DNA of 64,000 nt, taken from an uncultured Gammaproteobacteria bacterium (GTDB taxonomy: Bacteria > Pseudomonadota > Gammaproteobacteria > Pseudomonadales > Pseudohongiellaceae). The notes below the pieces were generated by a model. It ran no database searches, was not told where the DNA came from, and saw only the letters and a program-made list of their open reading frames with translations. The stretch covers positions 1 through 64,000 of the forward strand of contig CAJWVZ010000008.1 in assembly GCA_913048385.1 (NCBI GenBank), in the 5' to 3' direction. Position numbers and translations under genes: made by a program. This document shows, one piece after another, positions 1-64,000 of this stretch. The stretch's first letter is position 1. The number at the start of each line of letters is the position of its first letter.

Positions 1-76
<76 letters not shown>

Positions 77-115
77 TAGAGGATATTTCTAGTCTAACCT
101 ACTTAGATACGTCGC

Positions 116-135
116 TATCGATTGCCTGATCGATA
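116..135. repeat. Perfect 7-bp inverted repeat between pgsA and tRNA-Gly
   Basis: TATCGAT and ATCGATA flank a 6-nt loop. The hairpin sits in the spacer between the pgsA stop and the tRNA. Neither side has a run of T, so it is not a typical intrinsic terminator. It could be an RNA processing signal or chance. Confidence 0.4.
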
Positions 136-232
136 CGAGCACATTCTATCCACTGTCTTGGGCAAGTCAAGCTCAATACAGCCCTTGATACATTTTTATT
201 AATAGCAAGCAAGAGAATGGAACCTTTGAGAC

Positions 233-778
233 TCAAGCTTCGCTGAGCGTTTGCCAAGCGTCTCTGAAGTAAATTCCCATTGAGATCAAACTTAATAACG
301 CAGCCAGCCAAAGCAGGAAAATTCCAAGCTGCAAAAATATTGCAGGTGAGCTAGAGCCAACCAAAAGCAATACTGTCAAGGCAATCATCTGCACCGTGGT
401 TTTTAACTTGCCGACAAACCCTACTGCTACTAGAGAGCTTGATTTACGCTGGGCCATCCACTCGCGCAAAGCAGATACCACAACTTCGCGCACAATTATA
501 ATCAAGCAAGGAACAAGCAAAGATGGATAGACAGACAGTAAAAGAGTTACCACCGAAACTACCAAAAGCTTATCTGCAACCGGATCAATAAACGCACCGT
601 AACTGCTCCCTTGGTTAAGTCGTCTGGCAAGATAACCATCTAACCAATCAGTAATGCTGGCTAAAAGGAAGACGCCTGCACCCATGATATTCGCCATCTT
701 CATTTCAGAGAGATAAACCATAATAATGAGCGGAATAAATAAAATTCTTGTATAGGTTGCGACGTTAGCCCAGTTCAT
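233..778 (-). CDS. pgsA: CDP-diacylglycerol--glycerol-3-phosphate 3-phosphatidyltransferase
   Basis: PgsA makes phosphatidylglycerophosphate from CDP-diacylglycerol and glycerol-3-phosphate, the committed step to phosphatidylglycerol and cardiolipin in the inner membrane. The CDP-alcohol phosphotransferase signature is complete: D44-x2-D47-G48-x2-A51-R52, then G61, D65 and D69. The 181 residues match the usual length (182 in E. coli), with several hydrophobic membrane segments. The start is an ATG at 778. It lies between uvrC and tRNA-Gly on the same strand, an order also seen in enteric bacteria. An 84-base gap to uvrC leaves room for its own promoter or processing. Confidence 0.96.
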   Translation of the reverse strand: MNWANVATYTRILFIPLIIMVYLSEMKMANIMGAGVFLLASITDWLDGYLARRLNQGSSYGAFIDPVADKLLVVSVVTLLLSVYPSLLVPCLIIIVREVVVSALREWMAQRKSSSLVAVGFVGKLKTTVQMIALTVLLLVGSSSPAIFLQLGIFLLWLAALLSLISMGIYFRDAWQTLSEA

Positions 779-862
779 AAAATTTTAATTCTCTATCGTG
801 ATGCCATGCCTAAAGAGGTAAATTATTAATGAGCATTGCTCTGAAGTCGAGGAAAAGTTGCC

Positions 863-2704
863 TTAATCCAAATGTAATTCCGAATAAATCACTGCCGCCA
901 GTCGCATGCTTATTCCTTCAACATTGGTCAATTCTTGCTGAGATGCGGACTGCACACCTTGTCGCCCCCCAAAATGCTTTAACAACGCTCTGCGTCTTTT
1001 AGGGCCAAGCCCCGCAATCTGTTCGAAAGGCGAAATCTTTCTTGCTTTTGCTCTCCTGTGTCGATGAGATGCTATTGCAAATCGATGAGCTTCGTCTCGA
1101 ATATTTTGCAATAAATGCAAAGCACCAGAATCTTGAGGTAACACTAGCTCGTCAAAGCCGTCATTCTTAATAAAGAAAAGGGTCTCTTGCCCTGCCCGAC
1201 GCGAAATACCTTTCGCTATACCCAATAAACCTATTTGATTCAATTCTAAATCATCTAAAATGCGTCGCGCCTGAGTTAGCTGACCCTTCCCACCATCAAC
1301 TAAAAGCAAATCTGGTTCCTTCCCCTCTCCTTTTTTCAAACGGCTAAACCGTCTACTCAAGGCCTGTGACATCGCCGCGTAATCATCACCACCAGTCACA
1401 CCCTCAATATTAAAACGGCGATAATCATTCTTTATCGGTCCGTCTTTATCGAATACAACACACGAAGCAACTGTTCCCTCGCCTGACGTATGGCTTACAT
1501 CAAAACACTCCACCCGATCAAATTTAGAAAACCCAAGCACCCCCTGCAAATCTGCGAACCGTTTATGGCTATTGTTCTTGCTACCAATGAAATTTAAAAG
1601 AGATTCCTCAGCATTGGTAACGGCTAGTCGGACCCACTTTAGGCGATGACCGCGTACTTTAACCGACAACCTTATTTTTTTTCCGGCAAACGATGATAAT
1701 GCCTCCTTGAGCGCATCGAATGCAGACAAATCTATAGATGATATTATTTCAGCCGGAATATTAGCTTTTCGATTTTCATCGGCCAAGTAATATTGAGCGA
1801 TACAAGCCGCCATAACCTCTGAAGGTTCCGCACTCAGCTTCGATACAGGAAAGAAATTTTTGCTACCAATAATCCTACCATCTCGTATAAAAATCACTTG
1901 AACACATACATAGATGCCCTGCATAGATAGCCCCATAACATCTGCGTCATCACCTTTATTCGTAACTATCTGATCTGACTGAATGAGGCGAATTCGCTCA
2001 ATTTGATCTCGCAACACGACCGCTTTTTCAAATTCTTGATTTAAAGCGGCACCATCCATTTCAACCCGTAATTCTCTCAACAACTGATCACTCTTTCCAT
2101 TCAAAAACATTACCGATTTTTTTACATCTTTTGCGTACTCGGTCTTTGATATAAGCCCAACACAGGGCGCGGTGCAACGATCGATTTGATACTGAAGACA
2201 GGGCCGTGAACGATTCTTAAAATAGCTCTCCTGGCATTGCCTGACTTTAAAAACCTTTTGAAGGAGCTGAAGAGTCTCTCGAGTCGCCGGAGCGCTCGGA
2301 TAAGGACCAAAAAATTGACCAGTACGCTGCCGCTTTCCACGAAAGAACATTAAACGAGGATATTCCGGATGTTCAGTAAGACGGATAAATGGATAGGATT
2401 TATCATCGCGCATCTGAATATTATAATTCGGCTTGTGCGTCTGAATGAGCGTCTGCTCTAAAAGCAATGCCTCAACTTCAGTATTGGTTACCGTAACTTC
2501 AATCTCGGAAATTTTGTTTACCATTGCCAAGGTTTTAGCGGTCAAACCTGACGCACGAAAATAACTAGTTACACGATTTTTTAAATTTTTCGCTTTTCCA
2601 ACATAGATGATCTTTCCGTTAGCATTTAGCATACGATACACGCCGGGGCGGCGCGTGAGATTTTTTAAAAAACTCTGATGATCAAACAGGAAAGGTGCAG
2701 TCAT
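863..2704 (-). CDS. uvrC: UvrABC excinuclease subunit C
   Basis: UvrC makes the two incisions around bulky DNA lesions during nucleotide excision repair, after recruitment by UvrB. The N-terminal GIY-YIG nuclease is clear (RPGVYRM, then IIYVGKAKNLKNRV, roughly residues 19-45). A Cys-containing segment (CLQYQIDRCTAPC) and a UVR-type helix pair for UvrB contact follow, then the RNase H-like second nuclease (DGGKGQL) and a C-terminal helix-hairpin-helix region (AGLGPKRRRALLKHFGG). The 613 residues match E. coli (610). I chose the ATG at 2704 over the preceding TTG. The gacA/uvrY-type regulator that often precedes uvrC in gammaproteobacteria is not here; murB is upstream instead. Confidence 0.96.
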   Translation of the reverse strand: MTAPFLFDHQSFLKNLTRRPGVYRMLNANGKIIYVGKAKNLKNRVTSYFRASGLTAKTLAMVNKISEIEVTVTNTEVEALLLEQTLIQTHKPNYNIQMRDDKSYPFIRLTEHPEYPRLMFFRGKRQRTGQFFGPYPSAPATRETLQLLQKVFKVRQCQESYFKNRSRPCLQYQIDRCTAPCVGLISKTEYAKDVKKSVMFLNGKSDQLLRELRVEMDGAALNQEFEKAVVLRDQIERIRLIQSDQIVTNKGDDADVMGLSMQGIYVCVQVIFIRDGRIIGSKNFFPVSKLSAEPSEVMAACIAQYYLADENRKANIPAEIISSIDLSAFDALKEALSSFAGKKIRLSVKVRGHRLKWVRLAVTNAEESLLNFIGSKNNSHKRFADLQGVLGFSKFDRVECFDVSHTSGEGTVASCVVFDKDGPIKNDYRRFNIEGVTGGDDYAAMSQALSRRFSRLKKGEGKEPDLLLVDGGKGQLTQARRILDDLELNQIGLLGIAKGISRRAGQETLFFIKNDGFDELVLPQDSGALHLLQNIRDEAHRFAIASHRHRRAKARKISPFEQIAGLGPKRRRALLKHFGGRQGVQSASQQELTNVEGISMRLAAVIYSELHLD

Positions 2705-2748
2705 CAACGATTTAGTCCATTCATCTTTTAATCAACTATATTCCAGCG

Positions 2749-3768
2749 CTAAATTATTTGAACTTCCTCTAGCAGCAATACTCCAAATTCATTGCGCACA
2801 TCAGCTTTTATTTCTTGCCCCAACAAGTAGACGTCCTCGCCATGTGCGTTACTTTCATTTATAAGCACTAACGAATGGTCTTTATATACTGCAGCGCCTC
2901 CAGTTTTCTTTTGCTTTGCTCCAACAAAATCCGTAAGCCAGGCAGCCGACAATTTAACTTCATCCGGTTTATCAGCTTTAAATGCTGGCATCTCCGGATA
3001 CTTCTGCCTAAGAAGCGAAAAGTGGGTTAATGGAATCACGGGGTTCTTAAAATAAGAGCCAGCATTTCCAAGAATTGCTGGGTTTGGTAATTTTCGTCGA
3101 CGCACCTCACAGACTCTCTCATAAATCTTTAGAGAAATATTTTCAGACTCGCCATCAGCATCTGAGTCGAGTCCATTTAAATCCGGATAACCAAGAATAG
3201 GACGCGGCTCATCATAAAGCTTGAGACTAACTCTCGTAATAAGGAATTTATCAAGACCCTCTCTTTTGAAAACACTATCTCGATATTCAAACTGGCAATC
3301 CGTTTTATCAAACTCAACTACTCGCCTTTGTTCCAAATCATATGCTGAAAGCGAGAAAAAAAAATCTTTTAATTCTACTCCGTACGCCCCTATATTTTGA
3401 ACGGGAGCAGCACCTACAGAACCAGGGATTAATGCTAAATTTTCCAAGCCGTACAATGACCGACCTAAAGTATGTTTCACCAAGCCGTGCCAGTTCTCAC
3501 CTGCGGAAATCTGCAGCACGTTTTGCGAGCAGTCATAAACAATTCCACGAAATGCTACAACGATAATCAAGCCTGAAAAATCATTTTTGAAAAGAGTGTT
3601 ACTCCCCTCTCCTAAAATTTGTATTGGAACCTCTTCCTTTGCAGCAAAGTCGAGAGCTGATTCTAGCTCTTGAAGATTACTCACTTTAACTAAATATTTT
3701 GCGACTTGCCGCGTACCGAAGGTATGGAACGGGCTAAGATCGACCTCTGTCTGCAGATTAATTATCAT
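2749..3768 (-). CDS. murB: UDP-N-acetylmuramate dehydrogenase
   Basis: MurB reduces UDP-N-acetylglucosamine enolpyruvate to UDP-N-acetylmuramate with NADPH and FAD, an early cytoplasmic step of peptidoglycan synthesis. Visible motifs are the FAD-binding GEGSNTLF (53-60), IPGSVGAAPVQNIGAYG (114-130), the Arg of EYRDSVFK, and GNAGSYFKNP with the proton-donating Ser238. At 339 residues it is the long type I form. An in-frame extension reaches back to 3894 inside kdsB, but the ATG at 3768 is preceded by AGGAAT and gives the usual N-terminus, leaving 10 bases to kdsB. Co-transcription with kdsB and lpxK is likely. Confidence 0.95.
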   Translation of the reverse strand: MIINLQTEVDLSPFHTFGTRQVAKYLVKVSNLQELESALDFAAKEEVPIQILGEGSNTLFKNDFSGLIIVVAFRGIVYDCSQNVLQISAGENWHGLVKHTLGRSLYGLENLALIPGSVGAAPVQNIGAYGVELKDFFFSLSAYDLEQRRVVEFDKTDCQFEYRDSVFKREGLDKFLITRVSLKLYDEPRPILGYPDLNGLDSDADGESENISLKIYERVCEVRRRKLPNPAILGNAGSYFKNPVIPLTHFSLLRQKYPEMPAFKADKPDEVKLSAAWLTDFVGAKQKKTGGAAVYKDHSLVLINESNAHGEDVYLLGQEIKADVRNEFGVLLLEEVQII

Positions 3769-3778
3769 ATTCCTGGGA

Positions 3779-4522
3779 TCACGCTTGAACGCTTGAGAAA
3801 TAATCGCGCACTCGCTCCAAGTCCGCCTGCGTATCCACGCCCTTAGGAAGTTCGTGCTCAACCATGCCCACATGAATTTGAGTTCCATTTTCAAGCGCTC
3901 TTAACTGCTCAAGTTGCTCTATTTTTTCTAAATCCCCAACAGGCCATTTGACAAATTTATTTAACACCCCGACTCTATACGCGTAAATACCAATATGCTT
4001 TAGTCCGAAACCACTGTTTTTAAGAGTCAATGACCTAGGTACCGCTGAACGACTAAAGTAAAGCGCAAACTCGCCTTTATTTCTAACAACCTTGACGACA
4101 TTTGGATCGTTAAACTCAGAGTTATTGGTTAGTGTCGAGGCAAGCGTAGCTATACCCGCGGATGGATTTTCCTCCAAATTAATCGCAACTCGATCAATTA
4201 ATTCCGGTGGTAAAAGAGGCTCATCTCCTTGAACGTTGACAACGATCTGATCCGAGGACAACTCAAGATTTTGAACAACTTCTTGAACTCGGTCACTCCC
4301 CGAGGAATGTTTCGTAGATGTCATTGCTACTTCTGCTCCAAAATCACGCGCAACCTGATAAATTCGCCGATCATCAGTTGCTATTATTACTGCAGCGGCG
4401 GAACTCTGTTTAGCACTTTCCCAAGCTCTTTCAATCATTGATTTACCAGCAATTTCAAGTAGAGGCTTCCCTGGTAGGCGAGCAGATTCATATCTTGCTG
4501 GAATAACAACGACAAAACTCAT
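3779..4522 (-). CDS. kdsB: 3-deoxy-manno-octulosonate cytidylyltransferase (CMP-KDO synthetase)
   Basis: KdsB activates KDO with CTP to CMP-KDO, the donor for the lipopolysaccharide inner core. The nucleotidyltransferase signature PARYESARLPGKPL sits at residues 8-21, with VNVQGDEPLLP as the Mg-nucleotide site and KHIGIYAYR further on. The length (247) equals E. coli KdsB (248). It lies 8 bases after the small Trm112-like gene and 10 bases before murB, in a Pseudomonas-like murB/kdsB/ycaR/lpxK order but without ptpA between murB and kdsB. Confidence 0.97.
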   Translation of the reverse strand: MSFVVVIPARYESARLPGKPLLEIAGKSMIERAWESAKQSSAAAVIIATDDRRIYQVARDFGAEVAMTSTKHSSGSDRVQEVVQNLELSSDQIVVNVQGDEPLLPPELIDRVAINLEENPSAGIATLASTLTNNSEFNDPNVVKVVRNKGEFALYFSRSAVPRSLTLKNSGFGLKHIGIYAYRVGVLNKFVKWPVGDLEKIEQLEQLRALENGTQIHVGMVEHELPKGVDTQADLERVRDYFSSVQA

Positions 4523-4530
4523 AAAAAATC

Positions 4531-4716
4531 CTATGGCTCGTCTACCGTCAAAGAGACTGCTCGATCAACCAGCAACACTGGAATACCATCATTAATCGGA
4601 TAAAATAGACGGCCCTTCGAGCAAACTAATCTAGCTTTTTCCCTTTCATAAATTAGCTCACCTTTGCATCGCGGGCACGACAGCAAATCCAATAATTTTT
4701 CATCAACAAAACTCAT
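4531..4716 (-). CDS. Trm112/YcaR-family small zinc-ribbon protein
   Basis: A 61-residue protein of the Trm112 (UPF0434/YcaR) family. C14-P-R-C17 and C32 are visible, followed by the typical LFYPINDGIPVLL segment. Eukaryotic Trm112 activates methyltransferases; the role of the bacterial short form is not settled. It sits between lpxK and kdsB, a placement widely kept in gammaproteobacteria, suggesting co-expression with lipopolysaccharide genes without proving a role there. I chose the ATG at 4716, which gives a length close to E. coli YcaR. A GTG at 4725 is the alternative. Confidence 0.88.
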   Translation of the reverse strand: MSFVDEKLLDLLSCPRCKGELIYEREKARLVCSKGRLFYPINDGIPVLLVDRAVSLTVDEP

Positions 4717-4749
4717 CACACACACTCTTCAGCAGAATATTACAGCGAG

Positions 4750-5790
4750 TTAGTGAATGGCCTTAGCGAGACCTTTCATAAACGCATTTAAGAACTTAGA
4801 ATCAAGCTCGGGTTTTACTACCAAACTCCAAAAATTTTCTTCGGCGAAGGTAGCACACTTTACGGCATCTTTATCCGTCATTACAACGGGTTGAAAGAAA
4901 TCAACGCCTGCCCTTTCCAAATCTTTCCGCACGAATGGATGATGGTCTGGAAACTCAAAAATTTTTAATCCATATGGTAGCTCTTGAAGAAGATTATAAA
5001 ATCTTTGCGGGCTTCCGATGCCCGATATAACTTGCAGCTCACTACCAATTTTAAATGGGGCACCAGCAAAAGGTCGACGATCATTGTTCAGTAAGTTACG
5101 GAAAAAAAGTGGTTTGACGATTGAGTTAAAGAACAAGCTGCCATCAAAGTTGTCAAAACATTCTGCTTCAGCTTTCACAATATTCAGTTGATCATTCGAG
5201 CCATTCGTCAAAACAAAATCAACCGTATTTAAACGGCTGATTGATTCTCTCAATGGTCCAGCAGGTAAGAATAACTTATTCCCAAAAAGACGATCACCAT
5301 CAACTACAACAATCTCCATTGTCCTTTTCAACTGATAGTGCTGAAGGCCATCATCACTTAGCACAACATCAATCTCATTCAAATCAACCAACGCCTTTAA
5401 TGCGCGACACCGATCAGGGTCAACGACTACAGGCACGCTGATGGATTGCGCCAACATTAAAGCCTCATCTCCCGCCTCAGCAACGTCAGAATCTGGTAGC
5501 ACAGACATTGGATACGATGCGTCCTTCCCACCATAACCTCGACTGACTATACCAACTTTAAATCCATGAGAAATAATAAAGTGCGCAAGCTCTAGTAGGA
5601 TGGGCGTTTTTCCAGTGCCACCAACACTTATGTTTCCTATAACAATAACGGGCACTGTTGTTTCAGTTTTCTTTGATCTCTTGAGTATCTTCTTGCGAAC
5701 TGTCGACAACGCCCAAAAAATCAAAGCCAGAGGCCAAAGTGCTATCGAAACGATAGGCTTAGAATCCCAAATTTTTTCAACTATGCGCAT
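4750..5790 (-). CDS. lpxK: Tetraacyldisaccharide 4'-kinase
   Basis: LpxK phosphorylates the 4' position of the lipid A disaccharide precursor at the inner membrane. It has an N-terminal hydrophobic anchor (about residues 14-31) and a Walker A region GNISVGGTGKTP at 52-63. The segment VVLSDDGLQHYQL carries the catalytic Asp pair, and VVMTDKDAVK is near the C-terminus. At 346 residues it is slightly longer than E. coli LpxK (328). In many relatives msbA or exbBD lies directly upstream; here the upstream gene is the last lol gene, 20 bases away. Confidence 0.95.
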   Translation of the reverse strand: MRIVEKIWDSKPIVSIALWPLALIFWALSTVRKKILKRSKKTETTVPVIVIGNISVGGTGKTPILLELAHFIISHGFKVGIVSRGYGGKDASYPMSVLPDSDVAEAGDEALMLAQSISVPVVVDPDRCRALKALVDLNEIDVVLSDDGLQHYQLKRTMEIVVVDGDRLFGNKLFLPAGPLRESISRLNTVDFVLTNGSNDQLNIVKAEAECFDNFDGSLFFNSIVKPLFFRNLLNNDRRPFAGAPFKIGSELQVISGIGSPQRFYNLLQELPYGLKIFEFPDHHPFVRKDLERAGVDFFQPVVMTDKDAVKCATFAEENFWSLVVKPELDSKFLNAFMKGLAKAIH

Positions 5791-5810
5791 TCTGCACCTC
5801 TTCTAAAAAT

Positions 5811-7061
5811 TTAGTCACCTCCGCGAAGCATAACAATCGGGTTACCTTTTGCCGCTTTATATGCCGGCACTAAAGAAGCACAAACCGAAAGAAAAACCAC
5901 TCCAATAATTATTAGAGCTAAATCAAATATCCGAAGGTCAATCGGCAAGAAATCAAGTGGATAAATCTCTTTGCTCATTAGAGGGCGCCCTAATTGGTTG
6001 TCCAAAAACGAAACAAAGGAATCAATATTAAGAGCACCAAGAACGCCAAGGAAAAGACCAACTCCAGCTCCTAGAACCGCAATCCCCAACCCCTGCAAAA
6101 GGAAGACCTGTGCCACGAGCCATTGAGAGCCGCCCATCGTTTTCAATATCGCAATATCCCCTCTTTTTTCTCTAACGACCATCCGAAGACTGACCACTAA
6201 ATTAAATACAGCAATCATCACAAGAAACCAGAGCATTAACCCTACTATGCTTTTAGACAAACGAATATTTTCATAAATATTTCCGAGTGACGACGTCCAG
6301 CTTACTACTGAAACGTTCTCTGGAAGCGCCTTAAGTAAGTCTAGAGCAATCTCGTCCGCATTCAAAACATCCTCAATTCGGACATTCAAATTAGTTTGCT
6401 CCGATCGCGAGCGAATTAGTCTTCTAGCAGCCTCAATGTTGATCATCACCATGCCTGAATCCAGCGTCTGCGTACCAACATCGTAGATCCCTACCACCGT
6501 GAATCTTTTAAACGTTGGCATTACTGAGACAGGATTTTGTGGTAATCGGGGCGAAAAAATCTCTACACTCTCGCCGATTTCAACTTCAAGCAGCTCTCCA
6601 AGAGTTCTCCCCAAAACAATACCCCATAAGTTTGATTCCAAACCTGGAAGACCACCAGCGATCATAAATTTTTCTATTACAGAGTTCCGAGCTTCAAACT
6701 TCGGGTCTATCCCACTAATTGCCACAGCCTTAACATTTTTAGCACTCGAGGCTACGCCAAAAGCTTCGACGCTATAGCCCGCTGAGATAACACGCGAATC
6801 GGCCTCAACGAACTCCTTAATCTCATCCCAATCATGCTCAGAGGTTATTTCATCCGTAGAAATGGATATGTTAGGAATAACGCCTAGTATGCTTTCGCGC
6901 ATTTCACGATCGAAGCCATTCATCACTGACAAAACCAGTATTAAAATAGCTGTACTAGATACAAGTCCGAGCACAGCGAGGCGCGACATGAATACAGAAA
7001 GGTGACTGTGATTAGAAGTACCGAGGTATCTCAACGCGATGTGCGATGATAAGTTTCTCAT
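5811..7061 (-). CDS. lolE: Lipoprotein-releasing ABC transporter permease (LolC/LolE family)
   Basis: An inner-membrane permease of the exporter that extracts lipoproteins and passes them to LolA. The 416 residues show one N-terminal membrane helix (ILILVLSVMNGF region, about 35-50), a large periplasmic MacB-like domain, and three C-terminal helices. The cytoplasmic coupling segment VREKRGDIAILKTMG is typical of LolC/E. It is last of three in a lol operon, 4 bases after lolD. I name it lolE by position relative to E. coli lolC-lolD-lolE; sequence alone did not let me separate LolC from LolE. It differs in sequence from its partner at 7794-9071, so the exporter is a heterodimer. Confidence 0.9.
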   Translation of the reverse strand: MRNLSSHIALRYLGTSNHSHLSVFMSRLAVLGLVSSTAILILVLSVMNGFDREMRESILGVIPNISISTDEITSEHDWDEIKEFVEADSRVISAGYSVEAFGVASSAKNVKAVAISGIDPKFEARNSVIEKFMIAGGLPGLESNLWGIVLGRTLGELLEVEIGESVEIFSPRLPQNPVSVMPTFKRFTVVGIYDVGTQTLDSGMVMINIEAARRLIRSRSEQTNLNVRIEDVLNADEIALDLLKALPENVSVVSWTSSLGNIYENIRLSKSIVGLMLWFLVMIAVFNLVVSLRMVVREKRGDIAILKTMGGSQWLVAQVFLLQGLGIAVLGAGVGLFLGVLGALNIDSFVSFLDNQLGRPLMSKEIYPLDFLPIDLRIFDLALIIIGVVFLSVCASLVPAYKAAKGNPIVMLRGGD

Positions 7062-7065
7062 AAGC

Positions 7066-7761
7066 TTAAATCGTTAACTTGCCGTCAATTAAAAAGAAGC
7101 AACGATCCATCGACGACGCAAACACCTCGTCATGCGTCACGATTATAAAACTTGTATTGCAGGCAGTATTTAGCTCATTGAGCAAATCGTGGATCCCTAC
7201 TGCTGTTTTTCTATCAAGATTCCCAGTTGGCTCATCCATTAGAATACAGCTCGGCTTTCCAACTAAGGCTCGAGCGATTGCAACTCTTTGCCTTTCGCCC
7301 CCAGACAACTGACTAGGTTTGTGTGTTAGCCTAGCAGAGAGCCCCACACTTGCTAGGACCGCCCTCGCTTCGCTCTGAGCCTCTTTTTTTGACAAGCCGC
7401 GGATCAAGAGAGGCATTGCTGTATTTTCTAAAGCGGTAAACTCATCAAGTAGGTGATGAAATTGATACACAAACCCAAGCTCGAAATTACGCAACTTATT
7501 GAGCTCAGTTTCTCCAGCTTGAGAGAGATTTACTCCTGCGACATGGACTGCACCAGCAGACGGTGCATCCAGACCACCCAACAGATTAAGTAACGTAGTT
7601 TTACCAGACCCCGATGTTCCCATTACGGCGAGCCTTTCTCCCTTTCGAACACTAAAGTCAATATTACTCAGCACCTTAATTTCGGACCCAGCCTCACCAT
7701 ATGTTTTGCTGAGACCGTTACATACCAACACGAAGTCGTCGTGCTCAGAAAGATTTTTCAT
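7066..7761 (-). CDS. lolD: Lipoprotein-releasing ABC transporter ATPase
   Basis: LolD hydrolyses ATP to power lipoprotein release by the LolC/LolE pair. Walker A is GTSGSGKTTLLNLLGG, the Q-loop region reads FVYQFHHLLDEFTALEN (the HHLLxEF stretch is typical of LolD), the ABC signature is LSGGERQRVAIARAL, Walker B is CILMDEPTGNLD, and the H-loop is IIVTHD. The length (about 231) fits the family. I chose the ATG at 7761; GTG codons at 7770 and 7773 are possible starts and no strong Shine-Dalgarno separates them. Confidence 0.95.
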   Translation of the reverse strand: MKNLSEHDDFVLVCNGLSKTYGEAGSEIKVLSNIDFSVRKGERLAVMGTSGSGKTTLLNLLGGLDAPSAGAVHVAGVNLSQAGETELNKLRNFELGFVYQFHHLLDEFTALENTAMPLLIRGLSKKEAQSEARAVLASVGLSARLTHKPSQLSGGERQRVAIARALVGKPSCILMDEPTGNLDRKTAVGIHDLLNELNTACNTSFIIVTHDEVFASSMDRCFFLIDGKLTI

Positions 7762-7793
7762 ATTGCACACCACTTTTACAGTACGACCTTGCT

Positions 7794-9071
7794 TTATTCA
7801 TAACGAAGCACATCAACCGGCATAACTTTACTCGCGGTTACTGCCGGATATAAAGTCGCGGCCATACTAACGCCAAGTGCCCCGGCCGCAACAAGCATTG
7901 ATTCCGACCAAATCAACTCTGCTTTCAAATGGGATAAAAAATAGATCTGTTTTTCAGAGGAAAAACTTGCAACCAGCGTCTCGAGGGCAAGACCAATATC
8001 AGTTAGATTTAGCGTTATCAGCACACCCAAAATCACTCCTAAAAAAGCCCCCAATAAACCAACTACAAACCCTTGAATCATAAAGACTAGCGATACTTCA
8101 AATCGAGATATACCCATCGTCCTCAAGATAGCAACATCAGCTTTTTTTTCCGAAACCATCATAACAAGGGTCGAAATTATATTTACCGCTCCAATAATTA
8201 CAATCATGAAAAGCATAATGCTGGTAAGAAGCTTCTCCATTTGTAACGCGTTAAAAAGACTAGCTTCACTCTCGCGCCATGTCGTTCCTTTAAGACTTGC
8301 GAGCTCTTGGTCTTTATCTGAAAGATTGCTTAGAAATTTTTTTACAACTGTCATAACTTGAACTTTCGCAGGGCCAGGAGCTTCTAAGTTCGTGAGTTTG
8401 AGGCGCAGCTGGAATCCATTTTGTTCAGCATTTTTAAATAACTTTTCTGCTGACGACAACGCAATAAGCGCGAGATCCCCACTTCCGTATATCCCTAAAT
8501 CAACACCTCCGAGAACGGAAAAAGCCTTGGTATTCTTTAAGTCCCTCTGAACCAGCCTCTTTAGCGAATTGAGCCTTACTTCATCTGAATTAGATTGCCG
8601 AACAATGCCCAACAAACGGTATCCCAAAATCAGTCCAGAATCATGAAGCCTTAAATCGTCCAACAGATCTCTGTATGTCGAATTCGCATTCGTTACTACA
8701 GACCTCTCTCTCGCGGGATCAACACCGCGAACCCTAACAAATTGGGTTGCCCCATTTTTGCTGATTGCAGCTTCTCCCTCAACGAATGGAGCAACCGCCT
8801 CAACATAGTCAAGATCCAACAGGAGCTGAATCAGTTCCTCCGACCAAACCGATCGGTTGTTATAACTTACAGTCAAATGGGGCACAGATTTGAGCACTTC
8901 CGAGCGAAGGGTAGTGATTGAGCCATTCATTATGGATAGCACAATTATTAAGATTGCAACACCTAGGCCTATTCCTAGCATAGAAATTGAGGACACGATC
9001 GATAGAAAGGTATGTTTTTTGCTGGAAAAAATGTAACGCAAGCCAATAAAAAGGGGCAGTGCCTGTAGCAT
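7794..9071 (-). CDS. lolC: Lipoprotein-releasing ABC transporter permease (LolC/LolE family)
   Basis: The first gene of the lol operon and second permease of the lipoprotein exporter, 425 residues. It opens with LPLFIGLRYIFSSKK, close to the FIGLRY start of E. coli LolC and LolE. A first membrane helix (about 25-50), a periplasmic domain and three C-terminal helices follow, with VSEKKADVAILRTMG as the coupling segment. The ATG at 9071 is preceded by AGGGAGA. Named lolC by position; the LolC/LolE assignment is uncertain. The recombinase-like gene lies 54 bases upstream on the same strand and could share its transcript. Confidence 0.9.
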   Translation of the reverse strand: MLQALPLFIGLRYIFSSKKHTFLSIVSSISMLGIGLGVAILIIVLSIMNGSITTLRSEVLKSVPHLTVSYNNRSVWSEELIQLLLDLDYVEAVAPFVEGEAAISKNGATQFVRVRGVDPARERSVVTNANSTYRDLLDDLRLHDSGLILGYRLLGIVRQSNSDEVRLNSLKRLVQRDLKNTKAFSVLGGVDLGIYGSGDLALIALSSAEKLFKNAEQNGFQLRLKLTNLEAPGPAKVQVMTVVKKFLSNLSDKDQELASLKGTTWRESEASLFNALQMEKLLTSIMLFMIVIIGAVNIISTLVMMVSEKKADVAILRTMGISRFEVSLVFMIQGFVVGLLGAFLGVILGVLITLNLTDIGLALETLVASFSSEKQIYFLSHLKAELIWSESMLVAAGALGVSMAATLYPAVTASKVMPVDVLRYE

Positions 9072-9125
9072 GGGCTCTCCCTGTAAGTTCCGTGGCGCGT
9101 TCGTAAACGTTTCCGAATGAATCTG

Positions 9126-9821
9126 CTAGATCGAATTTATTCCACTTTCATTTTGATGACGCTGCAACACCCGTTGCACCGTTTTAAAGCTGATCGGCAT
9201 AACCGGCGTTGAAACGGCGCTCGATATTGCTCGAAGAGATTTGCCTTCTTTTTTTAAACTGAAGATAGTCTTCACAATTCTTTGCTCCATCGGGTTTTCA
9301 ATCAATCGTCCATTATCATGAATTAAAAACCCAAACGGTCGGCTCCCTCCGAGGTATCGCCCTTCGTCCTTTTGCCTCTTCTTAACTTTCTTAATTCTTT
9401 CCTTTGATCTTCGTTTCTCAAGCATTGCGAAGGACTCAGCCACTCTTGGAAACAACACACCGTCCGTTTCGTTCAACATACTCCCACCCAAATCTAGAAC
9501 ATGGAGGGCAACGTCAAGGGTTGAAAAAATTTTAAGTGACTTCACAACTTCCTCACTGTTGGTAAAAATGCGCTGCAATTGACTACAAAGAACTGCGTCT
9601 CCCGGCTTGAGGCACTTCAACATTTCGACAGCGGAAGGCCGAGTCGAAAATCCATCCTTCAAGTTGCAACCAAGATCAGCAAAACTCCGGGCTAAATACC
9701 AACCTTTCTCTAGGCAGTAAGTGTTTATCTCTAGCTCCTCTGATTGCAAACAGGCGCTAAACTCTTTTCCCCTAAAAATTTCTTCTAGCTCAGTGGTGCA
9801 ACTATACGCGTATACTGTCAT
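9126..9821 (-). CDS. Serine-recombinase-like protein with substituted catalytic residues
   Basis: A 231-residue protein with the layout of a small serine recombinase: an N-terminal resolvase fold (about 1-135), a long basic helix (EKRRSKERIKKVKKR), then a short recombinase-type DNA-binding domain (RPFGFLIHDNGRL, SLRAISSAV, TVQRVL). The conserved RPxxxxML and GD motifs remain. Aligned by eye to gamma-delta resolvase, however, Arg8 is Tyr6, the nucleophile Ser10 is Cys8, Asp67 is Gln83 and Arg71 is Thr87; Arg68 (R84) and Arg45 (R61) are kept. Strand cleavage is therefore doubtful. The ATG at 9821 follows AAGGGGA, so I prefer it to a TTG at 9845. No inverted repeats or mobile genes surround it. 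It may be a domesticated DNA-binding protein; its function is unknown. Confidence 0.75.
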   Translation of the reverse strand: MTVYAYSCTTELEEIFRGKEFSACLQSEELEINTYCLEKGWYLARSFADLGCNLKDGFSTRPSAVEMLKCLKPGDAVLCSQLQRIFTNSEEVVKSLKIFSTLDVALHVLDLGGSMLNETDGVLFPRVAESFAMLEKRRSKERIKKVKKRQKDEGRYLGGSRPFGFLIHDNGRLIENPMEQRIVKTIFSLKKEGKSLRAISSAVSTPVMPISFKTVQRVLQRHQNESGINSI

Positions 9822-10271
9822 GGGTCCCCTTGAAGAATCTGCCAATGACTCGGGAATTGAAAAGTTAACACTAACGGCTCTCTAATTTGAGGCGTGTCAG
9901 TGCTCGATCACGAAAACGCTCTTATTCTAGCCGGTCAGCTGGCAGAGAATCAAGGGGTCGCAAACTTGAACAAAGCAATAAACTGTGTTTTTTTGCTTTA
10001 AAAATTATAATATTTATATAAATCAATAATTTAATGCCAACTTCTACTAATATGCGTCGTAAAGGCGATTGAGATTTCTGATTTATATTGGTACACTATT
10101 AATACGAAACTATGTAGTGCGTTAATTTCTTCGGTTTGTAACGCTTGAAGACCACGATAAAGAATTGATGACCTTTGCCCGTCTGAGTAAGAAATTTAGA
10201 GCTGGGTGAAGATTAACAGACTAGATTAGAAGTCATTCGTAAAACTAGAATAAAGCAGTAAATCGATTAGC

Positions 10272-10490
10272 AAAAGCCACAACAGCAATATTGCACAACA
10301 AAAATGGCTTTTGGCCGATGTAATAAAAATGGTCGTAAGGAATAATAAGACTGACGCAAGGCTTTATTAACGAGGTTTTAGACCTCTGAAACATTTGGCC
10401 TACAATTTTATAAAACCGTCAGCAAATGTTTGTAACCGACCAAAATTCATATGCTCGTGTAAAACACGGCAAGTCCAGAGAAAGTTGGAC
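10272..10490 (+). promoter_or_regulatory. Cluster of four inverted repeats upstream of rne
   Basis: Four potential RNA hairpins occur within 220 bases. They are: AAAAGCCA/TGGCTTTT at 10272-10279 and 10305-10312, enclosing the palindrome GCAATATTGC (10285-10294); GAGGT/ACCTC at 10372-10386; AACATTTG/CAAATGTT at 10390-10397 and 10423-10430; and GTCCA/TGGAC at 10473-10490. All lie on the rne side of the gap. By analogy with the E. coli rne leader, where RNase E cuts its own structured 5' end, this is a candidate feedback region. The analogy is inference; the repeats themselves are visible. Confidence 0.45.
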
Positions 10491-10604
10491 CAATAATTAG
10501 AGGCTCTCGCAATATACGATACAGATAGCGAGATGCCAGAGTAACTGATTTAGAACGAGTAAAATCAAGAGGCAAAGAGTTTCGAAGTTTTATGTTGTCG
10601 AGTT

Positions 10605-10623
10605 GGGTTTTTTTCGTAAGCCC
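10605..10623 (+). promoter_or_regulatory. Hairpin GGGTTT/AAGCCC in the rne upstream region
   Basis: A six-pair stem with one G-U pair and a U-rich loop, about 170 bases before the rne start. The T-run lies in the loop rather than after the stem, so it is not a terminator. It may be part of the rne leader structure. Confidence 0.3.
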
Positions 10624-10716
10624 TTGCTGAAAACACTGAACTTTGGAGAAAGTCCGCGGTTTGGATTTCCTTGCTTGGCAAAATATTACTATTTTTTTAC
10701 TCGATCAGTTCCTTCT

Positions 10717-10743
10717 GAAAATTCGATTTTTTGAAGAATTTTC
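10717..10743 (+). promoter_or_regulatory. Perfect 8-bp inverted repeat just before rne
   Basis: GAAAATTC and GAATTTTC flank an 11-base loop and end 52 bases before the rne ATG. It is AT-rich and could be a leader hairpin or a protein operator. The ribosome-binding site AGGGAAG (about 10778-10784) lies downstream and is not covered. Confidence 0.4.
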
Positions 10744-10795
10744 CTGTTATAGCCCCAACTTTCACTCTCTGGAACAATAGGGAAGTGAAACTACA

Positions 10796-13396
10796 ATGAA
10801 AAGAATGCTTATCAATGCCACCCAAGAAGAAGAGCTCAGAGTAGCTCTCGTCGACGGTCAGCGTCTCTACGATCTCGATATAGAGAACCGCACTAGAATT
10901 CAAAAAAAAGCAAACATATATAAAGGTAAAATCACTCGCGTCGAACCGAGTCTTGAGGCAGCGTTCGTAAACTTTGGCGCGGAGAGACATGGCTTTTTGC
11001 CGCTCAAAGAGATTTCGCCAAGTTATTATGCGAAGGAACCCCGAGTCAATGGGGAGCGAACAAAAATAAAAGAGCTGATTCCCGAAGGGACTGAGGTAAT
11101 TGTTCAGGTTGAAAAAGAAGAGCGCGGGAACAAAGGTGCAGCTTTAACCACTTACATTAGCTTAGCTGGACGTTATCTCGTTTTGATGCCAAACAACCCT
11201 AAGGCTGGTGGAATCTCGCGACGCATTGAAGGTGACGAAAGAACTGAGCTCCGAGAAGCACTCAGAAATCTAACTCTGCCAGAAGAAATGGGCATGATTG
11301 TTAGAACAGCGGGGATAGGAAAAGGTCAAGAAGAATTGCAATGGGACCTAAACTATTTAACGGCTCTCTGGGAAGCAATAGGAAGTGCTGCCGAAAGCAA
11401 GCAAGCTCCTTTTCTGATCTACCAAGAGAGCAACGTTATAATTCGCACCATACGAGATTACTTGAGGAAAGATATTGGCGAGGTCCTCTTCGATACAAAA
11501 GAATCTTTTGATGAAGCGATTACATTCGTTAAGCAGGTTATGCCGCAATATGAACCGCAAATAAAGCTTTACACAGACGAATTGCCACTATTCAGCAGAT
11601 ATCAAATTGAAAGCCAAATAGAGAGCGCATTTGAGCGTGAGGTAAAATTACCCTCGGGAGGTTCTGTCGTTATTGATCCCACTGAGGCGCTAATCTCCAT
11701 TGACATCAATTCTTCCAAAGCAACAAGGGGCGCAGACATCGAAGAAACTGCCCTAAACACTAATTTAGAAGCTGCCGATGAAATAGCCCGCCAACTTCGA
11801 TTGCGCGACATGGGTGGATTGGCAGTGATCGACTTTATTGACATGCTCTCACCGAGCAACCAACGCCAGGTTGAAAATAGGATGCGTGACGCCCTCGAAC
11901 CTGACAGAGCAAGAGTTCAAGTCGGAAGGATTTCAAGGTTCGGTCTACTGGAAATGTCGCGTCAACGATTAAGACCGTCACTTGGCGAAACGAGTGCTAT
12001 TGTTTGCCCGAGATGCAGCGGACAAGGATTTATTCGGGACATTGAATCACTGTCGCTGTCCGTATTGAGAATCGTTCAAGAGGAAGCTAATAAAGACAAA
12101 TGCCAAGAAGTAAAAGCAGCAGTTCCACTAGCCATATCCTCTTATCTGCTCAACGAGAAAAGGGCTGCCCTAGCGGAGATTGAAAAGCAAAGCGCTACTA
12201 GAGTTACAATTAGCGCGAATCCAAAACTAGAAACCCCTCATTATGAAATCACCGGCGTAAACAAAAATTCAGAAACATATGAAGTCGAGGTCACTGCGTT
12301 ACCGGAACCCAGTCCGAATAACAAACCTGCTCAGACCGACGCCTTAATTCAAAAGCCTGCTGTCCGAAGCATCCCAATTCCGGCAGGTCCCGCGCCGAAT
12401 AAATCTTCTAACCGAAGCAAAGGCCTAATTGCTCGACTTTTGATTGCGCTTCAAAGCATTTTTAGCCGGAATCCAGCCCGTAGGAAAAGACCCAGCCAAA
12501 GATCCTCGAATCACCGAAATAGAAATCGGCAATCAACACGCGGTCACCAACAAAATCGTAATGGTCGTCGAAACGAGCGCAAGGGTGATATGCGCCAACG
12601 CCCTGTTCCATCTAATACAAAAAATCGTTCTCGCTCAGGACACGATAAGAATCTTGGAACCCGTAACAGCGTAAGTGACAGGAAGAACAACTCAAATACG
12701 AGCAATGAATCAAACCTTAGTGATTCTAATTCACGCAGCACGGCTAAATCAAACGATCGAACTGAGGCGCATCCTAAATCTGATAATGAAAATAATAATA
12801 AAGCTTTTGAGAGACGCGCACCTAATCAGAGAACCAAAAACACTTCTTCCCGTCGACGAGGGCCGCGTGATGCTCGACCTAGCGCTCCTAAACCCCTTGA
12901 TGATAATGGTGACGTTAATGGCAATATTATTGACGCTAAAGCCTTCACAAGCGAGGCCAAAGAGAATACAACCAAACCATCACGAAACCCAAGATCAAAA
13001 GATGGTCCTCGAGCGTCTTCCAGTGCCGACACAAGCCCCGAGGACAATAAAAATATAGCAGCAACGCAGTCGGAGGAACCAACAAACAGATCAAAAAATG
13101 CAAAGGATTCCGATCATATGAAGGACACTGGGGCTCAAAGAAGCTCAAAGGATTTACGTTCCAAGGACAAAGAATCATCAGGTTTTGTCACTTCATTATC
13201 AGCCGCTCAAACCGCTCCCACTCCAGCAAGCACAACAAAAGAAAAGACTGAAATAAAAGGGCCAGCGACGAACTCCAAGGATGACTCTAATTCTTCTATG
13301 AAAGGTGCGCAGGGCGTGTCCAAGAAACAACGAGCCGCAAATGATCCGAGAGAGATAGCTCGTAGAGCAAAAGAAGGTGAAAAGCTAACCCGATAG
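10796..13396 (+). CDS. rne: Ribonuclease E
   Basis: The main endonuclease of mRNA decay and of rRNA and tRNA processing, and scaffold of the degradosome. The catalytic half matches E. coli residue for residue: S1 domain near 35-125, D303, N305 and D346 for Mg binding, and the zinc-link C404-P-R-C407. After about residue 520 the sequence becomes disordered and rich in Arg, Asn, Ser and Lys. An amphipathic helix [17 protein letters not shown] (about 543-559) resembles the membrane anchor of RNase E. A basic tail ([15 protein letters not shown]) ends the protein. At 866 residues the scaffold half is shorter than in E. coli (1061). The start follows AGGGAAG. rluC, the usual divergent neighbour in enterics, is absent. 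Confidence 0.96.
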
Positions 13397-13473
13397 AAGC
13401 CAAAGAAACCAAAAGTAGGACCATTGCATTACATGATCAGAGCTAATTGTTAATTAACGCGTGTGATAAAAAA

Positions 13474-14400
13474 CTAAAGCGCTGCTTCGAGTTCCGGCAG
13501 TGCTTTAAATAAATCAGTTACGAGGCCGTAGTCAGCTACCTGAAAGATAGGGGCCTCCTCGTCTTTATTTATTGCAACGATAATCTTACTATCCTTCATT
13601 CCTGCTAGATGCTGTATAGCGCCTGATATGCCTACTGCTATGTACAAATCTGGTGCTACTATTTTACCGGTCTGCCCAACTTGGTAGTCGTTCGGTACAA
13701 AACCTGCGTCAACTGCAGCACGAGAAGCCCCAATAGCCGCTCCCAATTTATCCGCTACTTTTTCAAGAAGAACAAAATTTTCCCCGTTCTGCATCCCCCT
13801 TCCACCAGAAATAATTATAGATGCTGCAGTAAGGCTCGGACGCTCTGAAACAGAAAGCTCTTCTTTGACAAAGTGAGCCTTTGATTGTTCTTTTACGGTA
13901 TCACAATCCCTTATATTAGCACTATCCTGAGCAGGCGAAGGCGGATAAGCTGTGGTCCTAACAGTCAATACTTTTACCTGATCAGCCGACTGCACTGTTG
14001 CAATAGCGTTACCTGCATAGATCGGTCTCACAAATATATCTGGAGCCTTTATTTCGATAACATCTGAAATCTGAGCAACGTCTAGCAACGCAGCTACCCC
14101 CGGCATCAGATTTTTACCAAACGTTGTTGCTGGAGCCACTAAATAAGACACATCTGCAGCTAGCTCTGCAATCAATGGGACTAGATTTTCAGGGAGAAGA
14201 TCTTTATAAACTTCATGACTAGCGAGCACAACCTCCTTCACACCATCTATTTGAGCCGCGCTCTCAGCAACTTCTCTGCACTCATTGCCAACTACAAGAA
14301 CTGAAATATCTTCCCCTAATTCCTTAGCGGCAGAAACCGCATTGCTCGAAGATAAGTTCAGATCCGTGTTGTCATGCTCTGCGATCACCAAAATTTTCAT
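13474..14400 (-). CDS. etfA: Electron transfer flavoprotein alpha subunit
   Basis: EtfA holds FAD and passes electrons from acyl-CoA dehydrogenases to the ETF-quinone oxidoreductase. The 308-residue protein shows the alpha-subunit C-terminal FAD domain: [11 protein letters not shown], the segment [39 protein letters not shown] and the ending [10 protein letters not shown]. It is second in an etfBA pair, 7 bases after etfB. It converges with rne across a 77-base spacer. No ETF dehydrogenase or acyl-CoA dehydrogenase gene is in the window. Confidence 0.96.
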
Positions 14401-14407
14401 ATAAAAC

Positions 14408-15157
14408 CTATATTACTTTTGCTTCAGTTTTTAATTTACTTACCAGGTCATCAACACTCTCAACCATGACTCCCGCCGTTCGCTCTTCGGGAGCATTAAC
14501 ACCCAACGTCTTAAGCTTTGACTCAATATTCACGCCTAGATCGCCGATCTGAAGGAGGTCTATCGGTTTTTTCTTCGCTTTCATAATATTAGGTAAAGAA
14601 GCATACCGAGGCTCATTTAACCTAAGATCTGTGGTGACAACCGCGGGTATCGATAACTTTACCGTTTGTTCCCCACCATCAATCTCTCGCGTAACCACAA
14701 TCTGATCACCCTCAACTTCTGCCTTACACGCAAAGGTTCCTTGGGGCCAACCGCAAAGTGCTGCCAGCATTTGACCCGTCTGATTATTATCACTGTCAAT
14801 AGACTGTTTACCCAAGATAACCAAATCGGCCGATTCTTTTTCAGAAATCGCTTTCAATATTTTTGCTATTGCAAGTGGGTCAAGGGATTTCTCGCTCTCT
14901 ACAAGTATCCCTCTATCTGCCCCCAACGCTAAAGCCGTTCGTAGCTGTTCCTGCGCCTGCGAGGGACCCACTGAGACAACGACAACCTCACTCGCTGACC
15001 CGGCCTCTTTCATTCGAATTGCCTCTTCTACCGCAATCTCGCAAAACGGGTTTACTGCCATTTTAGCGTTGGTAAGATCAACACCAGAACCATCTGCATT
15101 CACTCTGACCTTGACGTAGGGGTCAACAACACGTTTTATACCCACAATAACTTTCAT
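14408..15157 (-). CDS. etfB: Electron transfer flavoprotein beta subunit
   Basis: EtfB forms the heterodimer with EtfA and binds AMP. It begins [19 protein letters not shown] and contains [27 protein letters not shown], and the typical [18 protein letters not shown] and [20 protein letters not shown] stretches. The 249 residues match the family. The start is an ATG preceded by TTGGAGAG. A leader of roughly 140 bases separates it from a candidate promoter at 15302-15330. Confidence 0.96.
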
Positions 15158-15301
15158 GCACTCTCCAATTAACTAGACCACCCCCTAGAACCACGGGATA
15201 CCTTTTCTGCGGGGATGATTGTCGCTACGTCCGACTTTAATGTTATATCACCGATTTCAGTCTATCCGTTTAGGCGGTGGACGCGACTTTTTCGATGACA
15301 A

Positions 15302-15330
15302 ATGATGCCGGTTTTGGTGAGTAAGGTCAA
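15302..15330 (-). promoter_or_regulatory. Candidate sigma-70-type promoter for etfBA
   Basis: On the minus strand TTGACC and CATCAT are separated by 17 bases. The -35 matches the consensus at 5 of 6 positions and the -10 at 4 of 6. Transcription would start near 15295, about 138 bases before etfB. Confidence 0.35.
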
Positions 15331-15363
15331 TGCGCAAATTCGCTAGGATGTCTTGAAAATACT

Positions 15364-15909
15364 TCATGTTTCCTCGAAAGAAAAAAATTCTCCGTTGCTC
15401 CATACCCCAAAACCCGCTCGCTCTTGAACTACTAACTCCATTAAGCGGTAATACACTGAGCGACATATTAACGCACACAAACCCATCCGAATACTTACCA
15501 CCGGCCGTGGCGGGATATTATCATCAAGAAAAATCCGGCAACCTTCTTTCCCAGCCAAAACCTTATCATCTGTTGTTGTCGTAAAATAAATCCCATCACC
15601 TTCAACTACCTCCATATCGGAGACAAGAAAAGGATATTGTTCTACGCCAATGCCTACTTTTTCGACCGGAGTCACGAGAAAATGTCGATCTCCCTCTTTT
15701 CTTAACAGCAAAGAGAACATCCTAACCATTGAGGAACGCTTAATTTGCCTTCCCTCATGCCACCAAGACCCATCACTTTTTATTACCATGTCTATATCAC
15801 CACAGAACGGAGGATCCCATAAGTGTACCGGCGGAAGGCCTGATCTATCGATTCCTTTGACACCTGCAATAATTTCAGTTCCATCATTTATATCTATATC
15901 TTTCACCAC
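15364..15909 (-). CDS. DUF1285 domain protein
   Basis: A 181-residue protein of the DUF1285 family. Conserved stretches are GLPPVHLWDPPFCGDIDMVI, DGSWWHEGRQIKRSSMVRMF and the closing GVWSNGEFFSF. A structure has been solved for this family but I know of no assigned reaction; it looks like a small soluble beta-rich binding domain. It lies upstream of etfBA on the same strand, with a 206-base spacer holding the candidate etfB promoter, so a link to flavoprotein metabolism is possible but not shown. The start is a GTG at 15909 with GGAG 8 bases upstream. Confidence 0.85.
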   Translation of the reverse strand: MVKDIDINDGTEIIAGVKGIDRSGLPPVHLWDPPFCGDIDMVIKSDGSWWHEGRQIKRSSMVRMFSLLLRKEGDRHFLVTPVEKVGIGVEQYPFLVSDMEVVEGDGIYFTTTTDDKVLAGKEGCRIFLDDNIPPRPVVSIRMGLCALICRSVYYRLMELVVQERAGFGVWSNGEFFSFEET

Positions 15910-16033
15910 CGAGTGAGCTCCGAAATAACTGTTAGAAGAATATCCCCCCTAAATTAAACTATTCATAACTCGCAAATCAACTTCGTGTTTAAATGATATG
16001 CTATGTTACCCTAAGACCATTTACTCCTTATTT

Positions 16034-17158
16034 ATGACAAACACTCTAAACCACAAAGACCAAATCATTAGCCGAAACCAGCTTGATATATTTTTTCGCT
16101 CTAACACAAACCTTATTGACCTTAGGGCTCCTGTCGAAGTTGCCCGAGGCGGTATCCCTGAAGCTATTAATTATCCGCTCCTTAATAATGAAGAGCGGCA
16201 TCAGATTGGGATCACCTATAAAGAAAGTGGTAAACGAGCAGCAATAAACCTCGGTGAAAAAATTGTGAGTGGTGCAGTTCGGGAGCACAGACTAGATTCT
16301 TGGATTCAATCAATAAGCAAAAGACCTGACACGGCGTTGTTTTGTTACAGGGGAGGCCTCCGCTCTTCCACAGCCCAAAGCTGGCTGAGAAAAAAAGGAG
16401 TCTGTGTGCCTCGAATCGACGGTGGCTATAAAGCGCTTCGTGCCCAATTAATTAGAATCCTCCATACAACTTCAACCAAAGCTAAAATCATTTTGATTGG
16501 AGGACGAACAGGAAGTGCAAAAACTCATCTTCTTGGGAAACTGGTCAATCAGATTGATTTAGAAAAAATAGCAAACCATCGGGGTTCAGCGTTCGGGCGC
16601 CGAATGACTCCACAACCTGCCCAAGCAACTTTTGAGAATCAAATTGCTTTAGAGCTTTTGCGCCTTGGCTCCCCTCCTGGATCTTTTGTTTTTCTGGAAG
16701 ACGAGGGCTCATCAATCGGTTCTGTTGCCATTCCAACAACACTGTATAAAAAGATGGGAACTTCCGGTCTCGCTGTTATTGAAGAAGACATTAACTATAG
16801 AACCCAGACCATATTAGAGGACTACGTTATTTCAAATTTAAGAGAACTTAGGTTCAAACACCAAACTGAAGCTGAGACAGAAGCGGCTTTTAGGTCTTTT
16901 CTTCTTGACAGTCTTGATCGTATAAAAAAGCGCTTGGGAGGCGCGCTTCATAAAAAAATAACGATTTTGATGCAAGCTTGTCTCAATGATTATTCCGATT
17001 TAATAAAACATCAGGAGTGGATTAGAATACTGTTAGAGGAGTATTACGATCCGATGTATGACTATCAAATAAAGCAAAAATCGGCACGCATAATTTATCA
17101 GGGGTCCAGCCATGACTTTCTCCAATGGGCTGCTAATATTGAAAGCCGCGCTGAATAG
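16034..17158 (+). CDS. mnmH: tRNA 2-selenouridine/geranyl-2-thiouridine synthase
   Basis: MnmH (SelU, YbbB) replaces sulfur at wobble position 34 of certain tRNAs with selenium from selenophosphate, through an S-geranyl intermediate. An N-terminal rhodanese domain carries the catalytic C104 in FCYRGGLRSS. A P-loop domain follows, with Walker A GGRTGSAKT at 156-164, where Ala replaces the usual Gly before Lys. HRGSAFGR and FLEDEGSSIGSV are typical of the family. At 374 residues it resembles E. coli SelU (364). An ATG at 15998 would add 12 residues; the one at 16034 better fits the family N-terminus, although neither has a clear Shine-Dalgarno. selD is not in the window. It lies just upstream of addB. 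Confidence 0.93.
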   Translation: MTNTLNHKDQIISRNQLDIFFRSNTNLIDLRAPVEVARGGIPEAINYPLLNNEERHQIGITYKESGKRAAINLGEKIVSGAVREHRLDSWIQSISKRPDTALFCYRGGLRSSTAQSWLRKKGVCVPRIDGGYKALRAQLIRILHTTSTKAKIILIGGRTGSAKTHLLGKLVNQIDLEKIANHRGSAFGRRMTPQPAQATFENQIALELLRLGSPPGSFVFLEDEGSSIGSVAIPTTLYKKMGTSGLAVIEEDINYRTQTILEDYVISNLRELRFKHQTEAETEAAFRSFLLDSLDRIKKRLGGALHKKITILMQACLNDYSDLIKHQEWIRILLEEYYDPMYDYQIKQKSARIIYQGSSHDFLQWAANIESRAE

Positions 17159-17167
17159 GTAGCTTTG

Positions 17168-19885
17168 ATGGCTATTAGAAGATTTCAGATCACTGAAGAG
17201 TTGCGCTGTAAAATTAATGCTGGCTACACCATACTTACTCCAACTCATAGAATCAGCACCGCGCTGTTAGAGTCCCTCACCGAAGATACAATTTCTAGAA
17301 GCTGGATAAAACCCAATGTAATTCCAATAGATCTTTGGATAAAGAGGAAATGGCACGAACTTGCTCATCAGAGCATTTCACCATGCTGCGACTATGAAAT
17401 ACTCGAAGGATTTGAAGAGCAAACGTTGTGGTCGCTTTGTATTGAAAGCTCTTCAGAAAATCATCCGCTTATCAACCCACAAGAGACGGCGCGCTTAGTT
17501 AGTAAAGCCCACCAAGAACTTAACTCATTCTGTAGTTCCAATGAACTAAAACAAATAAAAGCATCAAGAAAGACCAAGAACTTTACATTCTTTTCAAATT
17601 GGCATGAGAATTTCCTGGAAAGAACAGAAGCGATAAAAGCACTGCCGTTGTCAAGCGCACTACTAAAATTAGTTATGCTTTTGAAAGAAAAACCTGATCA
17701 AATTAAGGAAGATATCGCGCTTGTAAACTTTTACGACCCTCCTCCATCCTATGAGATGCTTTTTTTATGCCTTCAAAAGTCAAATACAGTCGATACTTAC
17801 ATCTCATCATTACCGATTCTCTCAAAAACCGGCTCGGAAAATTACGCGATTAAAAAGCCGGAAAAAATTGAGGAGTTCAATTCACACAAGGATGAAATTT
17901 ATGAATGCGCGAAATGGATACAACACATCCTCAAAGAAAATCCAAATGCTCATATCGGAGTTATAGCGCCAAATCCTCAAAGTGTGGCGCCCAACTTGCA
18001 AAGGGAAATTTCGCGACAACTACAAAAAAAATCAATTCCATTTTTTCACTCAAGGATAAATACAAGCAACTACACCAGTTCATTTAAATCAGATGGGGTT
18101 ATTTATACCATCCTATTCGTTCTACGGATTCTGGGAAATGATACCGTTGATACGGAAAAGTTTTGTCAATTTCTTCGCTCCCCTTTTTTACACAGCAGTG
18201 GCGAGGAACTTGAGTCAAGATTAGGTCTTGAGTTGTTTCTTAGAAGAAACCAATCTCATATTTGCTCGATTGGCCACCAAATTACTTTACTCAATAATGA
18301 GGACGGTGAGTTTTACAGCCCAAGACTTGCCGATGCTCTTATTACTTCAAGAAATTTAATCCGGCGCAATAAGTATTTGAAGACCCCGTTTGAGCTATCG
18401 CATGTTTTTCGCAAGCTTTCGGCTCTTTTATTTCCTGGATTACCAACGTTTTCTCAATACACCGCCAGCCAATTGAAAACGTTTACAATCTCAGCTCAGC
18501 AACTAGCTCGATTAACACCAATCACAGGAAGAATGTCTTACAATCAAGCATTTACCAAATTATGGCTTTTATGTGCTGATGAAACTAAAAAAAGATCTTA
18601 CGACAGAAATTCTCAAGTCTCTTTATATACTCCAAACGAGGCGCTGGGGCTGCATTACACACATACTTGGTTTCTATCATTTAACGATGTTTCTTACCCT
18701 GAGCAAATTCAAAAAAACCCTTTCCTCCCAAAAGCATTCACAGAAAAATATTCGAATCCAGAAATATTACTTAGGAAATCTGAGCGAATCGTTCAAGATA
18801 TATTTAATTCGACCGCGGAAAGCATCAAACTTAGTTACGCAATTCACGATGATGAGCTTGAGCAAAACCCAAGTCCGTTGCTTGGAAATCTGGAAACATC
18901 ACGCTTATTAGTTAGCAGAGCAAGAAAGATTACACCATGCGAAATTGAGGTTATTGACGACAATGCCTTTGTGAAGCTCAAAGAAAACGAAGTTGTTAAA
19001 GGTGGCTCTCAATTAATTACACACCAAGCCCAATGTCCTTTTCAAGCGTTTGCCAAACATCGTCTCAATGTTGCAGCCCTACAGAATTTTACTTTAGGCG
19101 TCTCTCCTATGGAGCGGGGGACTGCATTACATATAGGTCTGGATCATCTTTTCAAAAAGATACGCTCTCGGAAGCACATTGAACAAACATCAAATTCAAA
19201 AAGAAAAAAAAGTATAGATGACGCGGTTTCAATGTCTATTAAATACCTTAGGCATCAACATCCGCTCGTTGTTACACCAAACTTTGAGGCCACAGAAAGA
19301 AAACGTCTTTACGTGTTATTTCAAGAGTTTCTATCCAAAGAGCAGGAAAGACATTCCTTCACGGTTATAGAATCGGAAAAAGAATGTGTTTTTCGAATCG
19401 CTGATCTCGATCTTCGGCTTAGAATCGATAGAGTAGACGAAATCGAAAATGATGAAATAATCTTAATAGACTACAAAAGTGGCCCAAATGCGCCATCTCT
19501 TCGTCCGGAATCATGGCAACTTAAACGATCCGATAATTTACAGCTACCTTTGTATTTCTTCGCGTACCAGGCAACATCGAAGAACAAGGTTACTGGGCTG
19601 ATTTTTGCACAAGTTAATTCTGAAGAAATGAAATATAACAGCCTCGTGAGATCTGATAATTTCTTTAAAAATTCAAAAAGAATCTCGAACGAACAATGGG
19701 GCGACCTTCAGCAGAAATGGGAAGCGAGTATTTATTCTCTTGCAAAAGAATTTAAGGAGGGGGTCGTTTACGTAGATCCTTCACCTAAAACGTCTGTGTG
19801 CACGAATTGTAAACTAAATACATTGTGCCGCATAAAAGAAAAAGAACAATTGCTCTCCATTTCCTATTCGAGTGAAAGAATATGA
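17168..19885 (+). CDS. addB: AddB-like subunit of a helicase-nuclease (PD-(D/E)XK nuclease)
   Basis: A 905-residue protein resembling AddB, partner of an AddA-type helicase in double-strand break repair. The C-terminal RecB-type nuclease is intact: GTALH with H655, D754 in RIDRVDE, D768-Y-K770 and Q792 in NLQLPLYF. Four cysteines, C623 and the C878-x2-C881-x5-C887 cluster, match the iron-sulfur staple of AddB nucleases. The N-terminal region has a helicase-like length but no Walker A motif (it begins ILTPTHRIS), so it is probably a non-hydrolysing scaffold. From memory it fits a gammaproteobacterial AddB-like family of about 900 residues annotated as a probable DNA repair protein. I chose the ATG at 17168 over a TTG at 17165. 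Its last 4 bases overlap addA. Confidence 0.85.
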   Translation: MAIRRFQITEELRCKINAGYTILTPTHRISTALLESLTEDTISRSWIKPNVIPIDLWIKRKWHELAHQSISPCCDYEILEGFEEQTLWSLCIESSSENHPLINPQETARLVSKAHQELNSFCSSNELKQIKASRKTKNFTFFSNWHENFLERTEAIKALPLSSALLKLVMLLKEKPDQIKEDIALVNFYDPPPSYEMLFLCLQKSNTVDTYISSLPILSKTGSENYAIKKPEKIEEFNSHKDEIYECAKWIQHILKENPNAHIGVIAPNPQSVAPNLQREISRQLQKKSIPFFHSRINTSNYTSSFKSDGVIYTILFVLRILGNDTVDTEKFCQFLRSPFLHSSGEELESRLGLELFLRRNQSHICSIGHQITLLNNEDGEFYSPRLADALITSRNLIRRNKYLKTPFELSHVFRKLSALLFPGLPTFSQYTASQLKTFTISAQQLARLTPITGRMSYNQAFTKLWLLCADETKKRSYDRNSQVSLYTPNEALGLHYTHTWFLSFNDVSYPEQIQKNPFLPKAFTEKYSNPEILLRKSERIVQDIFNSTAESIKLSYAIHDDELEQNPSPLLGNLETSRLLVSRARKITPCEIEVIDDNAFVKLKENEVVKGGSQLITHQAQCPFQAFAKHRLNVAALQNFTLGVSPMERGTALHIGLDHLFKKIRSRKHIEQTSNSKRKKSIDDAVSMSIKYLRHQHPLVVTPNFEATERKRLYVLFQEFLSKEQERHSFTVIESEKECVFRIADLDLRLRIDRVDEIENDEIILIDYKSGPNAPSLRPESWQLKRSDNLQLPLYFFAYQATSKNKVTGLIFAQVNSEEMKYNSLVRSDNFFKNSKRISNEQWGDLQQKWEASIYSLAKEFKEGVVYVDPSPKTSVCTNCKLNTLCRIKEKEQLLSISYSSERI

Positions 19886-22800
19886 TTGAGCAAACGATAA
19901 AAGATCAACCTCAGAGAGACCGGGCCCTCGATGAGACGGCCTCTTTCATTGTTCAGGCGCCAGCCGGATCAGGTAAAACAGAGCTTCTCACACTTCGATA
20001 CTTAAAACTTTTGAGCAAATGTAGTACCCCTGAATCTGTACTAGCAATTACTTTTACGCGAAAAGCTGCTGCTGAAATGAGAAATCGCGTTATAAAAATG
20101 CTCCGCTGGGGAAGGCAGTTAAAAAATCTAAGCCAGAGTGAAGGTCAACAAGGGATTCAAAATCCTGTGGACACTCGTTTACACAAAACTCAGCTCTCGA
20201 TAGTAACTGAAGCATTAAAGACCAATGAAAAATATAATTGGGATTTAGACCGCAATCCTTTGAGGCTAAAAATTCAAACAATCGACAGTTTTTGTGCTTC
20301 CTTAGCGAGGCAGTTACCTATTGCCTCTCAACTCGGCGGACAACCTAACATAACTTCGGAGGTTGATCATTGCTTTCACGACGCAATAATGCAGACTCTA
20401 GCTGACCGAAATAAATCAAAAAAAATATCACATCCCATACAAATCTTAATGCAGACTTTAAATAATCGCGATGATAGGGCGTACGAGACGCTTTACGAGA
20501 TGCTACAGAATCGTGATCAATGGCTACAAACAGTATTAACAATAAGGAACGAGCGGGACTTTGCACAAGGCTTTCTTCAGACAAGCAGCAAGGAAGTCTT
20601 CGAGGAAGCTGTAACTCAATTTCTAAGATCTGCCGCATCATTTGAGCAAGATATGCTTAAAATATTGAAATATAGCGTGTCAAACCTAAGCTTAGAAATT
20701 GATGGACTCCGACAAAGCTCTTCACTAAATGAGCTTTTTAGAATTAATGAAGATAATCCGAAGCCCTGGAAACAACTCAGATCGATATTTCTAAATCAGT
20801 CTGGACATTGGCGCCAGAAGCTTGATCCAAAAGCAGGCTTTCCAGGCATCACAACGCTGAAGGGTGCAACAAAAGACCTTGCAAAGCCGATCCATGAATT
20901 AGTAAAAAAAACAACGAAGGCATTACAGGAACATGGCGATAATGAGAAAATTAGAGAGCAATTTATTCGACTCTCACTACTTCCAGAACAAAAATCCGAG
21001 TCAGAATGGACTTTGCTGTCTGCTGTTGTTGAAATTTTATACCGGCTTAATCGAAATTTGATGTTGGCATTTAGTAAATACAGTGTTGTCGACCACTCCC
21101 AGATTCAATCTGCTGCGATAATGGCCTTAGGAGACTCTGAATCGCCTTCAGAACTTGCCCTATCGCTGGACTATAAACTCCAACACATATTAGTTGATGA
21201 ATTTCAAGATACCTCGCAGAGCCAGTTGGCATTACTCGAGCGTCTTACCGAAGGATGGCTACCAGAGGACGGAAGAACGTTGTTTATGGTCGGAGACCCA
21301 ATGCAATCGTGCTATCGATTTCGAAATGCTAATGTTGGCATTTTCCTAAATGTCTGTCACAACGGTTTAGGCGAAATCGATCTAGAGAACCTTGTCTTAA
21401 ACACGAACTTTCGATCGCAGCCCAAATTAGTAGACTCTATTAACTCAATCTTTTCAAACTCGTTTCCAAAATATTCAGACTCGATACGTGGGGCTGTGCC
21501 ATTTAGCCCCTCTTTTGCTGCGCAAACTCAGAAATCAACCGAGACCCTGCGCGCAGATTGGTTCACACATCAAAACACACAAGAAAAATACAATTCAAAA
21601 ATTGCGGAAGCCCGTTTAATCGCCAATCGGATAAAAGCCCTTAACAGCGCTCATCCACAACAAAGTATAGCCATTCTGGTTAAAGCTCGTTCAGTTCTTC
21701 CCCCAATCCTAGAAGTCTTCCGTCAAGAGAAAATCCAATGGGTAGCAACCGACATAGACAAAGTGGAAAACTTAAGCTCTGTTAATGATGCGATGAGCCT
21801 AATTAAAAGTGTCTTGAACCCAGCAGACAAATTGTCATGGCTATCAATTCTTCGTGCCCCTTGGTGCGGACTGCAATCACATGACCTTTTAGCAATCGAA
21901 TCAGCGGACTTCAGTCAGATTCTTTGGGAGAAACTAAAAAAAATCGAGCTAATCGAAGACCTTACAGGTGATGCTAGACAACGACTAATTCCATTCATTG
22001 AAATTATGAAACTTACAATGATTCGCCGTTTTGAGGCTCCTGTTAGGGAACTGATTGAAGCATGCTGGACCTTACTTGGGGGAGGGAGATCATATGCCTC
22101 GGAAATAGAGGCTGAGTCAGTCGCTTGGCTATTCGATGAGTTAGAGACCGCTGAAATTGGAGGAACGCTTGAAAATGTCGTTGCTTTTGAAAAAAGGATC
22201 TGGGATAAATTTGTGCCCTCCACGCAAGAAAAGCACAGCTCTTCACCAGAATCAATTAGTCCAGTACAGATTTTGACCATCTTTAAAGCCAAAGGATTAG
22301 AGTATGATCACGTCTTTTTACCGGGGTTAAACAAACAAGAACCAAACGATGCTCAAAAATTAGTAAGCTGGCATGAATTCGTTAACAAAGAAAATAAACC
22401 GCGTCTTCTACTCAGCCTAATCAACCAGCCCACTGAAGAAAGGAAAGAAGAAAACAACACTAACGATCTTATTAAATTCGAAGAGAAAATAAAAAAAGAA
22501 TTAGAATTTAATCGCATACTATATATAGCTGTTACACGAGCAAAATTTTCTGTGTCTTTGTCAGGTACTTTTCTTACAAAGAAGCAAGATCTGATCGAGC
22601 CGATAAAAAATAGCATCCTGAGCGTAATTTGGCCATCGATAAAAGATTATTCACTTTTAGCTCCAACTGTTCATTACTCCAATCAGCCTTTGCTTGATTC
22701 TGCAAATAAATATGCTCAAAACGAAAGAACTACAAAAATTTTGCGTCACAAATCCCCCATCAGCTTTAACGCTGATGAACATCTCCATTTAAAGAACAAC

Positions 22801-23424
22801 CTATTGCAAAATCTAAGAAATGAGGACTTTTATCCAAAAATTGTTGAATCATATAACGAAATAGCAGCTCAAGAGAGGGAATTTAAAGCCGCTGTTGGTA
22901 CTCTCCTTCATGAATTTTTTGAAAGCCATTCAAGGGCGAAATCTACTATACCTTTGCAGTTTCGACTTGAGAAAATTGAAGGCTACTGGAGAAGAACCTT
23001 AAAAAAGGAAACAATCAATACAGCGATGGTAGATACGAATATTGAACTAATGAAGGAACTCACAACACGGACACTGACGGGGAGCAACGCGTGGATCTTT
23101 GACCCCTGTCTTAAAGACTCGAGTAACGAGCTAACAATAATCACGAAGCAGAAAATATCCTCAGCAAAACACTCAGCCTGGTTTGAAAGAAACTATATTG
23201 TAGATCGCAGTTTCATCGATGAGAATGAAGTACGCTGGGTGATAGATTACAAAACGAGCATTAAGCCTGAAGATCAATCCGAAGAATCATTCATCGCGAC
23301 CCTTGAAACAGCTCACTCTCCGCAACTCCAAAAATATGCAAATTTGTTTTCAGATTTTGAGGATCGACCAATAAAAAAAGCAATTTTTGCGATAAGTTTA
23401 AACAAACTTATTTTTCTTAAATAA
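19882..23424 (+). CDS. addA: AddA-like UvrD-family helicase-nuclease
   Basis: A 1180-residue UvrD/RecB-type helicase with a C-terminal nuclease, the motor of the AddAB complex that resects double-strand ends for RecA. Motifs in order: Walker A QAPAGSGKT (25-33), motif Ia AITFTRKAAAEM, IQTIDSFCASLAR, Walker B LVDEFQDTS (437-445), GDPMQS, NTNFRSQ, the late motif FKAKGLEYDHVFLPGL and motif VI LYIAVTRAK. The nuclease shows GTLLHEFFES (from 1006) and IDYKTS with D1122 and K1124. It overlaps addB by ATGA, so translation is probably coupled. No recBCD genes are in the window; this pair may replace RecBCD here, which needs the rest of the genome to settle. Confidence 0.88.
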   Translation: MIEQTIKDQPQRDRALDETASFIVQAPAGSGKTELLTLRYLKLLSKCSTPESVLAITFTRKAAAEMRNRVIKMLRWGRQLKNLSQSEGQQGIQNPVDTRLHKTQLSIVTEALKTNEKYNWDLDRNPLRLKIQTIDSFCASLARQLPIASQLGGQPNITSEVDHCFHDAIMQTLADRNKSKKISHPIQILMQTLNNRDDRAYETLYEMLQNRDQWLQTVLTIRNERDFAQGFLQTSSKEVFEEAVTQFLRSAASFEQDMLKILKYSVSNLSLEIDGLRQSSSLNELFRINEDNPKPWKQLRSIFLNQSGHWRQKLDPKAGFPGITTLKGATKDLAKPIHELVKKTTKALQEHGDNEKIREQFIRLSLLPEQKSESEWTLLSAVVEILYRLNRNLMLAFSKYSVVDHSQIQSAAIMALGDSESPSELALSLDYKLQHILVDEFQDTSQSQLALLERLTEGWLPEDGRTLFMVGDPMQSCYRFRNANVGIFLNVCHNGLGEIDLENLVLNTNFRSQPKLVDSINSIFSNSFPKYSDSIRGAVPFSPSFAAQTQKSTETLRADWFTHQNTQEKYNSKIAEARLIANRIKALNSAHPQQSIAILVKARSVLPPILEVFRQEKIQWVATDIDKVENLSSVNDAMSLIKSVLNPADKLSWLSILRAPWCGLQSHDLLAIESADFSQILWEKLKKIELIEDLTGDARQRLIPFIEIMKLTMIRRFEAPVRELIEACWTLLGGGRSYASEIEAESVAWLFDELETAEIGGTLENVVAFEKRIWDKFVPSTQEKHSSSPESISPVQILTIFKAKGLEYDHVFLPGLNKQEPNDAQKLVSWHEFVNKENKPRLLLSLINQPTEERKEENNTNDLIKFEEKIKKELEFNRILYIAVTRAKFSVSLSGTFLTKKQDLIEPIKNSILSVIWPSIKDYSLLAPTVHYSNQPLLDSANKYAQNERTTKILRHKSPISFNADEHLHLKNNLLQNLRNEDFYPKIVESYNEIAAQEREFKAAVGTLLHEFFESHSRAKSTIPLQFRLEKIEGYWRRTLKKETINTAMVDTNIELMKELTTRTLTGSNAWIFDPCLKDSSNELTIITKQKISSAKHSAWFERNYIVDRSFIDENEVRWVIDYKTSIKPEDQSEESFIATLETAHSPQLQKYANLFSDFEDRPIKKAIFAISLNKLIFLK

Positions 23425-23445
23425 AAAAGCCGACTTTGAGTCATT

Positions 23446-24000
23446 TTAAAGAAGTTCTTCAGGAACAGCATAAATTCCAGGCACGTTACGTAGGTATCCT
23501 TTAAGGTCAAGACCACTGCCAAATACATAACGGTCCTCTACCTCTAATCCAACAAAGTCAGCAGAGACGTCTGTTGAGGCCCGAACATTATTTTTCTTTA
23601 ACAGAACAGCGCTAAAAACCTCGGAAGCACCTTGGGCTTTGCAGTAAGCTACAACCTCCCGAAGAGTAACACCTTCATCTAGAATATCGTCTACGATCAA
23701 AACGCATCGATTTCGAAGTTGGACGGATGGCTTCGCGTGCCACTCCAATTCCGAACCAAACACATCTTTGCCATATCGACTCACATGTAGAAAATCCATT
23801 TCCAACGAAAATCTAAGCTTACTCACCAATCTTGCCGTTGTAATTAGCCCTCCGTTCATTACTGTAACAAAAACGGGAAGTTTTTTTGATAAGTTAAGCT
23901 CTATTTCCAAAGCCATTTTCGTCAGCGCCTCTTCAACATCTGCCTCTGAGAATAGGCATTCGGATTTCCGTTTTAAAAATTCCAGCTGTTCATCCTTCAT
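23446..24000 (-). CDS. hpt: Hypoxanthine(-guanine) phosphoribosyltransferase
   Basis: A purine salvage enzyme transferring phosphoribose from PRPP to hypoxanthine or guanine. The PRPP loop CVLIVDDILDEGVTL starts at residue 99, with the acidic pair D104-D105. VMNGGLITTARL is the first loop, and VGLEVEDRYVFGSGLD is the C-terminal base-binding region typical of HPRT. The length (184) fits. It is last in the nagZ-mscS-hpt run and overlaps mscS by 4 bases (ATGA). Relatives often annotate this member, located near nagZ, as HPRT. Substrate preference cannot be read from the sequence. Confidence 0.9.
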   Translation of the reverse strand: MKDEQLEFLKRKSECLFSEADVEEALTKMALEIELNLSKKLPVFVTVMNGGLITTARLVSKLRFSLEMDFLHVSRYGKDVFGSELEWHAKPSVQLRNRCVLIVDDILDEGVTLREVVAYCKAQGASEVFSAVLLKKNNVRASTDVSADFVGLEVEDRYVFGSGLDLKGYLRNVPGIYAVPEELL

Positions 24001-25097
24001 GATTTTACAAACTTATCCGGCAAGCCATTAATTGTTCGGGTGGGAAATGCGAAATCGGCATCGTGATCGTGAACAATCTCAATGATCTTAATCATCACGT
24101 CCTGCTTTATTTCATGATACCTCACCCAATTTGTAGTTTTTGTGAATGTATAGATAAAAAAATCAAGCGAAGACGGCGCATACGAATTAAAGTTCACCAT
24201 AAGAGTTTGTGACTGATCGATTTCTTCATGAACCATCAACATGTTCTTAACGGCGATAACTATAGCATCTATTTTTGAGGCATCTTGATATCGTAACCCT
24301 ATTGTCTCTTTTATCCGACGATTCAACATTCGCGATGGATTTTCAAGAGCTAACGTATTAAAGATTGAATTGGGGATGTATAAAGGCCTTTTGTCAAAAG
24401 TTCTTACTACCGTAAGACGCCATCCAATTGATTCAACGGTACCCTCAATATCTCGATCAGGAGAACGAATCCAATCACCGATCGCAAAGGGACGATCTAA
24501 GTAAATCATCAATCCTCCGAAAAAATTTGACAACAAATCTTGTGCCGCAAACCCAACCGCTATTCCGCCGACACCACCAAAAGCTAACAACGCCGTAACT
24601 TCGATACCAAGAGTGGGCATCAATATAAGAGCAGCTGAAATGATGACTGACAGCCTTACAAGCTTCGCAAGCGCAATCAATGTAGTTGGATCTATCTTAC
24701 TTTGAACAGAGTTTTCGCTTGACAGAAGCGTTTCACGAATTCGCGACTCACCTCTGTCAATTAACCGAATCAAAAACCATGCAACCAAGCCAATTATAGA
24801 AACTTGCCGAACTAGCCCAAGATTTTCGCTGGAAAGAAAACCAGTATTGACATGATCGTCAATTAATCCAATTGCCCAAAGCAAGCCAAAAATCAAAATC
24901 AACCAACTGAGAGGACGTTTGACAGCGTCCAAAAGCGCGTCATCCCAAATATTAGTAGTTTTTTCAAGACGTTTTGCCGCACCGTTTACAAATCGCATTG
25001 ACACAAATCTAATGAGAAGAGTTAGGGTAACAACAAAGAAGAGTTCCAGTCGCCAATCTAAATCACCCATCAATGAAACCGCAGCTATATCACTCAT
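23997..25097 (-). CDS. Small-conductance mechanosensitive channel family protein (MscS)
   Basis: A 366-residue inner-membrane protein of the MscS superfamily. About five hydrophobic segments precede the pore helix and signature region (GVGGIAVGFAAQDLLSNFFG, then YLDRPFAIGDWI), followed by the cytoplasmic beta and alpha-beta domains (VESIGWRLTVVRTFDKR, IPNS). The extra N-terminal helices make it closer to YbdG/YnaI-like members than to E. coli MscS. The likely role is release of solutes on hypo-osmotic shock. The ATG at 25097 follows AGGGGAATCAA and overlaps nagZ by 8 bases. An in-frame ATG at 25160 lies deep in nagZ and is less likely. Confidence 0.9.
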   Translation of the reverse strand: MSDIAAVSLMGDLDWRLELFFVVTLTLLIRFVSMRFVNGAAKRLEKTTNIWDDALLDAVKRPLSWLILIFGLLWAIGLIDDHVNTGFLSSENLGLVRQVSIIGLVAWFLIRLIDRGESRIRETLLSSENSVQSKIDPTTLIALAKLVRLSVIISAALILMPTLGIEVTALLAFGGVGGIAVGFAAQDLLSNFFGGLMIYLDRPFAIGDWIRSPDRDIEGTVESIGWRLTVVRTFDKRPLYIPNSIFNTLALENPSRMLNRRIKETIGLRYQDASKIDAIVIAVKNMLMVHEEIDQSQTLMVNFNSYAPSSLDFFIYTFTKTTNWVRYHEIKQDVMIKIIEIVHDHDADFAFPTRTINGLPDKFVKS

Positions 25098-26139
25098 TAT
25101 TTGATTCCCCTTGAGAATTAAATTCGGTAATAATTTTAGATTCCTTTTGCCAACGATCACTTTTATAAAGATTATTCAATTCACAAAACTCCCTGCCTAC
25201 CATTTGCTGAAGCCGCTCATTTTTTCCAAAACCTTCAGCTTCTAAGAAATCAGCTACCTGGATTGCGGAATTGGTGTTGTTACACACTAAAATCATCTCG
25301 CATCCGGCGTCCAATGCTAACTGAGCGCGCTGCTCAATTTCTCCTGAAGACTCTGTTGCTAGCATTGTTAAATCATCGCTGAAAATAATCCCATTAAAAT
25401 TCAGATCCTTTCGTAATACCTGTTGAAGCCAATACGTTGAAAATCCTGCACTCAATGAATCCACCTTCGAATAGAGGATATGAGCCGGCATTATCGCATC
25501 GACAATACCCGTCATCTGCGCGAAAACCTCAAGGTCTTTTTTTCTTATTTGATCAAATGTCCTCGTGTCCACCGGCAATTCCATGTGAGAATCGGCCGCT
25601 ACGGTTCCATGACCCGGAAAGTGTTTTCCAGTAGCCGCCATCCCCGCCTCATGCATGCCTTGTATGTATTCAGTAGCCAATGTGACCACCATTCTTGGAT
25701 CATCACTAAATCCGCGATCCCCGATTACGCTGCTGTTTACTGAAAACAGATCTAAAACAGGGGCGAAGCTAAAATCTATGCCAACGGCCCTAAGTTCAGA
25801 AGCCATTGCCCACCCGCTACTCCGCGCAATCATACAGCCCATTTTTAAATCAGTCTTCGCAAATTCACCAATATTAAAAAGCGCTGGTAGCCTCAGAAAA
25901 CCGTCACGAAAGCGCTGCACGCGACCGCCCTCCTGATCTACCGCAATCAAAAGCGAGTTATTGCATTGCCGTATACCTCCTATTAGTTCGCTTAATTGCG
26001 TCTTTGACTGATAGTTCCTCGAAAATAGAATAACCCCACCAACTGCCGGCCTCGCAAGTAGTTGCTGTTCCATATCAGTCAGCTCGAAACCCGTTACATC
26101 GAGCATCAAAGCGCCTCGAGTTTCTTTTTGTGAAGCCAT
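25090..26139 (-). CDS. nagZ: Beta-N-acetylhexosaminidase NagZ
   Basis: A family 3 glycoside hydrolase that removes N-acetylglucosamine from muropeptides during peptidoglycan recycling in the cytoplasm. Visible are VILFSRNY, the substrate region AVDQEGGRVQRF, and KHFPGHGTVAADSHMELP with the Asp-His dyad of this family. The nucleophile segment IIFSDDLTM follows. The 349 residues are near E. coli NagZ (341). It is first in an operon with mscS and hpt and is divergent from lexA over a 174-base gap, as nagZ and lexA are also near each other in Pseudomonas. Confidence 0.95.
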   Translation of the reverse strand: MASQKETRGALMLDVTGFELTDMEQQLLARPAVGGVILFSRNYQSKTQLSELIGGIRQCNNSLLIAVDQEGGRVQRFRDGFLRLPALFNIGEFAKTDLKMGCMIARSSGWAMASELRAVGIDFSFAPVLDLFSVNSSVIGDRGFSDDPRMVVTLATEYIQGMHEAGMAATGKHFPGHGTVAADSHMELPVDTRTFDQIRKKDLEVFAQMTGIVDAIMPAHILYSKVDSLSAGFSTYWLQQVLRKDLNFNGIIFSDDLTMLATESSGEIEQRAQLALDAGCEMILVCNNTNSAIQVADFLEAEGFGKNERLQQMVGREFCELNNLYKSDRWQKESKIITEFNSQGESNNE

Positions 26140-26256
26140 GAGTACATTCCAATTTAATTTTCTTGTCCGTGTTTCAACACGAGAAATCCGATTATCTCAC
26201 TTACAGACCGACTTGGAAAACTCGTGCGATTAGTAACTAAAATAAAAAAGCTGTTG

Positions 26257-26262
26257 TATAAT
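26257..26262 (+). promoter_or_regulatory. Candidate -10 box of lexA
   Basis: A perfect TATAAT lies 52 bases before the lexA ATG. No good -35 box is seen at 16-18 bases upstream. Transcription would begin near 26269, at the edge of the first SOS box, where LexA binding could block it. Confidence 0.4.
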
Positions 26263-26270
26263 CATTTTAA

Positions 26271-26286
26271 CTGTATATAATTACAG
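26271..26286 (+). promoter_or_regulatory. lexA: SOS box 1 (LexA operator)
   Basis: CTGTATATAATTACAG fits the LexA consensus CTGT-N8-ACAG exactly, with an AT-rich centre. It lies 28 bases upstream of the lexA start and implies autoregulation. Confidence 0.9.
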
Positions 26287-26287
26287 G

Positions 26288-26303
26288 GTGTATTGACATA
26301 CAG
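26288..26303 (+). promoter_or_regulatory. lexA: SOS box 2 (probable, one mismatch)
   Basis: GTGTATTGACATACAG differs from CTGT-N8-ACAG only at the first base. It begins 17 bases after the first box. E. coli lexA also has a pair of boxes, so cooperative autoregulation is plausible. Confidence 0.65.
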
Positions 26304-26313
26304 TGGATGACTA

Positions 26314-26919
26314 ATGATTAAATTGACTGCTCGACAACAAGAAATTCTGAGCTACATAAAGGATTATCTAAACGAGACCGGGTTTCCTCCTACCCGTTCA
26401 GAAATTGCTCATCGCATGGGGTTTCGCTCGCCAAACGCAGCAGAAGATCACCTTCGGGCACTAGCACGTAAAGGAGCAATAGAAATTCAGCCAGGGACAT
26501 CACGAGGCCTGAGATTGCCCATCAACGAGCAATTAGGATTGCCGGTTGTAGGGCAAGTGGCTGCTGGAAGCCCAATTCTGGCAGAGGAATCAATCAGCGG
26601 GTACTGTGAAATTCAGCCAGATTTTTTCTCTCCGTCTGCTGATTATCTCTTGACCGTTAAAGGATTGAGCATGATTAATGCGGGAATATATGAAGAAGAC
26701 TTGCTCGCAGTTCATAAAACTGAACAAGCAACCGATGGGGATATAATCGTCGCGAGGATAGACGATGAGGTAACTGTAAAGCGCTTGCAGAAAGGGAGAA
26801 GCAAATATAAATTAAGTTTACTGCCTGAAAACCCAGACTATTCACCCATAGAAATCGACCTTAGGAAAGATGACTTTACAATTGAAGGTATCAGCGTGGG
26901 CGTAATTCGTCGAACTTAA
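26314..26919 (+). CDS. lexA: SOS repressor LexA
   Basis: LexA represses DNA damage genes and cleaves itself when RecA filaments form. The N-terminal winged helix ([43 protein letters not shown]) binds SOS boxes. The self-cleavage site A84-G85, the catalytic S119 in GLSM and K156 in VTVKRLQ fall at exactly the E. coli numbers. The length (201) is one short of E. coli. It is transcribed away from nagZ and converges with topA. Two operators lie in front of the start. Confidence 0.98.
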
Positions 26920-26979
26920 GATACAAAGACGTCGCGCAATCGTGTATGTGCGCTTGTATAACTTGAGAAAAGTCCAGGC

Positions 26980-29664
26980 CTATTTTTTTGTTGATGCCTT
27001 TCTTTTGGTTGGTTTCTTCTTAACTGTCTTTTTCTTTATTAAATCATCAACGACCCAGTTGCCATTTTGGTAAAAAGCTTTCCATCCAGTTGCTTTTTTT
27101 TCAACCTCCGACTGGAGATAGATTTCTGCCGTTTTTCTACTGAAACGCACAACTGTACTGAGCCCGTTAACATCCTCGACGGGACCTGAAAATAAAAAAC
27201 TATACTTTTCATCAATCTCTTTCTCATATGGAAGCAACTCTAATAAAAGAGGAGCCCTAATCTCTCTATTCTTAGGAAACTGACTTGCTGCTAAAAAGAG
27301 ACCAGATGCCCCATCCCGCAATACATAATGATCATCGACGGTCTCACATTTCAAGTCGGGCATTTGAACCGGATCCATTTTTGGTGGAGCAGCCTCCCCG
27401 TTTCTAAGAAGCTTCCTTGTGTTTGAGCAATCCTCACTGCTACACCCAAAATACTTACCAAAGCGTCCAGTTTTTAACTGCATGTCTTTCCCGCACTTGT
27501 CACATTCAATGATCGGACCGTCATACCCCCTTATCTTAAATTCACCCTGTTCTACCTCATAACCTGCACAATCTGGATTATTTCCACACACGTGCAACTT
27601 CCTCTGTTCATCAATTAAGTAGCTACTCATCGCAGTACCGCACATCGAGCAACGCTTCTTCTCTCGCAATAATCGATTTTCTTGCTCTTCAGCCTCCTCC
27701 TCCGAGTCAGTGCGAATAGCATCATCACCTGCAGTTAAATTCATAGTGTGCTTACATTGCTCTTTTTTAGGATTGCTGTAACCAGAGCACCCCAGAAAGA
27801 CCCCAGTCGATGCTGTTCGAAGCTGCATTAATCGCCCACATACCGAACAAGGTATATTAGTACCTGTCGGATCATTGGTTCTCATTCCACCATCTACAGA
27901 TTCTGCCTTGCGTAACTCTGCTGTAAAATTAGAATAAAATTCGTTTAACAGCTCTTTCCAGTTTTTTTCGCCCGAAGCAACCTCATCCAGCAATTCTTCC
28001 ATCTTTGCTGTGAACTCATAATCCATTAAATCCTCAAAGCTTTCTTGCAATCTATCTGCGACAATTTCGCCCATTTTCTTTGAATAAAAACGCTTGCTCT
28101 CAACCTCAGCATATCCTCTGTCTTGTATTGTCTGAATAATAGATGCATAAGTTGACGGCCTGCCAATAGCACGCTTCTCAAGCTCTTTTACAAGACTCGC
28201 CTCAGTAAACCGCGCTGGAGGTTTTGTAAAATTCTGAAAGGACTCAAGATTTATCAATTCTAATACATCTCCCTCACCCACCTCCGGAAGAGTTACATCT
28301 TCGTCCTTGGAGGGCATTACACTCAAATAACCTGGGAATTTCATGATCCTCCCTTTGATTCGTAACTCAAAAGCACCTGCCCCAATGGTCATACTTGAAC
28401 TTAAATATTCCGCTGGCTGCATCTGGCATGCAACGAAAAATTGCCAGATAAGCATGTAAAGTTTTACTGCGTCAGGATCCATATTACTCAACAGATTCGC
28501 ACTCATACGAACATCGGATGGACGTATAGCCTCATGGGCCTCTTGCGCACCGTCTTTCGAACTATAGTGAGTAGCTGAACTGGGGAGATATTCCTTGCCA
28601 AACTTTGTTTCGATATAGCTTCTGCATTGCAATATCGAGTCATTACTTAAGTGAGTTGAATCGGTGCGCATATAGGTAATATAACCAGCCTCGTATAGCC
28701 GCTGCGCCATCATCATCGTCTTCTTCACTCCAAATCCGAGCCGTGTGCTTGCAGCCTGTTGCAAAGTTGAAGTAATTAATGGAGGTCGTGGCTTCGAGGA
28801 TGTTGCTTTATCAACTTTTTTTAATACCTCAAACTGCGAGCTTTTAAGAATTTCTAACGCCGAATCTGTCTGAGCTTTGTTGTTAGGCCGAAAATTTTTA
28901 CCCTCAAATTTAGCAACTTGACAACGAAAGCTGTTCTCTCTATCCCCTTTATTTAGATTAGCAAAGACCTCCCAAAATTCGTCGGGCACAAAAGCTCGAA
29001 TTTCTCTTTCTCGCTCGACCACTAAACGGACCGCTACTGATTGCACCCGGCCTGCTGAGAGCCCACGTGCAACTTTTGCCCAAAGAAGTGGCGAAACCAT
29101 AAACCCGACCACCCTATCAAGAAATCTGCGGGCTTGCTGCGCTTCAACATAGCGCATGTCAAGCTCGCCAGGTGTGGAGAAAGCTTCTTCGACCGCCCTT
29201 TTTGTTATCTCATTAAAAACTACTCGCTTATAACGGGTCTCGTCACCCCCGATCGCTTCTTTTAAATGCCAGGCGATGGCCTCACCCTCGCGATCGAGAT
29301 CTGTCGCTAAAAAAATATGCTCTGCACTCTTAGCCAACTTTTGGAGCTCGGCAACAACTTTCTCCTTACCTGGGAGCACCTCATATCTCGCCTTCCAGTC
29401 GCTATCTGGATCAACGCCCATACGTTTAACAAGCTGCTCACGAGCTTTTTTCTTCTTATAAACAACCTTGTCTTCTGGACTTAACTTTCGGGTTATGGCC
29501 GCTGCAGCCGCTCGAGCTTTAACATCAATTGGCTTCGCGTTACCACTGGTTGGCAAATCTCGAATATGACCTACGCTTGACTTTACTACATAGTCAGGAC
29601 CCAGATACTTATTTATAGTTTTCGCCTTAGCAGGCGACTCCACGATCACAAGGGATTTCGACAT
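26980..29664 (-). CDS. topA: DNA topoisomerase I
   Basis: A type IA topoisomerase that relaxes negative supercoils. The Toprim domain starts [14 protein letters not shown], with acidic residues in [16 protein letters not shown]. The catalytic Tyr is in [14 protein letters not shown]. Three C-terminal zinc ribbons are visible (CSVCG, CSMCG and CDKCG, each with a distal Cys pair), followed by a Lys/Thr-rich tail. At 894 residues it is somewhat longer than E. coli TopA (865). The neighbouring lexA converges with it over 60 bases. A promoter candidate is at 29719-29746. Confidence 0.97.
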
Positions 29665-29718
29665 TTACACTATGTACTCTTCTTTAATATTAGATTGAGA
29701 CTCAAACTCCGCGCACAT

Positions 29719-29746
29719 ATTTAAAGATAATTATCTATCTCGTCAA
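29719..29746 (-). promoter_or_regulatory. Candidate promoter of topA
   Basis: On the minus strand TTGACG and TTAAAT are 16 bases apart; they match the sigma-70 consensus at 5 and 4 of 6 positions. Transcription would start about 48 bases before the topA ATG. Confidence 0.4.
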
Positions 29747-29805
29747 GCTTTCGACTACAAATAATTTAGTCAACAAAAACTCCGCCGTAAGAAAAACCCA
29801 TTCAA

Positions 29806-30846
29806 TTAAAGAGCTATTGGATGCACCCAATGACCAGGATCACATAAAATTCCGCTTTGGATTCCGACGAGTTTATCGTACAAGGACTGCATTATTGGCG
29901 TTTCAGGCGACCGACCGACATCATGCCATTCATCATCAAACCAGACTCTTTTTACGGGCGATAAAACAGCGGCTGTTCCGCACGCCGCCATCTCCACAAA
30001 ACTCTCAAATTCCTCTCTTAAGTCAATTGCGCGTTCTTCAACTTTTAAATTTAAATCAGTTTCTGCCAAAATCATTATTGAGCGCCGGGTAATGCTCGGC
30101 AAAATAGCATTTGATGCCGGAGTAACCAATGTATCACCGTCAATTAACACTAAGATATTTGCGGACCCAGCCTCATCAATAAAACGACGATCACGAGAAT
30201 CTAAATACAAAGCCTCATCAGCACCCAAAGCAATGGCATCCTTAGTTGCCAAAAGCCCAGCAGCATAATTTGCCCCTGCTTTATAGCTTCCAGTGCCTTG
30301 GGGCGCGGCACGATCATACTGCGAAACCGCTAGGCTTATTGAGCCCAAGCCTCCCTCACTGTAATACGGGCCTACGGGAGAACAAAAAACTCTGAATTCA
30401 AATTCCTCCGCAGGACGTAACCCGAGGTTCTCTCCAACACCAATCAACATCGGCCTTATATACAGGGAGGCTCCGGACCCGAAAGGCGGAACCCAGCGAT
30501 GATTTGCTCTCACAACCTGCTCCACTGCTTCTATGAACAAACCATCGGGGACGGACGGCATAAGAAGTCTTTCGGCCGTTCTTCGCATCCGTTCAGCGTT
30601 TAAATTTGGCCTGAACAAAAGAATTCTTCCGTCTTTTGCTGTTTGCGCCTTCATGCCCTCAAAGCATTGCTGCGCATAATGCAGAGCAGGAGCTCCTTCG
30701 CTGAGCTTTATAAAAGAATCTTCGACTAACCTTCCGACATCCCACTGACCGTTATCCCATTTTGCCCGAAATCTAAAATCAGTATTGCGATACTTAAATC
30801 CAATTTTAGCCCAATCCAAAGAGACTTTTTCACCGAGTTTGCTCAT
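29806..30846 (-). CDS. ilvE: Branched-chain amino acid aminotransferase
   Basis: A PLP enzyme of fold type IV that makes the last step of leucine, isoleucine and valine synthesis with glutamate as donor. The Schiff-base Lys is K189 in GTGSYKAGANYAAGLL. HYAQQCFEGMKA, LYIRPMLIGVGENLGL and EAGSANILVLIDGD are further family segments. The long N-terminus and 346 residues match the eukaryote-like BCAT subgroup rather than the ~310-residue E. coli IlvE. I chose the ATG at 30846, preceded in frame by TTG. It is divergent from tatD. Confidence 0.92.
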   Translation of the reverse strand: MSKLGEKVSLDWAKIGFKYRNTDFRFRAKWDNGQWDVGRLVEDSFIKLSEGAPALHYAQQCFEGMKAQTAKDGRILLFRPNLNAERMRRTAERLLMPSVPDGLFIEAVEQVVRANHRWVPPFGSGASLYIRPMLIGVGENLGLRPAEEFEFRVFCSPVGPYYSEGGLGSISLAVSQYDRAAPQGTGSYKAGANYAAGLLATKDAIALGADEALYLDSRDRRFIDEAGSANILVLIDGDTLVTPASNAILPSITRRSIMILAETDLNLKVEERAIDLREEFESFVEMAACGTAAVLSPVKRVWFDDEWHDVGRSPETPIMQSLYDKLVGIQSGILCDPGHWVHPIAL

Positions 30847-30995
30847 CAACTTACGTTTGCCTGTAGTTAAATTTTAAAAGTAGTATTATGTTCGATTCAC
30901 CTCATAAAAACTAGAAATTCTGTAGAACCTCCCCTCGCTCAGCACATCAGTTTCGGTTACCATTGTTACCAACTAATACGAAAGTTGTCATTCTT

Positions 30996-31802
30996 ATGAG
31001 CCTGATTGACATTGGTGCTAACCTCACCCATAGATCCTTCGAAAAAGACCTCTCTGACGTACTTGACAGAGCTAAAGCGGCGAATGTGTCGCACATTATC
31101 GTGACTGGAAGCGATTTAGAGAGCAGCATCGAGTCTACTCAATTAAGTAAGCAATCACCAAACTATCTCTCTGCGACCGCGGGTGTTCATCCCCACAACT
31201 CTAAAGATTGCAAAAATCAACACTGGGAAAAAATATCAGAGCTATGCTTAACCAGAGAAGTCGTAGCCGTGGGAGAATGTGGCTTGGACTACAATAGAAA
31301 CTTTTCTCCTCGCAAAATTCAACGAGAAATATTTCGTAAACATTTAGAACTTGCATCACAAATAAACAAGCCCTTGTTTTTACACCAAAGAGATGCCCAT
31401 GAAGACTTTTACAACTTATTAAGGGAATGTAGTTCAACTGACTTAAGCGGTGTTGTTCATTGCTTCACTGACTCAGAGAAAGCATTGCGCGACTACCTCG
31501 ATTTAGGATTGTTTATCGGAATAACCGGATGGATCTGTGACGATAAACGAGGTGAAGAGCTTCGGCGCATTGTCTCTTTTATACCCAAAGACCTGCTCCT
31601 GATCGAGACTGATGCGCCTTACTTACTTCCAAAAAATATAAGCCCTAAGCCAAATTCAAATCGGAATGAACCATGCTATCTGAATATTGTTGTTAGCATG
31701 ATTGCTGAATGCAGCAATCAGAGTAAAAGTGAAATAGCGCAGCAAACTCGTTTAAATGCTGCAAAATTATTTTCCTTACCCGCATTATTGAGCGCAGACT
31801 AA
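30996..31802 (+). CDS. tatD: TatD-family metal-dependent hydrolase
   Basis: A 268-residue TIM-barrel nuclease of the TatD family. IDIGANLTH at the start, STAGVHPH-like TAGVHPHNS, VAVGECGLDYNRNFS, LHQRDAHEDF, VVHCFTDSEKAL, FIGITGWICDDKRG and LIETDAPYLLP follow E. coli TatD closely, including the EG and DAP metal and catalytic motifs. E. coli TatD has 3'-5' exonuclease activity on DNA and RNA. An in-frame ATG at 30963 would add 11 residues; the start at 30996 fits the family better. Its last 4 bases overlap the convergent glutaredoxin-like gene. No tatABC genes are nearby. Confidence 0.93.
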   Translation: MSLIDIGANLTHRSFEKDLSDVLDRAKAANVSHIIVTGSDLESSIESTQLSKQSPNYLSATAGVHPHNSKDCKNQHWEKISELCLTREVVAVGECGLDYNRNFSPRKIQREIFRKHLELASQINKPLFLHQRDAHEDFYNLLRECSSTDLSGVVHCFTDSEKALRDYLDLGLFIGITGWICDDKRGEELRRIVSFIPKDLLLIETDAPYLLPKNISPKPNSNRNEPCYLNIVVSMIAECSNQSKSEIAQQTRLNAAKLFSLPALLSAD

Positions 31803-32053
31803 TCCTCAGCCTCAACAAATTTCATAAGCATATTCTCGTCGAAAGGCCAGCCTAATTCCTTATCCAAATTAAGATTCCGTAACACCGGAATTCGAATCCC
31901 ATACGTTTCCACCAATCCAGGGTCGTTAGAGATATCTATTGATTTGATCGAAAATGCTGGTGATTTTTTTTGCAAAGATTGAATCAATGAAAGCGCCGCC
32001 TCGCACAAATGGCATCCGCTTGTAGTGTAAAAAAGAAAATTGCCCTCACTCAA
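31799..32053 (-). CDS. Glutaredoxin-like DUF836 family protein
   Basis: An 84-residue thioredoxin-fold protein with the redox motif C14-H-L-C17 after FLFYTTSG, and the cis-Pro region GIRIPVLRN. Such proteins are usually annotated glutaredoxin-like (DUF836). It follows pyrD by 2 bases, the same arrangement known from other gammaproteobacteria. The only plausible start is a TTG at 32053 with AAGGGA upstream, so expression may be low. The redox partner is unknown. Confidence 0.82.
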   Translation of the reverse strand: MSEGNFLFYTTSGCHLCEAALSLIQSLQKKSPAFSIKSIDISNDPGLVETYGIRIPVLRNLNLDKELGWPFDENMLMKFVEAED

Positions 32054-32055
32054 TC

Positions 32056-33078
32056 TTAAGGTTCCCTTAAAATCTTCAGGATATCATCGATTAGCCTAGG
32101 ACCTTGATAAACAAAGCCCGAATAGATCTGCAACAGGTCTGCACCTGCGGCAATCCTCTCCTTGGCATCATTACCATTCATAATCCCACCTACACCGATA
32201 AGAGACACCTTATTTCCAACGATCTTCTTTATTTCTTTCAGCATTAAACATGCCGATCTCGTCAAAGGCGCACCGCTCAGCCCGCCAGCCTCAGTGGAAA
32301 ACTTCGCACCTTGAACCGCGCTCTTATCAATAGTTGTATTGGTCGCAATAATTCCATCGATATCATGATTAAGAATATTCTCACAACATATCCCTAACTC
32401 TGTTGGATTTAAATCTGGAGCAAGCTTTACCGCCAACGGAACATATTTACCACTCGTTGCGAGAGTTAATTGTTGGTTTTTCAATTGCTCTAGAAGCTTA
32501 GCCAGCTGATCACCATATTGCAGCTCTCTAAGCCCAGGCGTATTTGGAGAGGATATATTAATACTTATATAATCAGCAGACGAATAACCTAATTTCAAGC
32601 AATATAAATAATCTTCAACCGCCTTTTCTATGGGCGTGTTTAAATTTTTCCCTATATTTAATCCAATAATTGGGGTCTCCTTACATAAAGCAATTCTTTC
32701 CAGAGCATGATCGATACCCTTATTGTTAAAGCCCATTCTGTTAAGAATTGCATTGTGATCCTGAAGCCGAAACATCCTTGGAGGCGGGTTACCCGGCTGC
32801 GCTCTCGGGGTCAGCGTGCCGAGTTCCAAAAAAGAAAAACCTAGAGCACTTAACCCGTCGATAAAATCACCGTTCTTATCAAGCCCCGCAGCAAGCCCTA
32901 CCGGATGCGCAAACTTAAGGCCCATTACGTTTACGGACTCGTCTTGTAGGCTTGCCTTTGTGGATAGACTTCCTAGCAAACCAAGCTTGTAAGCAAGATC
33001 AATCCCCCGCAAACTAAAATTATGAGCATTTTCTGCAGAGAGACTGAAAAGAAATTTTCTGAGAGCTGAATAAAACAT
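32056..33078 (-). CDS. pyrD: Dihydroorotate dehydrogenase (quinone), class 2
   Basis: PyrD oxidises dihydroorotate to orotate in pyrimidine synthesis, passing electrons through FMN to membrane quinone. The N-terminal amphipathic region (ALRKFLFSLSAENAHNFSL) is the class 2 membrane and quinone tunnel segment. FMN and substrate motifs include VGLAAGLDKNGDFID, LELGTLTPRAQPGNPPPR, ISINISSPNTPGLR with the catalytic Ser, IATNTTI and LIGVGGI. The 340 residues match E. coli (336). It is transcribed away from the moxR operon over 282 bases. Confidence 0.96.
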   Translation of the reverse strand: MFYSALRKFLFSLSAENAHNFSLRGIDLAYKLGLLGSLSTKASLQDESVNVMGLKFAHPVGLAAGLDKNGDFIDGLSALGFSFLELGTLTPRAQPGNPPPRMFRLQDHNAILNRMGFNNKGIDHALERIALCKETPIIGLNIGKNLNTPIEKAVEDYLYCLKLGYSSADYISINISSPNTPGLRELQYGDQLAKLLEQLKNQQLTLATSGKYVPLAVKLAPDLNPTELGICCENILNHDIDGIIATNTTIDKSAVQGAKFSTEAGGLSGAPLTRSACLMLKEIKKIVGNKVSLIGVGGIMNGNDAKERIAAGADLLQIYSGFVYQGPRLIDDILKILREP

Positions 33079-33271
33079 CGCGCGTTACCAAATTCCCGTT
33101 ACAACAAATATTTTCTGATACACAGTATACTGCTCAATTCTAACAAAATCTGTTCCAAAAAAATTAGTTCGGAAGCATTACCTAGACATCTACCACCAAA
33201 CAGTTAAAATCCGATCTGTTCTTCAACTGGGATGAGTCGTCACCCTTATCCGGTTTCGTACAGAAACGTCC

Positions 33272-33296
33272 AAAGTCAAGGACTTTAGATAAGTCC
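33272..33296 (+). promoter_or_regulatory. Two mutually exclusive hairpins upstream of moxR
   Basis: AAAGTC (33272-33277) can pair with GACTTT (33281-33286), or GGACTT (33280-33285) can pair with AAGTCC (33291-33296). The two stems share the same central strand and cannot form together. A further 5-bp hairpin, GTTTC/GAAAC, lies at 33253-33267. All are 65-110 bases before the start of the operon. They may be a leader switch or chance; there is no T-run to make a terminator. Confidence 0.35.
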
Positions 33297-33360
33297 AACA
33301 AAACGCAAGATGGCGTAATTTTGAGCTTGCTCCAATAAAATTTATAAGAGAAGTAGCACT

Positions 33361-34320
33361 ATGAGTCAAAGATCGGTAGTAACAGAATTAAGAACTTGGT
33401 TAGGACAACAAATCATTGGTCAAGAAAGGCTTGTAGACAGAATTCTAATCGCACTTTTAGCTGATGGTCACCTACTAGTCGAAGGCGCGCCGGGTTTAGC
33501 AAAAACCAAGGCCATAAAAGACCTATCTAGGGGCGTTGAAGGTGATTTTCATCGAATCCAATTTACACCGGATCTCTTACCCAGCGATATTACAGGTACC
33601 GAGGTTTATCGTCCGGAAGATGGGTCTTTCCGGTTTCAAAAAGGGCCGATTTTTCACAATTTGGTCTTGGCTGACGAAATTAATCGAGCTCCGGCCAAGG
33701 TGCAATCTGCACTCTTAGAAGCTATGGCAGAACATCAGGTCAGTGTGGGACGCGAGTCGTTTGCCCTGCCCCCCCTCTTTTTAGTGATGGCGACACAGAA
33801 CCCCATAGAGCAAGAAGGGACTTATCCCTTGCCAGAGGCACAATTAGACAGATTCTTAATGCACGTCACAGTCGATTACCCTGCGGTAGAAGCTGAGCGA
33901 TCCATTCTTCAACTTGTGAGGAATGAAGCTGCTAATAAGGAGCCTGAGTCACCGAAAGAGCTCTCTCAGGACGCACTATTCCAAGCAAGACAAGAAATTC
34001 TCGCTATGCACATGGCGCCAGAGGTAGAGGAGTATATCGTCCAATTGATAATGGCGACGAGAACACCAGAAAATTATGGTGACGACTTAGAAGGATGGCT
34101 TGAATACGGAGCAAGTCCTCGCGGCACAATATCACTGGATCGGTGTGCTCGAGCGCACGCATGGATTCAAGGTCGAGACTTCGTAAGCCCTGATGATATC
34201 CAAGAAATTATTTTTGATGTGCTTCGACATCGAATATTACTTAGTTTTGAGGCTGAGGCTGGTGGCATAACCCCAGATCAAGTAATAGACGAGATCAGAA
34301 AGCGCGTGCCGTCTGCGTAG
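33361..34320 (+). CDS. MoxR-family AAA+ ATPase
   Basis: A 319-residue AAA+ ATPase of the MoxR group. Walker A is EGAPGLAKT, Walker B VLADEINRAP, sensor 1 MATQNPIEQEGTYPLPEAQL, and arginine-finger and sensor 2 residues lie near ASPRGTISLDRCARAHA. MoxR ATPases act as chaperones that load or assemble VWA-domain partners; the VWA genes follow directly. GAGAAG lies 7 bases before the ATG. It opens a six-gene operon that ends at 40471. The related Bacteroides/Francisella Bat systems are linked to envelope stress tolerance, though the mechanism is unresolved. Confidence 0.93.
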   Translation: MSQRSVVTELRTWLGQQIIGQERLVDRILIALLADGHLLVEGAPGLAKTKAIKDLSRGVEGDFHRIQFTPDLLPSDITGTEVYRPEDGSFRFQKGPIFHNLVLADEINRAPAKVQSALLEAMAEHQVSVGRESFALPPLFLVMATQNPIEQEGTYPLPEAQLDRFLMHVTVDYPAVEAERSILQLVRNEAANKEPESPKELSQDALFQARQEILAMHMAPEVEEYIVQLIMATRTPENYGDDLEGWLEYGASPRGTISLDRCARAHAWIQGRDFVSPDDIQEIIFDVLRHRILLSFEAEAGGITPDQVIDEIRKRVPSA

Positions 34321-34343
34321 CACAAAAAGAAATAGGGCTTGGC

Positions 34344-35318
34344 GTGATTACATCAAAAAATGACAGCACTGATGAACGCTTCCGGCTAAGAGGAGCAACG
34401 GTCTCGCTCAACGAGCTGCTGCTCCAACGCCATGCGGCAAAAACGTTAGAGTACCCAGCCAACACCCACTCGATCGCTGGCATCTCAGGCATTCATCTAT
34501 CTAAAATAAGAGGTAGAGGGATAGACTTTGAAGAATTTAGACCATATCAATCCGGCGACGACATACGTTTAATCGACTGGAGAGCCACAGCCAGAACCGG
34601 TAGAGCCGTCACTAAAGTATTCCGGGAGGAACGAGAACGACCGGTAATCATTGCTGTCGACCAAACCCACAACATGTACTTTGGCAGTCAAACAGCGTTT
34701 AAGTCAGTAGTGGCCGCGCAAGCTGCAGCTCTTTTATGCTGGCGAGCGCTTGATAATGGCGATCGCGTTGGCGGCTTAGTTTTCTCAGATAACGCATCAG
34801 CACTGATTCGCCCACGGCGAAGTCGGTTATCGTCGCTACATTTATTAAATAAAATAACTGAATATAATCAGAATATTAGAGATTTTTATCTAGAATCTAG
34901 GTTAGATAATTCTTCTAGTCTCTCACCAAGCCTTTCCTCCGCCCTGAGTGGAATCCGACGAATCACCAAACCCGGAAGCACGCTCTATGTTGTATCTGAT
35001 TTTGCTAACCTCGATCAATTAGCATTAGACTATCTCAAGCAACTCGCGCGGAGTAACAATGTAGTCGCCGTTATGGTTTATGACGCTCTCGAACAGAATC
35101 TTCCTGTTCCGGGAATGTATGGAATCACGGATGGCGTTTTAAAAGGTTCACTTAATACACACAATAAACAAATACGTGAGCGCTACAATTCTAAATTTAT
35201 TGTAAAAATGAACTCTCTCAAGTCTGATTTTGATGAAATGAAGATTCGGCTTATGACGCTGCGAACCAATCAATTAGTTGTAGAGCAAGTAAGGCAATGG
35301 ATAGTCAAGAACTACTAA
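34344..35318 (+). CDS. DUF58 domain protein of a MoxR/Bat operon
   Basis: A 324-residue DUF58 protein. The family core FEEFRPYQSGDDIRLIDWRATARTGRAVTKVF is visible (residues about 67-98), followed by a VWA-like fold with VIIAVDQTHNMYFG replacing the usual DxSxS metal site. No membrane segments are seen. The start is a GTG at 34344 with AGGGCT upstream. It overlaps the DUF4381 gene by 22 bases, so translation is coupled. The role is presumed to be a partner of the MoxR ATPase. Confidence 0.88.
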   Translation: MITSKNDSTDERFRLRGATVSLNELLLQRHAAKTLEYPANTHSIAGISGIHLSKIRGRGIDFEEFRPYQSGDDIRLIDWRATARTGRAVTKVFREERERPVIIAVDQTHNMYFGSQTAFKSVVAAQAAALLCWRALDNGDRVGGLVFSDNASALIRPRRSRLSSLHLLNKITEYNQNIRDFYLESRLDNSSSLSPSLSSALSGIRRITKPGSTLYVVSDFANLDQLALDYLKQLARSNNVVAVMVYDALEQNLPVPGMYGITDGVLKGSLNTHNKQIRERYNSKFIVKMNSLKSDFDEMKIRLMTLRTNQLVVEQVRQWIVKNY

Positions 35319-35854
35319 ACCAATTAGCGGACATCCGGCTCCCCGGTGAGATTGGTCTTTGGCCGCCTGCACTTGGGTGGTGGATCTTACTCGCAATTCT
35401 CTTAGTCGCCCTATACGGTGTCTTGACCGCCTATTTAAAACGTAGAGCCCTCCAATACTCCCTCAACGCCGCACTCGGGGAACTCAGTAGCTCCTTCGAC
35501 AATTGGCGCTCGGCAGCCCCCGAGAGCAAAACAAACGCGACGCTCGAATATGTTAACACTAGCAATACAATTTTACGGAGAGTAGCCTTAGCGAATGCAA
35601 CCCACAAAGAAAGCATCGCATCCCTAACGGGAGAGGCATGGATCGCGTTTATTCGCTCTGAAGGAGACAGCAGGATGCTATCAGAGGAAATTGCCTTAGC
35701 CTTAAGCCAGGGTCGATTTCAACAAAGTCTAAATATAGATACCGAAGCGTTGCGCTCGTTTTGCGCTAGTTGGATAACATCGATGTACATAACAAACAAA
35801 CATAACAAAAACCCGCTTGAGAACTCGAGCATCAAAAACCCAAGGAACCAATAA
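35297..35854 (+). CDS. DUF4381 membrane protein of a MoxR/Bat operon
   Basis: A 185-residue protein with a short N-terminal LADIRLPGEIGLWPPALGWW segment, then one membrane helix (IAILLVALYGVL region, about 30-50) and a soluble tail with helical character. The pattern is that of DUF4381, found between DUF58 and VWA genes in gammaproteobacterial Bat operons. It overlaps both neighbours (22 bases upstream, 1 base downstream). No reaction is known. Confidence 0.85.
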   Translation: MDSQELLNQLADIRLPGEIGLWPPALGWWILLAILLVALYGVLTAYLKRRALQYSLNAALGELSSSFDNWRSAAPESKTNATLEYVNTSNTILRRVALANATHKESIASLTGEAWIAFIRSEGDSRMLSEEIALALSQGRFQQSLNIDTEALRSFCASWITSMYITNKHNKNPLENSSIKNPRNQ

Positions 35855-36912
35855 TGCTCGAATTTATTTGGCCGTGGGCTTTTGCGCTGCTCCCACTGCC
35901 ATACTTAATCAATCGACTAATGCGTCCAGCACCGCGACAGGATGCCGCTCTTTATGTCCCATTCTTCCAAAACTTATCTAACCTTGGTTCTGACAATGAA
36001 ACCTTAATCAACGGTCGCTTTCTCACGACCATATGTTGCATTCTGATATGGATATTGATTGTTATTGCATCTTCTCGGCCGCAATGGCTCGGAGACCCAG
36101 TTCAGCTGCCGTCAACCGGGCGTGACCTTATGCTCTCAGTCGACATTTCGGGCTCAATGGAAGCTCAGGATATGGTCGTCGGTAATCGTCAAGTTTCAAG
36201 AATTGAAGTAGTTAAGGCTGTTGTTGGGGACTTTGTGGAACGTAGAGAAGGAGATCGCCTCGGTTTAATTTTGTTTGCAGCCCACGCATACATACAGGCT
36301 CCTCTGACATTTGATCGCGAAACCGTCGGTACTCTTCTTGCAGAGGCTGACATCGGCATAATCGAGGAATCTGCGACAGCTATCGGGGACGCTATTGGAC
36401 TTGGAATTATTCACTTAAGAAATAGGCCTGAAAACAGTAGAGTCCTCATACTTTTGACTGACGGAGTCAATAATGCCGGTGCAATGTCACCTGAGCAGGC
36501 TGGAAAACTCGCAGAAATCGAAAGCATTAAGGTCTACACAATCGGAATCGGCGCGGATCAGGTGGTCCAACGAAGTTTTTTTGGCTCTCGGGCCATCAAT
36601 CCATCTGCAGAACTTGACGAAGAGGTGCTTACCCAAATCGCCGAATCAACAGGTGGACGATATTTCCGAGCAAGAAATGTTAACGATTTAGTCTCTATTT
36701 ACGAGGAACTCGATCGCTTGGAAACGATAGAGCAAGACGAACAGACGTATCGCCCAACAAAGGTATTGTTCTATTGGCCCCTTGGAACTGCACTAATAAT
36801 TAGTTTTGTTCTGACTTTACTTCAAACCCCTTGGAGAAGGCTTCAGCGAACCGGGACTGTCGTGGATCCCGATGATTTGGAAGATTCAGTGGTGTTGGGG
36901 GATATTAAGTAA
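35854..36912 (+). CDS. VWA domain membrane protein (BatA-like)
   Basis: A 352-residue protein with N-terminal hydrophobic segments (about 1-18 and 55-75), a von Willebrand A domain with intact metal site (SVDISGSMEAQD, later LILLTDGVNNAG), and a C-terminal membrane helix (about 306-328). The VWA domain therefore faces the periplasm, anchored at both ends. AAGGAAC precedes the ATG, which overlaps the previous stop. The MoxR-VWA pairing suggests metal-dependent protein assembly or an envelope stress function. Confidence 0.9.
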   Translation: MLEFIWPWAFALLPLPYLINRLMRPAPRQDAALYVPFFQNLSNLGSDNETLINGRFLTTICCILIWILIVIASSRPQWLGDPVQLPSTGRDLMLSVDISGSMEAQDMVVGNRQVSRIEVVKAVVGDFVERREGDRLGLILFAAHAYIQAPLTFDRETVGTLLAEADIGIIEESATAIGDAIGLGIIHLRNRPENSRVLILLTDGVNNAGAMSPEQAGKLAEIESIKVYTIGIGADQVVQRSFFGSRAINPSAELDEEVLTQIAESTGGRYFRARNVNDLVSIYEELDRLETIEQDEQTYRPTKVLFYWPLGTALIISFVLTLLQTPWRRLQRTGTVVDPDDLEDSVVLGDIK

Positions 36913-38699
36913 TGGAAGGTTTCTTACAAGATATCCTGATTCAAGATTTTCACTTTTTACGCCCGTACTGGTTACTCGCCATGCTGCCAATTTTGTTGTT
37001 TATAACTTCTTTATGGCGTCTAAATAGCAACACCACTGCGTGGGACAAAGCTATCGACAAAACCCTTTTACCTTTTTTGATCGATAAAAAGAAAGACTCT
37101 TCTCAAAAGGCCCCTCTTCTTCTTCTTGCATTCCTTTGGCTGCTTTGTACATTGGCTCTCTCTGGCCCAGTTTGGGAAAAACTCCCTCAACCCGTTCAGC
37201 AACGAGAGGATGCCCTAGTTATCGTCCTTGATTTATCGCTCTCCATGTTTGCACCAGATCATGAGCCAAGCCGGCTCGATCTTGCCAAACGCAAATTAAG
37301 GGATGTACTTGATCTGCGCTCTGAAGGACAGACGGCGTTAGTAGTATATGCGGGTGACGCCCACACCGTCACGCCGCTAACAGATGATGTAGTAACGATC
37401 ACTGCACTTGTGCCCTCGCTCTCCCCAAACATAATGCCCCTATTTGGTAGCAATCCGGTAGTCGCGATCAATCAAGCTATTCAACTCCTGAATACAGCAG
37501 AGGCGCCTCGAGGCAAAATACTCCTCATGACCGATGGAATTAAAAGCGGTAGAGAGGAAAGCGCCATCGTCGGATTGTTCGAAGACAACGACTACGAACT
37601 TCTTGTTTTAGGCATAGGAACTGAAGCTGGGGCACCAATCAGAGTGAACGACGGCGGGTATCTGACGGACACCTCCGGTCAGAGAGTCATAGCGAAACTT
37701 GATAAAGAACCACTAATGTCTGTTAGCGAACGGACTGGAGGCAAGTATCATGACATTCAACTGGCTGACTCGGATCTTGCTTATTTATTGACAGATGTCA
37801 TTCCTGTTGATGAAGAAGAGCTCTCCGATTCGGAAGAAGAATTCGATATATGGTTTGAAACGGGTCCCTGGCTTTTGTTATTAATATTACCCATCAGCGC
37901 AATGAGTTTTCGCCGGGGCTGGCTTTTTAGTATTACAATTCTCACAGCTATCTCAAACTTAACATTTACAACGCAATCAATTGAAGCCGCAGAATGGATC
38001 GATCTTTGGTTGCGCGCAGATCAACAAGGTGCAAAAGCGTTCCAAAACGACGACCACAACCAAGCTTCTAATCTATTTAGGTCTCGCGATTGGGCCGGGG
38101 CGGCAGCATACAGGGCCGGCGACTATGAGTCTGCGGCTGCTGATTTCGCAACCATTGAAACCCCTGACGGAAATTACAATCGAGGCAATGCGTTAGCCGT
38201 GGCAGGCAACTATGAACAAGCAATCGCTGCCTACAATATTACTCTTGACGGGGAACCGGAGCATGTCGACGCACTGAAAAACAAAGCCATCGTCGAGCAG
38301 CTTCTCGCACAAGAAAATCAGGAGAATGCCGAACAAGAGTCAGGTGAGAATGAGGATAGTGAATCTCAACAGAACTCAGAGGATGAATCGGAACAACAAG
38401 ACGAGAACAGTGAAGAACAAGACCAAGAGAGCCAGGAGGGAAATCAAGATCAGCAGCAACAAGAACAGCAGAGCGAAGCCCCTGAGGACCAAGAGGCATC
38501 AGAATCAAACAGCGAGCAAAACACACCCAGTGATACTACAAACGAAGAATTTGAAGAGCAACAGGCGTTAGAGCAATGGCTGCGGAGAATTGATGACGAC
38601 CCTGGTGAGTTACTCAGACGAAAGTTTCGATACCAATATCGTCAAAGACAACTTAACGGTACTGCAAACAGCGCTCAGGGAGGAGAACAAATATGGTGA
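36912..38699 (+). CDS. VWA and TPR fusion membrane protein (BatB/BatC-like)
   Basis: A 595-residue fusion. N-terminal helices (about 18-34 and 60-78) lead into a VWA domain with the metal site VLDLSLSMFAPD and LLMTDGIKSGR. Two further hydrophobic segments (about 317-350) follow. A TPR region (about 360-460: SRDWAGAAAYRAGDYESAA, YNRGNALAVAGNYEQAI) comes next, then a Gln/Glu/Ser-rich acidic stretch (about 465-540) and a short Arg-rich tail. In Bacteroides, BatB and BatC are separate proteins. The start overlaps the previous stop by one base and the end overlaps batD by 7 bases. Confidence 0.9.
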   Translation: MEGFLQDILIQDFHFLRPYWLLAMLPILLFITSLWRLNSNTTAWDKAIDKTLLPFLIDKKKDSSQKAPLLLLAFLWLLCTLALSGPVWEKLPQPVQQREDALVIVLDLSLSMFAPDHEPSRLDLAKRKLRDVLDLRSEGQTALVVYAGDAHTVTPLTDDVVTITALVPSLSPNIMPLFGSNPVVAINQAIQLLNTAEAPRGKILLMTDGIKSGREESAIVGLFEDNDYELLVLGIGTEAGAPIRVNDGGYLTDTSGQRVIAKLDKEPLMSVSERTGGKYHDIQLADSDLAYLLTDVIPVDEEELSDSEEEFDIWFETGPWLLLLILPISAMSFRRGWLFSITILTAISNLTFTTQSIEAAEWIDLWLRADQQGAKAFQNDDHNQASNLFRSRDWAGAAAYRAGDYESAAADFATIETPDGNYNRGNALAVAGNYEQAIAAYNITLDGEPEHVDALKNKAIVEQLLAQENQENAEQESGENEDSESQQNSEDESEQQDENSEEQDQESQEGNQDQQQQEQQSEAPEDQEASESNSEQNTPSDTTNEEFEEQQALEQWLRRIDDDPGELLRRKFRYQYRQRQLNGTANSAQGGEQIW

Positions 38700-40471
38700 A
38701 TTATACCAAACCATTGTTTTTTATAAAGTTTTTTTTAATCTCCCTCCTAGCTACTTCAGTCAAGGCTCAAGATATTACGCTTTCTCTAGATAGAAGTGAG
38801 GTAGCGCGCGGAGAAACACTTACTCTTACGATCCGAGTCTACGACCAACGGCAAGGAATGCAACTCGATTTAACGCCATTAACTGAAAGTTTTGATGTCC
38901 TCGGCACAAGGACATCCAGCCAAGTGAGAAGTATAAATGGCAACACGGACATCTGGACCGATTATATTATTACCCTGTTCCCCTTAACTGAAGGAAATTT
39001 GGAAATCCCTTCTTTGAATATCGCTGGGCAGCAAACGAATGAACTCGGAGTGACGGTAACCAATCAAGGAGCACGCTCCAACCAAGAAACTGACGAGTTA
39101 TTTTTAGAAATTGAAGTAAATAAAGATTCTTTATATGTTCAGGAACAATTATTATTTTCAATTCGGCTTTTTTACACAATTAACGGAATCCGCAATCCGG
39201 TTTTTACAGAAATAGACATTCCAGATACTGTCACGCAATTAATCGGATCCCCAAATCAATATGAAAAAATTATCGACGGCCAGCGTTACGGAGTTTACGA
39301 GAAGCGGTACGTTATTTTCCCCCAAAAAAGTGGCTCTATTGAGATTCCTGACATCTTATTTAGAGGAGAAGTTACAGATGGCTCAAGCAGTTTTGTATTT
39401 CGGAATTTAAATACCAGACGAATAACTGCATTTATCGAAGGCCGAACAATCAACGTTATCGAACGGCCGCCAACCGCTGGCGAACTATCAACTTGGCTAC
39501 CGCTGACAGATCTAATTATGGAAGAATCTTTTAGTCGCTCTCTATCAGATCTCAAAGTTGGAGACAGCCTCGTGAGAACAATAAAAATGACGGCAGCCGG
39601 TGTTGATGGCGCTGTATTGCCGCCCTTCTCCCCAACAAACATCGAGGGATTCAATGTTTATCCAGATCCAGCAAAAATCGAACGAAGATTTGTCGATGGG
39701 AGTATTGTAGGAGAACGGATCGAATCAAGCACGCTTGTTGTTTTACGAGATGGCGCTCTGTCTATACCGTCCATAGACATTGATTGGTGGAACGTGGAAT
39801 CCGACCAGTCGGACAGCACTCAAATTCAGGAGACAAGGCTAAACATTCTTCCTTTGCAAGGCATGGCGCCGTCTGAACTTACAGTGCCGAGCACAGAGTC
39901 GATTGAAGATCTTCTCGCAGCAACGCCACTGGTAAGTCAAGAGATGATAGATGAACAAGCCTCAAATCAATATTTAAACATTGAAGAAACGCTCGTCCGT
40001 TCTTCAATTATAATTGGATTCTTATTATTTTTTCTCGCTTTAATTCGTTACTTGATTACAAAAACCAATAATCAAGTCTCCGCTACATACCTAAGATGGC
40101 GAGAACAAATAGGGTTTAACAGATTGCCCGAGCAAAATGAACCAGTAGCATATCGCGCGCTAATGAGAGCTCTTCGTGCCGCTGATGCGCACGAAATAAA
40201 AGGATCATTAATTCAATGGGCTAACCACATAATTAAGGCTACCGAAATAAATACCATTGAAGACCTGTATCGGCAGACAGACTACCCCGAACTCTATGGG
40301 CCATTACAAAACTTTCAGAATGATCTTTTTTCTGCAAAACCTAACTTAGGAAGTATTCAATTAAGCAGCTTAAGTTCAGCTATAAAAAAAATACGTAAGC
40401 AAAACAAGAAATCTCGTGCAACCCAAAAACGCTTAGAGCGCTATCACTTGCCTCCCCTCTATCCTTCTTGA
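38693..40471 (+). CDS. BatD-like protein
   Basis: A 592-residue exported protein. A signal peptide (about 1-25, ending TSVKAQ) precedes several beta-sandwich oxygen-tolerance (BatD) repeats starting ITLSLDRSEVARGETLTLTIRV. A membrane helix lies near 443-463 (SSIIIGFLLFFLALIRYLI) before a cytoplasmic helical tail with basic residues. It is the last membrane component of the MoxR operon. Named by family and position; function is inferred only from other Bat systems. Confidence 0.88.
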   Translation: MVNYTKPLFFIKFFLISLLATSVKAQDITLSLDRSEVARGETLTLTIRVYDQRQGMQLDLTPLTESFDVLGTRTSSQVRSINGNTDIWTDYIITLFPLTEGNLEIPSLNIAGQQTNELGVTVTNQGARSNQETDELFLEIEVNKDSLYVQEQLLFSIRLFYTINGIRNPVFTEIDIPDTVTQLIGSPNQYEKIIDGQRYGVYEKRYVIFPQKSGSIEIPDILFRGEVTDGSSSFVFRNLNTRRITAFIEGRTINVIERPPTAGELSTWLPLTDLIMEESFSRSLSDLKVGDSLVRTIKMTAAGVDGAVLPPFSPTNIEGFNVYPDPAKIERRFVDGSIVGERIESSTLVVLRDGALSIPSIDIDWWNVESDQSDSTQIQETRLNILPLQGMAPSELTVPSTESIEDLLAATPLVSQEMIDEQASNQYLNIEETLVRSSIIIGFLLFFLALIRYLITKTNNQVSATYLRWREQIGFNRLPEQNEPVAYRALMRALRAADAHEIKGSLIQWANHIIKATEINTIEDLYRQTDYPELYGPLQNFQNDLFSAKPNLGSIQLSSLSSAIKKIRKQNKKSRATQKRLERYHLPPLYPS

Positions 40472-40481
40472 GGCCAGTTAC

Positions 40482-40847
40482 ATGCCTAACACACGACTGG
40501 TTTTTAGTACTGAGGGGGACAATCGTTGCAAAAAATGCGAAAGAGCTCTTAAAAAATGTCAATGCTTACCCATCACCGAACTTGAAAACAAAAGCAATAA
40601 TTCAACCATTAAAGTCCAGTACGAAAGAAAAGGGAGAAAAGGAAATGGAGTGTCCATTATAAAGAACTTAGCGTTACCGATAGACGAAATAAAAACGTTG
40701 ACCAAAGAGTTAAAAGTGAAATGCGGGTCTGGGGGCAGCATCAAAAATCTGCAAATAGAGATACAGGGAGACCATCGAGAAAAAATTAAAACGTTCTTAG
40801 AATCCAAACAATACAAGGTAAAAATAGCTGGTGGTAAAAACTCCTAA
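40482..40847 (+). CDS. yciH: YciH/SUI1-family (eIF1-like) translation factor
   Basis: A 121-residue protein with the SUI1 fold of eukaryotic eIF1: VQYERKGRKGNGVSIIKNL and LKVKCGSGGSIKNLQIEIQGDHREKI are the key stretches (the second from about 78). The N-terminus carries CKKCERALKKCQC, a Cys cluster resembling a zinc knuckle (C16, C19, C26, C28). E. coli YciH affects start-site fidelity in vitro but is not essential. It begins 10 bases after batD and converges with purF with a 6-base gap. Confidence 0.9.
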   Translation: MPNTRLVFSTEGDNRCKKCERALKKCQCLPITELENKSNNSTIKVQYERKGRKGNGVSIIKNLALPIDEIKTLTKELKVKCGSGGSIKNLQIEIQGDHREKIKTFLESKQYKVKIAGGKNS

Positions 40848-40853
40848 ACGTGA

Positions 40854-42389
40854 CTACAGTAACTCGCTGTTGATATCGGCGATCTGATTTACTTTATTCG
40901 ATTCTCCGCCTTTATTTTGACCGTGCTTTACAACGTCACTTCGCTGACTTTTCAAACGCTCCAAGTATATTTCGTCCACATCTCCAGTAATGTACTCTCC
41001 GTTAAAAACAGAGCATTCAAATTCAGAAATTTCTGGATTTCCTTCTGAAGCAGCGGCTATCAAATCTTGTAGATCCTGATAAATTAACCAATCTGCTCCG
41101 ATAGCTTTTTCCACCTCTTTTTCTGACTTGCCAGCAGCAATTAGTTCGTTAGCGGTCGGCATGTCGATACCATACACATTCGGATACCTTATAGCAGGCG
41201 CAGCTGATGCAAAAAACACCTTATTGGCACCAGCGTCTCTAGCCATCTGAATTATTTGTTTGCAAGTTGTGCCCCTAACAATTGAATCGTCTACTAGCAG
41301 CACATTCTTTCCACGGAATTCCAATTCAATAGCGTTTAACTTTTGCTTTACACTCTTACGACGTTGACTTTGACCCGGCATTATAAAGGTTCTTCCGATA
41401 TACCGATTTTTTACAAACCCTTCTCGGTACTTAATACCAAGCCTGTTAGCTAATTCTAGCGCAGACGTTCTACTCGTGTCTGGCACTGGAATAACCACAT
41501 CAATATCATGCTGTGGGCGAATAGCAATTAATTTATCCGCTAGCTTCTCGCCCATCCTAAGTCTTGCTTTGTATACAGAAATCGCGTCCATCATTGAGTC
41601 AGGGCGGGCAAAATAAACATGCTCAAAAATACAGGGAGCATATCGAGAAGACTCAGTGCAGATTTTCGTGTGAAGCTTGCCATTCAAATCAATATAAACA
41701 GCCTCACCAGGAGCAACATCTCTTTCGATCGCAAAACCCTGAGCGATAAGAGCCACACTTTCCGACGCTATCATATATTCGCGCCTTCCAAGCGACTGGT
41801 CATCCTTGTACCCAAACACCAATGGCCGAATCCCATTTACATCTCTGAATCCCACTATCCCGTAACCTGTCAGCATTACTACCGCCGCATAACCCCCACG
41901 ACATCGATTATGTACGCCACTGACCGCTGAGAAAACATCTTCAGGTAAAGGCTCTATCTTTTTATTTTGTTGCAATTCATGCGCAAAAACATTTAAGAGA
42001 ACTTCGGAATCTGAATCGGTATTTATGTGTCGTAAATCTTCTTTAAAAAGATCACGAGCAATGTCTTTAGTATTCGTGAGATTGCCATTGTGAGCCAGCG
42101 CAAGACCATACGGTGAATTCACATAGAATGGCTGCGCAAGCGCTGGGCTGGAACTCCCCGCAGTTGGATACCGGACATGACCGATACCCATCTGGCCTTT
42201 AAGTCTTCTCATATGACGGGTTCTAAACACATCTTTTACCAACCCATTGTCTTTTCTGAGATTGAGTTTCCCATTATCACAGGTCATTATGCCGGCAGCG
42301 TCTTGCCCTCGATGTTGCAAAATTGTTAACGTGTCGTAAATGCATACTCCGACGTCACTTTCCGAAACTACTCCTACCAAACCGCACAT
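40854..42389 (-). CDS. purF: Amidophosphoribosyltransferase
   Basis: PurF makes phosphoribosylamine from PRPP and glutamine, the first committed step of purine synthesis. The glutaminase nucleophile C2 follows the initiator Met in MCGLVGVV. The PRPP site is ENVLLVDDS-like [34 protein letters not shown] and [16 protein letters not shown] are further landmarks. The 511 residues match E. coli (505). It is the last gene of the long minus-strand block, after cvpA, as in E. coli and Pseudomonas. Confidence 0.97.
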
Positions 42390-42422
42390 AAAAGCCTCTC
42401 TATTTAAAAATCTTACCGATCA

Positions 42423-42914
42423 TCAAATAATCTCGGGTCGTGAAAAATCAAATGCCTCTGCATATTGGAAAAATAGTAATTGAGAAAGACTATCAACATA
42501 CGGTAAAAATATTGATGTCGCCCACATATCGCTGCCATTAACAAACGGGCGCGCTACGAAAGTCAGAATTAGGACAATCAATGCGCCTCGCACCAGTCCA
42601 AATACCACCCCAAGGCCTCGATCAATTAGCATAAGCCCAGTTAATATAAGAAATTTCTGGCTAATAAAAATGACGAGCGCACCAAAAATCAGTACCGCAA
42701 CAAATAAGCAACAAACAGCAACAAAGTATCTTACGGTCCCGTTAGCTACCACCGAGACAAGCATTTCAGAAACCACAGTTCCATAGGACTGCGCGATAAC
42801 TACAGCAAGCACAAGAAACGATAAAGATAAAAGCTCCCGCACCATGCCTCGCCAAGCTCCAAGCATGCTTGAGATCCCCAATATTGCCACGATAAAAACA
42901 TCTACCCAGATCAT
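42423..42914 (-). CDS. cvpA: CvpA family membrane protein
   Basis: A 163-residue inner-membrane protein with four hydrophobic segments and the family opening VDVFIVAILGISSMLGAWRG. In E. coli cvpA (colicin V production) lies before purF, as here (33-base gap). It has been linked to colicin V export and envelope stress resistance; its exact activity is not known. Length equals E. coli CvpA (162). Confidence 0.92.
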   Translation of the reverse strand: MIWVDVFIVAILGISSMLGAWRGMVRELLSLSFLVLAVVIAQSYGTVVSEMLVSVVANGTVRYFVAVCCLFVAVLIFGALVIFISQKFLILTGLMLIDRGLGVVFGLVRGALIVLILTFVARPFVNGSDMWATSIFLPYVDSLSQLLFFQYAEAFDFSRPEII

Positions 42915-42941
42915 TAACGGTTATTCCAACCCCGCGTCGAA

Positions 42942-43505
42942 TTATAAACTCTCTAATTCGTAGAGCTTAACCAACCCTAAAACTCCATACTTTTGATTCA
43001 ATTCTTCTCTGAAGTCTTCAACCCTATTTCGGTCCAACCACGGACCAACAAACACAGTCATTCTGTCGACGTTACCGCTCATGGATTTCCTACTGTAGGC
43101 CTTATAGCCGTCCGAAATAAGCTGAGAACGGAATCTCTCTGCATTATTAAAATTTGAAAAAACACCCATTTGTATTACAAAACCCTCGGGAAGTCCGTCG
43201 GCCCCTAACGAAGGACTCTCACTGACATCTTCAATCGCAATTATAGCAGAGGGTTCTTCAAGCAACATCTCGACTGACGGGTCGCTCTCCATATTCAACA
43301 GCGACCGTAATTTCGGGACAGCAACACTACCACCTCGGATCTGAGGTATAACTTGAATTGGGGGATCTATTGTATCTACAAGCGGACGCTCAGGAATACG
43401 CTTGGCAATAGCGGGCGCGTAGCCTCCCTCCCCGTCAAAAATGAGGACCATGACGGTAGTGACCACAACAAAGACTACGATACCGCCTATTATTCGCTGC
43501 TTCAT
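42942..43505 (-). CDS. SPOR domain protein (DedD-like)
   Basis: A 187-residue protein with a short cytoplasmic start, one membrane helix (IIGGIVVFVVVTTVMVLIF, about 4-22), a linker, and a C-terminal SPOR domain (about 108-187: FVIQMGVFSNFNNAERFRSQ, VFVGPWLDRNR). SPOR domains bind denuded glycan at the division septum. Position between folC and cvpA is that of E. coli dedD, so a septal role is likely. It has a proline-rich linker with IPERPLVDTIDPPIQVIP. Confidence 0.88.
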   Translation of the reverse strand: MKQRIIGGIVVFVVVTTVMVLIFDGEGGYAPAIAKRIPERPLVDTIDPPIQVIPQIRGGSVAVPKLRSLLNMESDPSVEMLLEEPSAIIAIEDVSESPSLGADGLPEGFVIQMGVFSNFNNAERFRSQLISDGYKAYSRKSMSGNVDRMTVFVGPWLDRNRVEDFREELNQKYGVLGLVKLYELESL

Positions 43506-43538
43506 GCTCTTAAGGCCTCTCCGCTATCAGAAATATAA

Positions 43539-44873
43539 TTATACCAGCCCAACTGAAGAAACACTCAAATTTCGTACGGCGGATACCGTTAAAAAAGAAC
43601 CGGTCACAACCACGACAGAGCTAGAATTCGCTTTTTCACAGGCTCCAAGATAAGCATGTTTTAGAGAATCGTAAGTATATATGCTAGGTTCTGTAAACAG
43701 CTCCTTTGCAGACTCTTCAAGCGATGATACTGACAGACAACGATCAGCGTCTACCTCTCCGAAATGCCATTCAGAAACCCCACTCCCCAAAGCTCGCAAA
43801 AATTCAGCAACCCTCTTATCAGCCATGATTGCCAGAACCACAATTACACTGTGCCCAAGTTGAGTGATAACCCGCAATTCATTACTTAGTATTTCAGCAG
43901 CACCCTGATTATGTGCCACATCGAGTAAGACCGGAATTTTTGTTGCTTTATCCCTCCGCCATTCTTGGCGGCCAGAAAGCTGAAGAGTCCCTATTTTATC
44001 GCGCTGAGCATCAGAATTTATGGGAAATCCTAAGGCAATTGAGGCTTTATACAAAACCTGCATAGCAACAGCGACATTATCCAGCAATAACTTAGGAACC
44101 GGCAGGCCACTTATAGTTTGGGTTCTCTCGGGCATATTGTGTATTTTAGTGAGACCGTACCAATCCCAAACTTCACCCGTCCTCTCCCAACCAAAATCCT
44201 GTCCCAAGCAAAGCGGAGCTAACTCAAGTTCTTTAGCTTTCCTTATTAACGATTTCGGTAGATTCCTTTCACCAAAAATCGCCTGAGCGCCTGAGCGTAA
44301 AATACCAGCTTTTTCGGCCGCTATCGCCTCTCTACCCTCTCCTAACCAGCCTTCATGATCGATGCTAATATTTGTCACCACACAAATATCCGCATCGATA
44401 ATATTCACAGCATCAAGGCGCCCACCCAAACCAACTTCAAGAATAACGACATCAAGCTCAGCCCGAGCAAAGATCAAGAATCCTGCTAACGCAGTGAACT
44501 CAAAATAACTGAGCGGAGTCTCTTTTCTCATGACCTCTATTTCCGAAAAAACAGAACAGAGCTCATGATCTTCTACCTCTACCTCGTTTATTCGAAATCT
44601 CTCATTAAAACGGTCAATATGCGGCGATGTAAATGCTGAAACTCGTATCCCCTGTGCTGACAACATCCCCTCAATTGCCGCGACGGTGGATCCCTTGCCA
44701 TTTGTTCCAGCCACAGTTATGACCAACGGAGCTAATCTAGCCACTTCAAAGTTTTTATAGACAGTTAAGATTCGAGACAGGCCAAGATCAATCTCTCTAG
44801 GATTAATCTTAGAGATATACTCCAACCAACGATCGAGTGAACTCTCATTAGATGGTTTCAGCGCTACTTCCAT
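43539..44873 (-). CDS. folC: Bifunctional dihydrofolate synthase/folylpolyglutamate synthase
   Basis: FolC adds glutamate to dihydropteroate and to reduced folates. The Mur ligase-type P-loop TVAGTNGKGST is at 53-63, followed by SAFTSPHIDRFNERFRI, VILEVGLGGRLDAVNII and ISIDHEGWLG. The C-terminal domain includes LLDVAHNQGAAEIL. The 444 residues fit the enzyme (E. coli 422). It lies between accD and the SPOR gene, matching accD-folC-dedD-cvpA-purF in E. coli. Confidence 0.95.
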   Translation of the reverse strand: MEVALKPSNESSLDRWLEYISKINPREIDLGLSRILTVYKNFEVARLAPLVITVAGTNGKGSTVAAIEGMLSAQGIRVSAFTSPHIDRFNERFRINEVEVEDHELCSVFSEIEVMRKETPLSYFEFTALAGFLIFARAELDVVILEVGLGGRLDAVNIIDADICVVTNISIDHEGWLGEGREAIAAEKAGILRSGAQAIFGERNLPKSLIRKAKELELAPLCLGQDFGWERTGEVWDWYGLTKIHNMPERTQTISGLPVPKLLLDNVAVAMQVLYKASIALGFPINSDAQRDKIGTLQLSGRQEWRRDKATKIPVLLDVAHNQGAAEILSNELRVITQLGHSVIVVLAIMADKRVAEFLRALGSGVSEWHFGEVDADRCLSVSSLEESAKELFTEPSIYTYDSLKHAYLGACEKANSSSVVVVTGSFLTVSAVRNLSVSSVGLV

Positions 44874-44920
44874 TCAGCGCGAACGACCCAGTTTCGTCTG
44901 CTCATTACGGCTCCCCTTTA

Positions 44921-45805
44921 TTAGACTGAAGCCTCACCCACCTTTGAGGACCGATAAAAAAGCAACTTAGAAATCAATCCTTCAATACGTGTTCGGAGGT
45001 CTCGACGGTGCACGATCATGTCAATTGCTCCGTTTTCTAGTAAGAATTCGCTCCGTTGAAAGCCATCCGGTAATTGAACTCTGACAGTCTGACGAATCAC
45101 GTCTGGCCCTGTGAAACCAACAAGCGCATTAGGCTCGGCTATATTGATGTCCCCAAGCATAGCTAGACTAGCTGAAACCCCGCCGTAAACTGGATCCACT
45201 AGAACCGAGATATAAGGCAAGCCTTCAGTCTTTAATTTTTCAAGCGCAGCCGCAGTTTTAGCCATTTGCATCAAGGATAGAAGAGCCTCTTGCATTCTTG
45301 CCCCCCCGCTTGTCGCAAAACAAACAAAAGGAACCCTCGTTTTTATACAGTGGTCAACAGCCATCACAAATTTTTGCCCAACGACCGCCCCCATAGAGCC
45401 ACCAATAAAGTTAAACTCAAATGCCGCGCAAACAATCGGCTGGTCAACGAGCGTACCGCTCATTACAACAAGCGCGTCTCTTTCACCGGTAGCTTTTTGA
45501 GCTGCGGAAATCCTATCTTTATATTTTTTTAAATCTTTAAATTTAAGCAAATCTACCGGTGCAAGTTCCGAAAACAATTCCGTTCGTGAATCAGAGTCCA
45601 AAAATAGATCAAGTCTGCGACGCGCGGTTATTCTGATGTGATGATCACATTTAGGACAAACATCAAAATTTTGGCTGAGCGATTTTTCATAAAGCACTGC
45701 CTCGCAACGGGGACATTTTTTCCATACTCCTTCTGGAACACCAGTTTTTTTTGCGTCTTTAGTAGCATTAGAAATCGAAGGTAAAATCTTGTCTATCCAA
45801 CTCAT
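44921..45805 (-). CDS. accD: Acetyl-CoA carboxylase carboxyltransferase beta subunit
   Basis: AccD, with AccA, transfers the carboxyl group from biotin to acetyl-CoA to give malonyl-CoA. An N-terminal zinc ribbon ([20 protein letters not shown]; about residues 29-55) is followed by the crotonase-like carboxyltransferase core: [39 protein letters not shown] and [16 protein letters not shown]. The 294 residues match the family. It is downstream of trpA by 20 bases and upstream of folC, a common gammaproteobacterial order. Confidence 0.97.
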
Positions 45806-45825
45806 AATGTGTCCCGATAAATTTC

Positions 45826-46638
45826 TTAAACGTTTAAGGCATCGCGCGCATCGCGTATCAATTGCGTTGCGGTCTCAATTTCCTTACTTGTCTCGTCGCC
45901 ATGAGGAGAAAGCTTGGCAATCGCGCTAACCAAAGCACTGCCAATAATCACTCCATCAGATATTTCGCTCATCCTTAAGACGCTGTCCACATCTTTGATA
46001 CCGAAACCAATCACTATAGGCAACTTTGTCAAGGCTCGTAATTGACTCACCCGAGTTCGAATCGAATTAGCATCACTCAAAGCTGCACCCGTCACGCCTT
46101 TCAGAGATACGTAGTAAAGATACCCAGAGCAAACTTGCGTTATCAACTTAGCCCTCTCGACACTGGTTGTGGGTGCTACCAAAAATATCGTATCGATATC
46201 GACATCCTGCAGGCGTTGCCGAAGATCAAAAGATTCAGTTGGTGGCATGTCCACTACCAGCACACCATCGACCCCGCACTCTGAAACATTCTTCGTAAAC
46301 TCCTCGTATCCCATCAATTCAATAGGGTTTAAATAACCCATCAATACAACCGGAGTTGCAGGATTTTTACTTCTAAACCTTCTCATCAAATCACAAACAT
46401 CAATTAAAGATGTTCCTGCCGCGATCGCCCTCTCCGCGCCAAGTTGTATCACCGGGCCATCAGATGAGGGGTCACTAAAGGGAATACCCAGTTCAATGAT
46501 ATCCGCGCCGTCCTGGACCAACTGGTGCATTAACTTTTCGGTTACCCCTAAACTTGGATCACCCGCAACCAAATACGGTATTAAGAGCTTTCGCCCATCT
46601 GTCAGTGCTTTATCACTGACTTCCCTTAATCTACTCAT
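45826..46638 (-). CDS. trpA: Tryptophan synthase alpha subunit
   Basis: TrpA cleaves indole-3-glycerol phosphate to indole, which is channelled to TrpB. The catalytic Glu and Asp lie in [40 protein letters not shown] and [13 protein letters not shown] are the phosphate-binding loops. The 270 residues equal the usual 268. It follows trpB by 39 bases and ends shortly before accD. Confidence 0.97.
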
Positions 46639-46677
46639 TAATTTAGCTCTTATTCTTGCGGCAAAAATTTGATTTCG

Positions 46678-47916
46678 CTAAAGAGATATTCCCTCCAGTC
46701 GAGCAACCGTTTCAATATCTTTATCTCCCCTACCCGACATATTTACTACAATATTTTGATCTGATCGCATCTTCGACGCGAGCTTTAATGCATAGGCCAC
46801 TGCATGGCTCGATTCTAATGCCGGAATAATACCCTCGAGCTGAGTCGTGTCATGAAAGGCTTGCATCGCCTCCTTGTCTGTCGCCGCAACATACTTAACT
46901 CTCTTCATATCCTTCAGCCAAGAGTGTTCCGGACCTACTCCCGGATAATCCAAGCCAGCCGAAACCGAGTGTGTTTCCAAAATCTGTCCATTCTGATCAG
47001 CCATTAGATAGGTTCTATTCCCATGCAAAACACCCGGAGACACGCCCTCCGCACTAAGTGGCGCGGCATGCCTCCCTGTCTCAAGACCGTCACCTCCAGC
47101 CTCGACTCCATACATGGCAACTTCCGAATCTTTTAAAAAAGGGTGAAACATACCTATGGCATTAGAGCCACCACCAACACACGCAACTAAAGCATCAGGA
47201 AGTGATTTAAGCTGATCAAGCGCTTGTTTCCTTGTCTCTCTCCCAATGATACATTGAAAGTCGCGAACCAAAAGAGGATATGGATGCGGGCCCGCAACAG
47301 TTCCTATGATGTAGTAAGTATTATCAACGTTTGTTGCCCAATCACGTAATGCTTCATTCATTGCATCTTTTAACGTTCTTGAACCAGATTCTACAGACAC
47401 CACAGTTGCGCCCAAAAGCTTCATTCGGTAAACATTAGGAGCTTGCCTTTGAATATCCTCCGCGCCCATATAGACAAAGCAATCTAAACCCAACCTAGCG
47501 GCAACTGTAGCTGTTGCGACCCCGTGTTGGCCCGCGCCAGTCTCAGCAATTATGCGAGTCTTACCCATTCTTTTGGCTAGCAATGCTTGTCCAATCGTAT
47601 TGTTCACCTTATGGGCACCCGTGTGATTCAAGTCCTCACGCTTTAGGAAAATTTGCGCGCCCTGTGCCAAATTGGTAAGACGCGCGGCAAAGTATAATGG
47701 AGAAGGCCTACCCACATAGTGCTGTAAATCATGATCATACTCTTCCCAAAAGGCTGAGTCTTTAGATGCTTCTTCGTATACCGCTGCTAGCTCTTCAACG
47801 GCCGAAATTAGCGTCTCTCCAACAAACACACCACCATAAGGCCCAAAATGACCCAGTTTATCCGGACCCTCGAGGTCATGCTCGGGGCTTCCAGGATTAG
47901 AATTTTGATCAAACAC
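46678..47916 (-). CDS. trpB: Tryptophan synthase beta subunit
   Basis: A PLP enzyme joining indole and serine to tryptophan. The PLP Lys is K103 in [51 protein letters not shown] and the C-terminal SGRGDKD region are typical. The 412 residues are a little longer than E. coli (397), mainly at the N-terminus. The start is a GTG at 47916 behind a perfect AAGGAG 6 bases away, overlapping the end of trpF by 8 bases. Confidence 0.97.
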
Positions 47917-48529
47917 TCTTTACTCCTTCTATAAAACGTTTCATTTTCAATAAATCTTTTTTCCCAGCACTTACCTCTACCCCACTACTAACATCGACTC
48001 CGAACGGTCGCACCGTGGTTATAGCTTCCACGACATTAGCCTCAGTAAGCCCACCGGCTAATATAGTCTTTCTCAACTGACAATCAGATAACACCCCAGC
48101 CAGCTCCCAATCGAATGTTTCTCCGGTACCGCCCATTCCCCTAGGGCTATCAGCATCTAATAAAATCATATCTGCAGTCTCATATTTTCTAAAAACATCC
48201 TCGATACTCTTTGAGTCGCGAACTCGGCTTGCTTGAATCTGTGGCATCCCAAAACTATTGCAAAATTCTCGATCTTCGTCTCCGTGGAACTGAAGACAGT
48301 CAATGAGTCCAGTATCAAGAACTCTCTCAACCTCCTCTCGCGCTGGATTGACGAATAGGGCGACTCTATCTGCGTCTGTTCTGTCACTGCCTAAGATCAT
48401 TCGCAATTCATTTGGGTTTAAAGCTCTCGGACTTTTAGAATAAAAAACGAACCCTAAGGCATCTGCCCCCCAATTCATTGCGCTCTCTGCATCCTCAGCC
48501 GTGGTTATCCCGCATATCTTTACCCACAT
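47909..48529 (-). CDS. trpF: Phosphoribosylanthranilate isomerase
   Basis: A TIM-barrel enzyme for the Amadori step of tryptophan synthesis. It begins VKICGIT, with the general base Cys, followed by [37 protein letters not shown] with the general acid Asp, and [16 protein letters not shown]. The 206 residues are a monofunctional form, unlike the TrpC-TrpF fusion of E. coli. It overlaps trpB by 8 bases. An isolated TATAAT lies 25 bases upstream, in the 80-base gap after truA. Confidence 0.96.
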
Positions 48530-48553
48530 CTTAGATTCTTACCTCATCGTTTT

Positions 48554-48559
48554 ATTATA
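48554..48559 (-). promoter_or_regulatory. Candidate -10 box before trpF
   Basis: A perfect TATAAT on the minus strand in the truA-trpF spacer. No matching -35 box is present at standard spacing; GGG directly precedes it. If used, transcription would start about 18 bases before trpF and could drive trpFBA-accD-folC separately. Confidence 0.3.
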
Positions 48560-48609
48560 CCCATCTAGCACTCGGAAATTCTGTAAATTACCTTTGACAA
48601 ACCTGTGCT

Positions 48610-49422
48610 CTAGATAAAACCTGCCAAGACAGGGGGAGCACTAGGAAGAGCTGGCAATGCGCATTCAGCGGAGTAAGAAACTCCAGTGAGGTAAAGGCCG
48701 TGCGGGGGCGATGTTATCCCAGCTTTCGTCCTATCTCTCTGATCCAAAACAACTTTCACCCAAGATATCGGGCAATCACCACTGCCAACCGATATCAACG
48801 TCCCCACAATGTTTCGCACCATATGTTGGAGAAATGCGTTTGCAACAACCGTAATGACCACATAATCGGCGTACCTAATCACAGACACCCTCTTTACGTT
48901 TCTATTCGGACTCTTAGATTGACAACCGGCAGCTCTAAACGAGGTAAAATCGTGTTCCCCAACCAAGGCCTGAGCCGCTTCATGCATGGCCTCAACGTCA
49001 AGCTCCTGTGAAATATGTGTCACTTTCCCATTTAGAAATGCGCTCGACACATCTCGATTTCGGATAACATACATATACCGGCGAGCAACAGCTGAAAATC
49101 GAGCACTAAAATCATTATTGACGGTCCTAACCCATAAAATACGGATTGATCTTGGCAATTGGCTATTGACCCCAACGGTCCAAGCCTTTGCGCCACGATC
49201 CACAAAACAATCGAAGTGCACTACCTGCTGAGTAGCGTGGACACCAGCATCAGTTCTTCCTGCGCAAACAGTAACAATTTCATCTCCAGCTATTTTTGAT
49301 AGCCCCTCCTCGACAGTCTGCTGAACCGTAATCGGAGCATTATCACCCTGACGTTGCCACCCAGAAAAACCAGAACCGTCATACTCGAGTCCTAAGACAA
49401 AACGCGTAACCTGCTGACTCAT
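48610..49422 (-). CDS. truA: tRNA pseudouridine(38-40) synthase
   Basis: TruA converts uridines 38-40 in the anticodon arm to pseudouridine. The start LGLEYDGSGFSGWQRQ and the catalytic D58 in CAGRTDAGVHATQQVVHF are diagnostic. FTSFRAAGCQSKSP and FLQHMVRNIVGTL follow. The 270 residues equal E. coli. It lies between fimV and trpF, the same neighbours as in Pseudomonas. Confidence 0.97.
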   Translation of the reverse strand: MSQQVTRFVLGLEYDGSGFSGWQRQGDNAPITVQQTVEEGLSKIAGDEIVTVCAGRTDAGVHATQQVVHFDCFVDRGAKAWTVGVNSQLPRSIRILWVRTVNNDFSARFSAVARRYMYVIRNRDVSSAFLNGKVTHISQELDVEAMHEAAQALVGEHDFTSFRAAGCQSKSPNRNVKRVSVIRYADYVVITVVANAFLQHMVRNIVGTLISVGSGDCPISWVKVVLDQRDRTKAGITSPPHGLYLTGVSYSAECALPALPSAPPVLAGFI

Positions 49423-49440
49423 GCTCTAAAAACTCACAAG

Positions 49441-50598
49441 CTATTCGTCAGTATCACGGGCATTATCAGAATCTAACAAGCCTTTCATTAGATTCTCCGC
49501 CTCAACTCGTTGGGTCTCATTAGCGCTTCCAACAACCTCACCAAGAAGTTTCCGCACACTCTCCATGTCTCCCATCTTCGAATATGCATAAGCCAACTCT
49601 AACTTGGTCGCGATCTCAACTTCAGACGCTGTATCGTCCGCACTCAACCCGGGTTCTTGGTCATCGAGAGTTTCGGGACTTTTAAGCTGGACTTCCGATA
49701 CGGGCTCTCTATGAGGCCCACTTATTTCATTGCTTTTAATCCTCGAGCCCGGCTGAATGCTACCTGAAAAATTTGCATCTTTGTTCAATTCCTTCGCCAG
49801 CGAAGATGTCTCTCCCTGGTCAACAGATTTAGGATCGTAGTTCTCTCTTCGTCGTCGCATCCAGAATAAACCCAAAACCGAAACAACTACGACCCCAACA
49901 AAAGCGCCAAACAGCAAGCCAGGCTGCAATTGAACTCTCTGACTCTGCAAAGAAACAATCTCTTCAAAATCAGAGATAGCGCCAAGATCTGGCGGCTCGT
50001 CAACCATTTTAATTTCCTGTGCAGTTTCTAGCTGCAAATCCAACGAAGCAATTTGTAGTTTAAGCGAAGAGACCTCTTCATCAGTCTCAATGAGCCTGGC
50101 GGATAAGCTCGTGAGCCTATTTGAAAGAGCCACATTTTCCGCATCCTGAACCCGTATCTGTTGTTCCAGCTCAGCGATGCGAACATCGAGGGCAGCGCTC
50201 CGGTTCATGAGCTCAAACAGTCCCTCTGAATCTTCTGGAATTATTATCGAATAAAGTTCATTCTGTCGCCTAACCTCAGCCATTGCCTCCTGCTGCGACA
50301 ATCTCTGTGCCTCAGTCATGATCGGGCGCACGAGTGTCACCCCAGCATAAAGCCCATTGATATTTCTTTTTTTAAAGGCTTCTGGGTTAAGTCTCTGAAA
50401 AGCCAACATAACCTGCTGCGGGCTCACGCTTTCACCAGGAAAAAGGTCCTTTGATAAACTGTAAAGAGTATCGCCTCGCTCTACCTCTAACGACGGCAAA
50501 TTTAACGTTTCGCTTAACGCGAATACATGCCCGTAAAATATTGATAATATTAGATTAAATACCAGAGCACGAGCTACTAATAGAAAATATTGCCGCAT
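49441..50598 (-). CDS. fimV: FimV/HubP-family polar hub protein (short form)
   Basis: A 385-residue membrane protein of the FimV family, which organises the cell pole and type IV pili or flagella. A signal sequence (about 1-27), the FimV N-terminal LysM-like domain (LEVERGDTLYSLSKDLFP, LNPEAFKKRNINGLYAGVTL), a coiled coil (about 120-210), a single membrane helix (GAFVGVVVVSVLGLFWMRRRR) and the FimV C-terminal TPR-like motif (ATKLELAYAYSKMGDMESVR) are visible. It is much shorter than Pseudomonas FimV (over 900 residues). The ATG at 50598 follows AAGGGAAG. It sits between asd and truA, as in Pseudomonas. Confidence 0.88.
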   Translation of the reverse strand: MRQYFLLVARALVFNLILSIFYGHVFALSETLNLPSLEVERGDTLYSLSKDLFPGESVSPQQVMLAFQRLNPEAFKKRNINGLYAGVTLVRPIMTEAQRLSQQEAMAEVRRQNELYSIIIPEDSEGLFELMNRSAALDVRIAELEQQIRVQDAENVALSNRLTSLSARLIETDEEVSSLKLQIASLDLQLETAQEIKMVDEPPDLGAISDFEEIVSLQSQRVQLQPGLLFGAFVGVVVVSVLGLFWMRRRRENYDPKSVDQGETSSLAKELNKDANFSGSIQPGSRIKSNEISGPHREPVSEVQLKSPETLDDQEPGLSADDTASEVEIATKLELAYAYSKMGDMESVRKLLGEVVGSANETQRVEAENLMKGLLDSDNARDTDE

Positions 50599-50664
50599 AT
50601 CAGTTTGTTCTTCCCTTATTAACGTTCGAGAGCGCAGCACCACATACTTCCGCAAAACACTTCC

Positions 50665-51684
50665 TTACAAATACTTCTTAATCAGCGATTCGGCTATCTG
50701 AATAGAATTGAGCGCCGCACCCTTTCGAATGTTGTCAGATACTAGCCAAAGGCTTAACCCGTTCTCAAGAGAAATGTCTCTCCGAACTCGTCCCACGTAA
50801 ACGGGGTTCGAGTCAGTGGCTTCTGTAACCGGAGTCGGGTAACTGCCACTTTCCAGCGCGTCCACGAGTTCAATCCCCTCGGCCTGTTCTAGCAGACTCA
50901 TTATGGCTCTTAGATCAACAGGTTTTACCGTTTCAATCTGTACCGCTTCACAATGACCATAAAAAACAGGAACCCGAGCGCAAGTCGCGCTTACTAAAAT
51001 ATTGGGATCCTCAAATATTTTTTGAGTCTCCCAGACCATTTTCATTTCCTCTTTTGTGTAACCGTTCTCAAGAAAAACATCTATTTGCGGTAGAACGTTA
51101 AAGGCAATCTGTTTTGGATAGACCTTTGGTTCCGCGGGCTGACCGTTTAGCAAAGCCGCTGTTTGTCCCGCAAGCTCTTCGATAGCGCTCTTGCCACTTC
51201 CTGAGACAGCCTGATAGGTCGCAATATTCAGCCTTTTTATACCAACCGCTTCATAGATCGGTTTTAAAGCTACTACTAAGCCTATTGTGGAGCAGTTAGG
51301 GTTTGCGATAATGTTCCTCTTCGAAAAGTCTCCTATAGCCTCGCCGTTGACTTCTGGGACAACAAGCGGAATATCAGCGTCGTAACGAAAATGCGAGGTA
51401 TTGTCGACAACAATACAGCCGGCCGCAGCGGCTTTTGGCGCATATTCAGCCGATACCTCTCCACCGGCAGAAAACAACCCAATATGCGCTCGGGCAAAAT
51501 CAAAGTCAGCAAGATCCGTCACCATTATTGATTTGTTACCAAACATAACCTTGGTACCCGCCGATCGCTCGCTCGCGAGCAAAAATAACTCCCCCACAGG
51601 GAATTTTCGCTCATCAAGAATATTAACCAGCGCTTCCCCGACGGCACCAGTGGCGCCTACTATCGCAATATTAAAGACATCCAT
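50665..51684 (-). CDS. asd: Aspartate-semialdehyde dehydrogenase
   Basis: Asd reduces aspartyl phosphate to the semialdehyde for lysine, threonine, methionine and diaminopimelate synthesis. The NADP site is VGATGAVGEAL at 9-19. The catalytic C131 is in NPNCSTIGLV, with QAVSGSGKSA and the later GHCEAVQIE containing the His. The 339 residues fit the Gram-positive-like and Pseudomonas second-type enzymes. It lies 18 bases after leuD, where Pseudomonas has leuB between leuD and asd. Confidence 0.96.
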   Translation of the reverse strand: MDVFNIAIVGATGAVGEALVNILDERKFPVGELFLLASERSAGTKVMFGNKSIMVTDLADFDFARAHIGLFSAGGEVSAEYAPKAAAAGCIVVDNTSHFRYDADIPLVVPEVNGEAIGDFSKRNIIANPNCSTIGLVVALKPIYEAVGIKRLNIATYQAVSGSGKSAIEELAGQTAALLNGQPAEPKVYPKQIAFNVLPQIDVFLENGYTKEEMKMVWETQKIFEDPNILVSATCARVPVFYGHCEAVQIETVKPVDLRAIMSLLEQAEGIELVDALESGSYPTPVTEATDSNPVYVGRVRRDISLENGLSLWLVSDNIRKGAALNSIQIAESLIKKYL

Positions 51685-51702
51685 TTTCGCATGAGCCTCT
51701 AG

Positions 51703-52347
51703 CTATTTGAGTGTAAAATAAAAAGGAGAGGTCGCTCGCCAATTATTTTCAAATTGCCTAATGCGTTCCGCATCGCGCATTGTTATTCCAATATCATCCA
51801 ACCCATTCAACAAACAGTGCTTTCTGGACGGTTCAATCTCGAAATTTATAATATCTCCATCCGGCTTCTTAATGCCTTGCGTCTCTAGATCTATGCACAA
51901 CGCAAAGCCTGGGGTCGCCTCTACATCTTTAAAAAGAGATTCTACTATTTCCCTATTAAGAACAATGGGTAACAAACCGTTCTTGAAGCAGTTATTGAAA
52001 AATATATCTGCAAAACTCGGGGCCAATATCGCCCTAAATCCGTAGTCATCGAGCGCCCACGGTGCATGCTCTCTGCTTGAGCCGCACCCAAAGTTTTCTC
52101 GGGCCAACAAGATACGAGCATCCGCATACCGTGCCTGATTGAGAACAAAATCTTCATTAATTGGCCGCTGGCTGTTGTCGGCATCCGGCTTGCCCTTATC
52201 TTTGTAACGATGCTCATCAAAAAGATTTACTCCAAAACCAGTTCTCTTAATCGATTTCAAGAATTGCTTAGGGATTATAAAGTCTGTATCAACATTCGCT
52301 CTATCGAGGGGTAAAACCAAACCCGTCACTGAACTAAATTTTTTCAT
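51703..52347 (-). CDS. leuD: 3-isopropylmalate dehydratase small subunit
   Basis: LeuD, with LeuC, isomerises 2- to 3-isopropylmalate in leucine synthesis. [20 protein letters not shown] and [21 protein letters not shown] are the swivel-domain signatures. The 214 residues are the proteobacterial length. The ATG at 52347 follows GGAAAT 6-7 bases away; a TTG at 52365 would add 6 residues. leuC is 53 bases upstream. Confidence 0.95.
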
Positions 52348-52400
52348 TTCTATTTCCGTTTTCAAACAAATTCAATACTTTATACCGACTGTTAGAGCGC

Positions 52401-53819
52401 TTAAAGCGCACTGACATCAACGAACCGCCCATGTATAGCAGCCGCAGCAGCCATCGCGGGACTTACCAAGTGCGTCCGACCGCCAAAACCCTGCCTTCCC
52501 TCAAAATTTCGATTCGAAGTAGACGCGCAGTGCTTCCCAGCGCCCAATTGATCCGCATTCATGGCTAAACACATAGAACAGCCAGGCTCACGCCATTCGA
52601 GGCCCGCCTCGATAAATACCTTGTCTAACCCCTCTTCCTCAGCTTTCTGTTTTACAAGCCCAGAACCCGGAACAACCATTGCAACTTCAACCGTTTCAGC
52701 CTTGTGTTTTCCCTTTACCATAGCTGCCGCTTCTCTCAAATCCTCAATACGCGAATTAGTACAAGATCCTATAAATATACAATCCAGCCTTATATCACTG
52801 ATTGCCATTCCGCTCTTTAACCCCATATACGCCAATGCTTGCTGGTAATTTGCCTGTTTGCTCTTTTCGATTTCCTCAGAGATGAGAGGTACTCGCCCAT
52901 TAACTGAAACAACCATTTCTGGAGACGTGCCCCAAGTTACTTGAGGCTCTATTTCGGCCGCATTCAGCTCTAAAACGCTGTCAAAAACCGCACCCTCGTC
53001 ACTCTTAAGCTCCATCCATGCGGAGGCCGCTTCATCCCAAAGATCACCTGATGGAGCGAATGGTCTACCCTTAATGTATTCTAAAGTTTTCTTATCGCAA
53101 GCAACTAACCCCGCCCTGGCACCGGCTTCAATCGCCATATTGCAAACAGTCATTCGCCCCTCTACCGAAAGACCCTCAATTGCGTCACCACCAAACTCAA
53201 TCGTATATCCAGTGCCACCGGCGGTGCCTAGCTCACCAATTATTGCCAATACTATATCCTTCGCAGTAACACCTTTTTTCAATTGACCGCTGACCCTGAC
53301 AAGCATATTTTTCGCTTTTTGTGCTATTAAACACTGGGTTGCAAGCACGTGTTCAACCTCAGACGTACCAATACCATGAGCAAGAGCACCGAGTGCACCG
53401 TGAGTTGAAGTGTGAGAGTCACCACAAACTATGGTCATCCCAGGGAGGGTTGCCCCTTGTTCCGGTCCAACGACATGAACTATCCCTTGACGAATGTCAT
53501 TCATATCCATCTCTAAAATGCCGAATTCTCTGCAATTGTCATCCAGAGTAGCTACCTGAATTTTTGAAACTGGGTCTTTAATGCCCTCAAGTCCTTGACT
53601 TCGCTCGCTCTTAGTCGTGGGGATATTGTGATCGGGCGTCGCAAAGTTTGCGTCCGCTCTCCAAGGTGTCCTGCCCGCTAAGCGCAAGCCCTCGAACGCC
53701 TGAGGCGAAGTGACCTCATGTATCAGATGTCGATCAATATACAACAAGGCTGTTCCATCATCCCGCTGAAGGACAAGATGGTTACTCCAAAGTTTATCGT
53801 AAAGAGTTTTACTACTCAT
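52401..53819 (-). CDS. leuC: 3-isopropylmalate dehydratase large subunit
   Basis: The iron-sulfur subunit of isopropylmalate isomerase, 472 residues. The [4Fe-4S] ligands are in [14 protein letters not shown] and [33 protein letters not shown] is a further aconitase-family signature. I chose the ATG at 53819 over a GTG at 53825. The upstream neighbour on the same strand is aroC. No regulator of leucine synthesis or attenuator peptide was noticed in the 56-base gap. Confidence 0.96.
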
Positions 53820-53875
53820 TCCCACTACCTTTATTAATTAACTATAGAAATCTCAGGTAAATATATGATTTATTG

Positions 53876-54937
53876 TTAAATTCTATTCTGTGCTCGATCT
53901 CGCAACAAGTGGTCCATAACAATCAGAGCTACCATCGCCTCTGCTATGGGTGTTGCACGAATCCCTACGCATGGATCATGTCTGCCAGTAGTGACAACAT
54001 CCTGCTCTTCTCCACGCACATTTATTGATCGGCCGGGCAGCCTGATACTGGAGGTCGGTTTCAGCGCAATACTAGCAAGAATATCTTGCCCGCTCGAAAT
54101 ACCCCCAAGAATTCCGCCAGCGTTGTTCGACAAAAACCCGTGCTGGCTTAATTCATCCCGGTGCTCACTACCTTTCTGCGTAATTGAAGCAAATCCAGAG
54201 CCTATCTCTACACCTTTTACAGCGTTTATGCTCATCAACGCTTTTGCAATATCAGCATCCAATCGATCGAATACGGGCTCACCCAACCCGACAGGAATAT
54301 TTGATGCAACAACATTTACTCGAGCCCCAATTGAATTACCCTCTTTGGTCAAAGCCGCCATATACTCTTCCATTTCGGCGACCTTTGTTACATCGGGACA
54401 AAAGAAAGGATTTTCCTCTATTTCTTCAAAATCAATCTTTTCGACGACAATTGGTCCCAATTGTGACAAATAGCCTCTAATTTTTATCTGAAAATTCAAT
54501 TCTAAGTATTTTTTTGCGATTGCACCAGCCGCGACCCGCATCGCTGTTTCTCTGGCAGAAGACCTTCCACCCCCGCGATAATCGCGGACACCATATTTTT
54601 TCCAATAAGTAAAATCTGCATGCGCAGGCCGAAATTGATCCTTAATTTTACTGTAGTCCTTCGTCCTGTGATCTGTATTTTCGATCAATAAGCCGATAGG
54701 CGTCCCGGTTGTTTTACCCTCGAAAACGCCGGATAAAATCTTAACAATGTCCCCTTCTCTTCTTTGAGTGGTAAAGCGTGACTGCCCCGGCTTTCGCCGA
54801 TCAAGGTCGTGCTGCATATCCTTTGTTTCTAGCGGCAAACCTGGGGGGCACCCATCAACGATACAGCCCAAAGCAGGCCCATGACTTTCGCCAAAGCTCG
54901 TAACCGTAAAGTTCTTACCAAGCGTATTTCCTGACAT
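53876..54937 (-). CDS. aroC: Chorismate synthase
   Basis: AroC eliminates phosphate from EPSP to make chorismate with reduced FMN. Signatures are [18 protein letters not shown] near the N-terminus, [17 protein letters not shown], and [20 protein letters not shown]. The 353 residues match E. coli (361). The ATG at 54937 follows TTGGAAC 8 bases away; a TTG at 54949 is the alternative. It lies directly after prmB, the same order as in E. coli and Pseudomonas. Confidence 0.97.
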
Positions 54938-54985
54938 GATTTGTTCCAACTACCCGACCGTAAAGCCCGATTATAGCCTGCTTGA

Positions 54986-55861
54986 TCAAACAAAGCGCGC
55001 CTTATACTGGACAAGCTCAGCCCTTCTAATAGCCAGAACCCCCTCACCACCCATTCCAAATTCTAACCACAGTAAGGGAATATCTTTCAAGCGTTCAGAT
55101 AAGACTAAATGACTGTGACCGACCTCAAGGATAAGCACTCCGTTCTCCGTCAAAAATCTCTCCGCATCTTTCAGGATGCTCATCGGCAGCTCCAAGCCTT
55201 CATCGTCACTAACCAAGCCTAGTCTAGGCTCATGACCATATTCCATTGGAAGGGCATCACACTCTTCAGATGAAACATACGGAGGGTTTGCGAGGATTAA
55301 ATCAAACTTCTTTGATACTTTCATGAATAGGTTTGAATGGCTTGTCTGTACTCTACTTCCCAGATTATGGAGAGTAATATTTTTTTTACTAAGAGCCAAA
55401 GCATCTTCAGAAATATCAACTAAGTCCACTTGAGCGCGAGGATATTGAATAGCAGCAGCAATACCAATACAGCCTCCACCACAGCAGAGGTCCAGGATTT
55501 GCTGTGGCGCAAAGTCAAGCACACCGGCAAACTCATTTTGAATTAATTCAGCAATAGGAGATCTCGGAATTAACGCTCGGCTATCACAAAAATACTCTCT
55601 CCCAGCAAACCAAGCACGACCAACAAGATATGCCACAGGCGTACGATTTATAATTCTCATTCGAACAAGCGTCTCAATCTGATTTATTTCCGATGCGGAA
55701 ACGGACCGAGTGGCAGATTCCTCAGTGTTGAAATCGAGATTCAATTTCGCATAAACTAGGAACGAGGCTTCATCATATGGATTGTCTGTCCCATGCCCAT
55801 AGCTGAGATGTTGGGCAGAAAATTTTGCAGCTACAACATTGATGTAATCGCAGACTCTCAT
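54986..55861 (-). CDS. prmB: Ribosomal protein L3 N5-glutamine methyltransferase
   Basis: PrmB methylates a glutamine of ribosomal protein L3. The SAM site LDLCCGGGCIG lies at 123-133 and the Gln-binding NPPY at 192-195. The N-terminal helical region with RTPVAYLVGRAWFAGREY (about 73-90) matches the PrmB/PrmC group. Adjacency to aroC favours PrmB over the release factor enzyme PrmC. At 291 residues it is a little shorter than E. coli (310). It is the first gene of the long minus block and is divergent from folE. Confidence 0.92.
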   Translation of the reverse strand: MRVCDYINVVAAKFSAQHLSYGHGTDNPYDEASFLVYAKLNLDFNTEESATRSVSASEINQIETLVRMRIINRTPVAYLVGRAWFAGREYFCDSRALIPRSPIAELIQNEFAGVLDFAPQQILDLCCGGGCIGIAAAIQYPRAQVDLVDISEDALALSKKNITLHNLGSRVQTSHSNLFMKVSKKFDLILANPPYVSSEECDALPMEYGHEPRLGLVSDDEGLELPMSILKDAERFLTENGVLILEVGHSHLVLSERLKDIPLLWLEFGMGGEGVLAIRRAELVQYKARFV

Positions 55862-55947
55862 TTAGAAACCTATAAATGTTACGGTGATTAGCATTTGACA
55901 AACTAACCCGTATTCTAACCGCAAAACTGTAAACTAATGGATTAATT

Positions 55948-56490
55948 ATGAAAGATGCTTTCCATACTATACTTGAGGAAATTGGTGAGAATCCAAATCG
56001 TCCTGGACTGATTGACACGCCTAGCAGAGCTGCGAAAGCAATGCAGTATCTGACCCAAGGTTATTCGATGGACATAGATGAAGTCATCAATGGCGCATTA
56101 TTTCCCTCAGATACAGACGAGATGGTTATCGTAAAGGATATAGAACTATACTCGATGTGTGAGCATCATCTTCTTCCTTTTATTGGGAAATGCCACGTCG
56201 CATACCTTCCGAAAGGAAGGGTAATTGGTCTTTCAAAAATTGCAAGAATCGTAGATCTTTACGCCCGTCGACTGCAAATTCAAGAGAATCTAACTAACGA
56301 AATTGCCAACTGTATTCTTACACAAACCGAAGCCTCAGGCGCCGCGGTAATAATAGAAGCCCGACACATGTGTATGATGATGAGAGGAGTGCAAAAACAA
56401 AACTCTGTGATGAAAACATCGTGCATGCTCGGAGCTTTTCGAAAAAGCCAAAATACAAGGAACGAATTTTTATCTCTAATTAGTCGCTAA
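55948..56490 (+). CDS. folE: GTP cyclohydrolase I
   Basis: FolE converts GTP to dihydroneopterin triphosphate, the first step of folate synthesis. Zinc ligands are in [11 protein letters not shown] (C71, H74), with the third Cys in [30 protein letters not shown] and [12 protein letters not shown] are the classic core. The 180 residues fit the shorter Pseudomonas-type FolE. Divergent from prmB, it converges with the DUF4892 gene with a 4-base overlap. Confidence 0.96.
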
Positions 56491-57410
56491 TTTCGCACGA
56501 CCAATTCAACTCTGTCCCTGCAAATTTTTTGGCGACAATTTGGGGCTAATGGGCCAACTCCACGAGGCAATATTCGTTTAGGGTCTATGCCCTTTGCGAC
56601 CAGTTTTTCTACTAAAACCTCAGCTCTTTTTGTTGACGCTTGGATCAATTCAGATTCATTCAGATCAGTGGCTAGGTGCGCAACTAAATACACAAACAAA
56701 CTCTGATTTTCCTTAAGAAATTCATAGAGAAATGTAATGTCAGTCTTTTCCGAAAGATCATGAGAATTGGTAAACTGGATATGGGGCAAAATCACACTCC
56801 CCTCGGTAAGTGCTCTCGAGAGTATTGAGCTTTCGCTCAACGGTAACACAACCTCGTCATCTTTCACGGTCTCAAGGTAAGCGAAGACTTTCTTATTTCC
56901 CCGAGTGATGACGTACAGTGAAATGTAGTCTTCGGCGGACGATCTCCTAGCCGCAATGTAGAATTGATTCATTACGGGTCCATATAAGTTGCGTTTACCA
57001 AAAATGTCATTTGCCCAATAATTACTGCTTCCGCACGCCCTGCCCGAGCATTCAAACAAAATCTCATGCCCCTCAGCGAAAATTTGCTCCCGATAGAAAT
57101 TAAAAACCTCGGCGCCGCTAAATTCTTGATCTATCTTGTAAGTTGCTTTTACAACGTCACCCTGAAGCCTTCGCGAATCTTCCGGATTCACCTCCCCCCT
57201 CGTTCGTTGAAGAGTTCCAATCACTAAATCATGAGTTTGATTTTCAAGAATCTCAATCTCTAAAACCTCAGAATAAGAAAAAGGCTCCAACCAAATAGCT
57301 TCAGCTAATTGTAAGTCTTGTGATCTGAGCTCTGCGGAAAACACTGTAATGAGAAGCACTAGAACCGAGTTATAAAAAGAATATGGTTTAAACAAAGCCA
57401 CCTCTTCCAC
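56487..57410 (-). CDS. DUF4892 domain protein with OmpA-like C-terminus
   Basis: An exported protein of about 300 residues. A hydrophobic N-terminal segment ending near FSAELRSQ looks like a signal peptide. A DUF4892-type domain follows (about 40-190; [18 protein letters not shown] and QFYIAARR are typical). The C-terminal part resembles an OmpA peptidoglycan-binding domain: [28 protein letters not shown] and [13 protein letters not shown]. Four Cys residues suggest periplasmic disulfides. The start is uncertain: GTG at 57410 or, better for a signal peptide and preceded by GAAGAGG, TTG at 57395. Function unknown; anchoring in the cell envelope is likely. Confidence 0.78.
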
Positions 57411-57450
57411 TAACCATCAAAAAATTTATTTCGCTCAATATTGCAAACCT

Positions 57451-57837
57451 CTAACTAGATTCAGAACCTTCGTGATCCAAAGACCCTTTGTCCTCAGCAT
57501 AATTTTCCATCTTTGAGAAAGCCTCATTTTGATCTTGGGTAAATGCTGGCTGAGCATTAGGAAAGGGATTAAATGGAAAGGGTTTAGCATCGCTGATGTA
57601 AGTGACGTAGTTTAAAATCTCTTGTATGTACAAAAACACCCTGACGCAAAGCTCTTTTAAGTTTATGTTAGGCTCGTTCGCAATTACGCTGAACAAGAAC
57701 TGGGTAAATATTACAATAATGACCAAAGGGATCAGCACAACGTACAGTAGAAATACAAACCCTGCGACAAGACCTAATCGAATCCAATTAGACGGCTTTA
57801 GAAGATTTTCTCCGATATTTCTTAGCGCATCTGACAT
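57451..57837 (-). CDS. DUF4389 membrane protein
   Basis: A 128-residue protein matching DUF4389. It starts with an amphipathic stretch (RNIGENLLKPSNWIRL), then a long hydrophobic region (about 22-50, one or two membrane helices). A conserved segment comes after it (LYIQEILNYVTYISDAKPFPFNPFP), then an acidic tail. AGGAGAAAG precedes the ATG. It lies between gpsA and the DUF4892 gene. No function is known; relatives often sit near lipid or cofactor genes. Confidence 0.8.
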   Translation of the reverse strand: MSDALRNIGENLLKPSNWIRLGLVAGFVFLLYVVLIPLVIIVIFTQFLFSVIANEPNINLKELCVRVFLYIQEILNYVTYISDAKPFPFNPFPNAQPAFTQDQNEAFSKMENYAEDKGSLDHEGSESS

Positions 57838-57920
57838 GACTTTCTCCTTCCACAGTATTTGGTATAAGTTATATTAAACAAAAAACCGCCTGTAACGTCG
57901 ACATTTATCGACTTATACCG

Positions 57921-58949
57921 TTATAAATCTTTTGATTGGCTAGCCGCAAACTCAACATCCATGGCGTGTTCCCCTGACATCAATGAAGGAATGATACTCT
58001 CAACAGCTTCACCATTAAACACGATCTGGTACAACCCTTCGGCTAGAGGCATGTGAATATTGAGTTCTTTGGCTCGTTCGTACACTACTTTTAGTGTGTT
58101 GATGCCCTCTACAACCTGCCCGACACTATCTTCAGCCTGTCTATAAGATAATCCAGTTCCAAGCAGCGAACCGAATCTAAAGTTACGACTCATTGGCGAG
58201 GAGCATGTCACGACTAGATCACCAACTCCAGACAAACCCAAAAATGTCATTGGATCAGCGCCAAGCTCACAACCAAATCTCGCCATTTCAGCCAACCCTC
58301 GGGTAACGATAAGGCTATTTGTGTTATGTCCCATCCCTAACTCAGCTGCGATTCCCGCGATTACAGCGTAGACATTTTTTAATGAGCCGCCCAACTCAAC
58401 CCCGTACATGTCGTCATTGGCATATACGCGAAAGAATTCCGACTTTAAGACGTCCATAACCATGCTTCGGACAACTTTATCATCGCTCGCAATCACTGTT
58501 CCCGAATATTGATTACCCGCGATTTCCTTCGCAAGATTAGGTCCGCTTAACACCCCGACGCGGGCTCGCGGATCAATCTCAAGCAGAATCTGACTCATTA
58601 GTCGAAAGCTGCCTTCCTCAATACCTTTTGTTGTGCTGATTAGCGGCACAGAAGGTGGCGCAAACCCGATGACCTCCTCAGCAACTGATCGAAAAGATGA
58701 GCTAGGAACAGCCAAAAAAATGAGACTTGTCTCAGAAACCGCGTCGACCATACTTGAAGTGGCCAAAATTGAATTGTTCAATTCATAACCTGGCAGATAA
58801 AAACTATTAAGATTCTCATTATTGATCTCTGAAGCCATATCCTCGCTGCGCATCCAAAATTTAACAAAGTAGCCATTGTTAGCAATAATATTAGCGATTA
58901 CAGTTCCGAAGCTTCCGCCACCCATAACTGTTACAACTGATTTGGACAT
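57921..58949 (-). CDS. gpsA: Glycerol-3-phosphate dehydrogenase (NAD(P)+)
   Basis: GpsA makes sn-glycerol-3-phosphate for phospholipids from dihydroxyacetone phosphate. The dinucleotide site VMGGGSFGTVIANIIANNG is near the N-terminus, with LSGPNLAKEIAGNQ, the catalytic Lys in ELGGSLKNVYAV, and GLSGVGDLVVTC. The length (342) matches E. coli (339). The ATG at 58949 has GGAG 8 bases upstream; an in-frame start at 58970 is less likely. It follows sthA by 35 bases. Confidence 0.95.
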   Translation of the reverse strand: MSKSVVTVMGGGSFGTVIANIIANNGYFVKFWMRSEDMASEINNENLNSFYLPGYELNNSILATSSMVDAVSETSLIFLAVPSSSFRSVAEEVIGFAPPSVPLISTTKGIEEGSFRLMSQILLEIDPRARVGVLSGPNLAKEIAGNQYSGTVIASDDKVVRSMVMDVLKSEFFRVYANDDMYGVELGGSLKNVYAVIAGIAAELGMGHNTNSLIVTRGLAEMARFGCELGADPMTFLGLSGVGDLVVTCSSPMSRNFRFGSLLGTGLSYRQAEDSVGQVVEGINTLKVVYERAKELNIHMPLAEGLYQIVFNGEAVESIIPSLMSGEHAMDVEFAASQSKDL

Positions 58950-58984
58950 ACAGATCTCCAAGACATACAAGCATCAATATCGAA

Positions 58985-60367
58985 TTAAAAAACCCTGTTT
59001 AAACCATCGAGCGCTGCTGTACGATAAGCCTCTGCCATGGTGGGATAATTAAAGGTCGTCTCAATAAAATATTTGATACTATTTTCTGGTGCCGGCTGAC
59101 CCATAATTGCTTGACCAATGTGAACAATCTCTGATGCTTGATCACCAAAGCAATGTATACCCAACAATTCCAATGTTTCAAAATGAAAAATTAACTTCAA
59201 CATTCCTACTTCTTCGCCGGTAATTTGAGCACGAGCGGTATTTTTGAAAAAAGCCTTCCCAACCTCATAAGGAATCTTTTTCGCTGTCAACTCTGCTTCC
59301 GTAAAACCGATAGTTGATATTTCAGGAATTGTATAAATACCGGTTGCAACCTCATCGACCAGCTTGCATTCTGCGGGAGAAACAATAGCGTTGCTAGCCG
59401 CTCGGCCCTGATCATAGGCCGCACCAGCTAAAGCAGGCCAGCCAATAACATCTCCTGCTGCATAGATATTTTTAACCTTCGTTTGATATCGCCTGTTTAC
59501 CTTAATTTGACCTCGGTTATTTGGCTCAATCCCCAGCATTTCCAGCCCCATCTTTTGGGTGTTCCCGGTTCGACCATTTGCCCAAAGAACAATATCACTT
59601 TTAATTCTCTTGCCTGATTTCAGATAGGTGACGATGTGATTTTCTGAGTATTCTACCACCTCATACTCTTCGTTATGACGACTGCGCACACCCAAATCTC
59701 GCAAGTGATAACTTAAAGCACCGGATATTTCAGTATCCAAGAAGCTAAGCAAGGATTCTGACGGATTAATTAACTCAACTTTCGCACCCAACGCGCCAAA
59801 AATTGAAGCGTACTCACAACCAATTACACCTGCTCCTATTATTGTAACTTTCCGGGGAGAGAAATTAAGGGATAGAATCGTATCGCTATCGAACATCAGA
59901 GGATGGGAAAAATCAATATCGGGCGGCCGATAAGGTCTGGAACCTGTTGCAATAACAAAGCTTTTTGCCGCTAGCTGTTTGCGCTTACCCACCAGGCTAA
60001 TCGTATTATCATCAAGAAATTTAGCCTTGGCTTTATATAGAGGAATACTATTTCTATCATAAAAATCCGTTCTCATTCTTACTTGATCCTGCACGACTTT
60101 TTCGGCTTGAAGGAGGATTTGCTGAAAGTTTAATTTTCTAGCTTCACCAAAATTTCTAAATAAAGGATTGGTGTTAAATTGCATTACCTGCTTCACCATA
60201 TGCCGAAGCGATTTTGAGGGGATCGTCCCGCGATGTGTGCAATTCCCTCCAACAAAATCCAAGTTATCTACGACTGCCACTTGTAGGCCTTTTTTCTTAC
60301 TGTTCATCGCTGCAGCTTCACCGGCTGGACCTGCTCCTACGATAACAATATCAAATTCTTCTCTCAT
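58985..60367 (-). CDS. sthA: Soluble pyridine nucleotide transhydrogenase
   Basis: SthA, a flavoprotein, exchanges reducing equivalents between NADPH and NAD. The FAD site is [11 protein letters not shown] at residues 10-20. In the disulfide-reductase family signature, C43 is present but the partner Cys is Thr48 ([14 protein letters not shown]), which separates SthA from lipoamide dehydrogenase. The NAD site is [12 protein letters not shown], and the second FAD motif IYAAGDVIG. At 460 residues it matches E. coli SthA (466). It lies between apbE and gpsA; Pseudomonas also has it close to apbE. Confidence 0.95.
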
Positions 60368-60402
60368 ACTTCCCCACTAAAATTATTGATAAAAGCACAG
60401 CC

Positions 60403-61500
60403 TTAATTGAGTAGATATTCTTCAAATTGAGAAGTATGTGTCTGATAAAATTTGTTCTCAGCCTTGTCATGACTTATAAAATAAGATGCTATATTGCTGG
60501 CGTTAGCATGCTCAGTCGCAGCCTCCAACCCCATTACCAAATAGGCCGTAGCGAGAGCATCTGCTACTGAAGCCATTTCGTTAATTACGTATACCGCTGC
60601 AAGGCCGTGAGACACAGGCCGACCATTTCGTGGGTCAATCTCGTGTGAATACCGTATTCCATTTTTCTCAAAAAAATTTCGATAATCTCCACTTCCAGCT
60701 ACCGCAATAGTATGCCCAAGACTATCCAAAACAGCATAGACTTCACTCTTACTGCTGACTGGGGTTTCAAGCGCAGGCGCCCAACTAACTTCGCCTGCTT
60801 TATAGCCTCTCATCTTAAGCTCTCCTCCAATCTCAACAAAATGATTCTCATACCCATTATCAAAAAGTAATTCAGAGATCTTGTCTACCGCATAACCTTT
60901 CGCAATTCCACTTACATCTAATTCAATGTTTTTAGTTTTTGAAATTATGCTCAAACTTGGGTCAATTACCAAATTCTCGATGCCCAGTCTCTCCATCGAC
61001 ACGCCTATTTCTGACGAGGTTGGGACAAAGTCTTTCAGACGTGGCTCGGGACCAAAGCCCCACAATCGAACAAGAGGCCCTACGGTAATGTCGAATGCTC
61101 CATCAGTTTCTATAAAAATTTTTTGCGCCAAAGAGAGCACCTCTAGCTGCTCCGGTGAAACGATTAAGGGCTCTCCGACAGCCATCCGATTAAATTGAGC
61201 AAGCTCAGAGTTCAACGCATAAGTTGAGAAAAGTTCCTGATCGAACCGGCGTAGAGCCTCAGCGACTTTATTTTTTACAGGAGCAATTTCGGACCGAGAA
61301 AAATTTCCACTAATTGTTACTGAATAAGATGTTCCCATTGTCAACCCACCAAAGTTAACAAGAGAAACATTGTTAAAGAAGATAAGAAATATTATCAAAC
61401 CAATCATGAAACTTGAAAGAGCTAAGAAGTAAAAGAATCTCATATAATTACTAAAAATTTTGAAGAAGCTGAGCTCAAAAGCCCTTTTATGCTTGCCCAC
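60403..61500 (-). CDS. apbE: FAD:protein FMN transferase
   Basis: ApbE attaches FMN covalently to Thr or Ser of flavoproteins such as NqrB, NqrC and RnfG. The protein has an N-terminal membrane helix (about 20-42) rather than a clear lipobox. It then shows MGTSYSVTI, DGAFDITVGPLVRLWGFGP, LDVSGIAKGYAVD, HFVEIGGELKMRGYK and ASVADALATAYLVMG, the FAD and Mg binding sites. The start is a GTG at 61500; an ATG at 61443 would begin right before the helix, and neither has a good Shine-Dalgarno. It lies 21 bases after gap. No flavinylation target gene is in the window. Confidence 0.93.
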   Translation of the reverse strand: MGKHKRAFELSFFKIFSNYMRFFYFLALSSFMIGLIIFLIFFNNVSLVNFGGLTMGTSYSVTISGNFSRSEIAPVKNKVAEALRRFDQELFSTYALNSELAQFNRMAVGEPLIVSPEQLEVLSLAQKIFIETDGAFDITVGPLVRLWGFGPEPRLKDFVPTSSEIGVSMERLGIENLVIDPSLSIISKTKNIELDVSGIAKGYAVDKISELLFDNGYENHFVEIGGELKMRGYKAGEVSWAPALETPVSSKSEVYAVLDSLGHTIAVAGSGDYRNFFEKNGIRYSHEIDPRNGRPVSHGLAAVYVINEMASVADALATAYLVMGLEAATEHANASNIASYFISHDKAENKFYQTHTSQFEEYLLN

Positions 61501-61521
61501 AAAGTCATGGGAAGAGAAATA

Positions 61522-63024
61522 TTAGATTGACGGCTCTTGAAATTCTTCTGCTGGATACATCTGATATGTAACCCCCGCCATCTTATAAACCATGCGCCCA
61601 ACCTGACAGCAATACCCAAACTCATTGTCGTACCAAAGATATAAAATCACATGATTTCTGTTCACAATTGTAGCCAAAGAATCAACTATACTGGCCTCTC
61701 GAGTGCCAACAAAATCACTAGAAACTGCATCCGGCGCTTCCGTAAAACTAACTTGATCCTGTAATTTGGAATGTAATGCAATCTCTCTAAGAAACTCATT
61801 AATTTCTGTTTTTGACGTTTCACGACCTAGGGTTAGATTTAAAATTGCCATCGATACATTTGGAATCGGAACACGAATTGCGTTCCCGGTTAACTTGCCC
61901 TCCAACTCAGGAATCGCTTTGACAACAGCTTTTGCTGCCCCGGTTTCAGTAAGCACCATATTGAGCGCCGCACTTCGACCGCGCCGGCTGCCCTTATGAT
62001 AATTGTCAATGAGGTTCTGATCATTTGTATAAGCATGAACGGTCTCAACATGCCCCTGCTCAATGCCAAACTCATCGCTAATCACTTTTAAGACGGGCGC
62101 GATTGCGTTAGTCGTACAAGATGCGGCAGTCAAAATCCTATCACTGTCCGAGATCTCGTGATCGTTAATACCATATACAATATTTTTAAGAGTACCTTTA
62201 CCTGGTGCAGTTAATAAAACCTTGGCCGCGCCTCTGGACTTAAAATGCCGAGACAAACCTTCCTGATCCCTCCAGACACCTGTGTTATCGATAATGAGCG
62301 CCTCATTAATTCCATGCTCTGTATAATCAATCTCCTCAGGTGATTTCGCGTAGATGATCTTCATGACATTTCCGTTAGCTATAAGACTATTACTATCGTT
62401 ATCAACTCGAAGAGTTCCCTGAAATGCACCATGAACTGAATCAGACGCAAACAATGACGCCCTCTTCTCCAAATCTCCCTCCCCACCGGGGCGCACCACT
62501 ATAGCCTTAAGCCTCATAACCTCGCCGGTACTTGTCCGCTCAATCAATAGCCGAGCCATAAGACGGCCAATACGACCAAAGCCGTATAATACAACGTCCT
62601 GACTCTTGGAGGTAAGTGCGACCTCTGAACCGTCAATAGAGGCTAATTCTCTCTTGACAAATTCATCAACTTCTTCATTGCCCCCTTCAGCAGACTCTAA
62701 ACACTTCATATAGCTGACTGTCAATTTCCCAAGATCTATTTGAGCGTGACGTAAATCCAACTTTGAGAGGGCTATTAAAACTGGGTGAGTTTCAAACTCA
62801 GACATTTCATTCCGCTCGATTTGTCGAACGAAACGATGAGATTTCATGATAAAGGTAACGGACCGATTGTGAAGAGGTCGTCCATAGATAAATATTCCAA
62901 CATTGCGCTGGCTGAAAAGCTGACCAATAACCGGAATCATTTCCTGAACAAGCGCCTCTCGTTGCTTCCAATCCCCAAAATAATCATCAACGTTTGGACG
63001 AACCACATTGCCTCCAATTTCCAT
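61522..63024 (-). CDS. gap: Glyceraldehyde-3-phosphate dehydrogenase, long form with N-terminal extension
   Basis: A 500-residue GAPDH. About 140 residues precede the NAD site GFGRIG (148-153); this extension (REALVQEMIPVIGQLFSQRN, MKSHRFVRQIE) is shared by the Pseudomonas gap located next to mfd and nqr. The catalytic C303 is in ASCTTNAIAP, with HAYTNDQNLID and WYDNEFGYC further on. The ATG at 63024 lies 2 bases after a perfect hairpin and lacks an upstream Shine-Dalgarno. A GGAGG within codons 4-5 could instead support a GTG start at codon 7 (63006). It is divergent from mfd and probably co-transcribed with apbE. Confidence 0.94.
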   Translation of the reverse strand: MEIGGNVVRPNVDDYFGDWKQREALVQEMIPVIGQLFSQRNVGIFIYGRPLHNRSVTFIMKSHRFVRQIERNEMSEFETHPVLIALSKLDLRHAQIDLGKLTVSYMKCLESAEGGNEEVDEFVKRELASIDGSEVALTSKSQDVVLYGFGRIGRLMARLLIERTSTGEVMRLKAIVVRPGGEGDLEKRASLFASDSVHGAFQGTLRVDNDSNSLIANGNVMKIIYAKSPEEIDYTEHGINEALIIDNTGVWRDQEGLSRHFKSRGAAKVLLTAPGKGTLKNIVYGINDHEISDSDRILTAASCTTNAIAPVLKVISDEFGIEQGHVETVHAYTNDQNLIDNYHKGSRRGRSAALNMVLTETGAAKAVVKAIPELEGKLTGNAIRVPIPNVSMAILNLTLGRETSKTEINEFLREIALHSKLQDQVSFTEAPDAVSSDFVGTREASIVDSLATIVNRNHVILYLWYDNEFGYCCQVGRMVYKMAGVTYQMYPAEEFQEPSI

Positions 63025-63026
63025 GG

Positions 63027-63051
63027 CCAGATAAGGATCGCTATTATCTGG
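63027..63051 (-). promoter_or_regulatory. Perfect 8-bp hairpin directly upstream of the gap start
   Basis: On the minus strand CCAGATAA and TTATCTGG flank a 9-base loop and end 2 bases before the gap ATG. In mRNA the stem would occupy the place of the ribosome-binding site. It could be a translational operator, or a DNA operator for the divergent gap and mfd promoters. Confidence 0.5.
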
Positions 63052-63237
63052 ATATTCAACCTTATGTGCAAGAATCCCAACACAAACTCTTGGTTTTTTA
63101 CATATTGCAAAATTTTCGAATAAAACAGACGCATTAAACTACCATTGTCGGTGATGGCGGACTAAAATCACTATATGTATCAGATCAACTATCCTTAAAA
63201 GATTGAAAGCGTAACATTCGTTTCCATTAAAACTACC

Positions 63238-64000
63238 ATGACGTATTTATTTCCCTCAGTAACTGATCTTGACGACCGCACCTCAACCCCAGTTGAATAC
63301 TGGAGCGAAGGTCGTGGGGCTGTTCGAAGCCTTGCAATAGCGGAAGCAGCGACAAGAGCGAACGCTCCTTTCCTCGTCATTTGTGACAACAATGAATCTG
63401 TAGAGGTTTTTTGCCGAGAAATCGGTTATTTTTGTCACTATCACGAGAGTTTAAAGGTACTCACACTCCCAGACTGGGAAACCCTGCCTTACGACAATTT
63501 TTCACCTCACCAAGACATCATATCCGATCGGCTGCGGGCACTTTTTCATCTGCCAAATTTCAAGAAAGGAATACTCGTAGTTTCAATTACGAGTTTGATG
63601 CATCGCTTCCCCCCCCAGAGCTATGTGCTTGCAAACACCCTGTTGTTAAAAATAGGACAATCGGTGAAACTGGAAAAACTGCGAGAGCAGTTACTAGCTG
63701 CAAACTACAATCTCTGTGAAATGGTTTACGAACACGGCGAATTTGCGGTGCGCGGTTCTATTGTTGATATATTTCCAATGGGTAGTCATGCACCCTTACG
63801 AATTGAACTGTGGGACGACGAAATAGAGACCATTCGAGTTTTTGATCCAGAGACACAAAGGTCTGGCAAAAAGAAGAAGGAAATACGCTTATTACCAGGT
63901 CGGGAATATCCATTAGATACAAACGGCGTTAGCAATTTTAGATCGGCGTTTAGAGAAAGATTTGATATTGACTGTCGAAAAAGCCCGATTTATCAAGACG
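63238..64000 (+). CDS. mfd: Transcription-repair coupling factor Mfd, 5' part
   Basis: The first 254 codons of mfd; the gene runs off the right edge. Mfd removes stalled RNA polymerase from DNA lesions and recruits UvrA. The N-terminal UvrB-like module is clear: VLTLPDWETLPYDNFSPHQD, IISDRLRALFHLP, a stretch of SITSLMHRFPP, then the start of the next domain EFAVRGSIVDIFPMGSH and IELWDDEIETIRVFDPETQRS. The start is an ATG at 63238; no strong Shine-Dalgarno precedes it. It is divergent from gap over 213 bases, as in Pseudomonas. Confidence 0.95.
   Translation, partial: MTYLFPSVTDLDDRTSTPVEYWSEGRGAVRSLAIAEAATRANAPFLVICDNNESVEVFCREIGYFCHYHESLKVLTLPDWETLPYDNFSPHQDIISDRLRALFHLPNFKKGILVVSITSLMHRFPPQSYVLANTLLLKIGQSVKLEKLREQLLAANYNLCEMVYEHGEFAVRGSIVDIFPMGSHAPLRIELWDDEIETIRVFDPETQRSGKKKKEIRLLPGREYPLDTNGVSNFRSAFRERFDIDCRKSPIYQD

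Follow-up and report, generated by a model that had tools for sequence, protein, structure and literature searches.

The residues that matter most in Tn3 resolvase are Y6, R8, S10, D36, R68, and R71. Arginines 8, 68, and 71 are the active-site arginines of small serine recombinases, and the crossover site of a resolvase measures about 26-28 bp. The Tn3 resolvase TnpR is reported to repress via res sites that contain the promoters (PMC7157771). A recombinase fold without recombination is described for MrpR (YopR), the master repressor of the SPbeta prophage (PMC10516654). Among the mobile-element genes that prokaryotes have taken over, a review mentions serine recombinases used for inversion and for integration or excision (PMC8987985).

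We analyzed a 64,000-nucleotide stretch of DNA from an uncultured gammaproteobacterium of the family Pseudohongiellaceae (the window), in which a gene for a serine-recombinase-like protein lies upstream of genes of the lolC, lolD, and lolE types (Table 1). The window protein matches the Pfam family Resolvase (PF00239) with 46.8 bits against a cut-off of 23.3. Its AlphaFold2 model, computed with an input alignment of 26 family members, has a mean pLDDT of 81 and a pTM of 0.61. The PDB structures that matched the model are serine recombinases, with 1gdt, 1zr2, and 5cy1 among the best and Gin (3uj3) also present, and every PDB sequence matched by a profile of the family is a serine recombinase or an integrase. 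Thus, the window protein has a serine-recombinase fold, as proposed by an earlier reading made from the sequence only. The sequence-only reading also placed the gene between lolC and rne, and indeed lolC follows downstream on the same strand, with rne divergent upstream. For each of the three downstream neighbors, a Lol family is the best NCBIfam model, with a score under the curated cut-off. The stretch of approximately 870 bp from the promoter of the gene to the rne start codon (9930-10795) is probably a long rne leader region.

Table 1. Features of the resolvase-like gene, its putative promoter and operator, and its neighbors (window positions)
Feature	Position	Strand	Basis
Serine-recombinase-like protein gene, 231 aa, ATG start	9126..9821, including stop codon	-	ORF and Pfam; family matched in 107/137 genomes
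Catalytic-type half, residues 1-140, resolvase fold	9402..9821	-	Alignments and AlphaFold2 model
Codon of Cys8 (at Arg8)	9798-9800	-	Alignments
Codon of Thr10 (at Ser10)	9792-9794	-	Alignments
Codon of Gln83 (at Asp67)	9573-9575	-	Alignments
Codon of Thr87 (at Arg71)	9561-9563	-	Alignments
C-terminal DNA-binding half, residues 141-231, strong family conservation	9129..9401	-	Identity; helices in AlphaFold2 model
Putative operator, inverted repeat CGTTTTCGTG-ATCGAG-CACTGACACG, diverged form of the family site	9893..9918 (28-column site 9893-9920)	-	Matrix; form single-copy in genome
TAGAAT as -10 hexamer, immediately preceding the repeat	9924..9929	-	Promoter reading
-35-like hexamer TTGATT, 18-bp spacer	9948..9953	-	Consensus match only
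lolC-type permease gene, 54 bp past the resolvase-like gene	7794..9071	-	NCBIfam lolCE TIGR02212 best, 302 bits, below cut-off of 362
lolD-type ATPase gene	7066..7773	-	TIGR02211, 300 bits, cut-off 308
lolE-type permease gene	5811..7061	-	TIGR02212, 340 bits, cut-off 362
rne (RNase E), divergent neighbor	10796..13396	+	Linked in 86/117 loci; absent in 22 holding at least 2 kb upstream

We consider it likely that this gene encodes a domesticated, vertically inherited, non-catalytic small serine resolvase that autoregulates the lolCDE operon. The ancestral resolvase would have kept the promoter-binding part of its work and stopped recombining. Its conserved C-terminal half would bind, as a dimer, a 26-bp inverted repeat of its own promoter that would cover the transcription start and the early transcribed region. 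Binding would set, most likely repress, an operon starting with the gene itself and running into lolCDE, and the N-terminal resolvase fold would be retained for dimerization and shape, not for DNA cutting. The basis at the sequence level is the fold, the place before lolC, the loss of catalytic residues, purifying selection, the repeat past the -10 box, the rarity of this repeat in the genomes, and its absence together with the gene. We infer that the protein binds the repeat, that the effect is repression and not activation, and that lolCDE is cotranscribed and is the target that matters; since a single site lies over the start of an operon running into lolCDE, binding should repress.

The gene was matched in 49 of 61 genomes of the window's genus and in 107 of 137 genomes of its family, one of these matches (genome G136) being a remnant only. 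It is therefore dispensable, given that the other 30 family genomes gave no match. High-scoring relatives outside the family were found neither among 293 genomes of the order nor among 274 of the class. The order search returned 8 genomes of the window's family at 205-364 bits (4 others of the family were unmatched) and 12 genomes of other families at up to 61.5 bits, and the class search returned one other match, at 59 bits. For the family alignment, 117 loci were used, corresponding to 85 distinct proteins because many loci are the same genome fetched via two collections. In 114 of the 117 loci, lolC is next on the same strand, and the remaining three (L030, L072, and L109) stop at a contig end. 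The lolC start lies past the aligned gene end in 106 loci and within its last bases in 8 (L101-L103, L105-L107, L110, and L114). Divergent rne was detected within 2 kb in 86 loci; it was not found in 22 loci with at least 2 kb of upstream sequence, in which lolC is still kept. The distances between pairs of proteins correlate with those between the corresponding LolC pairs (r=0.75 over 75 loci, a value that none of 1000 permutations reached), which is what vertical inheritance would predict.

The most diverged members belong to the genus g6 (L123, L124, L125, and L186-L189). They have residues inserted after the Arg45 region and Gln at Asp67, their -10 box is nearly at the start codon, and lolC lies a few bases past the gene; of the 15 g6 genomes in the family set, 11 gave no match to it. 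Records titled Klebsiella pneumoniae (L095 and L114) and Dehalococcoidia (L080) also carry the gene of this family with lolC nearby, and they look like mislabelled or mis-binned metagenome assemblies.

Reading the sequences upstream of the gene, we found a repeated GACACA block. The family consensus is an inverted repeat, GTGGCTTTG-N6-CAAAGACAC. A 28-column site matrix was seeded from the block seen by eye and applied to upstream regions of up to 500 bp; L101 was omitted because its match lacks the N-terminus. The site is present in 80 of 84 upstream regions. Three of the remaining four (L047, L058, and L109) carry it about 490-690 bp upstream, and the fourth region (L085) is only 153 bp long. 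The best of 84 simple shuffles was beaten by 78 of the 84 regions, a comparison that is not independent because the matrix was trained on the sites it then scored. Among 64 distinct sites, the mean complementary fraction is 0.64 about the repeat axis versus 0.20-0.41 about four shifted axes. A TAnnnT hexamer is located ahead of the site in 76 of 80 cases, a figure inflated by picking the best hexamer in a stretch of approximately 25 bp, and the gap is exactly 10 bp in 41 of the 80. The distance from the site to the start codon, on the other hand, varies from 3 to 352 bp. The hexamer gap and the variable start-codon distance indicate that the site keeps its place relative to the promoter more than relative to the ORF. 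At the level of sequence, the dyad overlaps the gene's own promoter; this conserved inverted repeat just past the predicted -10 box goes beyond the sequence-only reading. The window site scores 9.3 bits in the family matrix, and only L050, L111, and L113 score lower among the 80.

The 137 family genomes were searched with the pattern GTGNCNTTGN6CANNGACACA. Exact matches were found in 44 genomes, a single one per genome and always at most 800 bp upstream of the gene; none was present elsewhere in the 137 genomes. Since the pattern was drawn from the same upstream regions, the telling point is the absence of exact matches elsewhere. With one mismatch, 60 matches were detected, 21 upstream of the gene and 39 elsewhere. 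With the pattern read backward as a control, 27 matches at 0-1 mismatch turned up in the same genomes, and therefore most of the 39 off-gene matches may be due to chance. Nine of the 39 were inspected (two in G000, the genome of the window, and one each in G028, G110, G113, G126, G030, G033, and G129); eight lie inside ORFs of more than 150 codons, and only the G129 match lies outside such ORFs. The window's diverged form of the site is not among the 44 exact or the 60 one-mismatch matches. This form, common to the window and G028, is single-copy within 2 mismatches in G000 and in G028, in both cases upstream of the gene. The family matrix gives 28.5 and 14.7 to two matches inside ORFs elsewhere in G000, more than the 9.3 of the window site.

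Is the repeat lost together with the gene? Of the 31 genomes without an intact gene (the 30 unmatched ones and G136), 22 gave a lolC-like match. Seventeen loci without an intact gene (L139-L155) have a LolC match and 599-1500 bp of upstream sequence, and a comparable site is absent from all 17. Their best site scores range from -13.4 to 10.1, the top one being on the other strand; the median in gene-bearing upstream regions is 31, and the 10th percentile is 10. One of these loci, L149 in G136, makes gene loss visible at an intermediate stage: its positions 1017-1436 hold, upstream of lolC, a decayed remnant of the C-terminal half of the gene together with a relic site. The relic scores 3.3 bits and is located in the expected place after a TACAAT box.

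Five gene-bearing genomes (G129, G081, G082, G087, and G094) have no site that scores like the others in 1.1-1.5 kb upstream. In the four g6 genomes G081, G082, G087, and G094, lolC follows the gene end very closely, and a TAGAAT resembling a -10 box sits almost at the start codon; either their operator has diverged beyond recognition or the role of the protein differs. G129 is the sole g1 genome found with the gene but without the site at its promoter. It has a near-perfect dyad of 28.4 bits on another contig (L177, G129:C76, about 1377-1406), at a place without a long ORF. Thus, the gene can occur without a recognizable site, and the site can occur away from the gene. The site-less promoters, the G129 dyad, the weak score of the window site, the two higher-scoring matches inside ORFs of G000, the training of the matrix on the sites it scored, and the dispensability of the gene count against our account. 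The first two, and the position of the repeat at the expected 5' end of the RNA, would fit a repeat that is a 5' RNA hairpin or the site of an unrelated regulator, with another lolCDE-linked role for the resolvase-like protein. We regard this as unlikely in view of the 17 lolC loci that lack both intact gene and repeat and of the 137 genomes without an exact match away from the gene. The arms show no covariation beyond column composition, which speaks weakly against an RNA stem; this is a weak test, as many columns barely vary.

The N-terminus of the window protein, MTVYAYSCTTELE, aligns gap-free with the usual start of the family, MTIYSYCRTSELE, as well as with plasmid resolvases, which read Y-x-R-V-S. 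In this register, therefore, Cys8 takes the place of Arg8 and Thr10 that of the Ser10 nucleophile. The sequence-only reading had put Cys8 at Ser10 and Tyr6 at Arg8, two residues off at the N-terminus. Its assignments of Gln83 to Asp67 and of Thr87 to Arg71 were correct, and its claim that catalytic residues are substituted stands, though in another N-terminal register. The Cys nucleophile it offered as an alternative rests on the misalignment and is ruled out by the register. So is Ser7 as nucleophile, column 7 being variable.

Of the 85 distinct sequences (one of which lacks the N-terminus), 77 carry Arg in column 8 and 80 carry Ser in column 10. Tyr6 is a conserved tyrosine, columns 61 (Arg45) and 84 (Arg68) are Arg in all 85, and column 49, our assignment for Asp36, holds Asp in 73 sequences and Glu in the other 12. 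The residue at Asp67 (column 83) is replaced in all members, by Glu in 83, by Gln in the window, and by Leu in the window's sister. At Arg71 (column 87), Ser is found in 78, Gly in 5, Thr in 2, and Arg in none. The set R8/S10/R45/E67/R68/S71 is shared by 75 of the 85. Five sequences combine R8 to A with R71 to G (L111-L113, L115, and L116), two have S10 to T with R8 kept (L103 and L105), and two, the window and its sister (the group of the window plus L002/L038), combine R8 to C with S10 to T. Arg8 and/or Ser10 are therefore lost in three groups including that of the window, and the gene and lolC are kept throughout. The window protein retains Tyr6, Asp49, Arg61 (Arg45), and Arg84 (Arg68). The latter is the only one of the active-site arginines 8, 68, and 71 that it keeps, with Cys8 at position 8 and Thr87 at position 71, and the serine nucleophile at position 10 is absent. 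Judged by the alignment, no member seen retains the catalytic arginine Arg71, and further catalytic residues are lost in three groups. Beyond what had been noted for the window, the replacement of Asp67 and the loss of Arg71 are thus family-wide in the aligned sequences.

These losses bear on the question of whether the protein is still an active site-specific recombinase, with the Ser10 members cutting and recombining the repeat and the window using Thr10 or Cys8. The intact fold in the AlphaFold2 model and its PDB matches, the retention of Tyr6, Arg8, Ser10, Arg45, and Arg68 in most members, and a dyad of approximately 26-28 bp, the size of a resolvase crossover site, would be consistent with activity. 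We nevertheless find it improbable, because Arg71 and Asp67 are missing from all members, the synteny with lolC is fixed, and the gene was kept where R8 or S10 was lost. Furthermore, exact sites are single-copy in the 44 genomes, and thus no partner recombination site was found; G000 (98.9% complete) has no second copy within 2 mismatches, and a more diverged partner could escape this search.

Canonical relatives were found on plasmids. 'Recombinase family proteins' of Methylobacterium, Gluconobacter, and Photobacterium plasmids are 28-35% identical to the family member L039 over nearly the full length and 22-33% identical to the window protein. A GRYLGG..PFG motif is common to the family and the Methylobacterium bullatum and Gluconobacter plasmid proteins. 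Unlike the family, all four plasmid relatives keep R8, S10, D67, R68, and R71, and no match to lolC, lolD, lolE, or rne was detected in the 4-7 kb stretches around them. Close homologs with the canonical residues in mobile elements, which the sequence-only reading had named as an argument against domestication, are represented only by these distant out-groups.

Compared with the described systems, the domesticated resolvase proposed here resembles the Tn3/gamma-delta TnpR resolvases in its fold and in the order of a catalytic-type half followed by a C-terminal DNA-binding part. The dyad over its own promoter is comparable, at sequence level only, to the res-mediated autorepression described for Tn3 (PMC7157771). 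In contrast to TnpR, the window family is fixed beside chromosomal lolCDE, has a single site instead of a multi-part res, and lacks Arg71 throughout, with Ser10 and Arg8 also missing in the window. MrpR (PMC10516654) is likewise a recombinase fold turned repressor; however, it has a tyrosine-recombinase fold of another superfamily, is phage-borne, and binds a repeated element of the phage genome. The DNA invertases Hin and Gin share the serine-recombinase fold and a role in gene regulation. However, Hin regulates by flipping DNA, and the part of the review that describes this (PMC8987985) does not mention a comparable serine-recombinase regulator. A search of the accessible literature found no paper combining 'lolC' and 'serine recombinase' and, in titles and abstract openings, no such regulator of lolCDE.

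The retention of both R8 and S10 in 75 of the 85 sequences also counts against our account, as these residues are not obviously required for pure DNA binding. Conceivably, though this is very doubtful, the majority lineages keep Arg8-Ser10 for a reversible attack on the operator (nicking or covalent capture without strand exchange) that would sense supercoiling or stress at the lolCDE promoter, and the window lineage keeps binding only. A general, weakly specific nucleoid-type DNA-binding protein, as suggested by the sequence-only reading and compatible with the DNA-binding half, is highly improbable: the fixed operon position, the conserved recognition half, and the single-copy exact site, matched only upstream of the gene, point to one target. 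The other suggestion of that reading, a domesticated regulator and not an active recombinase, gains from the fixed lolC synteny, the catalytic losses in three groups, and the conserved promoter dyad; its regulator part is putative.

Mean pairwise identity is 45% in residues 1-140, 79% in residues 141-223, and 52% in LolC. The nearest relative found is 79% identical to the window protein, with the frame kept. In the window/L038 pair, pN/pS is 0.153/0.76 in the N-terminal half, 0.074/0.58 in the C-terminal half, and 0.116/0.58 in lolC. All ten sister pairs show pN below pS in both halves, with a ratio of at most about 0.4; in each pair, the C-terminal half has the lower pN. This agrees with the earlier statement that the gene shows no decay. 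A non-functional passenger heading for loss, which the 30 unmatched family genomes and the L149 remnant might suggest, is hardly credible against this constraint and the strong conservation of the C-terminal half across the bacterial family. Since constraint persists in the window/L038 pair after the loss of R8 and S10, the retained function does not seem to need the nucleophile, as judged from these substitution rates.

The product of lolCDE is essential in Escherichia coli (PMC5105897). If our account of a domesticated autoregulator is true, a candidate regulator would be added to lipoprotein export. Inside transposons, resolvases are known repressors of their own promoters, and here the repressor half alone seems to be retained. 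With the operon unchanged, the family offers a natural series of active sites that runs from near-canonical to dead, and the route from a DNA-cutting enzyme to a transcription factor would become directly testable.
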